47,578 nucleotides of DNA from a virus. Of this stretch, positions 1 to 47,578 are shown piece by piece. Within the stretch, counting starts at the first letter, position 1. Each line of letters begins with the position of its first letter. The notes under the pieces are model-generated. The model had not been told where the DNA came from. It was given only the letters and a program-made list of their open reading frames with translations, and ran no database searches. Location: the IMG/VR virus record IMGVR_UViG_3300017783_000042, positions 1-47,578 of that record; one strand, 5' to 3'. Position numbers and translations under genes: made by a program.

Positions 1-111
1 AAAAAAGGGCTGATTGATAGCCGAAGAACAGGAAGCGGATTTTTAGGTAAAACGGATTTTGGCAGTACATCAAGTAATACTTATACACTCCCTAACTTTT
101 GGTTAACCTAA
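1..111 (+). CDS. Tail fibre protein, C-terminal end (partial)
   Basis: Frame 1 is open from the first base and stops at TAA 109-111, encoding 36 residues that end in TYTLPNFWLT. The open frame that runs off the right edge of the window (43694-47578) ends exactly on a codon boundary and joins this frame without a stop. The most economical reading is one tail-fibre gene of about 1331 codons split by an arbitrary cut of a circular or circularly permuted genome. The tail end does not resemble an S74 intramolecular chaperone. Assignment depends on the closure; taken alone the fragment is anonymous. Confidence 0.75.
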   Translation, partial: KKGLIDSRRTGSGFLGKTDFGSTSSNTYTLPNFWLT

Positions 112-112
112 T

Positions 113-180
113 GCACTACAACGTTATCAGCTATGCGTAATTGAGTGCATAGAGAAATTAGCGCATAGCGTTTGTTGTGC
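113..180. repeat. Large imperfect hairpin after the tail-fibre gene
   Basis: Outer arms 113-123 and 169-180 pair over about 10 bp with one mismatch and one bulge. Inner arms GCTATGCG (130-137) and CGCATAGC (162-169) pair perfectly around a loop of about 24 nt. There is no T-run, so it is not a classical intrinsic terminator. The bulged stem with GTTGTGC/GCACnACAAC ends loosely recalls integron attC sites, but the core boxes do not match the RYYYAAC/GTTRRRY consensus. Its position right after the tail-fibre stop makes 3'-end formation or a recombination site possible. Confidence 0.5.
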
Positions 181-245
181 GTAGCTTTTAATTTTTAAAT
201 TATTCAATCAAAATAAATAAAAACTTTTTGAAAAAGTTTCTTTTT

Positions 246-280
246 TAAAATAAAAGAACCTACATTTACATTATCAATAA
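246..280 (+). promoter_or_regulatory. Early promoter P1
   Basis: TAAAATAAAAG (246-256), then TACATTTA (261-268), then TTATCAATAA (271-280). The same blocks recur at 591, 11431 and 15266, and in part at 7331, each time upstream of a gene or transcription unit. TACATTTA fits the Bacteroidota -7 element TAnnTTTG. It probably drives the 76-aa gene at 308. Confidence 0.6.
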
Positions 281-307
281 TTAATAACTTTTAAAAAATT
301 TAAAAAC

Positions 308-538
308 ATGAAAAATTCAAAAAAATTATCACAGGAGAACATAGACTATATGAAACATTATAGAGGAACTGAATTAAGAATTCCAACGATCTTTGAAGAA
401 GTAGTGATGATCAGTGGGTGTGGAAAATATTACTGGCAAGAAGGTGAACTAAATCCCTTAACTAATAAATTGGTTAAAGAGATTAGAAAGGAAAAAGACT
501 ATGCATTTAAACAAGAATTTGGCCACCTATTTCAATAA
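308..538 (+). CDS. Hypothetical protein, 76 aa, early
   Basis: A small lysine- and glutamate-rich soluble protein with no signal peptide or membrane segment. I do not recognise a family. It forms a monocistronic unit, with promoter P1 upstream and a strong hairpin terminator directly after the stop. The leader before the ATG is all A/T (TTTAAAAAATTTAAAAAC) with no Shine-Dalgarno, as for most genes here. Its placement as the first gene behind a conserved early promoter suggests an early host-takeover role, which is inference from position only. Confidence 0.65.
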   Translation: MKNSKKLSQENIDYMKHYRGTELRIPTIFEEVVMISGCGKYYWQEGELNPLTNKLVKEIRKEKDYAFKQEFGHLFQ

Positions 539-542
539 ATAA

Positions 543-590
543 AAAAAACTTTCTAATTATTTGAAAATAAATCGTTAGAAAGTTTTTTTT
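543..590 (+). terminator. Intrinsic terminator
   Basis: The arm 543-556 (AAAAAACTTTCTAA) pairs perfectly with 575-588 and runs straight into T's. It separates the 76-aa gene from the next promoter, whose TAAAATAAAAG block begins at 591. Confidence 0.75.
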
Positions 591-615
591 TAAAATAAAA
601 GAACCTACATTTACA
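591..615 (+). promoter_or_regulatory. Early promoter P2
   Basis: TAAAATAAAAG (591-601) followed by AACC and TACATTTA (606-613). It is identical to P1 over 591-615 and has the same 15-nt spacing between block starts. It drives the 198-aa gene at 661. Confidence 0.6.
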
Positions 616-660
616 TTATATTATTAATAAATAAATTTTAAAACTTTTTAAAAAAAAATT

Positions 661-1257
661 ATGATGAATTTAAGATCAAAGTACGAAGGATATGCCTTCA
701 ACCAATTAGAATTATTATTCAAAAACGCCAACATTTCTCCAGAGAAAAAAACTGTAATCGGAGAAATTCTTCTTGAGAAATTTCCTGATCAAGCAGCAGG
801 ATTAGGAATTGTAGGAGAAGAACCTGCACCAGTTGTAGTACCTGAATCTACTCTAGTTGCGAACCCTATTACGGAAACTCCACCTCAGCCAGCCCCAGTT
901 GTAGAACCTACACCGGTTGTAGTAGAAACTCCTGTAGTAACAGAAACTCCTGAAAGTATTGGAGAAGCCGCAGTAGAAGTATTAACTCCTGCAAAACCAG
1001 CCTCAAAAACTAAAAAAACAAAAGAACCTGTTCAACCAAGAGGAAAATTTTTAGCCTTCACAGAAAATCAAGAAGGGTATGAATTATTGATTGGAACTAA
1101 TGTTCAAGTACTAGATAAAACTGGAGCAGTAATTGACACCGGATCTATCACAAAACAGAACACTTATGAAAACAGAACACATTTGAAATATTACTCTGTG
1201 AAAGGAGAGAATAAATCATATGTTTTGACTCAGGCAAGACTAACAGTCGTTGCCTAA
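661..1257 (+). CDS. Hypothetical protein with Pro/Val-rich linker, 198 aa
   Basis: Three parts are visible: an N-terminal segment of about 50 residues that is probably helical, a low-complexity linker rich in Pro, Val, Glu and Thr (about 55-120, with PAPVV and TPVV units), and a basic C-terminal domain of about 75 residues (from about 125) that looks like a small beta fold. The linker is related at DNA level to the linker of the SSB gene at 15368 (21 identical bases at 889-909 and 16163-16183). It is transcribed alone from P2. Two ATGs are adjacent (661, 664); the first is used here. Function unknown, but linker sharing with SSB hints at a nucleic-acid-related role. Confidence 0.65.
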   Translation: MMNLRSKYEGYAFNQLELLFKNANISPEKKTVIGEILLEKFPDQAAGLGIVGEEPAPVVVPESTLVANPITETPPQPAPVVEPTPVVVETPVVTETPESIGEAAVEVLTPAKPASKTKKTKEPVQPRGKFLAFTENQEGYELLIGTNVQVLDKTGAVIDTGSITKQNTYENRTHLKYYSVKGENKSYVLTQARLTVVA

Positions 1258-1279
1258 ATAATAGGCCTCCCAATCCGTT

Positions 1280-1315
1280 AAAACTTATTTCCGACCTGGA
1301 AGTTTTCTTGTTTTT
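1280..1315 (+). terminator. Possible terminator after the 198-aa gene
   Basis: AAAACTT (1280-1286) can pair with AAGTTTT (1300-1306), followed by CTTGTTTTT. The stem is short and AT-rich, so this is tentative. Confidence 0.4.
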
Positions 1316-1349
1316 ATAAAGGTTGGATTTTTAATAAAATCTACATAAT

Positions 1350-1457
1350 ATGATCTATAAAATTTTAGTTATAATTGCGAATTTTATTTCTGTGAATTTT
1401 GCCGATAGTGGTACTACTATTTTAGATGATATTGCGGGAAGATTCTCTCAAGATTAA
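1350..1457 (+). CDS. Possible 35-aa ORF in the sbcD leader
   Basis: ATG 1350 to TAA 1457 encodes a peptide starting MIYKILVIIANFISV, weakly like a short hydrophobic leader. The same stretch holds an imperfect dyad (1405-1420) that recurs near 11897, so this 233-nt intergenic region (1258-1490) may be regulatory rather than coding. I keep the ORF as a possibility only. Confidence 0.2.
   Translation: MIYKILVIIANFISVNFADSGTTILDDIAGRFSQD
1402..1420. promoter_or_regulatory. Dyad, candidate operator (copy 1)
   Basis: CCGATAGTGGT (1402-1412) continues into an imperfect palindrome ATAGTgGTACtACTAT (1405-1420). The first 11 bases recur exactly at 11894-11904, again with ATAGT...ACTAT arms. Both copies lie in leaders ahead of replication/recombination operons (sbcD here, the polymerase operon there). 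Confidence 0.4.
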
Positions 1458-1490
1458 AATTCCTTGCAACTATAATAAATATTTTTTAAA

Positions 1491-2411
1491 ATGAAATTCA
1501 TAGTATTTTCTGATTTACATATTCATAACTATAAGAAGTTTGATCAGGGTGGTTCTCGTCTTAGAAATTGTGCCTCAGTACTTTTAAAAATATATTCTGA
1601 GGCTAGAAAAAGAGGGATAACTCATATCTTATTTGCTGGGGATTTATTTGACCAACAAAAATCACTCCCAATCCCTGTAATAAATAAGACTGTAAAAATC
1701 TTTAATTATCTAGAGATAAATTACCCTGAAATTGAATTTATTGCAATCTCCGGAAATCATGATCATGGGTCAAAAAATACCTTAGAAAATGAGGCTCATA
1801 CTTCTTTGACTTTTCTAGATATAATGTTCAAGAATTTCAATTTAATTGATGGGACTTATTTTGAATTAGACGAAAAGAATAACATATGGGGAATTCCTTA
1901 TTTCTCTCATCCTGAACATTTAGAAAAATTTGAGAAAGATTTCAAATTCTCAGATAGATGTAATAATTTTCTAATGATTCATCAGACTCCTCAACATTCT
2001 AATCCGATGATACCTTTTGATTGTCGTGCTCAAGATTTTAAAAGATATGAATTTACATTCTGTGGTCATATCCATAAGCATGAGAGATTGACCAGGAATT
2101 TTTGTATTGTTGGAAGTCCATTGCATAGGGATCTTGGAGACGAAGGGCAAGATAAAGGATTTTTAGTTTTTGATACTGACAAAAATGATTATGAGAGAGT
2201 TTTGTTAGATTTCCCTAAGTTTATTCGTACAAATAATGAAGAGGCTGCTGAGGGTCAATATGCGGTCCCCGTTGTTGAATTACCTAAAATTGATAAGGCT
2301 AACCTAGAAATTCCCTTAGATGCTTCCTATGAAGCTATAGTGGATGCTTATACAGGTAAATTAGGGAAAGAAGATATTTTTTCAATCATTGGAAAAAACT
2401 TATTAAAATGA
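1491..2411 (+). CDS. sbcD: SbcD/Mre11-like nuclease subunit (T4 gp47-like)
   Basis: A metallophosphoesterase-fold nuclease of 306 aa. The Mre11 motifs occur in order: D8-L-H10, G50-D51-LFD, GNHD around 88-91, H164, and GHIH at 192-195, which together build the two-metal site. Known relatives (SbcD, Mre11, T4 gp47) pair with an SbcC/Rad50 ATPase and resect DNA ends or open hairpins; in T4 this feeds recombination-dependent replication. The partner gene follows immediately with a 4-nt ATGA overlap, which supports translational coupling and complex formation. The length is close to phage gp47 proteins. The start is preceded by TTTTTTAAA and no Shine-Dalgarno. Confidence 0.92.
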   Translation: MKFIVFSDLHIHNYKKFDQGGSRLRNCASVLLKIYSEARKRGITHILFAGDLFDQQKSLPIPVINKTVKIFNYLEINYPEIEFIAISGNHDHGSKNTLENEAHTSLTFLDIMFKNFNLIDGTYFELDEKNNIWGIPYFSHPEHLEKFEKDFKFSDRCNNFLMIHQTPQHSNPMIPFDCRAQDFKRYEFTFCGHIHKHERLTRNFCIVGSPLHRDLGDEGQDKGFLVFDTDKNDYERVLLDFPKFIRTNNEEAAEGQYAVPVVELPKIDKANLEIPLDASYEAIVDAYTGKLGKEDIFSIIGKNLLK

Positions 2412-4180
2412 TAAATATTCTCAATATAAAAATAGAAGGTTTTGGGTCCATCAGAGATCCTCTAGAATTTCCTTTTAACTCTTTAGGAGTCAATATAATT
2501 AGAGGAAAAAATGGTTCTGGGAAAAGTACTATTTTCAATGCTATGGTTTGGGGACTTTATGGAACTAATTTGAAGGGAGTAACTTCTAAGAAATTAGTGA
2601 CCAAAAAACCTTTTAGGACTTCTGATTTTCAAGGAACTAGAGTGGTGATAGATTTAGAAATAAATGGAGATCTTTATTTTATAGCTAGACATATTTCTTT
2701 TAAAGGTGATACCTTAGGAATTAAAGGAAATAGTAGTTTATTAGTTTGGAAAAATGATGAGTTAGTAAATACTCAACATGTGGCTGATTCTCAGAAATAT
2801 ATTTTAGAGCTTTTAAAACTCCCCTTAAAAACTTTTCTTAGTTCTATTTTATTTGGGCAAAGAATGAAAAGGTTTATTGAGGGAAGTCCAGCTGAGAAGA
2901 GAGAAATTTTTGAATCTATTATTGATCTTTTATTCGTGGATAAAGCTAGAGTAAAAGCTAAAGATTCTCAGGATGAACTTGAAGCACTGATAGAAAAATC
3001 TAATCAAGATATTCTATTAGCAAAAGCTGATACTGAGAACATCCAATCTTTAATTAAATCTCATAAAGAAACTTTAGCTAATTTCGAATCTTTAAAACAG
3101 AAACAAATATTAGAAATTAATGGAAATATTTCTAATATTCAAGAGAGAACATTAGAGTATGTTTTAGAAGAAGTTCCAGAGCTAAAAAAAATAGATGAAT
3201 CTCTTCTTCCTAATTATAGAAATTGTGAGAGTGAATTACAGCAAATAATGAGAGGAAGAGACAGATTAAACCCTCCAGCGAATCCTACTAGTATTTGCAA
3301 TCATTGTGGTCAATCTATTGATGCTAGTATTATGGCTGAACTTCAAAAACAGTATAAAAATCACCTAGAAGAATATGAGGAAAAACTAATAGAATATAAT
3401 GTTAATATCGAGAAACATAACGTTGAATTAAAAGAATTAAAATCTAGGTTAGTTGCTCAAGAAGTATTAGAAAAATTTAATAATGAAGTGGCTAGTTTAG
3501 TTGGAAGAAATCATTTAAGAGAAACTAACCTAAAAACTTTAGAAACTCAGAGATTAAATTGGAAATCTCAACTTGAGACAGTAAAAGCTCAGCAACTACC
3601 TTCTATTGATTTAGATTCTAAGACCCAAAAGATTCAATCTAACAAACTTTTAATTCAAAATAGTATATCAACAATAGATCAAATAAATAAGACCTTAGAA
3701 GTCGTTAAATGGTGGGCCTCTACAGGTTTCACTTCTAAAGGGTTAAAAGGACACATGTTAAATTCAGCATTATCTTTACTAAATGAAGCTATTTTTAAGT
3801 ATAGTTCTAGGTTAGGATTTAATATTTCTTTTGCGATAGATACCACTAGAGCATCTAAACCGTTTACTACTAAATGTTTTCTCCAAGATATTGAATTAGA
3901 TTATAACGAATTCTCAGGAGGAGAAAAAGCAAAAGTAGATGTAGCAACAGCTTTTGCTATCCATGACTTAGTATCTTCTTCTATAGGTTTTAATATTTTA
4001 ATTATGGATGAAGTTTTTGAGGGATTAGATATTGAGGGAATTGAGGATGTATTCGATTTAATAAGATTGAAAGCACAGGAAAAAATGCTTTACATCATAA
4101 CCCACTCAGACCAAATTGATTCTTTAAATACTAAAAGAATTGATATTATCAAAATTAATAATACAACTAAATTAAAATGA
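2408..4180 (+). CDS. sbcC: SbcC/Rad50-like ATPase (T4 gp46-like)
   Basis: An SMC-type ATPase of 590 aa. Walker A (G33 to T41, GKNGSGKST) is at the N-terminus, coiled coil lies on either side of a zinc hook CNHC (C297, C300), then the ABC signature FSGGEK (502-507) and Walker B ending D534-E535. The hook is expected to dimerise through Zn. It is short for the family, as is usual for phage gp46 proteins, because the coiled-coil arms are small. It would act with the preceding SbcD-like nuclease on DNA ends during recombination and replication. It overlaps its neighbours by 4 nt on both sides. Confidence 0.92.
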   Translation: MINILNIKIEGFGSIRDPLEFPFNSLGVNIIRGKNGSGKSTIFNAMVWGLYGTNLKGVTSKKLVTKKPFRTSDFQGTRVVIDLEINGDLYFIARHISFKGDTLGIKGNSSLLVWKNDELVNTQHVADSQKYILELLKLPLKTFLSSILFGQRMKRFIEGSPAEKREIFESIIDLLFVDKARVKAKDSQDELEALIEKSNQDILLAKADTENIQSLIKSHKETLANFESLKQKQILEINGNISNIQERTLEYVLEEVPELKKIDESLLPNYRNCESELQQIMRGRDRLNPPANPTSICNHCGQSIDASIMAELQKQYKNHLEEYEEKLIEYNVNIEKHNVELKELKSRLVAQEVLEKFNNEVASLVGRNHLRETNLKTLETQRLNWKSQLETVKAQQLPSIDLDSKTQKIQSNKLLIQNSISTIDQINKTLEVVKWWASTGFTSKGLKGHMLNSALSLLNEAIFKYSSRLGFNISFAIDTTRASKPFTTKCFLQDIELDYNEFSGGEKAKVDVATAFAIHDLVSSSIGFNILIMDEVFEGLDIEGIEDVFDLIRLKAQEKMLYIITHSDQIDSLNTKRIDIIKINNTTKLK

Positions 4181-4392
4181 ACCAATTAGAAGATCAAGAC
4201 AAAATGCCATATGGACCTTATAAAGGACAATACATGGAAGATGTGCCAGGGTGGTGGTTATTACACCAAGCAAAATACTGGACAAATAAAACTATCACTA
4301 TGGGTAGTCCTTTACACCTGGTTTTAGAGTACGTGAAAGAGAATAAAGAAATTTTAATAAAGGAAGTAGATGAACAAAGAGGACAAAATTAA
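4177..4392 (+). CDS. DUF3820-like small protein, 71 aa
   Basis: The motif MPYGPYKGQYMEDVP (from residue 10), followed by WWLL, matches the general pattern of DUF3820 proteins (M-P-F/Y-G-x-Y-K-G-x-x-x-x-D-V-P). These small domains of unknown role are common in phage and bacterial nucleic-acid operons. It overlaps sbcC by 4 nt and the HNH gene by 23 nt, so it is co-translated with the recombination genes. The first part of the next gene carries a second, diverged copy of the same pattern. Confidence 0.65.
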   Translation: MNQLEDQDKMPYGPYKGQYMEDVPGWWLLHQAKYWTNKTITMGSPLHLVLEYVKENKEILIKEVDEQRGQN

Positions 4393-5158
4393 ATTAGATA
4401 AAATAATTGCTGATAAGAAATTGGCAATTTCTCAATCTCATTTAAGATTTACAGATGAACATACTTGGCCATTTAATGGGATTTATACAGGGTATCGTTT
4501 GAAGCATATCCCTATGGAATTTTTGAGACAATATTTCAAAGATCATAATTTTATTAAAACCCCTAATGAGAGTTGTTCAGAATTTGCAAATAGGTACCAA
4601 ACAGTAAAGGGCAAATTATTATCATATATTAGGAAGAGAATAAAAGCTACTGATAGAAAACCGAAGAATTATTATACTAAAAATAGCTACTATGTGAATA
4701 ATGGTAAAATCAGAAAAAGAATACAGGAAGGAAGACCTATTCCAGAAGGTTTTAAAAAAGGGTATAAATTAGATAATCATAACTTTAAATTAAACGTGAG
4801 AAAGTACACTAAATTATATTACAATTTTTTCGGGTATACTATTGACCCAGGTTTTTTCGTACCTTGTGAATTAACTGGACAAAAAGCCGTAGATATTCAT
4901 CACATCTCTTGTGGAGGAATGGGTGGAACTGACCAAGAAGATACTATTGAAAACTTAATGGCACTAACTAGAGATTGCCACCAAATTTTTGGAGATAAAA
5001 AGCAGTTTAATGATATTCTTTTAGAAGCTCATTTGCACTTCATAAACCATGGAGAATCCTTAATTCAACATGACCCTCATAATATTATTTTTGACGAACT
5101 ATTAAAATTCAACAAATGGAAAAATTTAGTGTTAAAAGCACGCCGTCTATCGTCCTAA
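4370..5158 (+). CDS. HNH-type nuclease with N-terminal DUF3820-like segment
   Basis: 262 aa. The C-terminal half has an HNH arrangement: C166, the H177-H178 pair (DIHHI), N195 (ENLMALT) and H204 (RDCHQIF). Residues about 33-56 (WPF..GIYTGYRLKHIP..FL) echo the DUF3820 pattern of the preceding protein, and a basic Lys/Arg-rich stretch (about 80-135) probably binds DNA. It could be an operon recombination or repair nuclease, or a free-standing homing-type enzyme. Its tight overlap on both sides (23 nt upstream, 43 nt downstream) argues for an integrated phage function. Confidence 0.75.
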   Translation: MNKEDKIKLDKIIADKKLAISQSHLRFTDEHTWPFNGIYTGYRLKHIPMEFLRQYFKDHNFIKTPNESCSEFANRYQTVKGKLLSYIRKRIKATDRKPKNYYTKNSYYVNNGKIRKRIQEGRPIPEGFKKGYKLDNHNFKLNVRKYTKLYYNFFGYTIDPGFFVPCELTGQKAVDIHHISCGGMGGTDQEDTIENLMALTRDCHQIFGDKKQFNDILLEAHLHFINHGESLIQHDPHNIIFDELLKFNKWKNLVLKARRLSS

Positions 5159-6300
5159 CGGCTGATCAAATAGCAGGAGGACTTTTCTTGGAATCCTCAG
5201 GGAAATATAAACTTCTCAAAGGATCTGCAGGAACAGGGAAAACCACTTTAATTGCTAGGCAATGCAATAAGGATAAAGATATTTTAATGACAGCTCCAAC
5301 TCACAAAGCTGTGCAAGTACTTTCTTCTAAAGTGGTTTCAGAATGTAGAACTATTCATTCGTATTTAAAATTGGAAAGAAAACTAGAGGGAAGTAAATAT
5401 GTTTTCGTGAGAGATGAAACCCAAGAACTTGACCAGATAAAGAAATTATATGTGGATGAGGCTTCAATGTTAGATACTAGAGTTTTGACATATATCATTG
5501 AAGCAGCTGAAGAATATGGATTTGACGTAGTATTCATCGGGGATGAAAAACAATTGAATCCAGTTGGTGAGAAGAATTCTCCAGTATTTGAGTTAGGAAT
5601 TCCTGAATATGAATTGACAGAAATCCTTAGGCATCAAAATGATATTATCGATCTTTCGAGAAATTTACATTGGTTAAAAGAGAAGAGAGATGGAAAACAT
5701 TTTAAATGGTGTGACCCTGCAAATATGCCAATAGAGTTATTACTAGAATCTAATGGAACTGATAAATGTAAATTCATTACATGGACTAATAAAATTGTGG
5801 ATATTGTAAACAGAGAAGTGAGAAAACAACTTTACCATGAACCAGGACAATTTGAGATAGATGAGACCATTCTTTTGAAGGAGCAATTTGGAGATCTCTA
5901 TAAGAATAATCAAGAAGTAGTTGTAGAATCAATTGACGAATCTCACGTGTATTTTAATAAGGTTAATATTCCCCATAAATACATTGAAACTTATGTTATA
6001 AATGAAGATCTACAATGTATGAAATTGACTGAGCAAATTAAGCACCAACAGAACCTAGATAATTTATTAGAAAAAGCTAAAAATCATATCTGTAGTTGGA
6101 AAGATTTCTTCAACTATAAAGAACAATTTTGTAGCTATCAATATAATTCTGCGATTACCGTTCACAGGTCCCAAGGAAGTACCTTTGAAACCTCTATTGT
6201 GAACATCTCAGAAATAATGAGAAACCCAAATGATGTAGAACGTGCTAGAATGCTTTATACTGGAATTACTCGAGCAAGTGAAATGAATTTATTTGCATAA
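5116..6300 (+). CDS. SF1 DNA helicase, Dda/RecD-like
   Basis: 394 aa. Helicase motifs in order: Walker A GSAGTGKT (36-43), Ia TAPTHKA (59-65), Walker B VDEAS (113-117), III GDEKQLNP (142-149), an arginine-containing ILRHQ (170-174), then TVHRSQG (348-354) and YTGITRA near the C-terminus. This is the pattern of SF1B 5'-3' helicases such as T4 Dda and the RecD2 core. Likely roles are replication initiation, fork remodelling or branch migration. It starts inside the end of the HNH gene; no later ATG precedes Walker A, so the 43-nt overlap seems real. Confidence 0.88.
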   Translation: MEKFSVKSTPSIVLTADQIAGGLFLESSGKYKLLKGSAGTGKTTLIARQCNKDKDILMTAPTHKAVQVLSSKVVSECRTIHSYLKLERKLEGSKYVFVRDETQELDQIKKLYVDEASMLDTRVLTYIIEAAEEYGFDVVFIGDEKQLNPVGEKNSPVFELGIPEYELTEILRHQNDIIDLSRNLHWLKEKRDGKHFKWCDPANMPIELLLESNGTDKCKFITWTNKIVDIVNREVRKQLYHEPGQFEIDETILLKEQFGDLYKNNQEVVVESIDESHVYFNKVNIPHKYIETYVINEDLQCMKLTEQIKHQQNLDNLLEKAKNHICSWKDFFNYKEQFCSYQYNSAITVHRSQGSTFETSIVNISEIMRNPNDVERARMLYTGITRASEMNLFA

Positions 6301-6313
6301 AAAATAAAAAAAA

Positions 6314-6529
6314 ATGAATCAATCAAAAATCCTTCATGGAAGACATTTAATAATTATTCCCGATGCCATCACTAGGGTATTAATTGCAAAAGATTATTTT
6401 TCAACTAACTTATTGGTGACTACTTCAATTTTGGGAGAAGATCCTTTTATCCAACACATGGAACAAGAAGATATTATGGAGCTTTACCCAGCTGTGAATA
6501 AACACCATCTAAAAACAATTATTTCATGA
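6314..6529 (+). CDS. Hypothetical protein, 71 aa
   Basis: A small protein with a hydrophobic stretch (HLIIIPDAITRVLIA) but no clear membrane helix or known motif. It sits between helicase and resolvase with a 4-nt overlap to the next gene, so it belongs to the recombination operon. I do not recognise a family. Confidence 0.6.
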   Translation: MNQSKILHGRHLIIIPDAITRVLIAKDYFSTNLLVTTSILGEDPFIQHMEQEDIMELYPAVNKHHLKTIIS

Positions 6530-7002
6530 ATAATTTAAGAATTTTATCGTTAGACCCAGCAACCTTGACAGGGTATTGCACCCCAACAGCTTCTGGTACA
6601 TTTTCTAACAAACTTAGATCTAAAGAATCTTCTGGAATGAAGTTCATAAAATTTAGAGCTCAAATTAAGAGGATCATCCAAGATGATGAAATAAATCTAG
6701 TAGTCTACGAAAAACCTGGAGGAAGACATTATAATGGAATTCGTTCTCATGCAAATTTTGAGGGAGTTTTACTTCAATTATGTGAGGAGCTAGGAGTGGA
6801 ATATAGAGATTATTCAGCAACTGAAATTAAGAAATATGCAAAGACTAAGTATTTCAATTTAATTGAGGCAAAACCTCATGGGCATATGACAAAAGATAAA
6901 ATGGTAGAATATGCTAATTTAGTCTTCTCGATGGACTGTGAAGACGATAATCATGCTGATGCCAAATGGTTATACGAAATGGCTTTAAATGAATTTCAAT
7001 AA
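6526..7002 (+). CDS. RuvC-like Holliday junction resolvase
   Basis: 158 aa with RNase H-fold resolvase signatures: a first-strand aspartate in LSLDPAT (D10), a glutamate after the central strand in VVYEKPGG (E62), and a C-terminal acidic cluster DDNHADA (D141, H143, D145). This fits the RuvC/phage resolvase family, which cleaves four-way junctions during recombination and resolves branched DNA before packaging. Length is typical. The 4-nt overlap with the preceding gene and the SbcCD/helicase neighbours support the role. Confidence 0.8.
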   Translation: MNNLRILSLDPATLTGYCTPTASGTFSNKLRSKESSGMKFIKFRAQIKRIIQDDEINLVVYEKPGGRHYNGIRSHANFEGVLLQLCEELGVEYRDYSATEIKKYAKTKYFNLIEAKPHGHMTKDKMVEYANLVFSMDCEDDNHADAKWLYEMALNEFQ

Positions 7003-7015
7003 AATAAACAAAATC

Positions 7016-7261
7016 ATGACTTATATTAAAAATCAGGGAACTCAGAAACCTGCTCTAGGGAAATTATTTTCCTCAGAAGAATTTGCAAACACTAAGTTGA
7101 GAACTTTTACGATAAAAGAATTTATAAAAGAATTCAATATCAATCTTACAGTTGTAGCAATTGGTTACCATATGAAAAAGAACAAAATAGATTGGGGACA
7201 ACCTGGAACTAATAGATTTATTATTCTTTCTCAGGTGACTAAAAATTTCTATAATATCTAA
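7016..7261 (+). CDS. Hypothetical basic protein, 81 aa
   Basis: A lysine-rich protein (pI probably high) ending the recombination operon; a strong terminator follows 8 nt after the stop. An earlier in-frame ATG at 6989 would overlap the resolvase by 14 nt. I prefer ATG 7016 because it has the usual A-rich leader (AAAATAAACAAAATC). The C-terminal part (IGYHMKKNKIDW) has the flavour of a small DNA-binding helix, but no family is recognised. Confidence 0.55.
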   Translation: MTYIKNQGTQKPALGKLFSSEEFANTKLRTFTIKEFIKEFNINLTVVAIGYHMKKNKIDWGQPGTNRFIILSQVTKNFYNI

Positions 7262-7268
7262 CAAAAAT

Positions 7269-7296
7269 AAAAAAGTGGATTTATTTTCACTTTTTT
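7269..7296 (+). terminator. Intrinsic terminator of the sbcDC operon
   Basis: AAAAAAGTG (7269-7277) pairs with CACTTTTTT (7288-7296) around a 10-nt loop, with the T-tract on the 3' side. Confidence 0.75.
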
Positions 7297-7312
7297 ATTC
7301 AAAAAGTTTTTA

Positions 7313-7350
7313 TTTTAGAAAAGAAGTTCCTATACTTGTATTATCAATAA
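7313..7350 (+). promoter_or_regulatory. Early-type promoter, diverged
   Basis: TATACTTG (7331-7338) resembles the -7 element, and TTATCAATAA (7341-7350) is identical to the downstream block of P1. The upstream block is altered (TTAGAAAAGAAG). It lies between the terminator at 7269 and the gene at 7371. Confidence 0.5.
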
Positions 7351-7370
7351 CTAATAAAAAAATTAATATC

Positions 7371-7553
7371 ATGTTTATTTCAAATCAAGCAAAAAAATCA
7401 TTTTTAGAAAACTGTTTAAATAAGGCGGTTGAAAACGGAAATAAAGATATAGAAGATATAAAAAAATGCGCAATGCAATGTTTTAGAGAAAAATACGGCA
7501 AAATTGAGTTTTTGTTAAAACAAGAAGTTTTCAAAAATTACTTTGGTATATAA
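7371..7553 (+). CDS. Hypothetical protein, 60 aa
   Basis: A small, probably helical protein starting MFISNQAKKSF. An alternative GTG at 7275 in the same frame would place the start inside the terminator hairpin and ahead of the promoter at 7331, so ATG 7371 is the credible start. No family recognised. The following 130 nt (7554-7683) hold only a 20-codon ORF of doubtful value and a T-rich stretch. Confidence 0.55.
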   Translation: MFISNQAKKSFLENCLNKAVENGNKDIEDIKKCAMQCFREKYGKIEFLLKQEVFKNYFGI

Positions 7554-7683
7554 CTCTTATGTAAAAATAGTAGCGATATGGAGAAGAAAATAGAACAGAT
7601 ACTTGAAAGGATTTTAATTATTAATTTTCAAAACCATTAACGTCATTCGTTTTTTTTTCATTTACTTTTTAAATTTATTTATT

Positions 7684-7914
7684 ATGGATATTCAATTAAG
7701 AATTGATAATTTAAATGTTTTTATAAAATCTTCAATTCAATCATCTTTATACGACTTTCCAGTTTTAGATTCTGAAATTGAAAACGAAGATATAAGACAA
7801 TTTTTATCTGAGAGATTCACATGGAAAGAATGTTTTTGCGATAACGGTGAACATTCACATTATAAAGTTTTAGATAGAGAGGGTTTTCTTCTTTGGTCAA
7901 GTGAAGAAGATTAA
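7684..7914 (+). CDS. Hypothetical acidic protein, 76 aa
   Basis: An acidic protein with a W-K-E-C-F-C-D cluster in the middle and an acidic C-terminus (SSEED). The ATG follows a long AT leader. No family is recognised; it precedes the NinB-like gene by 27 nt and is probably co-transcribed with it. Confidence 0.6.
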   Translation: MDIQLRIDNLNVFIKSSIQSSLYDFPVLDSEIENEDIRQFLSERFTWKECFCDNGEHSHYKVLDREGFLLWSSEED

Positions 7915-7941
7915 TTTTTTTTTAATCAAAAATAAAAAAAT

Positions 7942-8394
7942 ATGCAAAAATCTTATGAATTAATAGGAAGTTTCAATGAAGATTGTACCTCTATTAATTT
8001 TTTACATACTAATATTTATTCTCCATTATTCAATGAATTTTGGAAGGATAAAGAATTACATATAACTGTACGTGTGGCTGCAAAGAAAAGGTCTATTCAA
8101 CAAAATGCTTATTTTCATGCAGTTATAGTTCCTATTGTTAAAGGTTTCTTAGAAGAGGCCACAGGGGTTTTATATGATAACGAACAAACTAAACTTTTTA
8201 TTTATCACGAATTAGTTGGATTAAAATTTGAGAAAGTTACTATTGCAGAAGTAGACTATCATCAACTTAAAGGCAAAAGAATGTCTCAAAGGAATACTAA
8301 AGAATTTAATGAAGCTAAAGAATCTATTCAAAGAAAAATGGCTTTAATGGATATTATAATTCCTGACCCAACTTCAAAATATGGATTATTATGA
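7942..8394 (+). CDS. ninB: NinB-like recombination protein
   Basis: 150 aa. The central RSIQQNAYFHAVIVPIV resembles the signature of NinB/lambda Orf proteins (basic residues, then Q-N-A-x-x-H), which bind ssDNA and help load recombinase. The basic patch RVAAKKRS just upstream could contact DNA. It overlaps the next gene by 4 nt and is the first clearly recognisable gene of a nucleotide/recombination operon. The assignment rests on one motif and general length, so I treat it as probable. Confidence 0.6.
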   Translation: MQKSYELIGSFNEDCTSINFLHTNIYSPLFNEFWKDKELHITVRVAAKKRSIQQNAYFHAVIVPIVKGFLEEATGVLYDNEQTKLFIYHELVGLKFEKVTIAEVDYHQLKGKRMSQRNTKEFNEAKESIQRKMALMDIIIPDPTSKYGLL

Positions 8395-8708
8395 GTAAGA
8401 AAGTGGCATTAAAATTTAAGGTTGAAAAAACTCCTTATGATAAGGATGGGAACGGTTCCCACTATAAAACTACAAGAATAGATGTTATGGCTCAAATAGA
8501 AAGACTTTGGGGGACTGAAGGGGCCATGATTTTTTGTGAAACCAATGCCTTTAAATATAGGTCTAGAATAGGAAATAAAGATAATCCTGAACAAGAACTT
8601 TTAAAGATTTCTTGGTATGAAAAAGCATCTAAAATCTATTTTGATAAATTAGGAACAAAAGAAGAAATTATTATTGATAACCGTAAAAAAACAGAATTCA
8701 ATTTATGA
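8391..8708 (+). CDS. DUF3310-like protein
   Basis: 105 aa. The C-terminal pattern NAFKYRSRIGNKDNPEQELL followed by K-x-x-W-Y-x-x-A matches DUF3310/SaV-like small phage proteins (N-A-x-K-Y-x-x-R ... D/E-L-x-K-x-x-W-Y), often annotated loosely as nucleotide kinase although the function is unproven. It overlaps both neighbours by 4 nt and lies directly before the thymidylate-synthase-family gene, which fits a nucleotide-metabolism context. Confidence 0.6.
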   Translation: MSKKVALKFKVEKTPYDKDGNGSHYKTTRIDVMAQIERLWGTEGAMIFCETNAFKYRSRIGNKDNPEQELLKISWYEKASKIYFDKLGTKEEIIIDNRKKTEFNL

Positions 8709-9469
8709 ACATGCAAGACAAATATTTAGAAATTTTTAAGATGATGTTTTCACATGGAGTCTTAAGAAACGATCGTACAGGAATCGGATGTTATTCTTTA
8801 TTTAATATGTATTTATCTTTTGATTTATCTAAAGGAAAATTTCCACAAATGACTCATAGACATATTTCTGAAAAAGTTCATAAAGCAGAATTTGATTGGA
8901 TTCTTTCAGGACAAACTAATATAAAACCTTTACAAGAAAAAGGTATTAAAATATGGGACCTTTGGGCAGATGAGGCTGGTGATTTAGGGCCTGTCTATGG
9001 TTACCAAATTAGAAACTTTAATGGTGAAGGTATAGACCAATTAAAAAACCTCTTAGAAGGGTTAAAAACAAACCCAGATTCAAGACGTCATATCATTAGC
9101 CTTTGGAATCCTGCTCAAACTGCAGAAATGGCTTTACCTCCTTGCTATCCTTACTTTCAATTTTTTGTAGAAAATAATAATCTTAATTTATTTGTGGTCC
9201 AACGTTCTGCAGATTGGTTAGTAGGTGTTCCTTATGATATTTGTCTTTATTCAAGACTTTTGATTTATGTAGCTTCTCAAGTGGGATTGCAAGCTCAACA
9301 TTTAGATATGAATTTTATTGATGCTCATGCTTATGTAAATCATCAAGAATTTGAAGATAAATTTAATTCAGATATTGAATTTCCAGATTACCATCTGAAT
9401 GAAGAAAATGAAATTATTATTTCTAATTATAAACATGGTGGGAAAATCCGACCAGCAATAAATGTCTAA
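8705..9469 (+). CDS. thyA: Thymidylate synthase-family enzyme, probable dCMP-specific methylase/hydroxymethylase
   Basis: 254 aa, aligned by eye with ThyA along its length: NDRTG near the start, E62 in the active-site helix, IWDLWADE..GDLGPVYG, SRRHIISLWN, catalytic C147 in PPCYPYFQF, QRSADW, and a C-terminal PAINV. Two residues differ from true ThyA. The His after the catalytic Cys is Tyr (Y148), and the Asn that reads the uracil ring (E. coli N177, LPFNI) is Asp (D178, VPYDI). T4 dCMP hydroxymethylase gp42 also has Asp there and lacks the His. I infer a dCMP substrate, yielding 5-methyl- or 5-hydroxymethyl-dCMP. Ordinary dTMP synthesis remains the alternative. It overlaps the DUF3310 gene by 4 nt and dut by 1 nt. 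Confidence 0.85.
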   Translation: MNMQDKYLEIFKMMFSHGVLRNDRTGIGCYSLFNMYLSFDLSKGKFPQMTHRHISEKVHKAEFDWILSGQTNIKPLQEKGIKIWDLWADEAGDLGPVYGYQIRNFNGEGIDQLKNLLEGLKTNPDSRRHIISLWNPAQTAEMALPPCYPYFQFFVENNNLNLFVVQRSADWLVGVPYDICLYSRLLIYVASQVGLQAQHLDMNFIDAHAYVNHQEFEDKFNSDIEFPDYHLNEENEIIISNYKHGGKIRPAINV

Positions 9470-9909
9470 TGAGATACAAAAAATTAAAACCTACAAAAGA
9501 CCTTGAAAGAGGCACGAAATTATCTGCTGGAATTGATATGTTCATCCCGTATGATTTTACTCCCTATGTTCTTATTCCAGGGGAAAGTATTTTAATTCCT
9601 TCAGGGATTAAAGTTAAAATCCCTCATGGATATGCTCTACAGGCTAACAACAAATCTAGCATAGCTACCCAAAAAAAATTGATCGTTGGAGCTGAATTAG
9701 TTGACGAAGATTACCAAGGTGAAATTGGGATTCACTTGATAAATGTTGGTCAATCTAGAGTGCAATTAGAACCTGGTATGAAAATAGTACAATGGGTTCT
9801 TATTAAAGTTTCTTATGATATGCCAGAACCAGTAGAAAATGAAGAAGAGCTTTATGGAAATATAGTTACTGAAAGAGGTTCTGGGGGCTTTGGTAGCACA
9901 GGAAAATAA
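9469..9909 (+). CDS. dut: dUTPase (dUTP diphosphatase)
   Basis: 146 aa trimeric-type dUTPase. Five motifs are visible: SAGIDMF (19-25), NNKSSIAT (60-67), VDEDYQGE (78-85) with the catalytic Asp79 and Tyr82 that stacks on deoxyribose, GMKIVQ (103-108), and C-terminal RGSGGFGSTG (136-145). It hydrolyses dUTP to dUMP, preventing uracil incorporation. The ATG overlaps the preceding stop (TAATG). A terminator hairpin starts 10 nt after the stop. Confidence 0.93.
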   Translation: MRYKKLKPTKDLERGTKLSAGIDMFIPYDFTPYVLIPGESILIPSGIKVKIPHGYALQANNKSSIATQKKLIVGAELVDEDYQGEIGIHLINVGQSRVQLEPGMKIVQWVLIKVSYDMPEPVENEEELYGNIVTERGSGGFGSTGK

Positions 9910-9912
9910 CTG

Positions 9913-9937
9913 AAAGTGAGCGACATAGGGTAGGAGA
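9913..9937 (+). repeat. GCGACATAGGGT element, copy A
   Basis: AAAGTGAGCGACATAGGGT (9913-9931) is nearly the same as 23010-23028 (one base differs) and as the reverse complement of 37539-37559. Here it forms the 5' arm of the dut terminator. Confidence 0.6.
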
Positions 9938-9969
9938 TTATAATTAAAATCCTTGCTATGTCGCTTTTT
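9919..9969 (+). terminator. Intrinsic terminator after dut
   Basis: AGCGACATAG (9919-9928) pairs perfectly with CTATGTCGCT (9956-9965), followed by T's to 9969. The loop of 27 nt has a further AGGA/TCCT pairing. Confidence 0.75.
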
Positions 9970-10015
9970 CCTGTCTTTATCGGCTTTTTTGATCTAAAAT
10001 TTAAAAAAATTTAAA

Positions 10016-10756
10016 ATGAATTTCAATATCCAACCTTCTATTATCTTTGATGCTTCTATTTTTATCCATGCAAACTACCATATTGCCTGTAATTATGTCG
10101 CTGCAAGTGAAATAGATTCAGAATTATTAGCTAAAAAAGTGACCTCTCAGATTGAGAACATTGCCTTTAATAAATTCCCTGGAAGGCCAGTAGTGCTTGC
10201 TCTAGACCATCCTGGTAATTCATTTAGAAATAAAATATATGAATTTTATAAGGCTGGTAGAACCCCAAAAACATTTGATCCAAGAATTGTCAATGATTAT
10301 TTGTCAAAGCAATTCTTCTCACTAGAAGCTCCAGGATTAGAAGCTGATGATTTGGCTTATTTATTTTCTTTGAAATATCCAGGGACTACTATGATTTCAG
10401 AAGATAATGATTATTTGCTTATGATGAGCCCAGGAACCACAATTTATAAATATAGACAGAAAAAACTTATAGAATATACTTCTGAATTTGATGTGATTAT
10501 CGAACAGCTTTTAAAATTATGTGGAGGTTGTACAAGTGACAATGTGCCATCAATAAAGGTAGCAAGATTTGCTGAAAAAACCTTAAGAAAATTAATTGAA
10601 CCAGGAGATATTTTAGAAGAATATTTGATTGACTTAGAAGCTAGGAACAAGATATCAGATTGGAAAAGAAATTATGAATTAGTGATGTATGATGAGAAAA
10701 CTTATAGAAAATATTTAGGAGATAATTTTATCGATTCAGTTTTAAAATTCATATAA
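10016..10756 (+). CDS. 5'-3' exonuclease / FEN-type nuclease (T4 RNase H-like)
   Basis: 246 aa PIN/FEN-family nuclease. Acidic metal ligands appear in order: D12 (IIFDAS), D64 with downstream R71, Y79..R82 (LALDHPGN ... FYKAGR), E109-A-D111-D112, and D130/D132 (SEDND). GGCTSDNVPSI (about 169-179) is the usual site of the H3TH DNA-binding region, although the motif is degenerate. The expected role is removal of RNA primers and 5' flaps, complementing the phage polymerase, which has only a 3'-5' exonuclease domain. The leader TTTAAAAAAATTTAAA precedes the ATG. Confidence 0.82.
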   Translation: MNFNIQPSIIFDASIFIHANYHIACNYVAASEIDSELLAKKVTSQIENIAFNKFPGRPVVLALDHPGNSFRNKIYEFYKAGRTPKTFDPRIVNDYLSKQFFSLEAPGLEADDLAYLFSLKYPGTTMISEDNDYLLMMSPGTTIYKYRQKKLIEYTSEFDVIIEQLLKLCGGCTSDNVPSIKVARFAEKTLRKLIEPGDILEEYLIDLEARNKISDWKRNYELVMYDEKTYRKYLGDNFIDSVLKFI

Positions 10757-10757
10757 T

Positions 10758-10976
10758 ATGATACCAACAGTAAAAGAACCTAAGGAATTTTTTGAAGAAT
10801 TCGGAGTTTATGAGAATTGCTATTTCAAATGTGGGAAGACTACAGATATGTGGCATCCAGGAACTAACCAACCTATATGCAATGATTGTGCTAAAAAGCA
10901 TAAAGTTGCAGAAGTTGAAAAATCATCTCCAGGTTATAAACCACAAACTAAAAAACAATATTTAAAATCAGACTAA
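10758..10976 (+). CDS. Small zinc-ribbon protein, 72 aa
   Basis: Cysteines C21 (ENC), C25 (FKC) and the pair CNDC (C41, C44) suggest one structural Zn site. The C-terminus is basic. It starts 1 nt after the FEN gene and ends 1 nt before dCMP deaminase, so the three genes form one operon. Function unknown. Confidence 0.65.
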   Translation: MIPTVKEPKEFFEEFGVYENCYFKCGKTTDMWHPGTNQPICNDCAKKHKVAEVEKSSPGYKPQTKKQYLKSD

Positions 10977-10977
10977 A

Positions 10978-11394
10978 ATGCCAAAAGAAAATATATCAGA
11001 AGTTTACATAGAAATGGCCCATATTTATGCTCAATTAAGTTATGCCAAAAGAAGGAAAGTAGGAGCAATTTTAGTGAAAGATAATAGGATAGTTTCAACA
11101 GGATATAATGGAACCCCTACAGGAATGGATAATGAGTGCGAAACTCCAGAAAATATTACAAAACCTGAAGTAGTACATGCTGAGATTAATGCTATTCTAT
11201 TTGCCGCTAGGAATGGTCAATCTACAGATGGATGTACCTTATATTTGACTCTTTCTCCTTGTGTGGAATGTGCAAAAGCCATCATTCAGTCTGGGATTAA
11301 AAGAGTGATTTATTCAGAAACTTATAGATGTACTGATGGCCTAAAGTTATTATTCGAAAATCATATTAAGCTAGACTTTCTACCTTTAGAATAA
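10978..11394 (+). CDS. dCMP deaminase
   Basis: 138 aa zinc-dependent deaminase. TGYNG (41-45), then H67-A-E69 (HAEINA: Zn ligand and proton shuttle) and P94-C95-x-x-C98 (Zn ligands) define the cytidine/deoxycytidylate deaminase family; ComEB and T4 Cd are close models. It converts dCMP to dUMP. With dUTPase it controls the dUMP pool. If the ThyA-like enzyme at 8705 really acts on dCMP, the two enzymes compete for or share dCMP. The operon ends with an AT-only hairpin. Confidence 0.92.
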   Translation: MPKENISEVYIEMAHIYAQLSYAKRRKVGAILVKDNRIVSTGYNGTPTGMDNECETPENITKPEVVHAEINAILFAARNGQSTDGCTLYLTLSPCVECAKAIIQSGIKRVIYSETYRCTDGLKLLFENHIKLDFLPLE

Positions 11395-11430
11395 ATTAAT
11401 TTTAAATTATTTATAAATTAATTTCTTTTT
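11393..11430 (+). terminator. AT-only terminator overlapping the dCMP deaminase stop
   Basis: AAATTAATTT (11393-11402) pairs with AAATTAATTT (11415-11424), followed by CTTTTTT. The first arm begins inside the TAA stop. Confidence 0.5.
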
Positions 11431-11470
11431 TAAAATAAAAGTTTCTATCTTTACATCATCAATAATTAAA
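11431..11470 (+). promoter_or_regulatory. Early promoter P3
   Basis: TAAAATAAAAG (11431-11441), TATCTTTA (11446-11453), then ATCAATAATTAA. It has the same architecture and 15-nt spacing as P1/P2. It drives denV. Confidence 0.6.
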
Positions 11471-11484
11471 AGATAAAAAAAATA

Positions 11485-11862
11485 ATGACTAGGATTAATT
11501 GTGGTATTAAACCAGAAGAATTAAATAATAAACATCTTTTTGCTGAAATACGTGAAATAAAAAGAATTCCTAATTGTATCAAAAAAGGCAGGTATAATTT
11601 AGATGGTATTCCTGACAAATTTAAGTTAGGTACTGGGCATGTAAAATTCTTTTATGATAAACTATTATATTTGCATACTAGATACTATTTTTTAGTAACT
11701 GAATGGGAGGCTAGGGGTTTTAAAGTATCTGATTATAATGAAGCTTTTGAATCTCTCCCTAAAGAGTTGTACAATCATTATTTTCCTACAGATAGGGATA
11801 GAAAAATCCTTATAAAAAGGCTTCAAGAAAAAGATCCTATTTTTTATAAGAATCTTGTCTAG
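11485..11862 (+). CDS. denV: Pyrimidine dimer DNA glycosylase / endonuclease V (DenV-like)
   Basis: 125 aa, recognisably T4 DenV-like throughout: the N-terminal MTRIN with nucleophile T2, HLFAEIRE carrying R23 and E24 (equivalent to T4 R22/E23), LGTGHVKFFYDKL, and a C-terminal FYKNL. DenV incises DNA at UV-induced cyclobutane dimers by glycosylase/AP-lyase chemistry using the N-terminal amine. It has its own early promoter (P3). It is slightly shorter than T4 DenV (138 aa). UV repair suits a phage of sunlit water, but that is inference. Confidence 0.88.
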   Translation: MTRINCGIKPEELNNKHLFAEIREIKRIPNCIKKGRYNLDGIPDKFKLGTGHVKFFYDKLLYLHTRYYFLVTEWEARGFKVSDYNEAFESLPKELYNHYFPTDRDRKILIKRLQEKDPIFYKNLV

Positions 11863-11893
11863 ATATAATTCTAAAAGAATCGTTATTCATAAA

Positions 11894-11957
11894 CCGATAG
11901 TGGTGTAATACTATTGTGCTTGACCTAGGCAAGTCGCAAACTGCCTAATTTTTACAC
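11894..11957 (+). promoter_or_regulatory. Structured leader / candidate attenuator before the polymerase operon
   Basis: TAGGCA (11926-11931) pairs with TGCCTA (11942-11947) and is followed by TTTTT (11949-11953), a minimal intrinsic terminator. CTTG/CAAG (11919-11922 with 11930-11933) would compete with it, and GTGTAA (11903-11908) can pair with TTACAC (11952-11957) around the whole element. The upstream end has the dyad ATAGT...ACTAT (11897-11914), preceded by CCGATAGTGGT as at 1402. This arrangement suits attenuation or protein binding. Confidence 0.45.
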
Positions 11958-11975
11958 ATTATAAAATAATATATT

Positions 11976-12119
11976 ATGAAATCTACTAGAAGCCTTGCTA
12001 TGGAGTGGCGGACAAAACTCACTAAAGCTCAACAAAAAGAATACTCAAAAGATAGAATACCTATGGAATTAAGTATTTCTGAAATTATTGAAATATATAA
12101 TGAGATTATTTTATTCTAA
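11976..12119 (+). CDS. Small protein, 47 aa
   Basis: ATG 11976 to TAA 12119 encodes a charged helical peptide starting MKSTRSLAMEWR and containing KAQQKEYSKDR. The start lies 22 nt after the T-run of the attenuator-like leader with an AT-rich spacer, and the end overlaps the next gene by 20 nt. Composition matches the neighbours. No family recognised. Confidence 0.5.
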   Translation: MKSTRSLAMEWRTKLTKAQQKEYSKDRIPMELSISEIIEIYNEIILF

Positions 12120-12297
12120 TATTATTCTTATTATAATCCCCTTAAAATCCTTGAACATGATAATAATTTCAATCGTAGTGATGCTGATTTTATGCTTTAC
12201 TGCAGACACGATTTTTAAATTTATTCTAAAATTTTTTATTGAATTTTTTAGATTCTTTATTAAATTTATTATTCATATTTATAATAAATTAAAATGA
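12100..12297 (+). CDS. Small membrane protein, about 65 aa
   Basis: Very hydrophobic: one helix around LNMIIISIVVMLILCF and a second Phe/Ile/Lys-rich segment (FILKFFIEFFRFFIKFIIHIY) that is amphipathic or membrane-associated. ATG 12100 is chosen over a TTG at 12088; ATG 12157 would leave 46 aa with both helices. The next gene overlaps by 4 nt (ATGA). It could be a membrane anchor or holin-like protein, but it sits among replication genes, so I name no function. Confidence 0.5.
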   Translation: MRLFYSNIILIIIPLKSLNMIIISIVVMLILCFTADTIFKFILKFFIEFFRFFIKFIIHIYNKLK

Positions 12298-12716
12298 AAA
12301 GAAAAGCAAAAACAAATCCTAAGAATAAAGCCATTCCTACGGAATTCAAAACCCTTACAACTTCTGAGGATGATTGCTTTGGAAAGGAATGGGAAAGTAC
12401 AGATAAAAACTGTGTGAGGTGCTCAGAATATGAGACATGTATGGTAATATTCCATTCTCAAAATTTTGAAAGAGCTGAAGAAATAAAAGCTCCAAATTCT
12501 GCCTTCTTAGATGAACTAGATTTTCAAGCAGTTCCCTGGGAAGATATCTATGAGCAGATCCTTTTAAATCCTGGGGAGATTTCCTATGAAGGTCTGCTTC
12601 AAGCAGTAGAAAAATACTCTAAATGCCAGGATAAAAAAACCATCATTTATAAATGCAAGAATTGGATTATCTCTAAACAAATAAAAATAAAAGATTCATG
12701 TCTATATTGCTCCTAG
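12294..12716 (+). CDS. Cys-cluster protein upstream of DNA polymerase, 140 aa
   Basis: The motif CFGKEW (C28), then CVRC (C40, C43) and C49 gives a C-x11-C-x2-C-x5-C cluster suited to Zn or an Fe-S cluster; CLYC closes the protein. Similar CFGK-type small proteins occur in phage genomes, but I know of no assigned function. The N-terminus is basic (MKRKAKTNPKNK). The coding end overlaps the polymerase start by 19 nt, suggesting coupled expression. Confidence 0.65.
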   Translation: MKRKAKTNPKNKAIPTEFKTLTTSEDDCFGKEWESTDKNCVRCSEYETCMVIFHSQNFERAEEIKAPNSAFLDELDFQAVPWEDIYEQILLNPGEISYEGLLQAVEKYSKCQDKKTIIYKCKNWIISKQIKIKDSCLYCS

Positions 12717-15253
12717 AAGAAAAACAATTCCCATCAACGGTAGGACAAAATCCTTTAAAGGTAATCCATCACAAACCATTGATAAATGGGATGAAATATA
12801 TTTCTCAATCATATTCAATAGGACCTAAAGATTTTGCCTTTGAGTATGCTTTAGAAAAACCAATTCAACAAGCTGATACTGACAAGGTTTCAGATAAATT
12901 ATTTTTAGAGAATTTCAACCAGGAAAGGTTTATGAAATTAATAGAACCCCATAAGATTATCTTCTTATTTGGTTCTAAACTTTGCTCAGCTATTTTAAAT
13001 AAAAAACTAAACAAAGTAAATGGGAAAATAATTACAATAGGGTCTAGAATTTTTATTCCAATGTACTCTTGTTTTTATGCCCATTATAACAATAAATCTT
13101 TCGAAGATATTATGTTGAAAGTTTACAAGAAATTTAGAGGAGATGATATTTCTAGAGAGTTAACTCAGTTTGAAATAGTAGGAACTTTTAAAAGATTGAA
13201 AGAAGTAATTGAGTATAGAAAAATAAACAAAATTTGTTCTTTTGATTTTGAAACTACTGGATTTAATTATTTTGATAAAGAGATAAAAGCCACAGTACTT
13301 TCTATCACATATCAGCCAGGTTACTCTTATGTAATTCCTTTTGAGCATATAGAGGCAGAATGTTATTTCGATAATAATCCAAATGCTATGGAATTAATAG
13401 CAAACGAAGTTAGAATCCTAATGGAGGATCCTGAGGTGACCAAGGTGGGGCATAATGTCAAATTTGATTATCATTGGCTGGTTAGATATAATATTGGGAT
13501 TAGAGGGCGTCTAGTGGATACGATGGTCATGTCTCATTTGATTGATGAGAATAGAAGGCATGGTTTAAAAGATTTAGGAGATTATTATTTCCCTTTCTGG
13601 AAGGGTTACGACGATGAAGTAGATTATTTAGGAGCTTTACAACCATTGTCTCAATATGCTGCTGTAGATACTGACATTACTTTAATGCTTTTCTATATCT
13701 TTGAAAATATTTTACTTCAATTTGGTCATGAAAAATTATATAGATTATTAAGGAATTTATCTATGCCCAATCTAATAGCTTTACAGGAAATGGAATATCG
13801 AGGAGCTAAATTAGATAGAGGGTTAATTATCAAATCTATCGAGCAAGCTAAAGTTCTCTTAGAGAAGAAAGTTAGACAATTAAATGGATTTCCTGAAGTA
13901 AAAGATTTTGTCCGTTCAGAAAATAAAAGATTAATCCAAAAAGACATAGAATCTTTTGAAGCAAAAATCCAAGGACATTTAGATAAAGGGAAAGACGAAA
14001 CTTATTCCCATATTAAAAACTATAGAAAGAAAATTCTCCAATTAAAAACTGGGCAAGTAGTAAAATATAATGAAGTTAATTTTGCTTCGCCTAAACAAGT
14101 TTCTTCCTTGATTTATGATGGTTTTAAATTTCCAGTTCCTACGATAAGAAGAGAAAAGAAAAGGACAACAGATAGAAAATATTTAAAATCTTTCAACCAT
14201 CCTTTTATGAATCCTTTATTTGCATTTAAAACTATTGCAAAAATGATTTCTACGTATTATCAAAGATTATTAGATAATATGGATGTAAATGATTTTTATC
14301 ATGATGGTTATAAGCTACATGGGACAGTTACAGGGAGACTTTCAGCAGGTCTTCACAATATTCCAAGTAGGATGAATTTCGAGGATGAGGATGCTGAATG
14401 GTGCTTAAAACAAGTAAAAAAATTCTTTATACCTTTTAGTGATAATTATTATTCAGTTCAAGCAGATTATTCTCAAGCAGAATTGAGAATTATAGCGAAT
14501 AAAATTAAAGATCCTGTAATGCAGAAAACCTACCTCTCTGGAGAAGATCTTCATGCAATTACTGGAGCAAGAATTAGGGGGGTTACTGTAGAAGAATTTT
14601 ATAAACTTCCTAAAGATGAATTCAAAAAATATAGAGGATATGCCAAAGCTGCTAATTTTGGCTGGTTCTATAAATCTTCCATCGATGGGTATATCGAATT
14701 TGCTAAAAATACTTATGGAGCTATTGTAGATGAGGCTCAAGCTCAGGTCCATAAAGATGCTATTTTCACTACTTATAAAAATGTAGGTAAGTGGCATATT
14801 CTCCAGGAACATGAAGCAAAAAAATATGGATATGTAGAAACATTATTAGGACGGAGAAGAAGACTTCCAGACATTAGAAATACTACAAACCAAAGATTGA
14901 TAAATGAAGCTATTAGAGCTAGTGTAAATAATCCCATTCAAGGAAGTGGAGGGGAATACTGTAATTTTGCCATTAGTCTTCTTCACCATAGACTTCCTAA
15001 GGGAGTTTATATGTGGTTAACTGTTCATGATTCGATTTTCTTTTATATCCCAAAAGATATGATGTGGGTTGTAGAAATTATTAATGATACTTGTGAGGAT
15101 TTACCCTTAGATATTTATTTCAAAATCAAATCTAAAGAAGTACCTGTTCCAATGGGAATGGATTACGAAGTAAGTGATATAAGTTGGAGAGATATGGAGG
15201 AAATAGGATCAGCCCAGGACGTATTAAATAAATTTGTAAATAAAGCTCAATAG
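12698..15253 (+). CDS. polA: DNA polymerase I (family A)
   Basis: 851 aa. The 3'-5' exonuclease domain begins at D183-F-E185 (DFETTG), continues with NVKFDYHW and closes with a QYAAVDTD motif. Polymerase motif A is ADYSQAELR (D590), motif B R646..K650..F654-G655, and motif C VHDS (H777, D778). F654 sits at the position of E. coli Pol I F762. An N-terminal extension of about 175 aa precedes the exonuclease domain and there is no 5' nuclease domain; that activity is supplied by the gene at 10016. A spacer with many Lys/Glu residues (about 400-470) lies before the thumb. Replicative polymerase of the phage. Confidence 0.95.
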   Translation: MSILLLEEKQFPSTVGQNPLKVIHHKPLINGMKYISQSYSIGPKDFAFEYALEKPIQQADTDKVSDKLFLENFNQERFMKLIEPHKIIFLFGSKLCSAILNKKLNKVNGKIITIGSRIFIPMYSCFYAHYNNKSFEDIMLKVYKKFRGDDISRELTQFEIVGTFKRLKEVIEYRKINKICSFDFETTGFNYFDKEIKATVLSITYQPGYSYVIPFEHIEAECYFDNNPNAMELIANEVRILMEDPEVTKVGHNVKFDYHWLVRYNIGIRGRLVDTMVMSHLIDENRRHGLKDLGDYYFPFWKGYDDEVDYLGALQPLSQYAAVDTDITLMLFYIFENILLQFGHEKLYRLLRNLSMPNLIALQEMEYRGAKLDRGLIIKSIEQAKVLLEKKVRQLNGFPEVKDFVRSENKRLIQKDIESFEAKIQGHLDKGKDETYSHIKNYRKKILQLKTGQVVKYNEVNFASPKQVSSLIYDGFKFPVPTIRREKKRTTDRKYLKSFNHPFMNPLFAFKTIAKMISTYYQRLLDNMDVNDFYHDGYKLHGTVTGRLSAGLHNIPSRMNFEDEDAEWCLKQVKKFFIPFSDNYYSVQADYSQAELRIIANKIKDPVMQKTYLSGEDLHAITGARIRGVTVEEFYKLPKDEFKKYRGYAKAANFGWFYKSSIDGYIEFAKNTYGAIVDEAQAQVHKDAIFTTYKNVGKWHILQEHEAKKYGYVETLLGRRRRLPDIRNTTNQRLINEAIRASVNNPIQGSGGEYCNFAISLLHHRLPKGVYMWLTVHDSIFFYIPKDMMWVVEIINDTCEDLPLDIYFKIKSKEVPVPMGMDYEVSDISWRDMEEIGSAQDVLNKFVNKAQ

Positions 15254-15265
15254 AATTTTTTATTC

Positions 15266-15290
15266 TAAAATAAAAGTTGTATCTTTATTT
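15266..15290 (+). promoter_or_regulatory. Early promoter P4
   Basis: TAAAATAAAAG (15266-15276) and TATCTTTA (15280-15287), followed by TTTTATCAAAAA. It is the P1-P3 architecture with spacing shorter by 1 nt. It drives the SSB gene. Confidence 0.55.
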
Positions 15291-15324
15291 TATCAAAAAG
15301 GAATTAACATTTTATTTTATAATG

Positions 15325-15348
15325 GGTCGGCGAATTAGCCACATGACC
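15325..15348 (+). promoter_or_regulatory. Hairpin in the SSB mRNA leader
   Basis: GGTCGGC (15325-15331) pairs with GCC (15338-15340) and, across a 4-nt bulge, GACC (15345-15348). It is unusually GC-rich for this genome and ends 19 nt before the SSB start codon, so it could block or recruit ribosomes, for example for autoregulation. Confidence 0.4.
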
Positions 15349-15367
15349 TGCTAAATTATTTTTAAAC

Positions 15368-16255
15368 ATGGAATTTTATCTTGATCTAGGTGCCGTAAAT
15401 GAAGAGGCAACCAAAATGAATAGTGCCGGCGGTGGTGCTAAATTCTTTTCGCGAAAAAAAATCGCAGCAAACTCAGATGTAGACATTCGAATTCTTCCTC
15501 CAGTAAAATCCTTAAATGGGCTTTTCTATCTTAAAGTAACTTCTTTTTGGGTTAATAAAAAGAATTACATCTCAGCAGCAACTTTTGGGGAACCTTGTGT
15601 AGGGTTGCAATACGTTAAAGCTATTGAGGCTTCTAATAATGCTGAAGCCAAAGCTCTTCTTGCCTCAAAGTCTTTCACAATTCAAGAAGAGTACGAATTA
15701 CCAATTCTTTTATTAGACCGTACAAGTGGTCAAACTAAAGTAATTGATGAATGTGTAAAAACTTTTGATTGTACTTGGGGACTTATCAAAAAATTTAATA
15801 ATTTGGTAAGTCACAGAAACTACCAAAATGGAAGCCCTCTGGGAATCATGGATCCTGCAAAAGGTTTCAATATTACCGTATCAAAATCTGTCGTAGCAGA
15901 TAAAACCAATTATGATGCAATGGTAATTCCAATGGCTGAGGAAATTGATGCTAAATACTGTTTAGAAATTCCTGATATTGTAGAAAATAATCGTAAAAAA
16001 TTAGTTTCTCAGGCTTATTTAAAAGGTGTATTTGATGCTTATTTCACAGGTACTCCGATGCCAGATGAATCAATCAAAAATCCTTTAACGAATACTACTC
16101 AGGCAGCCCCAGTTGTTGTAGCTCAACCAGTTGCTCCAGTTCAACCTGTAGTAGCAGCTCAACCAGCCCCAGTTGTAGAACCTGCTCCAGTCGTAACTCC
16201 AGCTCAACCTGCAGTTACAGGAGGAAGTTTGTTAGATAGATTGAATGCGCAATAA
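15368..16255 (+). CDS. Single-stranded DNA-binding protein, T4 gp32-like
   Basis: 295 aa. The core (about 30-220) follows the gp32 layout: VDIRILPP, a strand with FYLKVTSFWVNKKNY, a conserved EPCVGLQY segment, an EEYELPILLLDRT strand, W in CTWGLIKKF, and NYDAMVIP. The C-terminus is a long Ala/Pro/Val/Gln linker (about 235-280) and a short tip, SLLDRLNAQ. Phage SSBs usually have acidic tips that bind partners; here the tip is only mildly acidic. It coats ssDNA for the polymerase, helicase and recombination enzymes. It has its own promoter (P4), a hairpin in the leader and a strong terminator. Confidence 0.78.
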   Translation: MEFYLDLGAVNEEATKMNSAGGGAKFFSRKKIAANSDVDIRILPPVKSLNGLFYLKVTSFWVNKKNYISAATFGEPCVGLQYVKAIEASNNAEAKALLASKSFTIQEEYELPILLLDRTSGQTKVIDECVKTFDCTWGLIKKFNNLVSHRNYQNGSPLGIMDPAKGFNITVSKSVVADKTNYDAMVIPMAEEIDAKYCLEIPDIVENNRKKLVSQAYLKGVFDAYFTGTPMPDESIKNPLTNTTQAAPVVVAQPVAPVQPVVAAQPAPVVEPAPVVTPAQPAVTGGSLLDRLNAQ

Positions 16256-16261
16256 TTTATT

Positions 16262-16292
16262 ATCTCAGGTAGAAATATCTGAGATTTTTTTT
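16262..16292 (+). terminator. Intrinsic terminator of SSB
   Basis: ATCTCAG (16262-16268) pairs with CTGAGAT (16279-16285) and is followed by T's to 16292. Confidence 0.8.
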
Positions 16293-16313
16293 AACTTTTA
16301 AATTATTCATAAA

Positions 16314-16883
16314 ATGGAAAATACTGTAGTAGAAAATACTAATAAATGTAATTCATCCACCTTAAAAAAAGGTCAATACTTATCTGAAATTCAATTTTAT
16401 CAAGTAAGAGAAACTGACTCTTATAGAATTGAATTAAGAAATGAGAGAGGATTCGAATTTGGAGCTGCTAGAAAAATAGTAGCTGAAGGGATGTATTCCG
16501 CTGATCAATTCAAAGAGACTAAAAAAGTCTCAAGAACTGAAATGGCTGAAATTTTAACCTCCGCATATGGTGCAGTTTTCACAGTTTCTTTCCAGAAAAG
16601 AGTTACTGCAAAAGACATGAAAGAAACTGTAGCAAATTTCAATAAAGGAAATTTCAAATCTAAGAAAGAAATGGAGAAAGAAATCACATCTTCTTTCAAA
16701 GGAACTGAGAGAATTCTTATTGGATATTTAGTGAAGCCTGAACCTATTTTTGGTCGATGTATGTGTATTGATTTAGAAAAAGATAAAGGAGACAATCCTA
16801 AATGGGATGCTAGGCTTGTTTTAGTGACCCACGCCAATCTTAATTGGTTAATCTATAAGAACGTAAAGTACGTTATTAAATAG
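16314..16883 (+). CDS. Conserved hypothetical protein, 189 aa
   Basis: The C-terminal part (from about 80) has FTVSFQKR, then FGRCMCIDLE, RLVLVTHANLNWLI and NVKYVIK. This resembles small phage proteins with an F-T-V-x-F-x-K ... R-L-V core (a DUF2693-like pattern); the match is weak. It lies between the SSB terminator and another terminator, so it is a separate short unit just before the late region. No membrane segment. Function unknown. Confidence 0.6.
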   Translation: MENTVVENTNKCNSSTLKKGQYLSEIQFYQVRETDSYRIELRNERGFEFGAARKIVAEGMYSADQFKETKKVSRTEMAEILTSAYGAVFTVSFQKRVTAKDMKETVANFNKGNFKSKKEMEKEITSSFKGTERILIGYLVKPEPIFGRCMCIDLEKDKGDNPKWDARLVLVTHANLNWLIYKNVKYVIK

Positions 16884-16889
16884 GCTGTT

Positions 16890-16923
16890 AGGTGGGCTCA
16901 TTTTAATTAATTATCCCACCTTT
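16890..16923 (+). terminator. Intrinsic terminator, end of the early/middle region
   Basis: AGGTGGG (16890-16896) pairs with CCCACCT (16915-16921), then a short T-run. It separates the early/middle genes from the terminase operon. Confidence 0.7.
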
Positions 16924-16930
16924 CATTTTA

Positions 16931-16950
16931 TTTATGTAAATTTACCTATA
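16931..16950 (+). promoter_or_regulatory. Candidate late promoter at terminase
   Basis: TAAATTTA (16937-16944) resembles TAnnTTTG and lies only 5 nt before the ATG at 16950, so the transcript would start at or next to the start codon (leaderless). Confidence 0.4.
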
Positions 16951-17585
16951 TGGAAGAAAAGAAAATCACAGATAAGAATTTAGAACACGATAGAAGAGCA
17001 ACGACCATTGCTAATTTTAATGGTTCCAGGACTCCTTATCAAATTCAGGAAGATGTAGAAGAATCTATTGACCTTCTCGCTAGCAATCACACATGGGCTG
17101 AAATTGCTTACATTATTAATGGATTAAGGGATTATACAGTGACAGGAAAAGCTCTACAGCAAGCCTATAATAATAGAGTGAAAAGAGCTAAAATTGCGAT
17201 CTCAATAGAAGATGAAAAAAAGAATATGATTCAAGACCTTGAGGCGATTATGTTTAAAGCTATTCAATCCTACAATAAATCCTTAGATGGATTGACTCAT
17301 AAAACAACATCCAAAGAGATAGATAAAATCACAGGAAAAGTTTTAGGGAATCCTTATGAAGTCATAAAACATATGGAATCCCATGGAGATGTGAAATATC
17401 TTACCCTTTATATGAATGCCTTAGAGAAGAAGAGAATTCTTCTAGAAGGAGATAAACCAAAAACCCCTGAATTTAATATAAATTTCTTCATGAAAAATGC
17501 TGAAATAGAAGATGGGAAAACCACAATAGAAATACCAATTTCTTCAGAAGAAGAAGCTAAAAAATTAGGTTCTGAATATGAATGA
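16950..17585 (+). CDS. terS: Terminase small subunit (probable)
   Basis: 211 aa. The N-terminal half contains a probable helix-turn-helix region (ASNHTWAEIAYIINGLRDYT, about 48-67), then a helical central part and an acidic C-terminus (SSEEEAKKLGSEYE). Terminase small subunits recognise phage DNA and hold the large subunit. The assignment comes mainly from position: it overlaps the large-subunit gene by 8 nt and is the first gene of the late operon. Sequence conservation in this family is low. Confidence 0.65.
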   Translation: MEEKKITDKNLEHDRRATTIANFNGSRTPYQIQEDVEESIDLLASNHTWAEIAYIINGLRDYTVTGKALQQAYNNRVKRAKIAISIEDEKKNMIQDLEAIMFKAIQSYNKSLDGLTHKTTSKEIDKITGKVLGNPYEVIKHMESHGDVKYLTLYMNALEKKRILLEGDKPKTPEFNINFFMKNAEIEDGKTTIEIPISSEEEAKKLGSEYE

Positions 17586-18888
17586 AAAATCAATAAAGCA
17601 AAGTTTTAAATTACATGATTTCTATACTCCACTTTATTATTGGAATAGAGATTCTTTAAAAAGATATAGAGTAAACCAGGGAGGGACAAGTTCTTCTAAA
17701 ACCTGGTCTATTATGCAGCTCCTTACGAACATTGCTGTGAAGAAAAAAACTAGAATCACAGTAGTTGCTCAGACTGCAGATTCTTTGGAGAGAGGGGCGT
17801 TAAGAGATTTTAAAGAACAGTTGAAATTATCAGACAACTTAAAGCTATTTATCAAAGATCCTGATTTGGTCAGAGGACCTTATCAATTTTTGAATGGTTC
17901 AGTAATGGAATTTAAGAATCTGAAAGATGGAGCAAGTGCTAGACATGGTAAGAGAGATATTTTATTTTTGAATGAAGCCAATTCTATTAATTACGAGGCA
18001 GCTTCTCAACTAATGGTAAGAACATCGGAAACCATTTTTATTGATTACAATAGTGATGCTAGATTCTGGGTTCATAAAGAAATAATCCCTAGAAAAAATT
18101 GTGATTTATTTATTTCGAATTATAAACATAATAGCTATTGTCCAGCTCAAGTGATAGAAGAGCTATTAGAATATAAGAAAAAGTGGGAAACTTCAGGAAA
18201 TTTAGTTCTAAGGCAAGTGTTCGAAGAAAGCAGAACAAAAGCTGATTTTAAAGCCTGGGATAAAACTTCTAATAAATATTGGAAAAATAAGTGGTATGTT
18301 TACGGGATAGGATTGACGGGAGTAACAGAGGGAGCAATATTTGAAGAAGTTTTTTATAGAAATCTCTTACCTTTAGGATTGAAAAAAGTAGCTTATGCTA
18401 TGGATTGGGGATTTACAAATGACCCAACTACTTTATTAAAAGCGGGTATGAGGAGAGGGAAAATATTTGCTAAAGAATTACTATATGAAACTCATCTTAC
18501 TACTCCTGATGTAATTGCTAAATTTAAGAAATTAGGAATAAATAAAAAAGATTTAATTATTGCTGATAATTCTAATTTAGATGCAATCCAGCAAATAAGA
18601 AATGCTGGTTATAATATGGTTCCAGCAAAGAAAGGTCCAGGCTCTGTGAAGGGGGGAATAAATGCTTTATTAGGTCATGAAATTCACTTGACAAATGATT
18701 CTAAAAATTGGCAGGTAGAGCAAGAGAATTATAAATGGAAAAAGAATAAAGGGGAATGGACTAATGACCCTATTGATGATTATAATCACCTTTGGGATGG
18801 GCTCCGTTATTGGTATCAGCATTTCCATAAACCAGCAAAGAAAAATTCACGCGCTCGACAACAAAGAAGAGTACGAAAAGTTAGATAA
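17578..18888 (+). CDS. terL: Terminase large subunit
   Basis: 436 aa, Terminase_3-like. The ATPase domain has a P-loop QGGTSSSKT (34-42) and Walker B ILFLNEAN (128-135, E133). The RNase H-fold nuclease has acidic residues D276 (AMDWGF), D330 (IADNSN) and D407 (WDGLRY). It translocates DNA into the procapsid and cuts it. The in-frame closure of this sequence across its ends agrees with headful packaging and circular permutation, although cos packaging with a circularised assembly is not excluded. Length is normal. Confidence 0.93.
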   Translation: MNEKSIKQSFKLHDFYTPLYYWNRDSLKRYRVNQGGTSSSKTWSIMQLLTNIAVKKKTRITVVAQTADSLERGALRDFKEQLKLSDNLKLFIKDPDLVRGPYQFLNGSVMEFKNLKDGASARHGKRDILFLNEANSINYEAASQLMVRTSETIFIDYNSDARFWVHKEIIPRKNCDLFISNYKHNSYCPAQVIEELLEYKKKWETSGNLVLRQVFEESRTKADFKAWDKTSNKYWKNKWYVYGIGLTGVTEGAIFEEVFYRNLLPLGLKKVAYAMDWGFTNDPTTLLKAGMRRGKIFAKELLYETHLTTPDVIAKFKKLGINKKDLIIADNSNLDAIQQIRNAGYNMVPAKKGPGSVKGGINALLGHEIHLTNDSKNWQVEQENYKWKKNKGEWTNDPIDDYNHLWDGLRYWYQHFHKPAKKNSRARQQRRVRKVR

Positions 18889-18917
18889 ATATATTTTTTA
18901 ATTTAAACAAAATTACA

Positions 18918-19391
18918 ATGAATATTGTAGAACATTTAATCGGAGCACTGAAGCTAGCAAAAGCTCAAGAATCCATAACTAAAGATGCAACCCTGGCCCA
19001 CGCTATTGGAGCTTTGATTAACCAAAGATTTCCAGGTAATGAATTAGAAGTCCAGGCAATTATTCAGGGAAGAACTGTAGAAGTTGTTTCCGATAAAGCC
19101 CCAATTGGAATGAGAAATTGGCAGCCGGGAAAGCATACGACCCCAGCGGCCTCAACGGTAGAACCTCAGGATGTTGTGGGTGATGATGAAGATGAAATCG
19201 ATTTAGATCTAATCAGTTCTCTGAATGCTCAGCAACTTTTAGACCATTTTAAAACTATTCCTTTGATGAAGGAATTCGCTAAAAATCTCGGTTTTGATGT
19301 TGACCATTCTTTAGAAGGTTTTGATTTTGTCGAAAGTTTCCAAGAAGAGATCATTTTAAGAGCTTCTGACAACTTAGCAGAAGAAGAATGA
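18918..19391 (+). CDS. Hypothetical late protein, 157 aa
   Basis: Helical N-terminus, a Thr/Pro/acidic linker (about 75-98, with DDEDEIDLD), and an acidic helical C-terminal domain from about 100 (LNAQQLLDHFKTIPLMKEFA). It overlaps the tail chaperone gene by 4 nt. The domain-linker-domain plan resembles adaptor or head-completion accessory proteins, but I do not recognise a family. Confidence 0.6.
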   Translation: MNIVEHLIGALKLAKAQESITKDATLAHAIGALINQRFPGNELEVQAIIQGRTVEVVSDKAPIGMRNWQPGKHTTPAASTVEPQDVVGDDEDEIDLDLISSLNAQQLLDHFKTIPLMKEFAKNLGFDVDHSLEGFDFVESFQEEIILRASDNLAEEE

Positions 19392-20191
19392 GACAAATAA
19401 CCATTACAGATTCTTTTGACCAGCAGCATACCTTAGATTTGCCAGATCAGCTAGATGAATTCAAATTGAGTTCTAAAATAGCTTTTGATGTATGTGCTGA
19501 GGATATTGCTTTATGGTTGAAAGAATCTTTGGAAAATGAAACATTGGAAAGAGATGGAAATTTTTACCTATATTTGTTGTGTAAAGCCATCTCAGAATTT
19601 TTAGACTATCCTCTTCATAAAATTATTAGATTTGATGTAAAAGATCTGATGAATGAGGATGGGAGTTTAAAAACCCATGTACTACAGCAGCATGTTGACG
19701 ACCTTCAAGGAAAATCTGAAGACATAGATTTTGATAGCGCCGAATCGGCTTTAAATACTATTTATTTCTATATCAAAAAATTGATAGATTCTTATGAATT
19801 TCAATTCAGAAAAGAAGATAATTACACATTTGAATGGAAAGGAAAAACCTGGGAAATACCTTATGCTACAATGAACCTTTTAGGAGGAAAATCTTTTTCA
19901 AAGGTGTCAGTAGCTCAATCTGTTAATATCCTGAATATCAAAAAGAATTTAGCTGATATTAATTCGAGTAAAAAAAGGACCTTAGGAGATACAGAAGAAA
20001 TTATGAATGTGAGATTTACGGGGGCAATAAAAATAATTTCTTGCACTACTAAATTAAAAGATGAGGAACTTCCTTTAGACGATATTCCTTTCCAAAATTT
20101 AGTAAAAAATCGAATGACAGAATTTCAGGATATTAATTATAAATTAGGAATGGACATTCTTTTTTTTTCGATTCTTTCTACGAAGAATTAA
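19388..20191 (+). CDS. Tail assembly chaperone, short form (gpG-like)
   Basis: 267 aa, ending STKN just after a run of nine T's. The N-terminal half is acidic and helical; the middle has FEWKGKTWEIPYATMNLL and KVSVAQSVNILNIKK, and PLDDIPFQNLVKNRMTEFQDI precedes the slip site. Siphophage tail chaperones are made in two forms by ribosomal -1 slippage, the longer one binding the tape measure protein. Here the short form ends 10 codons beyond the T-run and a -1 extension is open to 20421. The chaperone identity rests on the frameshift, the late-operon position and general features. Confidence 0.68.
   Translation: MRQITITDSFDQQHTLDLPDQLDEFKLSSKIAFDVCAEDIALWLKESLENETLERDGNFYLYLLCKAISEFLDYPLHKIIRFDVKDLMNEDGSLKTHVLQQHVDDLQGKSEDIDFDSAESALNTIYFYIKKLIDSYEFQFRKEDNYTFEWKGKTWEIPYATMNLLGGKSFSKVSVAQSVNILNIKKNLADINSSKKRTLGDTEEIMNVRFTGAIKIISCTTKLKDEELPLDDIPFQNLVKNRMTEFQDINYKLGMDILFFSILSTKN
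20159..20168 (+). promoter_or_regulatory. -1 ribosomal frameshift site
   Basis: C followed by nine T's (20160-20168), read CTT TTT TTT TCG in frame 0. Slipping back one base gives CTT TTT TTT TTC GAT and opens 84 further codons. Confidence 0.7.
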
Positions 20192-20421
20192 AATCCGATT
20201 CAGACAACCATTATTTCTTTTTTCCTCCAGAGAATTCTAGTGAAGAAGCAAACGAGGAAAATAGGAAAATTTGGAAAAGAGCAGGGTTCAATTCTATTTA
20301 TACAAGACTCTTAAATTTAGGAGCTTTTAATGGATTAGAAAATACTCCATTAAGATCAATAAAATCTGCAGACTTTCAGGAGGCTGTTAGAATTCTTTCA
20401 CTTAAAAACATGGGATTATGA
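20167..20421 (+). CDS. Tail assembly chaperone, -1 frame extension (gpGT-like)
   Basis: Read after a -1 slip at the T-run, this frame continues FDSFYEELKSD ... and ends RILSLKNMGL at TGA 20419-20421. The product joins 19388-20167 with 20167-20421, giving 344 aa. Without it, 226 nt between 20191 and 20418 would be an odd gap in a packed operon. The next gene's ATG overlaps this stop as ATGA, the coupling seen elsewhere here, which strongly supports translation of the frame. The extension is hydrophilic and helical, with Trp/Arg/Leu-rich segments (KIWKRAGF, IYTRLLNLGAF) that could bind the tape measure. Confidence 0.68.
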   Translation, partial: FDSFYEELKSDSDNHYFFFPPENSSEEANEENRKIWKRAGFNSIYTRLLNLGAFNGLENTPLRSIKSADFQEAVRILSLKNMGL

Positions 20422-20639
20422 AAACCATATCACTTAAAGTATTCTCACTCTGTAACGATTTGAGCGAGTTTCACGAAGAATTATCATCAGAAAGAAGTTG
20501 TGATGTCTATATTGATTATACAGCAAACTCTGAAAAATTCTTAGAAGAAGAAGGATTTGATAATGATGAAGTTGCAAATAAATTAATTAATTTAGGTTGC
20601 GAAGAAAATGAAAAAGTATTAATTCACATAGATTATTAA
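20418..20639 (+). CDS. Hypothetical acidic protein, 73 aa
   Basis: Strongly acidic, with two short strands likely at the ends (TISLKVFSL, EKVLIHIDY) around an acidic helix. Its start codon overlaps the stop of the frameshifted chaperone. No family recognised. Confidence 0.6.
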   Translation: MKTISLKVFSLCNDLSEFHEELSSERSCDVYIDYTANSEKFLEEEGFDNDEVANKLINLGCEENEKVLIHIDY

Positions 20640-20642
20640 AAA

Positions 20643-21014
20643 ATGAAATACAAAGTTAATAAAAAACAAAGAAAACAATTGAAACAAATTGCTGGAACCT
20701 ATCCACCTTCAATTGTACCCTTTCAAAATACTTCTCCAATAACTGGAGCAGAACTTTTGAAAGATGAGAAATATATTGAGAAATTTGGTAATTTGATCGA
20801 TGGAAAACCTATTGATCCCGATAAAAAATATGGAATGAGTCATGTAGATTTTCGGCCATTAAATCACCAAAGAAGAATTGTAAAATTCTATAAAGAATGG
20901 GGACCAGATCAATACTTGACCAGATATAATAACTGGTTCCAAGAACATGCGAAAAGTATGTATGAACAATTTCCTCATATGTTTAAAAAATCCTCCTCAG
21001 AAGAAGAGGAATAA
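20643..21014 (+). CDS. Hypothetical protein, 123 aa
   Basis: Basic N-terminus (MKYKVNKKQRKQLKQ), an aromatic-rich middle (FYKEWGPDQYLTRYNNWFQ) and a Ser/Glu tail (SSSEEEE). It starts 3 nt after the preceding gene. It has no membrane segment. It could be a small virion or assembly protein; unknown. Confidence 0.6.
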   Translation: MKYKVNKKQRKQLKQIAGTYPPSIVPFQNTSPITGAELLKDEKYIEKFGNLIDGKPIDPDKKYGMSHVDFRPLNHQRRIVKFYKEWGPDQYLTRYNNWFQEHAKSMYEQFPHMFKKSSSEEEE

Positions 21015-21024
21015 AATCTAAATT

Positions 21025-21735
21025 ATGACACTTCACCAGTTCTTTGAAATCTGCTATGATTTCGTGCAATTTTACCCTACTCAGCAAAATCTCTGTAAAA
21101 GATTAAATACCTTTGCAGCAATAGAATCTTATTCAGATTTGAATGCTGCAAACTTAGGGAAAACCGTTCAAGAAATTGACAAGAAATTCTTCTATTCAAG
21201 ATCTTGGGCAAATAACCATTTGAACCCCTCTCAGTTAGATTATGATTACCCTGTAATGATAGCATTTGATAAGTCTCTTGCTTTGACTAATGTTATGTCT
21301 CCCAGGTCTCAAACCCAATACGTGATTGAAATTGCTTTTTTGGATAAACATGTACAATCTGTTAACTCTGTAGATCTCTGTTCTAATAGGAACAGAAATG
21401 AGATTTTTAAGGACACAGAAAACTTCATGATGAATTTCTTTGAATACCTTAAAGATATTGTTTATATTGACTCAGAGTCAAAATATATCTCTTTAGCAGT
21501 ATTGAGAGCTGGTGGAAGTGTAGAAGAACCGAATGAAGCAGAAACAAGGAAAATCCAAAAGGGATTTAATGACGTAAACAGAAATTTATTTGCATCAAGA
21601 TGGGAAGGTGGTTTGGATGATTTGCAAGGTACATTTTTTGAATTTAATTTATCCCTTCACAACTGTGGGAAATTCCAATGGAATGCTGAAACTTCTTCAA
21701 TTGAAGTTTCAGGAGATTTAGGATGTTGTGACTAA
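21025..21735 (+). CDS. Hypothetical late protein, 236 aa
   Basis: A mixed alpha/beta protein ending in a beta-rich part (FFEFNLSLHNCGKFQW ... GDLGCCD) with a terminal CC pair. It lies in the late operon between the chaperone and the lysin. The size and beta-rich end would suit a tail terminator or neck protein, but this is a guess from context. Not recognised by motif. Confidence 0.6.
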   Translation: MTLHQFFEICYDFVQFYPTQQNLCKRLNTFAAIESYSDLNAANLGKTVQEIDKKFFYSRSWANNHLNPSQLDYDYPVMIAFDKSLALTNVMSPRSQTQYVIEIAFLDKHVQSVNSVDLCSNRNRNEIFKDTENFMMNFFEYLKDIVYIDSESKYISLAVLRAGGSVEEPNEAETRKIQKGFNDVNRNLFASRWEGGLDDLQGTFFEFNLSLHNCGKFQWNAETSSIEVSGDLGCCD

Positions 21736-21747
21736 AAAAAAGAACAT

Positions 21748-22455
21748 ATGAAAAAGATAAACATTATTTTAATTATTACTGGACTTATTATGATTTATTT
21801 CGTTGATATTTCAGTAGAAATAAAAACTAAGTCAAATTTATTTTCTGTAGAAGAACCAATTCCAAATAAATTGATTATTCCAGAATTAGTGGTTGCAGCA
21901 ACTCCACCGATAACTTCTAAGGCCGTCAAACCTAAAACTAAGGTTATCAAGCCGAAACCTAAAAAGAAGCCTAAGAAGTTGTCTAAATACGTTCCTAGTA
22001 CTTCCCACATGAGATATATCAAAAGGTTTTCAGACGTTGCTGTAGATGAGATGCTATTGTATGGAATCCCAGCAAGTATAACTCTTGCCCAAGGGATTCA
22101 TGAAAGTAATGCTGGAAATAGTGCTTTAGCTTTAAAAGCAAATAATCATTTCGGAATAAAATGTAAGAAGAATTGGACTGGCCCATCTTTTGCTCATAAA
22201 GATGATGATTATGATAAAAATGGGAATCTAATAAAATCATGTTTCAGAAAATATAAAGGTCCATGGCAATCATTTAGAGATCATTCTAAATTCTTAGGAA
22301 AACCCAGGTATGCTCATTTAAAATCTTATGGAAATGATTATAAGAAATGGGCACATGGTTTGAAGAAACAAGGGTATGCTACTGACCCTTTATATGCAGA
22401 AAAATTAATCAGATTAATAGAAGGTTTAAAACTTGACAAATATGACTCTCAATAA
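21748..22455 (+). CDS. Peptidoglycan hydrolase, N-acetylglucosaminidase (GH73/FlgJ-like)
   Basis: 235 aa: an N-terminal hydrophobic segment (INIILIITGLIMIYFV, about 4-18) that could act as a signal anchor, a Lys/Pro-rich linker (about 55-80), then the glucosaminidase domain from about 85. ITLAQGIHESNAGNSALALK contains the catalytic Glu (E119), followed by NNHFGIKC, YKGPWQSFRDH and a C-terminal YAEKLIRLIE, all typical of FlgJ-type GH73 enzymes. It cuts the glycan backbone. The anchor suggests Sec-dependent export of an endolysin that works without a large holin hole, but a virion-entry role is possible because it lies among tail genes. Confidence 0.85.
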   Translation: MKKINIILIITGLIMIYFVDISVEIKTKSNLFSVEEPIPNKLIIPELVVAATPPITSKAVKPKTKVIKPKPKKKPKKLSKYVPSTSHMRYIKRFSDVAVDEMLLYGIPASITLAQGIHESNAGNSALALKANNHFGIKCKKNWTGPSFAHKDDDYDKNGNLIKSCFRKYKGPWQSFRDHSKFLGKPRYAHLKSYGNDYKKWAHGLKKQGYATDPLYAEKLIRLIEGLKLDKYDSQ

Positions 22456-22999
22456 AGATTTAGAGAAAGATTTAGAATATGTAATGTCTCTTTTAAAATT
22501 AGAATTAGGGTCTAAATTAATCGCTCAAGGTCGAGCAACATCCCAGACCTCAAGTGAGTTAATTAAATCTATCGAGCCAAGGATAAAATCCTTGGCTTTT
22601 TTACTTGTTGGAGAAATGTATATGAACGACTATTGGATATATGTCGAGAAAGGTGTAAAAGGTTCTAAAGTCCCATATGGAGGTCGTAAGACAGGGAAAA
22701 AAGTAAGCAAATATATTCAAGCATTAATTGGATGGTTTCGATTAAGGAGGGGGTTAGGACAAAAGCAAGCAAAAAGAGCAGCATTTGCCACAGCTAATGT
22801 GCATAAAAAAGAGGGAATTCCATCAAGAAATAGTTTCAGATTTTCCAAAGATGGGACTAGACTCGGATTTGTTGATTCAACTTTAAAGAAATATGAACAG
22901 AAAATCCAGGATTTAATGGAAGAAAGGACTGGAGATTCTGTGGAAAAAGCATTCTTTTCAATCTTAACTGATGTCCAATCTATTCTAACACAGGCATAG
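22442..22999 (+). CDS. HK97-gp10-like tail/head-tail protein
   Basis: About 185 aa from ATG 22442; a TTG at 22433 is the alternative. The middle has VEKGVKGSKVP and a W-F/R-rich helix, then FATANVHKKEGIPSRNSF. The pattern of a ligand-like G-x-x-x-x-x-P-Y-G-G stretch followed by A-x-x-I-x-x-x-G-I resembles HK97 gp10-type tail-completion proteins. It overlaps the lysin gene by 14 nt. A hairpin with a T-run sits inside the coding region at 22576. Confidence 0.6.
   Translation: MTLNKDLEKDLEYVMSLLKLELGSKLIAQGRATSQTSSELIKSIEPRIKSLAFLLVGEMYMNDYWIYVEKGVKGSKVPYGGRKTGKKVSKYIQALIGWFRLRRGLGQKQAKRAAFATANVHKKEGIPSRNSFRFSKDGTRLGFVDSTLKKYEQKIQDLMEERTGDSVEKAFFSILTDVQSILTQA
22576..22602 (+). terminator. Terminator-like hairpin inside the gp10-like gene
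   Basis: GCCAAGG (22576-22582) pairs perfectly with CCTTGGC (22590-22596), flanked by one more A-T pair and followed by six T's (22597-22602). It is a textbook intrinsic terminator, but lies about 135 nt into a coding region, so it may attenuate the tail operon when translation is weak. Confidence 0.5.
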
Positions 23000-23009
23000 C
23001 TTTGAACAG

Positions 23010-23034
23010 AAAGTGTGCGACATAGGGTGGAGGA
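23010..23034 (+). repeat. GCGACATAGGGT element, copy B
   Basis: GTGCGACATAGGGTGGA (23015-23031), with AAGT before it, is identical over 21 bases to the reverse complement of 37539-37559, and it resembles 9913-9937. No downstream partner arm is present here, so it does not form the dut-type terminator. Confidence 0.65.
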
Positions 23035-23040
23035 CAGAAG

Positions 23041-23076
23041 GAGACTTGCTGCAACCCGCTAGCGAAGCTCGCGCCA
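23041..23076. repeat. GC-rich hairpin island
   Basis: CGCTAGCG is a perfect 8-bp palindrome and the following GCGA-AGC-TCGC can form a small hairpin. The stretch is far richer in GC than anything around it, in an intergenic gap between two late genes. It has the look of a REP-like or acquired element. Confidence 0.4.
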
Positions 23077-23103
23077 GGAATAAGAAACTAAATACCTAAA
23101 AAT

Positions 23104-23646
23104 ATGAAAAATTTTATTATCTTTTTGATCTTTTTCCTTTGTTTGCAAGACCTGCAGGCTCAGAAGGAAGTAAATTTCTACCGTAATTACGATGAATTTC
23201 CACATTTATCTGAAGGAAAGAGCTATAGAATGACTTCTAAGGCTGCTACGCTGTCCGTAACTGAATTTTATAGTACAAATCAACTAAATGTACAGAATTT
23301 CATTTCTGGTTCGTTAGGAGTCAGCTATGGACCTAATAGCAAAACCTTTTCAGATTCAACAACTTTAAGATCTTCTGAATATGTAAGATTGAATTTTGAA
23401 ATAGGTAAAAAAGTAATAGGAAAAAAGAATAAATGGCTAGAAATATCTTATTTATTCAAAGCTGGGGTTTACAGTGATATTGGAGATCATAATCCATTGA
23501 AAGAACCTTTCCAATTTAGAATTATTCCATCATTTGATTTTACTGCTTTTAATCACATTTTTATTCAAGGAAGTTTCTACAAAAATCTTATTCCAGTTAG
23601 ACCGACTGGAATTGATTTTAGAATTGGTTTGAAATATACTTTGTAG
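23104..23646 (+). CDS. Exported outer-membrane-type beta-barrel protein
   Basis: 180 aa. The N-terminus MKNFIIFLIFFLCLQDLQAQ is a Sec signal peptide with an A-Q cleavage site, as in Bacteroidota exported proteins. The mature part alternates polar and hydrophobic residues, with strands such as WLEISYLFKAGVYSDI and FRIGLKYTL at the very C-terminus, typical of a small outer-membrane barrel. It is therefore expected in the host envelope, not the virion. Possible jobs: blocking superinfection by masking the receptor, or helping lysis. It follows the GC-rich island and element copy B. Not assigned to a named family. Confidence 0.6.
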   Translation: MKNFIIFLIFFLCLQDLQAQKEVNFYRNYDEFPHLSEGKSYRMTSKAATLSVTEFYSTNQLNVQNFISGSLGVSYGPNSKTFSDSTTLRSSEYVRLNFEIGKKVIGKKNKWLEISYLFKAGVYSDIGDHNPLKEPFQFRIIPSFDFTAFNHIFIQGSFYKNLIPVRPTGIDFRIGLKYTL

Positions 23647-23660
23647 AATGATAACAGGGA

Positions 23661-23688
23661 TTAAAATTAGTTGTATATTTATTCAATT
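23661..23688 (+). promoter_or_regulatory. Promoter of the NUMOD4-like/GIY-YIG pair
   Basis: TATATTTA (23674-23681), preceded by AAAATTAGTTG, resembles P4 (AAAAGTTGTATCTTTAT). The ATG at 23689 is 7 nt further on, so the message is probably leaderless. The element shows that a start at 23671 would be inside the promoter. Confidence 0.45.
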
Positions 23689-23874
23689 ATGATTGATATT
23701 CCAAAATTCCCTAATTATGCGATGGGCAAGTCTGGCAAGGTTTACCGTAAAAATGGATTTTCAGAAGTACAGAGAATCAGAAGACCTGAAGGATTTATAG
23801 TTACTTTGACTTATAAAGGAAAAACAAAAGATTTTCTTATTAGTGATTTAAAAAAATTATTGTATGGCACGTAG
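23689..23874 (+). CDS. NUMOD4-like small protein
   Basis: 61 aa: IPKFPNYAMGKSGKVYRKNG ... TLTYKGKTKDFLISDL. The W/I-P-x-F-x-x-Y-x-(V/M)-S/G-x-x-G-x-V pattern is the NUMOD4 motif that normally precedes an HNH homing nuclease. No HNH follows here; instead the next gene, overlapping by 11 nt, encodes a GIY-YIG protein. This may be a separate DNA-binding partner or a remnant. Start chosen at ATG 23689, because the in-frame TTG at 23671 overlaps the promoter. Confidence 0.6.
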   Translation: MIDIPKFPNYAMGKSGKVYRKNGFSEVQRIRRPEGFIVTLTYKGKTKDFLISDLKKLLYGT

Positions 23875-24736
23875 AAAATGGAGTAAGGAACTTTTACAGA
23901 TTGAAGCTTTGAAATTCTCGAGTAGAGGTGACTTTAGGAAAGGTTCCCCTAATGCATATTCAATAGCACAAAAAAAAGGGATCTTAAATCAGCTGTGCTC
24001 TCACATGAAAAATAAATTAACTTACTGGACTAAGGAGCTTTTACAAGCTGAAGCTTTAAAATACTCGAGTAGAAATGATTTTTATAAAGGTTCTCTTAGT
24101 GCTTATATTGCTTCATCTAGAAGGAACCTTCTAGATGAAATTTGCAAACACATGAAAAATAAATTAACTTACTGGACGACTGAGATGCTCATTGATGAAG
24201 CAAATAAATATTCTAGTAGGAGTGAATTTCAAAAAGGTTCACCATCGGCCTATAATATAGCATGGGGGAGAGGAATCCTACAGGAAATTTCTTCTCATAT
24301 GGCCCTTAAACATAAATCTTGGACAATTGAAATGCTTATTGATGAATCCCTAAAATATTCTAGTAGAAGTGACTTTAAGGAAGGAAGTTCCTCAGCTTAC
24401 GCTATAGCATGTGGGAGGGGGATTCTAGAACAAGTGTCTTCTCACATGGAAAAGAACGTAGGAAATAGATTTTTTCGATGGGTTTATAAGTCAATTGACT
24501 ATACATCGAAAACTATTTATATTGGTTTAACTTATGATTTAAAAATGAGGTTAGAAACCCACATAAAGCAATCTAGGGAGCTTCTAGCACTTCATATTCA
24601 GGAATTCGGTTTAATACCTGTTACAGATCAAGTAATTCCAGCTCAAGAAGCTGCAAATTTAGAGAGAAAATTAATTAAATTATATCGATCTAAAGGGTGG
24701 AACGTTTTGAACAAATCAAACGGAGGGGAGCTTTAA
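23864..24736 (+). CDS. GIY-YIG endonuclease with four tandem 49-aa modules
   Basis: 290 aa. Four tandem modules of exactly 49 residues (W6-M48, W55-M97, W104-M146, W153-M195) share W-(S/T)-x-E-x-L ... YSSR-x-(D/E)-F-x-K/E-G-S-x-x-AY ... L-x-x-(I/V)-x-S-H-M, and probably each contact DNA. The C-terminal part is a GIY-YIG nuclease: WVYK (206-209), IYIG (218-221), R229, H233 and a Glu in NLERKLIKLY. The layout is that of a homing-type or mobile endonuclease with a repeat-built recognition domain. Adjacent modules 1-2 and 2-3 are nearly identical in part (29 identical bases at 24002 and 24149). Confidence 0.75.
   Translation: MARRKWSKELLQIEALKFSSRGDFRKGSPNAYSIAQKKGILNQLCSHMKNKLTYWTKELLQAEALKYSSRNDFYKGSLSAYIASSRRNLLDEICKHMKNKLTYWTTEMLIDEANKYSSRSEFQKGSPSAYNIAWGRGILQEISSHMALKHKSWTIEMLIDESLKYSSRSDFKEGSSSAYAIACGRGILEQVSSHMEKNVGNRFFRWVYKSIDYTSKTIYIGLTYDLKMRLETHIKQSRELLALHIQEFGLIPVTDQVIPAQEAANLERKLIKLYRSKGWNVLNKSNGGEL
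24002..24177. repeat. Exact 29-bp direct repeat, 147 nt apart
   Basis: Bases 24002-24030 and 24149-24177 are identical, spaced by the 147-nt module unit (49 codons). This shows recent module duplication inside the GIY-YIG gene. Confidence 0.8.
24112..24139. repeat. 28-bp near-perfect palindrome inside the GIY-YIG gene
   Basis: TTCATCTAGAAGG (24112-24124) and CCTTCTAGATGAA (24127-24139) are perfect inverted arms around AA. They fall in module 2 (residues about 84-92); modules 1, 3 and 4 have no counterpart. Confidence 0.75.
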
Positions 24737-24749
24737 AAAATAAAAGAAA

Positions 24750-27700
24750 ATGGCAAAGAAATTAAGTTTTTCTATTCAACTTGAAAATTCGGGCAAGCTA
24801 GCAAAAGAGCTCGCTAATGTAGAACTCGGGCTTGTTGATATTGGCAAGGTCCTAAAGCAGGCCAAAAAAGATATTGATGTATTTAATAACGGTACTAAGG
24901 AACAGAGGGAAGAATTAGCTAAGCAAGGGAAAACGGTTGAAAGTGTAACTAAAACCTATTCTACATATCGGGCTGAACAAATTTCATTACAGACTGAGGC
25001 TAAAAGGTTAAGATTAGATCTTAGGCAGCAAGCTCAAGATTTTGATTTGCTTAAAAGGAATGTTCCAACTGATTCTTTATTAGCTTTAAGGAGACGTTAT
25101 ACTCAATTGACAAAAGAAATTGCTGGATTAAGTGAAGAAGCCCGAGAGCTCCCAAAAAATCTAAACAAAATAGATGAAGCTGCTCAAGTGAAGAAACGAA
25201 TAGATGAGATGGGGGAATCTGTAGGAGATTTCAGAAGTCAGGTTGGTTCATATCGAAAAGCAATTGAGGACATGTTGGGAGGTGGTGTAGAGGGGATTTT
25301 TTCTAGTTTCATAGATCTCATTGGAGGAGGAGGTGGAGGAATAAATCCATGGTTATTAGGATTGACTGCAATAGGGGGAACTCTTGTAGCAATTGGAGGA
25401 TATGTAAACCAGGTTACTTTAGAATTTGCTAAGTTAAATGATGAGGTTTTCAGACTAACTGGAGAGACCGGAGAAAGCCTAGCAGAAATCACTACAAGAG
25501 TTCAAGGAATTTCACAGACATTCGGTAAAGATTTCACTGAGGTTTTAGTTTCTGTGAATGCTTTAACAAAGAACGTAACAGGAGATTTTTCAAAGTCCTT
25601 AGATTTAGTGACTGATGGTTTTATTTTAGGGGCTGATGCTACACAGCAATATCTTGATAACTTAGAAGAATATTCTACCCAGGCAGAAGCTGCGGGATTA
25701 TCTGGTGAGCAATTAAATGCTATCTTAATCAAATCAGCTCAAGAAGGAATTTATAGTGATAAAGGGATTGATACAGTTAAGGAATTTGGATTAAGAATTC
25801 GAGAGCAAACTAACACAACTAAAATAGCTTTAGAACAAGCATTTGGTAAGAAATTCACTAAGGAATTATTCGACAATATTAATGATGGCTCAGAAGATAC
25901 GGTAGGAGCTTTAGCTAAGGTTGCTGGAAAGCTTAGAGATACTGCTTTAACAGCAAAACAAGAGGGACAAGTTCTTGCAGATGTATTTGCTGGACCTGGT
26001 GAAGATGCTGGTTTGAGATTCATTAAAACTCTAGCAGATATTGAGGAAGGATATGAGAACATAGCAATTGCTTCGACAGCTTACCAAAGACTTCAAGAAG
26101 AAACTCTACGAGTAAACACCGAATTAGCAGTTGAACAACAGAAATTATCAGCTACTTTAGCTGGAACTGGAATCTCATTTGAAAACTTAAAAACTCAAGG
26201 AAAATCATTAGGAACATCATTAATAAATGACGTAGCTTCTTCATTTCAGGTGATCAATGATATTTATAATGAAAAGGGATTTTTTGCTGCTCTAACAACT
26301 TCAGGAGGTTCAGATGAATTTACTAAGAGATTAGAAGAGAATGCTAAGAAAAATCTTGAGGCTTTAGTAGAAGTCCAGGAAGGAGAGAAAGAAGCTGCAG
26401 AAGAGAGAGAACAGAACGCAATAAAAGGAAAATTAGGCCTACAAGATTTATCAGCTGAACAAGCCAGATTAAAGAATGAGGTTGACCTGGCAAGAGCAAG
26501 TGGGAAAGATTATACAGTAGTTCTGGAAAAATATAATGAAGTTACCAAACAAGTTTCTTTAGCAACAGGGATTTTCAATAAAAATGTAAGCTCTACTAAA
26601 AGTAACTTCCAAGCTTTAGCGGCTGATGGGTCAATTAAGCAACTGCAAAAAGAAGTATCAGATCTTCAAAAATCAATCAATTCAGCATCTCCAGAAGAAG
26701 CATTAAAATTGATTGAAAAATTAAATTCTGCTGAGTTGGATTTATCTAAAGCAAAAAAGGAATTAGACGACTTTAAAAAAGAGGTAAGAGAAGCTAACAT
26801 AGAAGCCTTACCAATTGAAGATCAAGTGAAGATTTTGGCAGAAGGAATTGAGAAAGAAAAACAACTGAGAATAGCTTCAGCCAATGCTAGAATTCTTGAT
26901 GAGGAAGATCTAGCAAATAGGATAAAAGAAATTAATATTCAAACAGATATTGAGATCCTAAATAATTCATTAAAATCATATGAGAAAGGAGAAGCTGACT
27001 ATTTAAAAACTATCAATAAAATCTCAGCTAAGAAAGCTGAATTAGACCAATTTTCATTAGAAGTTGATTTAAAGAAATCTGAGACTAATATTAATGAATT
27101 AGTGCTATTAACTGAGAATTATCTGAATAATACAGTAGAGGACCAGGGAGAGCTTAATACACGAATTAATGCAACAAGACTTTCTGGAGAAATTGCTTTT
27201 ATAAATGAGCAACTAAAACTTGCAAAATTATCAGGTGAAGAAAGGTTGAAATTAGAAGCTCAATTAATTCAATCAGAGCAAGCCCTAAAAATTGAACAGG
27301 CTAAGCTAACTGTCGGATTCGATACAACAAACACCGATATAGATAACCAACAACTAGTAGCCCCAGAATTTAACCCAGAAAACATAGAAGCCTCTCTAGA
27401 AGCCATTAGAAGTTTTGAAGAACAAAGAGCTCAATTAGAAGCCGAAAAAGCCTTGGCTAGATTAGAGAATGAAAAAGCTCTTCTTATCGAATTAGGTGAA
27501 AGTACTCTAGAGATAGAAGCCCAGATATCTGAAGCCCAATTATCAGCAGATGAATTGAAAAACGCTGAGTTAATCAAGAACCATAAAGACCGTCTGAAAC
27601 AACAAGAAATTGCTCAAAGAGAATCAGACAAAATAATGATTGATTTAATAGGAGGGACAGCAGACTTAATAGGAGGTTTATTTGATGGAACCATTGAATC

Positions 27701-28424
27701 TGGAGAAGATGCAGCCCAGGCAATTGTAGGATTAATGTTAGAAACTTTAGAAGCAATCGTCTTGGCCCAGGTAGCTGCAGCAACTGCTCAATCTCTAGCT
27801 CAACCAGATTCAGTTGCTACTTTCGGAGCTACAGGTATTGCCAGAGCAGCAATCTTGACTGCTTTAATAAAAGCCGGTTTCTCTGTAGCTAAATCAGCCA
27901 TAGGGTCAATAATTGCTGAAGATGGAGCTTATTTAAACGATGGAGGATATATGAGAGGGCCCAGTCATGCCAACGGCGGCATAGGTTTCAGGATAGCAGG
28001 GTCCCCGGTGCGTCACGAAATGCAAGGAGGAGAATCGGTTATAAAACGTGAAGCAACAAGCAAATGGTTAGGACTGTTGTCTGCAATCAATGAAGATGGA
28101 GGTGGAAAGTCGTTTTCTAGTGATTCTGGAAAATGGAAATCAGTTCTACAAGGTATGCAGGGCATGAGTTTCGCAGATGGAGGGCTCATTGGCTCAGGCA
28201 GTCAGGCCAACTTCCCAAATATCGCTCAACCCACATTAATTGTTACAGAGACTAGAATAAATCCGAAAGATTTTGAGGGGATTATAGAAGAAGTGGTAGC
28301 AGCCCAGACAGCTAATTTGGTGCCAGTGATTGAACAAATATCTGGAAATGTTATTATTGGTCTTCAGCAGAAAGAAAGGTTGTCAGAACGGACTAGATCA
28401 GCTGAGGATGGAAATACTGTTTAA
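24750..28424 (+). CDS. Tail tape measure protein
   Basis: 1224 aa, the longest complete gene in the window. Long coiled-coil regions rich in Glu/Lys/Leu occupy about 20-170 and 440-980. A Gly-rich stretch and hydrophobic helix (WLLGLTAIGGTLVAIGGYV) lie near 200-225, and a second hydrophobic Ala-rich part (about 975-1060) is followed by DGAYLNDGGYMRGPSHANGG, a motif common in the C-terminus of phage tape measures. It sets tail length and is threaded into the tube. The tail chaperone gene lies upstream, although separated by several genes rather than adjacent. Its size predicts a long flexible tail (about 180 nm at 1.5 angstrom per residue). Confidence 0.85.
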   Translation: MAKKLSFSIQLENSGKLAKELANVELGLVDIGKVLKQAKKDIDVFNNGTKEQREELAKQGKTVESVTKTYSTYRAEQISLQTEAKRLRLDLRQQAQDFDLLKRNVPTDSLLALRRRYTQLTKEIAGLSEEARELPKNLNKIDEAAQVKKRIDEMGESVGDFRSQVGSYRKAIEDMLGGGVEGIFSSFIDLIGGGGGGINPWLLGLTAIGGTLVAIGGYVNQVTLEFAKLNDEVFRLTGETGESLAEITTRVQGISQTFGKDFTEVLVSVNALTKNVTGDFSKSLDLVTDGFILGADATQQYLDNLEEYSTQAEAAGLSGEQLNAILIKSAQEGIYSDKGIDTVKEFGLRIREQTNTTKIALEQAFGKKFTKELFDNINDGSEDTVGALAKVAGKLRDTALTAKQEGQVLADVFAGPGEDAGLRFIKTLADIEEGYENIAIASTAYQRLQEETLRVNTELAVEQQKLSATLAGTGISFENLKTQGKSLGTSLINDVASSFQVINDIYNEKGFFAALTTSGGSDEFTKRLEENAKKNLEALVEVQEGEKEAAEEREQNAIKGKLGLQDLSAEQARLKNEVDLARASGKDYTVVLEKYNEVTKQVSLATGIFNKNVSSTKSNFQALAADGSIKQLQKEVSDLQKSINSASPEEALKLIEKLNSAELDLSKAKKELDDFKKEVREANIEALPIEDQVKILAEGIEKEKQLRIASANARILDEEDLANRIKEINIQTDIEILNNSLKSYEKGEADYLKTINKISAKKAELDQFSLEVDLKKSETNINELVLLTENYLNNTVEDQGELNTRINATRLSGEIAFINEQLKLAKLSGEERLKLEAQLIQSEQALKIEQAKLTVGFDTTNTDIDNQQLVAPEFNPENIEASLEAIRSFEEQRAQLEAEKALARLENEKALLIELGESTLEIEAQISEAQLSADELKNAELIKNHKDRLKQQEIAQRESDKIMIDLIGGTADLIGGLFDGTIESGEDAAQAIVGLMLETLEAIVLAQVAAATAQSLAQPDSVATFGATGIARAAILTALIKAGFSVAKSAIGSIIAEDGAYLNDGGYMRGPSHANGGIGFRIAGSPVRHEMQGGESVIKREATSKWLGLLSAINEDGGGKSFSSDSGKWKSVLQGMQGMSFADGGLIGSGSQANFPNIAQPTLIVTETRINPKDFEGIIEEVVAAQTANLVPVIEQISGNVIIGLQQKERLSERTRSAEDGNTV

Positions 28425-28426
28425 TT

Positions 28427-28558
28427 ATGTCTTTACATAAGAAAATGACTAAAATCAGATTATTCCTATATGGGTTATATCTTGCTTTCTTAGCACTAAT
28501 GATATTGCATATGGGAATGAATATTATTTTAACCCTTAAAAGATTTTTTTATGATTGA
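28427..28558 (+). CDS. Tiny membrane protein, 43 aa
   Basis: Starts 2 nt after the tape measure stop: MSLHKKMTKIR, then a hydrophobic helix (LFLYGLYLAFLALMILHMGM) and basic C-terminus. A single transmembrane segment with positive flanks is likely. First of seven consecutive tiny overlapping genes. It could be holin-like. Confidence 0.5.
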   Translation: MSLHKKMTKIRLFLYGLYLAFLALMILHMGMNIILTLKRFFYD

Positions 28559-28616
28559 TTTTAACCGTATATTAGAGCATATTATCAGAGAGAATTATTT
28601 AACAAAGAAGATTTGA
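28551..28616 (+). CDS. Tiny ORF, 21 aa
   Basis: ATG 28551 overlaps the previous stop by 8 nt and TGA is at 28614-28616. Encodes MIDFNRILEHIIRENYLTKKI. It is kept because it fits the gapless chain, but it is very short. Confidence 0.3.
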   Translation: MIDFNRILEHIIRENYLTKKI

Positions 28617-28617
28617 T

Positions 28618-28710
28618 ATGATTATTTTAGCAATATGGTATTGTATTTTATGTAGTTGGGGACATACCAAAGGTCAGATCAAATGTGATAATTGTGGTAA
28701 ACATCAATGA
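28618..28710 (+). CDS. Mini zinc-ribbon, 30 aa
   Basis: MIILAIWYCILCSWGHTKGQ followed by IKCDNCGKHQ: two C-x2-C pairs (CILC and CDNC) separated by 10 residues, a minimal zinc-ribbon, after a short hydrophobic N-terminus. It starts 1 nt after the preceding ORF. Confidence 0.45.
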   Translation: MIILAIWYCILCSWGHTKGQIKCDNCGKHQ

Positions 28711-28711
28711 T

Positions 28712-28825
28712 ATGCAATTGAAATTAGAATTCACTAAAGAAGATAAGGAATGGAATCAATTATGGATTGATAGAAATTCTATGAAATTAGACCAATTAGC
28801 GAAGCATTTAAAAACAAAGAAATGA
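28712..28825 (+). CDS. Tiny helical protein, 37 aa
   Basis: MQLKLEFTKEDKEWNQLWID..., a charged helix with a basic C-terminus. The next start codon overlaps its stop (ATGA at 28822). Confidence 0.45.
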   Translation: MQLKLEFTKEDKEWNQLWIDRNSMKLDQLAKHLKTKK

Positions 28826-29010
28826 TACATTTAACCGATGATGAATTAGATGCAATGGCAATAAAGATGGCCAGCAAAATCCCAGAGCTTTATTGTGATG
28901 GATTTCATCAAGAAAACAACTTAACAGATGAAGAAATTAAGCAAGGTCCAGCTGAGACTTCCATTGACGAAATTAGACGAGATTCACAACCTAATGATAA
29001 TAGCAAATGA
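28822..29010 (+). CDS. Hypothetical acidic protein, 62 aa
   Basis: An acidic protein (LTDDELDAMAIKMASKIPEL ...) that begins with a helix and ends in a disordered polar tail. ATGA overlaps at both ends. No family recognised. Confidence 0.55.
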   Translation: MIHLTDDELDAMAIKMASKIPELYCDGFHQENNLTDEEIKQGPAETSIDEIRRDSQPNDNSK

Positions 29011-29114
29011 ATCAATACGACAAACACGCAAAAGTAGAAATGAATAAAGGGTGCTTAATCATCACCTTTGTTTCTGTTTTTATTTTAGGGGTTCTAATGT
29101 TTTCCTCATGTTAA
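29007..29114 (+). CDS. Tiny membrane protein, 35 aa
   Basis: A polar N-terminus (MNQYDKHAKVEMNKG), then one hydrophobic helix (CLIITFVSVFILGVLMF) and a C-terminal SSC. The predicted topology is one transmembrane helix at the C-terminus. It overlaps both neighbours. Confidence 0.5.
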   Translation: MNQYDKHAKVEMNKGCLIITFVSVFILGVLMFSSC

Positions 29115-29197
29115 GGAAATATATTATTCGGAAATATAAAAAATTAAAGACTCAGTATAAAAGGAACTGGTCACATATCAAAAGATTTAAAAGATGA
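29108..29197 (+). CDS. Tiny highly basic protein, 29 aa
   Basis: MLRKYIIRKYKKLKTQYKRN...: more than a third Lys/Arg. ATG overlaps the preceding stop, and the next gene's ATGA overlaps its stop. It could bind nucleic acid or membrane. Confidence 0.4.
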   Translation: MLRKYIIRKYKKLKTQYKRNWSHIKRFKR

Positions 29198-29628
29198 GAG
29201 AAATTATTGAAATAGCTTTAGGAGAATTCGGAACTAGGGAAATAGTAGGGAAGAAAAATAATCCTGAAGTTCTAAAATATTTTAAAGAGATAGGACATTC
29301 ATGGGTGAAAGATGATCAAGTTGCCTGGTGTTCTGCTTTTGCTAATTGGGTAATTCAAACGACTAATAAAGAATTTAATTTTAGTCTTGAAATGAGTGGA
29401 AAATTGAATGCTAGAAGTTGGTTAGAAGTAGGAAGAAAGGTAGAGAATCCAAAGCAGGGAGATGTGGTTGTTCTTTGGAGAGAATCAAAGAAATCTTGGA
29501 AAGGTCATGTAGGATTTTTTATTCGACAAACCAAACATCATATTTATGTTTTAGGAGGTAACCAGGGAAACAAAGTTTCTATTCAGGCTTACCGAAAAAA
29601 TCGTTTATTAGAATACAGAGAACTATGA
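29194..29628 (+). CDS. Peptidoglycan peptidase/amidase, NlpC/P60-CHAP-like (TIGR02594 type)
   Basis: 144 aa. The cysteine-protease fold is read from AWCSAFANWVI (catalytic Cys about 46), NARSWLEVG, a GDVVVLW strand, and GHVGFFI (catalytic His about 106), ending with VLGGNQGNKVSI. This is the TIGR02594/NlpC-P60-like pattern of small phage endolysins and tail-associated lysins. It probably cuts peptide stems. It is the second hydrolase in the genome after the glucosaminidase. Its position behind the tape measure leaves open whether it is a virion entry enzyme or an endolysin. Confidence 0.8.
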   Translation: MREIIEIALGEFGTREIVGKKNNPEVLKYFKEIGHSWVKDDQVAWCSAFANWVIQTTNKEFNFSLEMSGKLNARSWLEVGRKVENPKQGDVVVLWRESKKSWKGHVGFFIRQTKHHIYVLGGNQGNKVSIQAYRKNRLLEYREL

Positions 29629-29840
29629 AAAAGAAACTAAGGAAAAATATCGCATCATATCTAAATATGGATAAAAATTGTAAGGCCGTTCTAAAGACGG
29701 CTTTTGCTACTTTACCAGATAATCCTCCAACTAATTTAGTGGTGGAAATTATTAATGAATATTTCTTAAATGTGAAGGGATTTATCTCTCACGATTATGT
29801 AAGGAATTGGAAAATATCGCACCATGCCAATAACTCTTAA
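29625..29840 (+). CDS. Hypothetical protein, 71 aa
   Basis: A basic N-terminus (MKKKLRKNIASYL) and a HTH-like DNA/RNA-binding flavour in the second half; 4-nt and 17-nt overlaps with neighbours. A short hairpin-T element lies inside it (29685-29705). No family recognised. Confidence 0.55.
   Translation: MKKKLRKNIASYLNMDKNCKAVLKTAFATLPDNPPTNLVVEIINEYFLNVKGFISHDYVRNWKISHHANNS
29685..29705 (+). terminator. Weak terminator-like hairpin inside the 71-aa gene
   Basis: GCCGT (29685-29689) and ACGGC (29697-29701), extended by AA/G with TTT, followed by TTTT. It is less convincing than the 22576 element, but has the same arrangement early in a gene. Confidence 0.3.
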
Positions 29841-30978
29841 CACAACCCCTTCAGGGACTATTAATTATATAGGAAACCCAGCGATATTTAATTTCACAAT
29901 GACTGGAATTGATTCACCAACTGAACTGAGAAGATTTGGATATCAGCTATTAGATGGGACAGGCACCGCAATAGGACCTGTAGAAACTTATTTACCTCAA
30001 GAAGGAGTCGCATTTTCTTTCAATTTTCAAGAAGATTTATATCCATTTGTTAAAACTGCATATCCTCAAAATTGTGGAGCTGATCGAGCTGAACCGGAAA
30101 TGGAATATGACTTCAAATTAAGATACTGGGAATTAGTATTCGATAAAGATACATGTGAAACAACGATTGAAAATTCGGTAGATTCTGCAACCTATACTAT
30201 GCTAAACACAGCTGAGCAATATTGGGGATATGTGAATACTGGAGGAGATGGTTTTTCTTTGCTTACTCTTTATCCAAGAGCTTACGAATTATGTAGAAAT
30301 TCATGTCTTTCAGTTTATGTGACAGGAGGAGCTACTATGACTCTAGATGTAGTTACGAAAGCAGCTCCTTCCACAGAAATAGATACTGTTTTTTCTGGAC
30401 CTAATTCAATGGTGATTTCACCTTCAGAAATAGCTACAGATTTAGCCATAGATGTATCTACCATAACCGCTGTCAAACTTTTATTTGATGATAACCTTTA
30501 TACTACATTTTTAATGACAGACTGCTGTGGGGCTAAAATAGTTTATCAGACAGCTGGAGGAGGCTATGCTACAATGTTTATGGATGAGGAAGATTCTTTG
30601 TCAATTAAGACTTCACATGTAGAAGTTTATTCATACCAACCAAGGACTACGAATGAAGCTCCATATGCTGAATCAATTAGAATGGCAGGGGGTCAAAGAA
30701 TTTATAATAAATCAGGCTCAAAGCAGATCACATATACTAAAATTATTAAGAGAGATGAGCTCAGGGATTTAAGATTTTATGAAGATTTCTTAAATTCTGG
30801 AAATTTCTATAGAGAGATTAATGCGGTCCAGGGAATTCTCTTACCTACTGTAAAACAATTAGTCAGATTTCTACCGAATTCTGGAGCTATAAAATATTAT
30901 AAAGAAGGAGATTATTTTAGACTTTCTATTACAGGAAAAATTAACCAGGAGCATGCTCTACCAAATTATGCAATATAA
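29824..30978 (+). CDS. Tail protein, distal-tail-like, 384 aa
   Basis: A beta-rich protein with Cys pairs (DCCGAK, ELCRNSC) and a C-terminal YYKEGDYFRLSITGKI segment. Following the tape measure and lysin genes and preceding a very large tail protein, it matches the place of a distal tail (Dit) or baseplate component. The next gene begins inside its TAA stop. Domain identity is by order and beta-rich character, not by motif. Confidence 0.55.
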   Translation: MPITLNTTPSGTINYIGNPAIFNFTMTGIDSPTELRRFGYQLLDGTGTAIGPVETYLPQEGVAFSFNFQEDLYPFVKTAYPQNCGADRAEPEMEYDFKLRYWELVFDKDTCETTIENSVDSATYTMLNTAEQYWGYVNTGGDGFSLLTLYPRAYELCRNSCLSVYVTGGATMTLDVVTKAAPSTEIDTVFSGPNSMVISPSEIATDLAIDVSTITAVKLLFDDNLYTTFLMTDCCGAKIVYQTAGGGYATMFMDEEDSLSIKTSHVEVYSYQPRTTNEAPYAESIRMAGGQRIYNKSGSKQITYTKIIKRDELRDLRFYEDFLNSGNFYREINAVQGILLPTVKQLVRFLPNSGAIKYYKEGDYFRLSITGKINQEHALPNYAI

Positions 30979-33900
30979 TGGATGGATGTATCTATATAAA
31001 AGTCGTTGAAAGACAGAATTATTCTACATGTGATAAGATGTATATTAAGAATGAGACGACCTCAGAGCAAGAATATACTTACACAGGATGTGACGGGTTT
31101 TCCTATACTAAATCTTTAGGGCCAGGAGAAGAAGCTTTTGAATGTGTTCAGACTGGTTCTAGTGTGACAGGCACGGTTTTTTCTGAGGTTAGAGGATTTT
31201 GTCCAGATACTACTTCAGTGAACCCAGACGACGTTTATTTAGATCTTCCTGAAGGATTTAATTTAAGGCAAACGAGAATATTGACTGAGTTAACTGAATT
31301 CAACCAATTGAAATTCGATTTTACTGTTGGATTTGATCTTCCAAATACTAGAAAAAATTATGATGCTCTCAAGGTTTATGCCAATCCAAATGTTCTAGAT
31401 AATGAATTTCAAGAAGTGAAGGTAGAAGTTGGTACAGGATCTCACATTATTACTCAATCAGAATTATATGTGAAGAGATATGGAGAGACTATTACGGTGG
31501 AATTAAGGCTTGCTGTAGATCATTGGGCAAGAGGAGCAAAAGATCTTTATTTGCACCAATTGACATATGGTAATTTCACAGTTACTCCAGCTAATGTTTT
31601 AGACGTAATTCAGAACCAAGAAATCTATGATAATACTAATACGAATTTTGAAGACCCAGCACATTTAGGAATATATTTTCCTTACTCTAATTTTGATAGA
31701 ATAATTAATGATTGGACTGCTACTTCTCCAGATAAATCTTATTACTTGCCTATAGAATTATGTCGACCATGGCATTATATAACAGGGTTATTAACAAGAG
31801 GTTTTTGCCAATTAGGATGGGCTTTTGAAAGTCCTTTATTTGAATCTGAAATTGGGAGAAAATTGATAGCATATATTGTTGATAAAGAGTATGGATTAAA
31901 AGGAGAAACCTACCTTACCAGGAAGACCAATCTAAATGTTCAGGCCACTATTGCTGTGCAAACAACTGGGGCACTAAATACGGTGAATAGAGTTCTTGTA
32001 CCATTCCCAAATGTAGTTACAAATCCAATAGGTAATTTCTCCCCAACAGGAGTCTACCAGGGTAGTGGAGAAATCAACGTAAAAGGAGTAGTAAAGTTTA
32101 ACCCAGGTGGTGGAGCTGAATCTATGTCTTTTACTTTAGGAAAATTAAAAGAAGGAGCTTCTTTAGGAGACCCTTCTCCATATGAGAAAGTTTATGCTCA
32201 TCAAGTATATGATAATTTTATTGAGGGGCAAGCGAATGAATTAGAATTCAACTTTGATGTGAAATCTATATCAATGACCAGCGAAGAACGTTTAGCGGTC
32301 GTCTGTGGGTCCTCAACGTCCTTAGCAGCAATATTTCTGGTAGATTCTGAAATAAACATAGAAGGAGTCAGGCCTTATTTCTTAGAGGGCACCGATGAAA
32401 GCATGTCAGGGATTATTGATAAGAATTATAAATTTTTAGATCTTTTGAAAGGCTTATCTCATCAATGGAATTTAAAGATTAAAACAGATTTTGCAAATAG
32501 AACAGTTGAGCTTTATCAACCATATACTGTGGATTTATGGGGAGAGAATGTTGATGGATTTTATTTAGAACAAACGATCGAAGATATAAACCATCTTTTA
32601 GATGTAGAAAGTGATGTAGTTACTACTCCAGAAACTACTCATCCAAGGTACCTGAAATTGATGTATGCAGATTCTAAAGAAAAGTCCATAGAAGATCTAG
32701 AATTAGCCGATGATTTATGGAGTAAAACTATTGACCTTGGAGAGAAGTTCACAACAGGAGAAACCAGGGAACTTAAGAATCCATTTTTCGAACCTTTATT
32801 TAATAATGGATATTATAATTATAGCGTTCCAATATTACATATTCCAGAGGTTACAAATACTGGAGAATTTACTTGGAATGTAGGGCCTAAGATTGCTATT
32901 AATTTTGGATATGTTAGACAGATATTCTCTAGCTCAGAAGAACCTACTTTGAGGATTGGGAAGTATGCAAATTCTACTACAAATCTAATTCCTACAGCTT
33001 CTATGTTTTGTCCATTAGAGTTAGGTACCATTCATGACGATAACACCTCAGCTGTGGCAATTCCAGAAGCTAATTTGGTTTTCCAAGTCAATCCAGAAGT
33101 TTATCAATATGATGTGCTAAAAAGTCTCTATGTTTTAGTTTATAAGAGATGGTTTTTAGAGCAGCTAAATAATTTAACTATTCAATATTTAGTGGATTTG
33201 ACTAACATGGAATATCTGAAAACTGACTTTAGAAATTATTATACTTTTCAGCATATGGGAAGGCCAGTTTCAGCAAGAATTTCTGAGATCTTAGATTTCC
33301 ATTTTTGTCGACAAATAATGACCCCAGTAAAGTTCATTCCACAAAGACAGCTAAGTGACATTTGTGACTTACTTCCTGAAGATACTGGAATTAATCTTCC
33401 ACCTACTTCTTTATGTCAAAATAACCCCACAATAATTTGTCAGAGATTCAATAATATTGACACTACTTGTACCCAGCTAACTTATAATGGAGTTCTTACG
33501 GTAGGGCTAATGTTTATTGAATTAGATGATGGAACTAATATAGGAGATCCTGCGGGATACGATGGAACTCAGGCATTGGCTGCAGCAAATGACTTAAAAA
33601 CATATGCTTTAGGAGAAGGTTATATAGTAGGATCTACGAGTGGAGGAGCTAACGGTGCTGGATGGATAGATTTTATCACATTATCTAATACAAATATTCC
33701 TGAGAATAGGTACCAGGTAAGATGGACTTCAACAAGTGGAGGTAATCCAATTAATGGAGTAGCAACGGGTTGTGTAACTACAGGATGTGAAGGCTTCTTA
33801 TTTACTATTGGAGGGACTAACAATTCTCCAATAGCTTCAGTTCTTTTTGAGTATAAATTAATTTCTGGAGGTGGTTGGATTACTCTTACAAATCTAACCA

Positions 33901-34607
33901 CTATTTCTGCTGAATTATGTGACATTACGGAAGACTTTTTGATTAGAGCAACAATTACATATGCTGCAGTAGATGGGGTGACCTGTGACCCTATAATGAC
34001 CCCAGAGAAATTAGTAGAACCTTGTCCAGATTATGATTTAGAGATAGAATGTGTAGATCTTTTAAAATATGTATCTTCTCAACCAGTTGCAGGAGTCCGT
34101 CCTAAATTAGTAATTCCTGGACAAATAACTAATTGGGAAGTAGATGAATATAGGGTTGACGGGTCTTCTAAATCCTATTTAGTTGATGGGAATACAGTGT
34201 ATGGAAATACCATTCAGGCTGGTAACGTTTCTTACTTATTTGAGTTCGATATTAAGATTGAAAATTGCCCCATTACTACTGTCTCAAAAACATGTATTGT
34301 GGCAACCACTCCTATAGTTCCAGATTGCAATCAAATAGATGCAAGAGTGACCTGCCAACCTGGACCAGTAAATGGAAGTGGATGGTGGATTTTTAATAAG
34401 GTTGGGTATCTCCCATTTGATAATGATAACTATATTAAATATAGAATTAGATTAACTACTTCACCTGATACTTTTGGACCTTGGCTAGTATGGGATGAGA
34501 CTTCAGAAATACAGGGGGATTATATCGAAGCAAGATGGTTTGTTCACTTCTGTGATGATGCTTGCCCATTTGTTTGTTCGACAGTCAAGATTTGTGATAT
34601 TGGATAA
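30978..34607 (+). CDS. Large tail/baseplate hub protein, 1209 aa
   Basis: A short N-terminal Cys-rich module (about 1-80: DGCIYIKV, TCDK, TGCDGF), then a long body with regular beta patterns (VYLDLPEGFNLRQTRIL, FTVGFDLPNTRKNYDALKVY) typical of Bacteroidota phage tail hubs. The C-terminal third (from about 800) has repeated Ig/FN3-like beta sandwiches with WITLTNLTT, EYKLIS and further cysteines, ending CSTVKICDIG. Likely a tail-associated, host-facing protein (Tal-like) or baseplate wedge. The whole-gene context (after Dit-like) supports this; no catalytic motif is seen. Confidence 0.6.
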   Translation: MDGCIYIKVVERQNYSTCDKMYIKNETTSEQEYTYTGCDGFSYTKSLGPGEEAFECVQTGSSVTGTVFSEVRGFCPDTTSVNPDDVYLDLPEGFNLRQTRILTELTEFNQLKFDFTVGFDLPNTRKNYDALKVYANPNVLDNEFQEVKVEVGTGSHIITQSELYVKRYGETITVELRLAVDHWARGAKDLYLHQLTYGNFTVTPANVLDVIQNQEIYDNTNTNFEDPAHLGIYFPYSNFDRIINDWTATSPDKSYYLPIELCRPWHYITGLLTRGFCQLGWAFESPLFESEIGRKLIAYIVDKEYGLKGETYLTRKTNLNVQATIAVQTTGALNTVNRVLVPFPNVVTNPIGNFSPTGVYQGSGEINVKGVVKFNPGGGAESMSFTLGKLKEGASLGDPSPYEKVYAHQVYDNFIEGQANELEFNFDVKSISMTSEERLAVVCGSSTSLAAIFLVDSEINIEGVRPYFLEGTDESMSGIIDKNYKFLDLLKGLSHQWNLKIKTDFANRTVELYQPYTVDLWGENVDGFYLEQTIEDINHLLDVESDVVTTPETTHPRYLKLMYADSKEKSIEDLELADDLWSKTIDLGEKFTTGETRELKNPFFEPLFNNGYYNYSVPILHIPEVTNTGEFTWNVGPKIAINFGYVRQIFSSSEEPTLRIGKYANSTTNLIPTASMFCPLELGTIHDDNTSAVAIPEANLVFQVNPEVYQYDVLKSLYVLVYKRWFLEQLNNLTIQYLVDLTNMEYLKTDFRNYYTFQHMGRPVSARISEILDFHFCRQIMTPVKFIPQRQLSDICDLLPEDTGINLPPTSLCQNNPTIICQRFNNIDTTCTQLTYNGVLTVGLMFIELDDGTNIGDPAGYDGTQALAAANDLKTYALGEGYIVGSTSGGANGAGWIDFITLSNTNIPENRYQVRWTSTSGGNPINGVATGCVTTGCEGFLFTIGGTNNSPIASVLFEYKLISGGGWITLTNLTTISAELCDITEDFLIRATITYAAVDGVTCDPIMTPEKLVEPCPDYDLEIECVDLLKYVSSQPVAGVRPKLVIPGQITNWEVDEYRVDGSSKSYLVDGNTVYGNTIQAGNVSYLFEFDIKIENCPITTVSKTCIVATTPIVPDCNQIDARVTCQPGPVNGSGWWIFNKVGYLPFDNDNYIKYRIRLTTSPDTFGPWLVWDETSEIQGDYIEARWFVHFCDDACPFVCSTVKICDIG

Positions 34608-34624
34608 TTAAAAAAATTAGAAAA

Positions 34625-34933
34625 ATGAATTTAACAGAGATTAATGAAATCAAAAGAAAATTGCTGATAAAACATTACTCAGCAATCAATGCTAGTGGAC
34701 TTGCTGAAAAGATTTATGATAATGTCCCTGGGACTCAAGAAATGGTAGATTCTACCGTTATAGGAATGGCTCCTCTGGAATCCAGTAAGACCATCTGGCA
34801 AACTTTATTTATATTTCTGGAACATATGTTGACAACCTATCACAATGGCCAGAAATTCACCTTTAAATGGCACCACTTTGCTAGACACATTAAGACGTTG
34901 AAATTGGTGGTAAAAATCTTTCAGAATTTATGA
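34625..34933 (+). CDS. Hypothetical late protein, 102 aa
   Basis: Helical, with aromatic and His-rich C-terminus (KWHHFARHIKTLK). No motif recognised. Starts 17 nt after the hub gene and ends in an ATGA overlap with the next gene. Confidence 0.55.
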   Translation: MNLTEINEIKRKLLIKHYSAINASGLAEKIYDNVPGTQEMVDSTVIGMAPLESSKTIWQTLFIFLEHMLTTYHNGQKFTFKWHHFARHIKTLKLVVKIFQNL

Positions 34934-35322
34934 TGGCCGTAGTGAAAATAGATAAAGGAAAAATGACCTTTGTCAGAAAATATACCCAGGGAGAAAAGAT
35001 GAAGCCAGGAGAATTAGCTTTTGAAATAGAAAGCATTGACCAATTGAAGCGTCATAATTCTAGAATTAAAGTGAATTCTCCTAGGAAAATAATCAAGTAT
35101 AGAAATCAGAATGTGGAAGAGTGGGATTGGTCTAAAATATCTTCTGAAAAATTACTAGAAATCAAGAAACATTATTCTACTCAAACTTGGCCAAAAATTA
35201 TGAAAATTCATAATGAATTAAAACTCACTGAGCAGGTTTATTGTTGCGAATCTTATGTCGACCATATCAAAATAAATATAGAAAAATATCTACCTAATGT
35301 GGAACTTTCAAAATTTACCTAA
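34930..35322 (+). CDS. Hypothetical protein with YCC module, 130 aa
   Basis: Lys-rich N-terminus and a C-terminal module (WPKIMKIHNELKLTEQVYCC) shared with the next gene. The stretch ends in a helical segment. Double Cys at the end of the module. It overlaps the next gene by 26 nt. The HTH-like helix pattern suggests a small regulator or DNA-binding protein, but not strongly. Confidence 0.55.
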   Translation: MMAVVKIDKGKMTFVRKYTQGEKMKPGELAFEIESIDQLKRHNSRIKVNSPRKIIKYRNQNVEEWDWSKISSEKLLEIKKHYSTQTWPKIMKIHNELKLTEQVYCCESYVDHIKINIEKYLPNVELSKFT

Positions 35323-35512
35323 AGATAAATATAACGAAGCAATTGAGGCAGTAGAGAATTATAATTTTAAAAAACTTTTGCTATTACATAATAAATATAA
35401 ATTAAGTCCTTACTCTTACTGCTGTGGGTCTGATAATATTCTCTACAGATTTTTTAAGAACGCAATTGAAAAAAACATAATATGGAAGATAAAGAACACA
35501 AACGAAGAATGA
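35297..35512 (+). CDS. Hypothetical protein with YCC module, 71 aa (paralogue)
   Basis: FKKLLLLHNKYKLSPYSYCC aligns without gaps with WPKIMKIHNELKLTEQVYCC of the preceding protein, so the two genes are diverged tandem duplicates. Overlaps the next gene by 31 nt. Confidence 0.55.
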   Translation: MWNFQNLPKDKYNEAIEAVENYNFKKLLLLHNKYKLSPYSYCCGSDNILYRFFKNAIEKNIIWKIKNTNEE

Positions 35513-35715
35513 TTCTAAAGCTCATTCAAAAAGCTGGTATTGACATAGATTCATTACCCTCTACTGCAGTTCATGCATTTAGAGAAATCCCCTACAAAAC
35601 TTTAGTGAAAAGCTTAGTCCTAGAAGATCGAGAGAAAGGCTTGACTTTTGGTCAATTATCGATTAAATATAAATTGAGTATAAGACAGATAAAGTTTATC
35701 TGTTCTTCAATTTAA
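35482..35715 (+). CDS. Small HTH protein, 77 aa
   Basis: The C-terminus LTFGQLSIKYKLSIRQIKFI reads as a helix-turn-helix (GQLSIKY-KLS-IRQIKFI), with a helical, charged N-terminus. The preceding proteins share a K-x-K-L-S motif at the same place. It is likely a DNA-binding regulator of late gene timing, which is inference from motif and position. Confidence 0.5.
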   Translation: MEDKEHKRRMILKLIQKAGIDIDSLPSTAVHAFREIPYKTLVKSLVLEDREKGLTFGQLSIKYKLSIRQIKFICSSI

Positions 35716-35737
35716 TTGTGAACATAAAAAATTTATT

Positions 35738-36460
35738 ATGAGTAGAAACGTGATGCCTAAAACATCCAACAAAAAGCTCCAGAATTTCTGGAAAAATGAT
35801 GAGACAAATGTCTTAATAGTAGGAGATCCTCACACTCCATTTGATCTAGACCATTATTTAGATTTTTTAGTTGAAACCTACCATCGATATAATTGCATGA
35901 AAGTGATTTTTATTGGTGATGTAATTGATAATCATTACGCTTCATTTCATGACTCAGAATTAGAAGCTCTGAACGTAGATGAAGAGTTAGATTTTGCGAT
36001 CAAAAGATTGTCAAGATATTATGCAGTATTTCCAGAAGCTGATGTGATTTTAGGCAACCATGATAGGTTGATAATGAGAAAAGCAAAAATAGGTGGGATT
36101 AGTTGTAAATGGTTAAGAGATTTAAAAGAAGTTTTAGAAGTTCCGAATTGGGAATTCCATACTGAATTAATATTTGATAATGTTCTATACATTCATGGAG
36201 AAGCTGGAACAGCTAGATCTAAAGCAAAAGCTGAATTAATGTCAGTAGTACAAGGACATAGGCATTCAGAACTTTATTGTGAGTATATCATTGGAACGGC
36301 CTTGAGAATATTCGGCATGCAAGTAGGGTGTGGAATTGACCATGAACAATATGCTTTTGCTTATGCTAAAGCAGGAAAGAAGCCAGCAATAGGATGTGGA
36401 GTTGTTTTAGGGGGTCATACTGGTATAGCAGTACCAATGATTCTTGAAAAATACCAATAG
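35738..36460 (+). CDS. Calcineurin-like metallophosphoesterase
   Basis: 240 aa. Metal-binding motifs in order: GDPHTP (D30, H32), GDVIDNH (D61, N65), GNHD (N107, H108, D109), YIHGE and GHRHS. This is the two-metal phosphoesterase fold, but distinct from the SbcD-like protein at 1491 in sequence and context. Phage proteins of this type may be nucleases or phosphatases; substrate unknown. It ends the tail-side operon, and a 142-nt intergenic gap with a promoter follows. Confidence 0.85.
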   Translation: MSRNVMPKTSNKKLQNFWKNDETNVLIVGDPHTPFDLDHYLDFLVETYHRYNCMKVIFIGDVIDNHYASFHDSELEALNVDEELDFAIKRLSRYYAVFPEADVILGNHDRLIMRKAKIGGISCKWLRDLKEVLEVPNWEFHTELIFDNVLYIHGEAGTARSKAKAELMSVVQGHRHSELYCEYIIGTALRIFGMQVGCGIDHEQYAFAYAKAGKKPAIGCGVVLGGHTGIAVPMILEKYQ

Positions 36461-36476
36461 AACGTTCTGCCGTCCA

Positions 36477-36540
36477 TTCTAAGATAGCTTTATTTGGTTT
36501 TAGTCATATCATTCAGATTCAGACAAAAAGTGTCTTAGAA
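36477..36540. promoter_or_regulatory. Competing hairpins before the head operon
   Basis: TTCTAAGA (36477-36484) pairs with TCTTAGAA (36533-36540), and AGACA/TGTCT (36521-36525 with 36531-36535) forms a smaller stem using part of the same sequence. No clear T-run follows. Perhaps 3'-end formation for the upstream unit. Confidence 0.35.
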
Positions 36541-36576
36541 GCGTTTAAAATGTTTTAATCTTATAAAGGGATAGCT

Positions 36577-36584
36577 TATATTTG
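36577..36584 (+). promoter_or_regulatory. Promoter of the head operon
   Basis: TATATTTG fits the Bacteroidota -7 consensus TAnnTTTG exactly and lies 18 nt before the ATG of the protease gene. The -33 element is not obvious. Recognition by the host housekeeping sigma factor is plausible. Confidence 0.55.
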
Positions 36585-36602
36585 TAATATAAATTTTCAA
36601 AT

Positions 36603-37508
36603 ATGTCAAAAAAGAATAATCAAATTTCTAGAAAGGAGCAAGCATTTTTCAGATTCTTAGCTGGACAAAGTTTGCATGTTGAACCTATGTATGGAGTTCA
36701 AGAATTTGAGAAAGTTTTATTGATCTCAGAGCTCCAAAATAGTTCTGAAGAAAATATTTGCCAAGCTGAAAAAGATAAGACTCAGCAAATTCACATTTAT
36801 TCTAGTGATGGAAACCTTATAGGAAATTATTCTAATTTAGATGAAATCCCAAAAAATTCAGTTGCTGTGATTGGAATGTCGGGAGTAATGATGAATCAAG
36901 ATGCTATGTGTTCTTATGGGATGAAAAGTATGGATAAAAATCTAAGAAAACTTTATTCAGACAATAAGATAAAGGGTATCATAATGGACATAGATACTGG
37001 AGGGGGACAATCAACTGCCGGAGATATTCTTTTTAATGCAATCCAGGACAGGAATAAACCTGTTATAATTCACACTACTTTACTAGCTTCAGCCGGAATC
37101 AAAGGCACTTTAGCAGCTGACGAAATTATCGCAGCTTCTACTTCTACTTTGGTAGGGTCAATTGGGACTATGATGACTATGCCAAAATGGTATATCGAAG
37201 ATAAAAAAGAAAATAATATAGAACTATATTCAGAAACTTCAGATGGGAAAAATTCTGCCTGGAGAGCTTTGAAAAATGGAAATTTTCAACCTTATATTGA
37301 CCAGCTGACAAAGAATGATGAAATGTTCATGAAGCAAGTTAGAAAGTATAGACCATTGAAGGGAACTCCGAATGAGAGAAAAAAGACTTTAGATGGATCA
37401 GTGTTCTCAGCTTCTGAAGCAAAAACTAGAGGATTAGTAGATGGGATTGGTTCTTTGAATTATGCAATCAAAAGATTGAATTCTCATCTGTCTTATTTCA
37501 AGAAATAA
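36603..37508 (+). CDS. Prohead protease, S49/SppA-like
   Basis: 301 aa. The ClpP/crotonase-fold serine protease signature is clear: VAVIGMSGVM, GIIMDIDTGGGQSTAG, then LLASAGIKG with nucleophile S163, GSIGT (185-189) and a Lys in YIEDKKE (201/202) at the usual catalytic Lys position; RGLVDGIGS closes the domain. In phages such proteases trim scaffold or capsid proteins during maturation. It is the first gene of the head operon, directly before the scaffold-like and capsid genes. Confidence 0.82.
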   Translation: MSKKNNQISRKEQAFFRFLAGQSLHVEPMYGVQEFEKVLLISELQNSSEENICQAEKDKTQQIHIYSSDGNLIGNYSNLDEIPKNSVAVIGMSGVMMNQDAMCSYGMKSMDKNLRKLYSDNKIKGIIMDIDTGGGQSTAGDILFNAIQDRNKPVIIHTTLLASAGIKGTLAADEIIAASTSTLVGSIGTMMTMPKWYIEDKKENNIELYSETSDGKNSAWRALKNGNFQPYIDQLTKNDEMFMKQVRKYRPLKGTPNERKKTLDGSVFSASEAKTRGLVDGIGSLNYAIKRLNSHLSYFKK

Positions 37509-37538
37509 CAAATCTAGAAAAAGTGATATTAATATAGG

Positions 37539-37559
37539 TCCACCCTATGTCGCACACTT
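37539..37559 (-). repeat. GCGACATAGGGT element, copy C (inverted)
   Basis: The reverse complement of 37539-37559 is identical to 23011-23031. It lies in the 98-nt gap between protease and scaffold genes. Locally ATAGG (37534-37538) and CCTAT (37544-37548) can form a small stem. Confidence 0.65.
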
Positions 37560-37606
37560 ACAAGATTTTAAAGATATTTTTTAATTTTTAGAAAACTTTT
37601 TTTACG

Positions 37607-38116
37607 ATGAATTGGTTACAAAAAACGATTACTCAGTTCAACCGAATCCACGGGACTTCTCATGCAATTGATATGAGCGAAGCGGAATTTACGGCTGAAA
37701 TGGAAAATCACCAAACAGTAATCGAAGCCATTGAAATGAGCGGTGATCAAACTGCAGATTTTGAATCAAGACTAACTGCTCTTGAGAACAAAACTCCAGA
37801 AGGATTCGTCTCTCAAGAGGCTTACGATACTAAAGTCGGAGAATTAAATTCTTCAATTCAAACTTTAGAAACCACAGTAGCAACCTTGAAAGCTACTACA
37901 GAAACAAATTCAACTGCTATCTCAACTGCAAAGACTGAGCTTGCGACAGAAATTAATTCTGTGAAAGGAACTCAATCAGGAACTCAGACGACTGATGTCA
38001 ATGGAGATCCAATTACCGGCAAATTAGGAGCTGTCGAAACTGAAGATAAATCTAAAATGTCTATTGACATGGCAGAAGTATTCCAGGGCGAAATTGTTCC
38101 AGGATTAGGCCTTTAA
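37607..38116 (+). CDS. Scaffolding-like protein
   Basis: 169 aa. The N-terminus is followed by a Glu/Thr/Ser-rich helical coiled-coil region (about 45-125: SRLTALENK, SSIQTLETTVATLKATT) and a short hydrophobic C-terminus (GEIVPGLGL). Position between the protease and the capsid gene, coiled coil and small size fit a scaffold cleaved by the S49 protease. No sequence family assigned. Confidence 0.6.
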   Translation: MNWLQKTITQFNRIHGTSHAIDMSEAEFTAEMENHQTVIEAIEMSGDQTADFESRLTALENKTPEGFVSQEAYDTKVGELNSSIQTLETTVATLKATTETNSTAISTAKTELATEINSVKGTQSGTQTTDVNGDPITGKLGAVETEDKSKMSIDMAEVFQGEIVPGLGL

Positions 38117-38151
38117 GAATCCTTATTTTTTAAACTAAAAATTTTTACAAA

Positions 38152-39378
38152 ATGTCTTTTACATTAGAAGGAGATTTCGGGTCAGCTATCTTTTCAACTA
38201 ACGGGAATTCTCGGTACTTGGAATTGGACACAGCCGCTTCCTTAAATTTCTTTAAAAAAATCTCAATACTTAAGACGAATATCACTCAGAATTCATTTGG
38301 GTTATTCTCTTTTGTGTATGCTCCTCGTCAAACAGAAGCAAGATTTGCTAGTTTATCTGTGCCAAAGCATTTACTGTCTAAACGGACAAATGGATGTGTA
38401 TGGAATCCGAAAGGAAAAGTGAACCAGCGAACAACTACTATCGGAATGTCTCCGATCGAATACAATGGAGAACAATGTCCAGATGCTTACTTAGGTGACT
38501 GTTTGGAAAAAATCATGGGCTCTGGAAATGATATTCGAGATATCTTCGCAACTGAAGAAGGTAGAATTTTATTCTCTCAAATTGTTTCTTTGCTTTACCA
38601 AGGATTAGGAAATTCTTTCTATGATTTAGTTTGGTATGGACAACATCCATTAATCACAGATGCTGATACAAATGATTGGTATGCTGTAGATGATCAAGAA
38701 TGGGCAGATTATAAAGATCAGCAAGATGCAGCTGGTGGAATTATGACAATGGTTGATGGTTTCAAAACTCAGGGATTAGCAAACTATAATGTTGATATCC
38801 CTGTTGCAGATATTTCTGCTGATGGTACTGCATTTATTGGATCAGCAACAGCTCATTTCGATGATGTTCTTGCGGCTCAAAATACAGAAATGAAAATGGC
38901 TTCTAAAAGACCTAGTCTTGACGGGAGAATGAACAAATCTGTTCTTTTGACTGATGCTCGAATTTATGCAAAGTACGAAGAGGAAATGCAAGCTAAATTC
39001 CCAACACTTCCTGAGATGTTCAGATATTTCTATAATGGAAAATTTTGTCAAGCTGCTGGATGTGACGGAGCTGCTCCAGTTGAAGGAGTTTTGAAATACA
39101 AAGGCCATTTAGTGGTTTGTATGGACGAATGGCAAGAATTTAATGATATAACTGGTACTAATACTTTCCGGACCTTAGCTGTAACGCCAGGTGTCTTAGG
39201 ATTGGCTTTTGATGTGCCAGATGTTAAGCAATTTTCAGGAATGGGAATGCGTATCACTCAACATTTAGATTCTCCTTGGAAAGGGAAAATTTTCATGGAT
39301 ACGACTTTCAAAATTGGTCCTGGTATCATTGATGAAAATTATCTTGTGAATGCTTCTCGAACTTTTGTTCCTGAATAA
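38152..39378 (+). CDS. Major capsid protein (probable)
   Basis: 408 aa. The gene follows protease and scaffold and ends in its own terminator, the usual place and size for an HK97-fold capsid protein. Seen directly: N-terminal strand-rich segment, a long acidic region around SGNDIRDIFATEEGRILF, and a C-terminal IGPGIIDENYLVNASRTF. A few isolated cysteines are present. HK97 identity is from context; I do not see a diagnostic motif. Confidence 0.75.
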   Translation: MSFTLEGDFGSAIFSTNGNSRYLELDTAASLNFFKKISILKTNITQNSFGLFSFVYAPRQTEARFASLSVPKHLLSKRTNGCVWNPKGKVNQRTTTIGMSPIEYNGEQCPDAYLGDCLEKIMGSGNDIRDIFATEEGRILFSQIVSLLYQGLGNSFYDLVWYGQHPLITDADTNDWYAVDDQEWADYKDQQDAAGGIMTMVDGFKTQGLANYNVDIPVADISADGTAFIGSATAHFDDVLAAQNTEMKMASKRPSLDGRMNKSVLLTDARIYAKYEEEMQAKFPTLPEMFRYFYNGKFCQAAGCDGAAPVEGVLKYKGHLVVCMDEWQEFNDITGTNTFRTLAVTPGVLGLAFDVPDVKQFSGMGMRITQHLDSPWKGKIFMDTTFKIGPGIIDENYLVNASRTFVPE

Positions 39379-39402
39379 TCATAAAACTCAAATTTATAAC
39401 TA

Positions 39403-39436
39403 AGAAAAATCTATCTTTTGAAGGGTAGGTTTTTCT
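39403..39436 (+). terminator. Terminator after the capsid gene
   Basis: GAAAAATCTAT/GGGTAGGTTTTTC arms (39404-39436) form an imperfect stem with the T-run inside the 3' arm. Partial read-through would lower downstream gene dose relative to the capsid. Confidence 0.5.
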
Positions 39437-39454
39437 TCAAAATTTTAAAATAAA

Positions 39455-40006
39455 ATGGCTTGTAGATTAGTAGATTTAAGTGCAGCAGGAAATTGTCGAG
39501 ATATCGACGGTGGAATTGCTGTCTCCTACATTGCAGAACTAGCAGATGTGACTGACGTTACTATCGATGGTGCTGGAGTCGTTACGAATTTTGTCATGGG
39601 AACTGTTGGAAAATGGGTCAAATACGAATTCGATACTGACGACGATACTGCGTCTTATAATCAGCCTGGTACACGGACTGGTAATAAGCATACTACTGAA
39701 CAGACAGCAGCTTTTAAATTTGGAGGAGTTACAGCTACTTCAGTCGATTTCGCAAATGGAATTATCCAATGTTGTGAATTGGTTGCAGTGCACTTTTTCA
39801 ATTCAGGAGTTGCCTTAGTTCAAGGGATTCAATATGATGAAGATTTGACAGAATGGAAAGTTTCAAAGAAAGCTTTGAAAGCTACTATCAATGTCTTATC
39901 AGATACTGGAGATAATGAAGATCGTACAGAGGTTCAATTGATTTCAACGGCTAAAACTTTTAGTCAAACAACTAGTTTGACAAGAGCAGCAATAGAAGCT
40001 TTATAA
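39455..40006 (+). CDS. Tail tube-like structural protein (tentative)
   Basis: 183 aa, beta-rich: starts MACRLVDLSAAGNCRDIDGG, YIAELADVTDVTIDGAGVVT, then KWVKYEFDTD and a QCCELV pair. The start (MAC..., C-R-D, then IAELADVT) resembles Bacteroidota phage tail-tube proteins. If so it would be separated from the tape measure and chaperone genes by many kilobases, since it lies next to the capsid gene. A head decoration protein is the alternative. Confidence 0.5.
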   Translation: MACRLVDLSAAGNCRDIDGGIAVSYIAELADVTDVTIDGAGVVTNFVMGTVGKWVKYEFDTDDDTASYNQPGTRTGNKHTTEQTAAFKFGGVTATSVDFANGIIQCCELVAVHFFNSGVALVQGIQYDEDLTEWKVSKKALKATINVLSDTGDNEDRTEVQLISTAKTFSQTTSLTRAAIEAL

Positions 40007-40007
40007 T

Positions 40008-40301
40008 ATGAAATACTATATCAAACACCCGTATGCTTCTCAAGCAATGTTGATCACTACTATTAAGGGTGAAGTAGTGAACCTTTTAGGGAAAAACATC
40101 AGCCAGGATATTGAGGAAACTCCTAACCGTCCGGCTAGGAAATTCTTTGCTCGTGGAGTAACTCAAAAAGAGTTAGAGTATCTTCACGAAGAAGACCCTG
40201 GTAATTACACGAGATTGATCGGAAAACGATCTGAGCAAGAATTAAAAGCTCTTAAAGAGGATGCCGTAGAGGCTAAAATTTTAAAAGAAGGTGCTAAATA
40301 A
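40008..40301 (+). CDS. Hypothetical protein, 97 aa
   Basis: Basic-to-mixed small protein (KYYIKHPYASQAMLITTI ... EELKALKEDAVEAKILKEG) starting 1 nt after the previous stop. It is 7 nt before the portal gene. It could be a capsid or connector accessory. No family recognised. Confidence 0.55.
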   Translation: MKYYIKHPYASQAMLITTIKGEVVNLLGKNISQDIEETPNRPARKFFARGVTQKELEYLHEEDPGNYTRLIGKRSEQELKALKEDAVEAKILKEGAK

Positions 40302-40308
40302 ATTTTAG

Positions 40309-41877
40309 ATGTCTGTAGAAGATTTCAATCCAAAAATACACCGAACAAATCAGCAAAAGAAAAGGTCTATGGCTTTTAATTTTGCTGATGTTCGTAATCC
40401 AATATCATTGGAAATTTCTGACCCGGAAGAGTTGAAAACACTCTTCACGAAATGGCCACTTATTCCTTACGCTTATTCCCATGGGAATTCTGCTGTAGGA
40501 TTGCTTCATTTCTTGAATTCAGGAAGATTTATTTCCTCTTCATTAGGAGCTTGTCATGAAAGTATCAAGACCTATGCTTTTGGAAATAAAATAGATATAG
40601 GACATATTGTAGATGAGGATTTTGATCTAGGAGATGAGTTAGAACCGTTGACGGTTGAACAGAAAAAAACTTTCAGACAATTCTTGAAAGAAAATGTGGT
40701 TCTAGGAGATCAGATGAGCTACTCACAAATAACTGAATTTTTATATGATTCTTATAGAGATAATGGGAATTATTTTATTGAGTTAATTCATACTGAAACA
40801 GCTGGAGTAAAAACCTCCAAAATTCAGTACCATCCTACTACTAATTGTTGCTATCGAGTAACTCCACAAGATGGAGCAAAAATAATAGTAATTAGTCCAG
40901 TATGGAATGAGCAATATTTAGAAAAGAATCCACCGGCCCAAATTCCATTATTTCCTAATTACAAGAAATCTGCGGATGGGACGTTGAGAACAATTATACA
41001 TGTAAAGAATGGCAATATGAAATGGTACGGAAGACCAGATTGGATTGCTTGCTGGGTAGATGTTTTTAGAGAATATCAAGACTCAGATTATTTAGTAAAG
41101 ACTGCAAGTAATAGATTTACGGGAGAGGTTTTCATGGAGATCGAGGATGATGATTTAGAGTCAGGGAGTACGATAGACGATGAAGAAGCAATTGAAGCTG
41201 GTTTTGATTCAGTAACTGATAGAATTGAGGAGAATTTTACAGCTAAAGGAGACGACCCTCAATCGATTATTGTGACAACAAGGCCATACGGAGCTTCTAA
41301 CGCGTTTATTTATCAATTCAAACCAAATACCAACGAAAACTTTTTTAAGACGTCTAAGGAGCTTACTAGACAATCTATATTGGAAAATAATCAATGGTCA
41401 GAACGATTATTAGGAAATGCGAAAAATGAAGGATTTTCTAACGATACTCATGTGAAAGAATTGAAGGTAAAAGATATTTCAGTTCTTGAGAAATATAGAA
41501 TGAAAATATCATATGGTTTAAATCTATGTTTGAATGAAATTATTAAATTTCATAATTATCCAGAATTAGCTGAGATAGGTTTTTATTATAAATCATCATT
41601 AGAAAAATTACAAGAGAAGACCGTAGATTTTAAAACCACTATTGATGCCTTCGGAGTAGGAGTAAGGGCTGGAGTAATTACTCCAACAATTGACGATGAA
41701 GAGTTCTTTAGAAATTTCTTACAAGTAGCTCCAGTAAATTCTGAAGTAGAGGAATCTTGGAGCGAAGACGGAGGATATAGAAGACCGATTACTCTGAAAG
41801 GATCAGAAGATTCAGAATCAGAAGAAACTAGAACAGGAGAAGGGAAGACAGAAAAATCTGAAAAAGAAGAAAAATAA
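40309..41877 (+). CDS. Portal protein
   Basis: 522 aa. Portal-like features: N-terminal HTNQQ/RSMAFNF start, the WYGRPDW motif that recurs in phage portals, long alpha/beta body, EKYRMKISYGLNLCLNEI near the stem/wing region, and an acidic Ser/Glu tail (about 495-520). It forms the dodecameric channel at the capsid vertex for DNA entry and tail attachment. It overlaps the next gene by 1 nt. Lying downstream of the capsid gene and far from terminase is unusual order. Confidence 0.78.
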   Translation: MSVEDFNPKIHRTNQQKKRSMAFNFADVRNPISLEISDPEELKTLFTKWPLIPYAYSHGNSAVGLLHFLNSGRFISSSLGACHESIKTYAFGNKIDIGHIVDEDFDLGDELEPLTVEQKKTFRQFLKENVVLGDQMSYSQITEFLYDSYRDNGNYFIELIHTETAGVKTSKIQYHPTTNCCYRVTPQDGAKIIVISPVWNEQYLEKNPPAQIPLFPNYKKSADGTLRTIIHVKNGNMKWYGRPDWIACWVDVFREYQDSDYLVKTASNRFTGEVFMEIEDDDLESGSTIDDEEAIEAGFDSVTDRIEENFTAKGDDPQSIIVTTRPYGASNAFIYQFKPNTNENFFKTSKELTRQSILENNQWSERLLGNAKNEGFSNDTHVKELKVKDISVLEKYRMKISYGLNLCLNEIIKFHNYPELAEIGFYYKSSLEKLQEKTVDFKTTIDAFGVGVRAGVITPTIDDEEFFRNFLQVAPVNSEVEESWSEDGGYRRPITLKGSEDSESEETRTGEGKTEKSEKEEK

Positions 41878-42554
41878 TGAGCACACTAATCACAGGATTT
41901 GAAGTAATTGAATATGGCCCGGTTGATAAAGATTATCCGGTGGATGTGGTTTGTACTCATATCAAAAGAGTAGAATTAGCTGAGTTCGCAAAATGCTATT
42001 TAGGATTAGAATTTTATGAAGAAATTTTGGCTAAGGTTACGGACATTAGTTCAGCCACGGCTTTTGTTGTTGGAGATACTTATGCAAAGGATGCAATGAT
42101 CATTTTCAAAGGAGTTGCATGGAAATCAAAAGCAGATGGAAATACTACTCATCCTCAGAACGATATTTCTAAATGGGAGAGAGTAAGTAAGTTCACTGAT
42201 TCATGTCTAAATTCTTTATGGGATTCAGGTTTAAAATATTGGTTAGGCTATGCTGTAATTCTTACTTCGATTAGGTATAATACTTATAAAGCAGGAACCA
42301 AAGGATTGGTAAAATATACAGATGACGAGACAGGAATTTCTACAGTGAATACTAAAGAATTTGGAGATTTTAAAAGAGAACTTTTACATGACACCGAAAA
42401 TTGGTTAACCATAATTTATGACTATATGGTGAGAGTAACCGAGGACACAGATAATGAGTGTTCTTATTCTAATATTGAAGAGATTTCGACAGCTTGTGGC
42501 ACTTGTATAACTCCAAAGAAAAGAAGGAAAAAAAGATGGCACTTTAAAAAATAA
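41877..42554 (+). CDS. Head-tail connector/adaptor (tentative)
   Basis: 225 aa. Residues about 60-100 contain GDTYAKDAMIIFKGVAWKSK...PQNDISKWE, the Y-x-x-G-x-x-V/I-x-x-x-G ... W pattern of small carbohydrate-binding-type (CBM5/12-like) modules that Bacteroidota phage connector proteins sometimes contain. The C-terminus is basic (KKRRKKRWHFKK) and holds C-G-T-C. The position after portal argues for a connector. Confidence 0.55.
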   Translation: MSTLITGFEVIEYGPVDKDYPVDVVCTHIKRVELAEFAKCYLGLEFYEEILAKVTDISSATAFVVGDTYAKDAMIIFKGVAWKSKADGNTTHPQNDISKWERVSKFTDSCLNSLWDSGLKYWLGYAVILTSIRYNTYKAGTKGLVKYTDDETGISTVNTKEFGDFKRELLHDTENWLTIIYDYMVRVTEDTDNECSYSNIEEISTACGTCITPKKRRKKRWHFKK

Positions 42555-42560
42555 TTAATC

Positions 42561-42911
42561 ATGATAGGATTTAATTTATTTGAAAGATATATGAAAAAAG
42601 GTCTAGGAATAATTTTGCTAGACGAAGAGTTAAATGATGATAAAGAATTCCAAAGAAGATGGAATATTTGTCAATCAAATGTTTGTGGAGTATATGACGA
42701 GAAAAAGGATAAATGTAGAAGTTGTGGGTGTTATATGGAAATCAAAGCAAACATGAAAAAACATATCAATATTAAGGCTCTTGGAAGAGTAGAAATTACT
42801 CATTGCCCATTAGCTTATTGGGGAGAAGGATTAGGAGAAGAGGAGAGAAAACAAGAATTAGAAATTACCAATTATTACAGAAAATTAGATGGAAAAGAAT
42901 CTATAAAATAA
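42561..42911 (+). CDS. Zinc-binding protein, 116 aa
   Basis: Cysteines C37 and C42 (ICQSNVCG), then CRSCGC (C52, C55, C57) and another at THCPLAY suggest a Zn site. It has a short hydrophobic N-terminus (GLGIILLDEE). It lies between connector and a structural gene, 6 nt after the former. Function unknown. Confidence 0.6.
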   Translation: MIGFNLFERYMKKGLGIILLDEELNDDKEFQRRWNICQSNVCGVYDEKKDKCRSCGCYMEIKANMKKHINIKALGRVEITHCPLAYWGEGLGEEERKQELEITNYYRKLDGKESIK

Positions 42912-42937
42912 TTTTTTAATCTTTTAAATTTTTAAAA

Positions 42938-43636
42938 ATGTCAGTTTTAAAACTTTATAATCCAGAGGCTGATGCTTCTAACACGATCCAGGTTCATAAG
43001 AAGTTCTCAGGATGCTGCCAAGATACGGTGGCTTTTTGTAAATATGCTTTGACTGGAATCGACATTACTAATGGAGTAACAGCAATCACTTTGACTATCG
43101 ACGGTTCTCCTGAAGTAGTAACTTTCGCAGAGGAAACTACTGCAAAAGGGATTCGAGTAGCAATTGCTACAGCTCTAAAGTCTAAAGGGTATGACCCTTA
43201 TTATGACGATTCTTGGAAAGGAATTTCTGTAGATGCGACTTCGATTTCTATCATCGGAGAAGCTGTAGTAACTCACATCACCGTGAATTCTTCAGCTGTA
43301 GCAACGACAGCTCTTTGTACTATCGGGAGAGTATGTAGTTTCACGGGAGTTGTTGATTATGACACCGATATGGGAGACTTAGTGATTAATGGTTCTGCTG
43401 GTACGGCAGTTGGAACGGGTGCTGGATTTGCTGCGGGTGATACCGCTGGTGTAAAAGCAGCATTAATTGTAGCTCTAGGTACTGAAGGCCAAGCTTATCA
43501 ATCTGTAACTATTACAGAAGATACCGTAACAGGAGCTTTCACTTATAAATTAGCTTTAGACGGAAGTCCAGCTATTGCAGTGGATGGAAATGTGCTTACT
43601 CATTGTGGGTGTATTCCTGACTTAATCTCGGCTTAA
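42938..43636 (+). CDS. Virion protein, beta-rich, 232 aa (tentative)
   Basis: Thr/Gly/Ala-rich, with strands such as GVTAITLTIDGSPEVVTF and VTITEDTVTGAFTYKLAL, and Cys pairs (SGCCQDTVAFC, HCGC). Composition and place (end of head operon, before the tail fibre) fit a head decoration or fibre-base protein. The leader TTTAAATTTTTAAAA precedes the ATG. A strong hairpin follows. Confidence 0.55.
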   Translation: MSVLKLYNPEADASNTIQVHKKFSGCCQDTVAFCKYALTGIDITNGVTAITLTIDGSPEVVTFAEETTAKGIRVAIATALKSKGYDPYYDDSWKGISVDATSISIIGEAVVTHITVNSSAVATTALCTIGRVCSFTGVVDYDTDMGDLVINGSAGTAVGTGAGFAAGDTAGVKAALIVALGTEGQAYQSVTITEDTVTGAFTYKLALDGSPAIAVDGNVLTHCGCIPDLISA

Positions 43637-43646
43637 TTAAATTTTC

Positions 43647-43674
43647 AGAGACCTCTAAATTTTTAGAGGTCTCT
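43647..43674. terminator. Perfect 13-bp hairpin after the head operon
   Basis: AGAGACCTCTAAA (43647-43659) pairs perfectly with TTTAGAGGTCTCT (43662-43674). It is followed by AAATTAAAAAAA rather than a T-run, so it may work as a bidirectional terminator, RNA-stability element or binding site. Confidence 0.55.
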
Positions 43675-43693
43675 AAATTAAAAAAATTTAAGA

Positions 43694-46600
43694 ATGAAAA
43701 ATATTTTTATAGCTTTATTACTACTCTTCTCTTATCAAGCTTCAGCTCAATTTGATATTTCTTTTTATAATTGTTCTCAATCAACTCGGATTAATTGCAA
43801 AGGGTGTGATATTCAAAAAGATTTATTTACAGGGATAATTATAAAAGGAGGTCGAAAACCTGATATTGCTTTTTATTCTCCAGTTAAAGTAACCACTCAA
43901 GGTTCATTAGTAACTTTTACGGATGCTTTTGGAAGTACTCGAACTATTAGATTATCTCAGCTAAATAACTACTCTACGTTGCCTCAATTACTAGGGGCAA
44001 TTGCAGATTTCCAATGTGACCCCCTTTTACCTGTTTGTAGTGATGGGCAAGCTCTTATTTATGATACAAATAGTGGGGATTGGATTTGTAGTGATTTTCT
44101 AAATATTTATACTGAAAATAATACTATACAAGAGAATAGATTAGTAACAATAAAATCAGATTCATCACTTTACTTCGGTAATGATTTTGATGAAGGTATA
44201 GGGGTAAGATATTTGTCAGGATTCACAGGAATTCCTACTGCTGGTGATTATAATGTTAGGGGTGCATCTTTATGGTTTAATAATAATGTGAGTGGTGAAG
44301 AGGCTAGCATTGGTTGGGGAGATGGGGAAGAGTTCCAAATCGCAACAAATCAAAGAATGTTTGTGAATTCGGGAAAGATGAAATTTACTTCAACAGGAAG
44401 AATTCAATTCTTAGCTAATGATGAAGATATTACTTTTACAACAACAACGGGAGATATTGTTTTTACTCCAACAGCACTTGCAAAAGGTGTCCGATATACT
44501 GGTTATGGAATAGGATCAAAAAGTTTGGCAACCTTGGGAAAAACTGGATTAGGTTATGTCTTTGGAATTGCTGATGATGGAACTGCTTATGACTTAGCAA
44601 TCTCAGATATTCAACAAGGAAATTTATATCTGAATGATGGTACATTGACAGGTGATAGGACGGTGACAATGGGGGGAAATAATTTGACTTTTACAGGGGG
44701 GCAGTTATTAACAGACTTAGGGGGTTATCAAAATCCTTCTTATAGTTTTTCAAATAATAGAGGTTCGGGGTTGTATTCATTTGGTTCAAATGGAGTCGCT
44801 TTAACAGCAGACTCTAGTTATATTTTAGGTTTTCTTCATTCAAGCGGTGTGAATACGGCTACAATTTACGGTTCGGGGAATAATAGTGTAGGTGCTGGAA
44901 ATTTGACGATAACAGAAAATTCAAATGCTTTAGGTGGTAGTGAAAATGTTAGAACATCTATGTTTTGGTCAGGTGGAGTATTTAATATTGACGCGTGGGA
45001 AGCAGGCGTTGGGTACGAGAAGAACATATCGTTGAATGGATTGGGTGGAAATGTAGGAATAGGGACAACACCTAGTCACAAATTTAGCATTTCGGAGCAA
45101 AGCGTTCATTTCCAATGGTCAGGAACAGCGTTAAATACCTGGAGTGCATTTCGTCTTACTAATACAGATGATGTAATGACGGGCGCAAACCATACAATGT
45201 CATCAAATGGTACAGATTTGATTATTAATCGTTCGGCTGGAGGGGATATATTGTTTCGAGAAGCGAACGCAACTCAAATGAGTTTAGATGAAGATGGAAA
45301 TGTTGGAATAGGTACAATTGACCCAAGATTAAAGCTAGGAATTAACGGAGGTGTTAGTGTTGAAGCGGGAAACCCTTTGCGATTGTATAGTTTATCCAAT
45401 ACGCAATACAGTCATATACTGACTGATGCAAGTTCTAATTTAGAAATAAAAGCTCTTGGAACTGGTGCAAGTGATGTAAACATATTAGCAGCTGATAATA
45501 TAAATTTTGGTACTGATTATTTAGATAATTTTTCAACCAAAATGACCATTTTAGATAATGGGAATGTTGGAATAGGAGTTGTAAATCCTACTACGAAATT
45601 GCAAGTTGATGGTACTATTAAAACAGGAAGTTCAACAAATGCTGGAAATATATTACTAGAGAATGACCAACATATTTGGAATATGTACACAGCGAACGGC
45701 GCTGACCATTTGTATCTAAAAGGCGCTGGAATTTTACGAGTACGAGACGCTTCAAATGATGATAAATTACAGGTCAATATGACAAATGGACATATTAATT
45801 TCGGGGACTATGGAAGTAATAATATCACGGGAACGGAAACAGGCTTGCTAGGCGTAACAAGTTCGGGTGATGTGATTGAAGTTGACCCGTCAGGATTTGG
45901 AACAGTTGGAGGTAGTGGAACAGCTAGTTATATTCCTAAGTTTTCAGCAGGTGGAACGGATATTGAAGATTCAAGAATTATTCAATATGCTGATAGTTTA
46001 GTTATTAGCGGTGACGGTGGAATGACTTTTTTGAGGTCTGACAATGTGACGAAAATAGGTTCAATTTCAAAAGTTACAGACGGACTAGAAATAGAAGGTT
46101 CGCAAAATTCTAATTTAATTTTTAAAACTTTAGGGAATCAAGATAGTGAGGGTTTTATTTTTCGTGATGCAAGCGACAACGGATTAGTAAAAATTCAAAA
46201 AAATGGAAATGTTGGGATAGGAACAAGTAACCCAAGTACAAATCTCCATATAACTAAGTCAACGGCTTATGGGAACACTATAAGACTTGAATCGGCAGGT
46301 AGTTATTGGGATATAGAAAAGGGAGAGGATGGGTATAGTTCACAAGCCTTATCCCTTTTGTATAATGGGAATAGAAATATTAGAATGATGGATGGACATC
46401 TTAATATGTTCACCACTAAAATATTAAGTAATGCGCACACTATCTTTACCGACCCATCAGTAAATTATAACGTAGGTTTTGGAACAGGTTCACCCGCCTC
46501 AGGTACTAGGGTTCAAATAAATGGGAAAGGGAATGGAAGTGGAACATATGGGCTAAAAGTTGAAAGTCAAACAGGAACTAATTTAGGGTTAGCTGTTCGG

Positions 46601-47578
46601 GATGATGGGAATGTGGGGATTGGAACAGATGTTCCAGCCGAAAGACTACATGTTGTTGATGGTAGAACAAGACTAGATTCAACGTTGATAATGGCGGGGG
46701 ATGAACCGCTTATCTCAATCGGCAAAGGAGGAAATATCTCTAATGCGGGAGCAATTCAATTTGTTGAAAATGGTTCTTCAAATTACAATTTCGGTTTCCG
46801 GTATAGACTTGACGGGGTGAACAATGAATTGGTTTTGGAAAGCATGAATGGGTCAAATGTAAATGATACAATAATGTTATTTGATAGAGATGTGAGAGAT
46901 GTTCAATTCTCTCAATATGGAGTTGGTTCTTTTGTTGATGCTTCTCCGGCATACTTACTTGGAGTAAATTCTTCGGGAGACATTAAGGAAGTTGACTTGG
47001 GGACTGTAGGCTCTGTTTCGGGGTCAGGAATACAAAACCAAGTGGCTAAATTTTCAGCAGGAGGAACGGATATTGAGGGTTCATTAATTTATAGCAATGG
47101 AATAGGAGTAGGTATGGGAGGGATCACAACACCGACGGCAGCTTTGGAAGTTGGAGGGAGTGGGATTACAAGTTCCTCGGCATTTGGTTATACCTTGGGA
47201 ACTTCTAACGAAACCCCAATTGGTTCATGGTCAAATGTTGGAGGGATTAATAGGTTTAGCGGGGGAACAGCTACAAGTCCTAACACTAGAGATTTTGAAT
47301 TCTATAACGGTACTGATGTAGTTATGCATCTTGATATGTTTGGAGAGAAAGTTGGCTTAGGTGTTTCAAATCCATCTCATAGATTAGATGTAAATGGTAA
47401 TGCAAGGATAGGACAACAATTGAATGCAAATGTTGCAGCGTCTTACATTTTAAGTCCTTCGTTAAGTTCTTTAGGAGAGGAAGATATGTTGATGATGCTT
47501 GCTTCAAATACAGCATCTTCTAGTAATTTGACTTTTGGTGGCGGTAGTACTATTTACAATGCGGCAACTTCGATAAAT
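43694..47578 (+). CDS. Tail fibre / receptor-binding protein with signal peptide (partial)
   Basis: 1295 codons without a stop to the window end, continuing in frame at base 1 if the genome closes. The N-terminus MKNIFIALLLLFSYQASA-Q reads as a Sec signal peptide. A short Cys-rich domain (about 20-145) follows, then about eight units of the type NVGIGTxxPxxxLxVxG (e.g. 45052, 45297, 45560, 46203, 46609, 47350), as in beta-helical phage fibres and Bacteroidota surface proteins. Two longer segments are duplicated (FSAGGTDIE at 45937 and 47047). No S74 chaperone is seen at the end. Likely adsorption protein; the signal peptide is unusual for a virion protein. Confidence 0.78.
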   Translation, partial: MKNIFIALLLLFSYQASAQFDISFYNCSQSTRINCKGCDIQKDLFTGIIIKGGRKPDIAFYSPVKVTTQGSLVTFTDAFGSTRTIRLSQLNNYSTLPQLLGAIADFQCDPLLPVCSDGQALIYDTNSGDWICSDFLNIYTENNTIQENRLVTIKSDSSLYFGNDFDEGIGVRYLSGFTGIPTAGDYNVRGASLWFNNNVSGEEASIGWGDGEEFQIATNQRMFVNSGKMKFTSTGRIQFLANDEDITFTTTTGDIVFTPTALAKGVRYTGYGIGSKSLATLGKTGLGYVFGIADDGTAYDLAISDIQQGNLYLNDGTLTGDRTVTMGGNNLTFTGGQLLTDLGGYQNPSYSFSNNRGSGLYSFGSNGVALTADSSYILGFLHSSGVNTATIYGSGNNSVGAGNLTITENSNALGGSENVRTSMFWSGGVFNIDAWEAGVGYEKNISLNGLGGNVGIGTTPSHKFSISEQSVHFQWSGTALNTWSAFRLTNTDDVMTGANHTMSSNGTDLIINRSAGGDILFREANATQMSLDEDGNVGIGTIDPRLKLGINGGVSVEAGNPLRLYSLSNTQYSHILTDASSNLEIKALGTGASDVNILAADNINFGTDYLDNFSTKMTILDNGNVGIGVVNPTTKLQVDGTIKTGSSTNAGNILLENDQHIWNMYTANGADHLYLKGAGILRVRDASNDDKLQVNMTNGHINFGDYGSNNITGTETGLLGVTSSGDVIEVDPSGFGTVGGSGTASYIPKFSAGGTDIEDSRIIQYADSLVISGDGGMTFLRSDNVTKIGSISKVTDGLEIEGSQNSNLIFKTLGNQDSEGFIFRDASDNGLVKIQKNGNVGIGTSNPSTNLHITKSTAYGNTIRLESAGSYWDIEKGEDGYSSQALSLLYNGNRNIRMMDGHLNMFTTKILSNAHTIFTDPSVNYNVGFGTGSPASGTRVQINGKGNGSGTYGLKVESQTGTNLGLAVRDDGNVGIGTDVPAERLHVVDGRTRLDSTLIMAGDEPLISIGKGGNISNAGAIQFVENGSSNYNFGFRYRLDGVNNELVLESMNGSNVNDTIMLFDRDVRDVQFSQYGVGSFVDASPAYLLGVNSSGDIKEVDLGTVGSVSGSGIQNQVAKFSAGGTDIEGSLIYSNGIGVGMGGITTPTAALEVGGSGITSSSAFGYTLGTSNETPIGSWSNVGGINRFSGGTATSPNTRDFEFYNGTDVVMHLDMFGEKVGLGVSNPSHRLDVNGNARIGQQLNANVAASYILSPSLSSLGEEDMLMMLASNTASSSNLTFGGGSTIYNAATSIN

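Follow-up and report, generated by a model that had tools for sequence, protein, structure and literature searches.

A Tyr147/Asp177 thymidylate synthase homologue in a virus record: a predicted dCMP 5-methyltransferase and its dUTPase-fold neighbour

Does a thymidylate synthase (TS) homologue that carries Asp in place of the Asn that reads the uracil ring still use dUMP, or does it act on dCMP, and what would then become of the product? The question is raised by a gene of an IMG/VR virus record of 47578 bases, which was analysed in its whole length and is called the window below. The large terminase of the window has Flavobacterium phages as nearest named relatives (34% identity), which points to a Bacteroidota host. 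A long tail-fibre-like ORF (43682-47578) is cut off at the 3' end; the record is therefore incomplete there, and a second TS could lie outside it. Further observations on the record are a strong record-wide depletion of CpG (odds 0.49) without a rise of TpG, at a G+C content of 33%; a pyrimidine-dimer DNA glycosylase of the T4 endonuclease V type (PF03013, 11485-11862) directly 3' of the deaminase gene; and a GIY-YIG protein (23864-24736) whose nuclease domain is preceded by four internal repeats, each about 46 residues long. The scanned window proteins, which are a subset of the ORFs, included no recognisable glucosyltransferase or other hypermodification enzyme, and the DNA polymerase used as query against viral contigs found no relative.

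The TS homologue and its active site

The features of the locus, with residues of the window proteins in their own numbering, are the following:

8391-8708, + strand: DUF3310 protein directly upstream of the TS gene and overlapping its start (domain match); in relatives a DUF6378 protein is found there
8705-9469, + strand: TS homologue with Tyr147/Asp177 (E. coli numbering), predicted dCMP 5-methyltransferase (PF00303, alignment, AlphaFold2)
9134-9136, + strand: codon of Leu144, position -3 from the catalytic Cys, which is Asp in gp42-type hydroxymethylases (alignment; PMC6400193)
9143-9148, + strand: codons of the catalytic Cys147 and of Tyr148, the latter His147 in E. coli TS (alignment)
9236-9238, + strand: codon of Asp178, equivalent to Asn177 in E. 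coli TS and Asp179 in T4 gp42 (alignment)
9446-9466, + strand: C-terminal tail IRPAINV, similar to the TS closing tail IKAPVAI and absent from gp42 (alignment)
9469-9909, + strand: dUTPase-fold protein, whose start shares 1 base with the TS stop codon (PF00692, 2.3e-19; fold match)
9694-9696, + strand: codon of Glu76, position -3 from the catalytic Asp79 in motif III of the dUTPase-fold protein, Gly in canonical dUTPases (alignment)
10978-11394, + strand: dCMP/dCTP-type deaminase with motifs HAE, PCxxC and GYNG (PF00383, 6.4e-27; phrog_174, 6.4e-60)

The TS ORF encodes 254 amino acid residues, of which residues 6-244 are covered by PF00303 (E 1.5e-71), and the protein also matches E. coli ThyA among the PDB sequences, with 37% identity. 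Its AlphaFold2 model has a pLDDT of 91.6 and E. coli TS (1tys) as top PDB match, with a TM-score of 0.93. Direct alignment with ThyA and T4 gp42 gave the equivalences C147/C146, Tyr148/His147, Asp178/Asn177 and E62/E58 (window/E. coli). These are the assignments proposed in the first-pass annotation, and the alignment bears them out, since Asp178 stays at the Asn177 position and no other residue is placed there. The same holds for its remark that gp42 lacks the His, as T4 gp42 carries Thr in place of the His and Asp in place of the Asn. Fold, catalytic Cys, Glu58, Arg phosphate clamp and C-terminal tail are shared with ThyA, as are all checked catalytic residues bar 147 and 177; the features missing are the dUMP-specific ones, Asn177 as reader of the uracil ring and His147. 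W80, W83 and Y94 are also retained. The record contains a single PF00303 copy and no ThyX, in agreement with the earlier observation that no second ThyA is seen.

Published single Asn-to-Asp mutants of TS became dCMP methylases producing 5mdCMP, and an experimental survey, in which phage DNA had been selected for cytosine modification, names 177 and 147 as the top two positions separating the TS of cytosine-modified from those of unmodified phage contigs (PMC8670742). These are precisely the two positions at which the window TS departs from ordinary TS. It is thus supported, at the level of sequence, that it carries the residues of dCMP-acting TS homologues. The dCMP-type active site claimed in the first-pass annotation therefore agrees with both residues and gene context, with some room left for an enzyme that uses dUMP. 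According to this alternative, the protein would be an ordinary TS supplied with dUMP by dUTPase and dCMP deaminase; the adjoining genes are the classical dUMP-supply set and the listed TS catalytic residues are otherwise intact, but the published Asn177-to-Asp mutants shift to dCMP and Asp177 marks the TS of cytosine-modified contigs in the same survey, and we regard the alternative as improbable. Likewise, the dUTPase and dCMP deaminase genes, which had been taken as a sign of dCMP chemistry, are real by their domain matches and recur in relatives; however, the same genes could feed a dUMP-using enzyme.

If dCMP is the substrate, the product may be methylated or hydroxymethylated, and both had been suggested. 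In T4 gp42, Asp145 at position -3 from the Cys activates the water that forms the hydroxymethyl group and the D145N change kills the enzyme; Asp145 together with a Ser and a Tyr close to it has been proposed as the hydroxymethylation signature, and gp42 has no C-terminal tail (PMC6400193). The window TS and gp42 are alike in the TS fold, the Cys, Asp at 177 and the loss of His147, but they are only 22% identical, fall in different tree groups, and Asp at -3 and loss of the tail are found in gp42 and not in the window TS. Since Leu144, the tail and both Trp are kept and the fold is closest to E. coli TS, the enzyme is predicted to be a dCMP methylase, methylation being better predicted than hydroxymethylation. 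Of the two products suggested earlier, the methyl form is thus retained, while Leu144 and the kept hydride-transfer residues and tail speak against the hydroxymethyl form. A gp42-like dCMP hydroxymethylase, with hydroxymethylcytosine in the phage DNA, would agree with Asp at 177 and the lost His147, both as in gp42, and also with a Bacteroides phage BF503P1 gene, related to the dUTPase-fold gene of the window, that lies between two annotated dCMP hydroxymethylase genes. Nevertheless, it is very improbable, given that Leu replaces the signature Asp both in the window TS and in 82/82 sequences of its clade, that the tail lost in gp42 is present, and that the window TS stands outside the gp42-type group on the tree.

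The Tyr147/Asp177 clade and its partner genes

The annotated-phage TS nearest to the window TS (40-46% identity) all carry His147 and Asn177. Closer relatives, with 46-55% identity and with Tyr and Asp at these positions, were found by pattern searches in viral contigs; the single window TS protein as query had given zero matches against them, whereas pattern and alignment searches succeeded. One alignment search gave 107 related contigs, of which 80 were kept, and the clade set comprises 82 sequences including the window TS. E58, W80, W83, Y94, R126, R127, L143, C146, Y147, R166, D169, D177, H207 and Y209 (E. coli numbering) are invariant in 82/82 sequences, an invariance that arises partly by selection because the search patterns contained some of the scored residues. 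The C-terminal tail is also kept across the 82 sequences, with V or I as last residue in nearly all. Because the sequences were pattern-selected, independent support for the clade comes from the conserved neighbour genes and from a maximum-likelihood tree built without columns 143, 147 and 177, in which the window TS still falls within the clade (SH-aLRT 99, and 100 in a second run) and the clade stands apart from the gp42-type and XP12-like enzymes. By these sequence comparisons, Tyr147/Asp177 is the mark of a conserved clade and no chance mutation.

No cultured phage was found in the clade. The cultured Arthrobacter phage Arcadia, whose TS is fairly close, was considered as a relative and rejected, its TS being of the ordinary His/Asn type, and a match in a Pirellula MAG (L306) was set aside because its TS appears chimeric or deleted. 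His147 is retained in 53/129 aligned Asp177 TS. Besides L024, L049 and L053, about 50 loci show an Asp177 TS with His147, mostly with Asp or Asn at the W83 position, and the checked members of this class also adjoin MazG. A small DUF6378 protein directly upstream of an Asp177 TS was observed at 465-722 in L118 and 1402-1740 in L014, and some of these proteins overlap the TS.

A MazG-type pyrophosphohydrolase follows the TS in 79 clade loci, with a median gap of 4 bp. MazG shares an all-alpha superfamily with dimeric dUTPase and T4 dCTPase (PMC12524310), so a dCTPase role of this neighbour is plausible. In two loci (L321 and L384) TS, MazG and dCMP deaminase form one tight operon, and the complete genome of Votkovvirus S28C10 (L390) shows at 3161-5182 an operon of NTP pyrophosphohydrolase, dTMP kinase, Tyr147/Asp177 TS with motifs LPCCY and LPYDV, and dCMP deaminase. 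A deaminase was not seen in the fetched flank of most clade loci, and none was found in the 47.7-kb G005 and 62.6-kb G006 records. The window itself contains no MazG; it holds the TS, the dUTPase-fold gene and the deaminase within 2.7 kb, the dUTPase-fold gene directly following the TS and the deaminase lying 1.5 kb beyond the end of the TS.

The dCMP methyltransferase of Xanthomonas phage XP12 was compared through the phage's relatives AXL1 and PaMx28, where an Asp177 TS and a deaminase are clustered with a gene annotated as pyrophosphohydrolase or hydrolase. The window TS shows the characters of the XP12 type, namely TS fold, Asp177, loss of His147 and no hydroxymethylation signature, and both types have a deaminase close by. 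On the other hand, identity is 26-29%, the two fall in separate tree groups, positions 147 and 143 are Pro and Asn in the XP12-like enzymes but Tyr and Leu in the window TS, and the nucleotide pyrophosphohydrolase beside the XP12-type TS is replaced in the window by the dUTPase-fold gene. Unlike the XP12-type set, the scanned window genes include no identified DHFR. With these differences, the gene set of the window (TS, dUTPase-fold gene and dCMP deaminase) is XP12-like. The window TS also shares both signature positions with the Asp177-type TS of the MetaGPA survey as described in passages of PMC8670742, and the partner domains given there, PRA-PH/MazG and dCMP deaminase, are those of the wider clade; these passages do not describe the Tyr147/Asp177 clade as such, and dUTPase is not mentioned in the text of the paper.

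The dUTPase-fold neighbour

The model of the 9469-9909 product has the trimeric-dUTPase fold (human dUTPase, TM-score 0.81). In common with human DUT and E. coli Dut, it retains the catalytic Asp and the Tyr of motif III and the C-terminal glycine-rich motif; it differs from trimeric dUTPases in motif I (GIDMF), in motif II (NKSS) and by Glu instead of the canonical Gly at motif III -3. The Glu alone was discarded as a sign of dCTP use, because relatives have C, S, A, Q, K or P there, because main-chain atoms are said to hold the base (PMC12524310), and because the tree offers a single independent contrast; the residue is therefore taken as a subfamily marker.

The genomic linkage of this subfamily was analysed in fetched loci, sampled with two different queries and with a few loci entered via their own Asp177 TS. 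Among dUTPase-fold genes without Gly at -3, 62/92 lie within about 5 kb of an Asp177-type TS and 0/92 near an Asn177-type TS, while among those with Gly the figures are 0/55 and 2/55, respectively; some very large records of the sample have an Asn177-type TS far from the dUTPase-fold gene. After dereplication at 90%, linkage to an Asp177 TS was 37/56 for the non-Gly set versus 0/33 for the Gly set (Fisher p 3e-11). On the tree a single change sets the non-Gly genes apart, and they count as one independent contrast, so the linkage speaks for the subfamily and not for the residue. Its TS partners are of several classes, hydroxymethylase types among them, and such varied Asp177-type partners fit a common need for the conversion of dCTP to dCMP. 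This pairing with Asp177-type TS, including hydroxymethylase-type ones, and with no Asn177-type TS within the fetched flanks of the non-Gly genes, also argues against a dUMP-using window TS. Furthermore, PF03819 MazG and PF00692 dUTPase-fold matches occurred together in 0/42 records.

In Bacteroides phage BF503P1 (L140, 18963-22522), the dUTPase-fold gene is 45% identical to that of the window, and the two annotated dCMP 5-hydroxymethyltransferase genes flanking it both encode Asp at 177.

The 9469-9909 product is therefore a candidate dCTP pyrophosphatase, or else a true dUTPase. As a dCTPase of unrelated fold, it would stand in for the MazG- or T4 gp56-type dCTPase of related dCMP-modifying loci, and would both supply dCMP and keep plain dC out of the DNA. 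No report of a dCTPase with the trimeric-dUTPase fold in phages was found in a limited literature search.

Fate of 5-methyl-dCMP and the Uhrbacteria enzymes

The most likely explanation, in our judgement from sequence and gene context, is that the 8705-9469 product is a predicted dCMP 5-methyltransferase in an XP12-like pathway. Judging from the residues, Cys147 would attack C6 of dCMP, Asp178 would pair with the cytosine ring, and methylene-tetrahydrofolate would donate carbon and hydride to give 5-methyl-dCMP and dihydrofolate. Genomic linkage suggests that the 9469-9909 product probably cleaves dCTP to supply dCMP. By analogy with XP12, 5-methyl-dCMP would then be phosphorylated and enter DNA as 5mC, and/or be deaminated to a thymine nucleotide by the 10978-11394 product, the substrate of which could be dCMP or 5-methyl-dCMP/dCTP.

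Modified cytosine in DNA and a route to dTMP by deamination had been put forward as alternatives. Both have precedents, yet they would be neither exclusive nor new, as they co-occur in XP12: every C of XP12 DNA is 5mC (PMC8670742; PMC7653180) and the XP12 deaminase converts 5mdCTP to dTTP (PMC12088426). No recognisable dNMP kinase was found in the window, AXL1 or PaMx28; its lack was dropped as an argument against incorporation into DNA because the XP12-like AXL1 and PaMx28 lack one too. A sub-case that overlaps the preferred explanation is a dCMP methylase serving thymine synthesis only, with 5-methyl-dCMP converted to dTMP and plain cytosine in the phage DNA. It would account for the deaminases encoded within the operon or close to it in the window, L321, L384, a Votkovvirus and Uhrbacteria, and for the dTMP kinase within the Votkovvirus operon, and DCTD enzymes also take 5-methyl-dCMP (PMC12088426). 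We consider it unlikely nonetheless, as the flanks fetched for most clade loci reveal no deaminase, none was found in G005 and G006, and XP12-like phages have a deaminase and XP12 DNA is fully 5mC (PMC8670742; PMC7653180).

A genome search found Tyr147/Asp177 TS also in three Candidatus Uhrbacteria MAGs of 0.9-1.2 Mb (L303, L304 and L305). The gene is in an operon with DHFR, a clear PF00383 deaminase is present as well in L304 and L305, and the best-assembled locus (L305) has a canonical dUTPase and a dCTP deaminase nearby. In all three MAGs this TS is the only PF00303 protein and no ThyX was found. Either these bacteria make dTMP via 5-methyl-dCMP, or Tyr147/Asp177 enzymes still use dUMP; no other finding speaks as strongly against a simple reading of Asp177 as the sole TS of Uhrbacteria, and its company of dCTP deaminase and canonical dUTPase would fit a dUMP-using enzyme in the window too. 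A broader proposal, that the dUTPase-fold subfamily is a phage dCTP pyrophosphatase and that the thymine route through Tyr147/Asp177 TS and deaminase extends beyond XP12-like phages into Candidatus Uhrbacteria, is possible and is advanced only tentatively.

The Uhrbacteria enzymes thus bear on two possibilities, that cells obtain thymine via 5-methyl-dCMP or that Asp177 predicts dCMP use less reliably than assumed, and either outcome would help the annotation of TS genes. If the dUTPase-fold subfamily does cleave dCTP, it would represent a dCTPase of a new kind, concealed by the dUTPase label. If the methylase prediction is correct, nucleotide-level methylation of dCMP, whose biochemistry is known mainly from XP12, would have a fixed set of partner genes and would be widespread in uncultured phages, as the 107 contigs of the one alignment search suggest.
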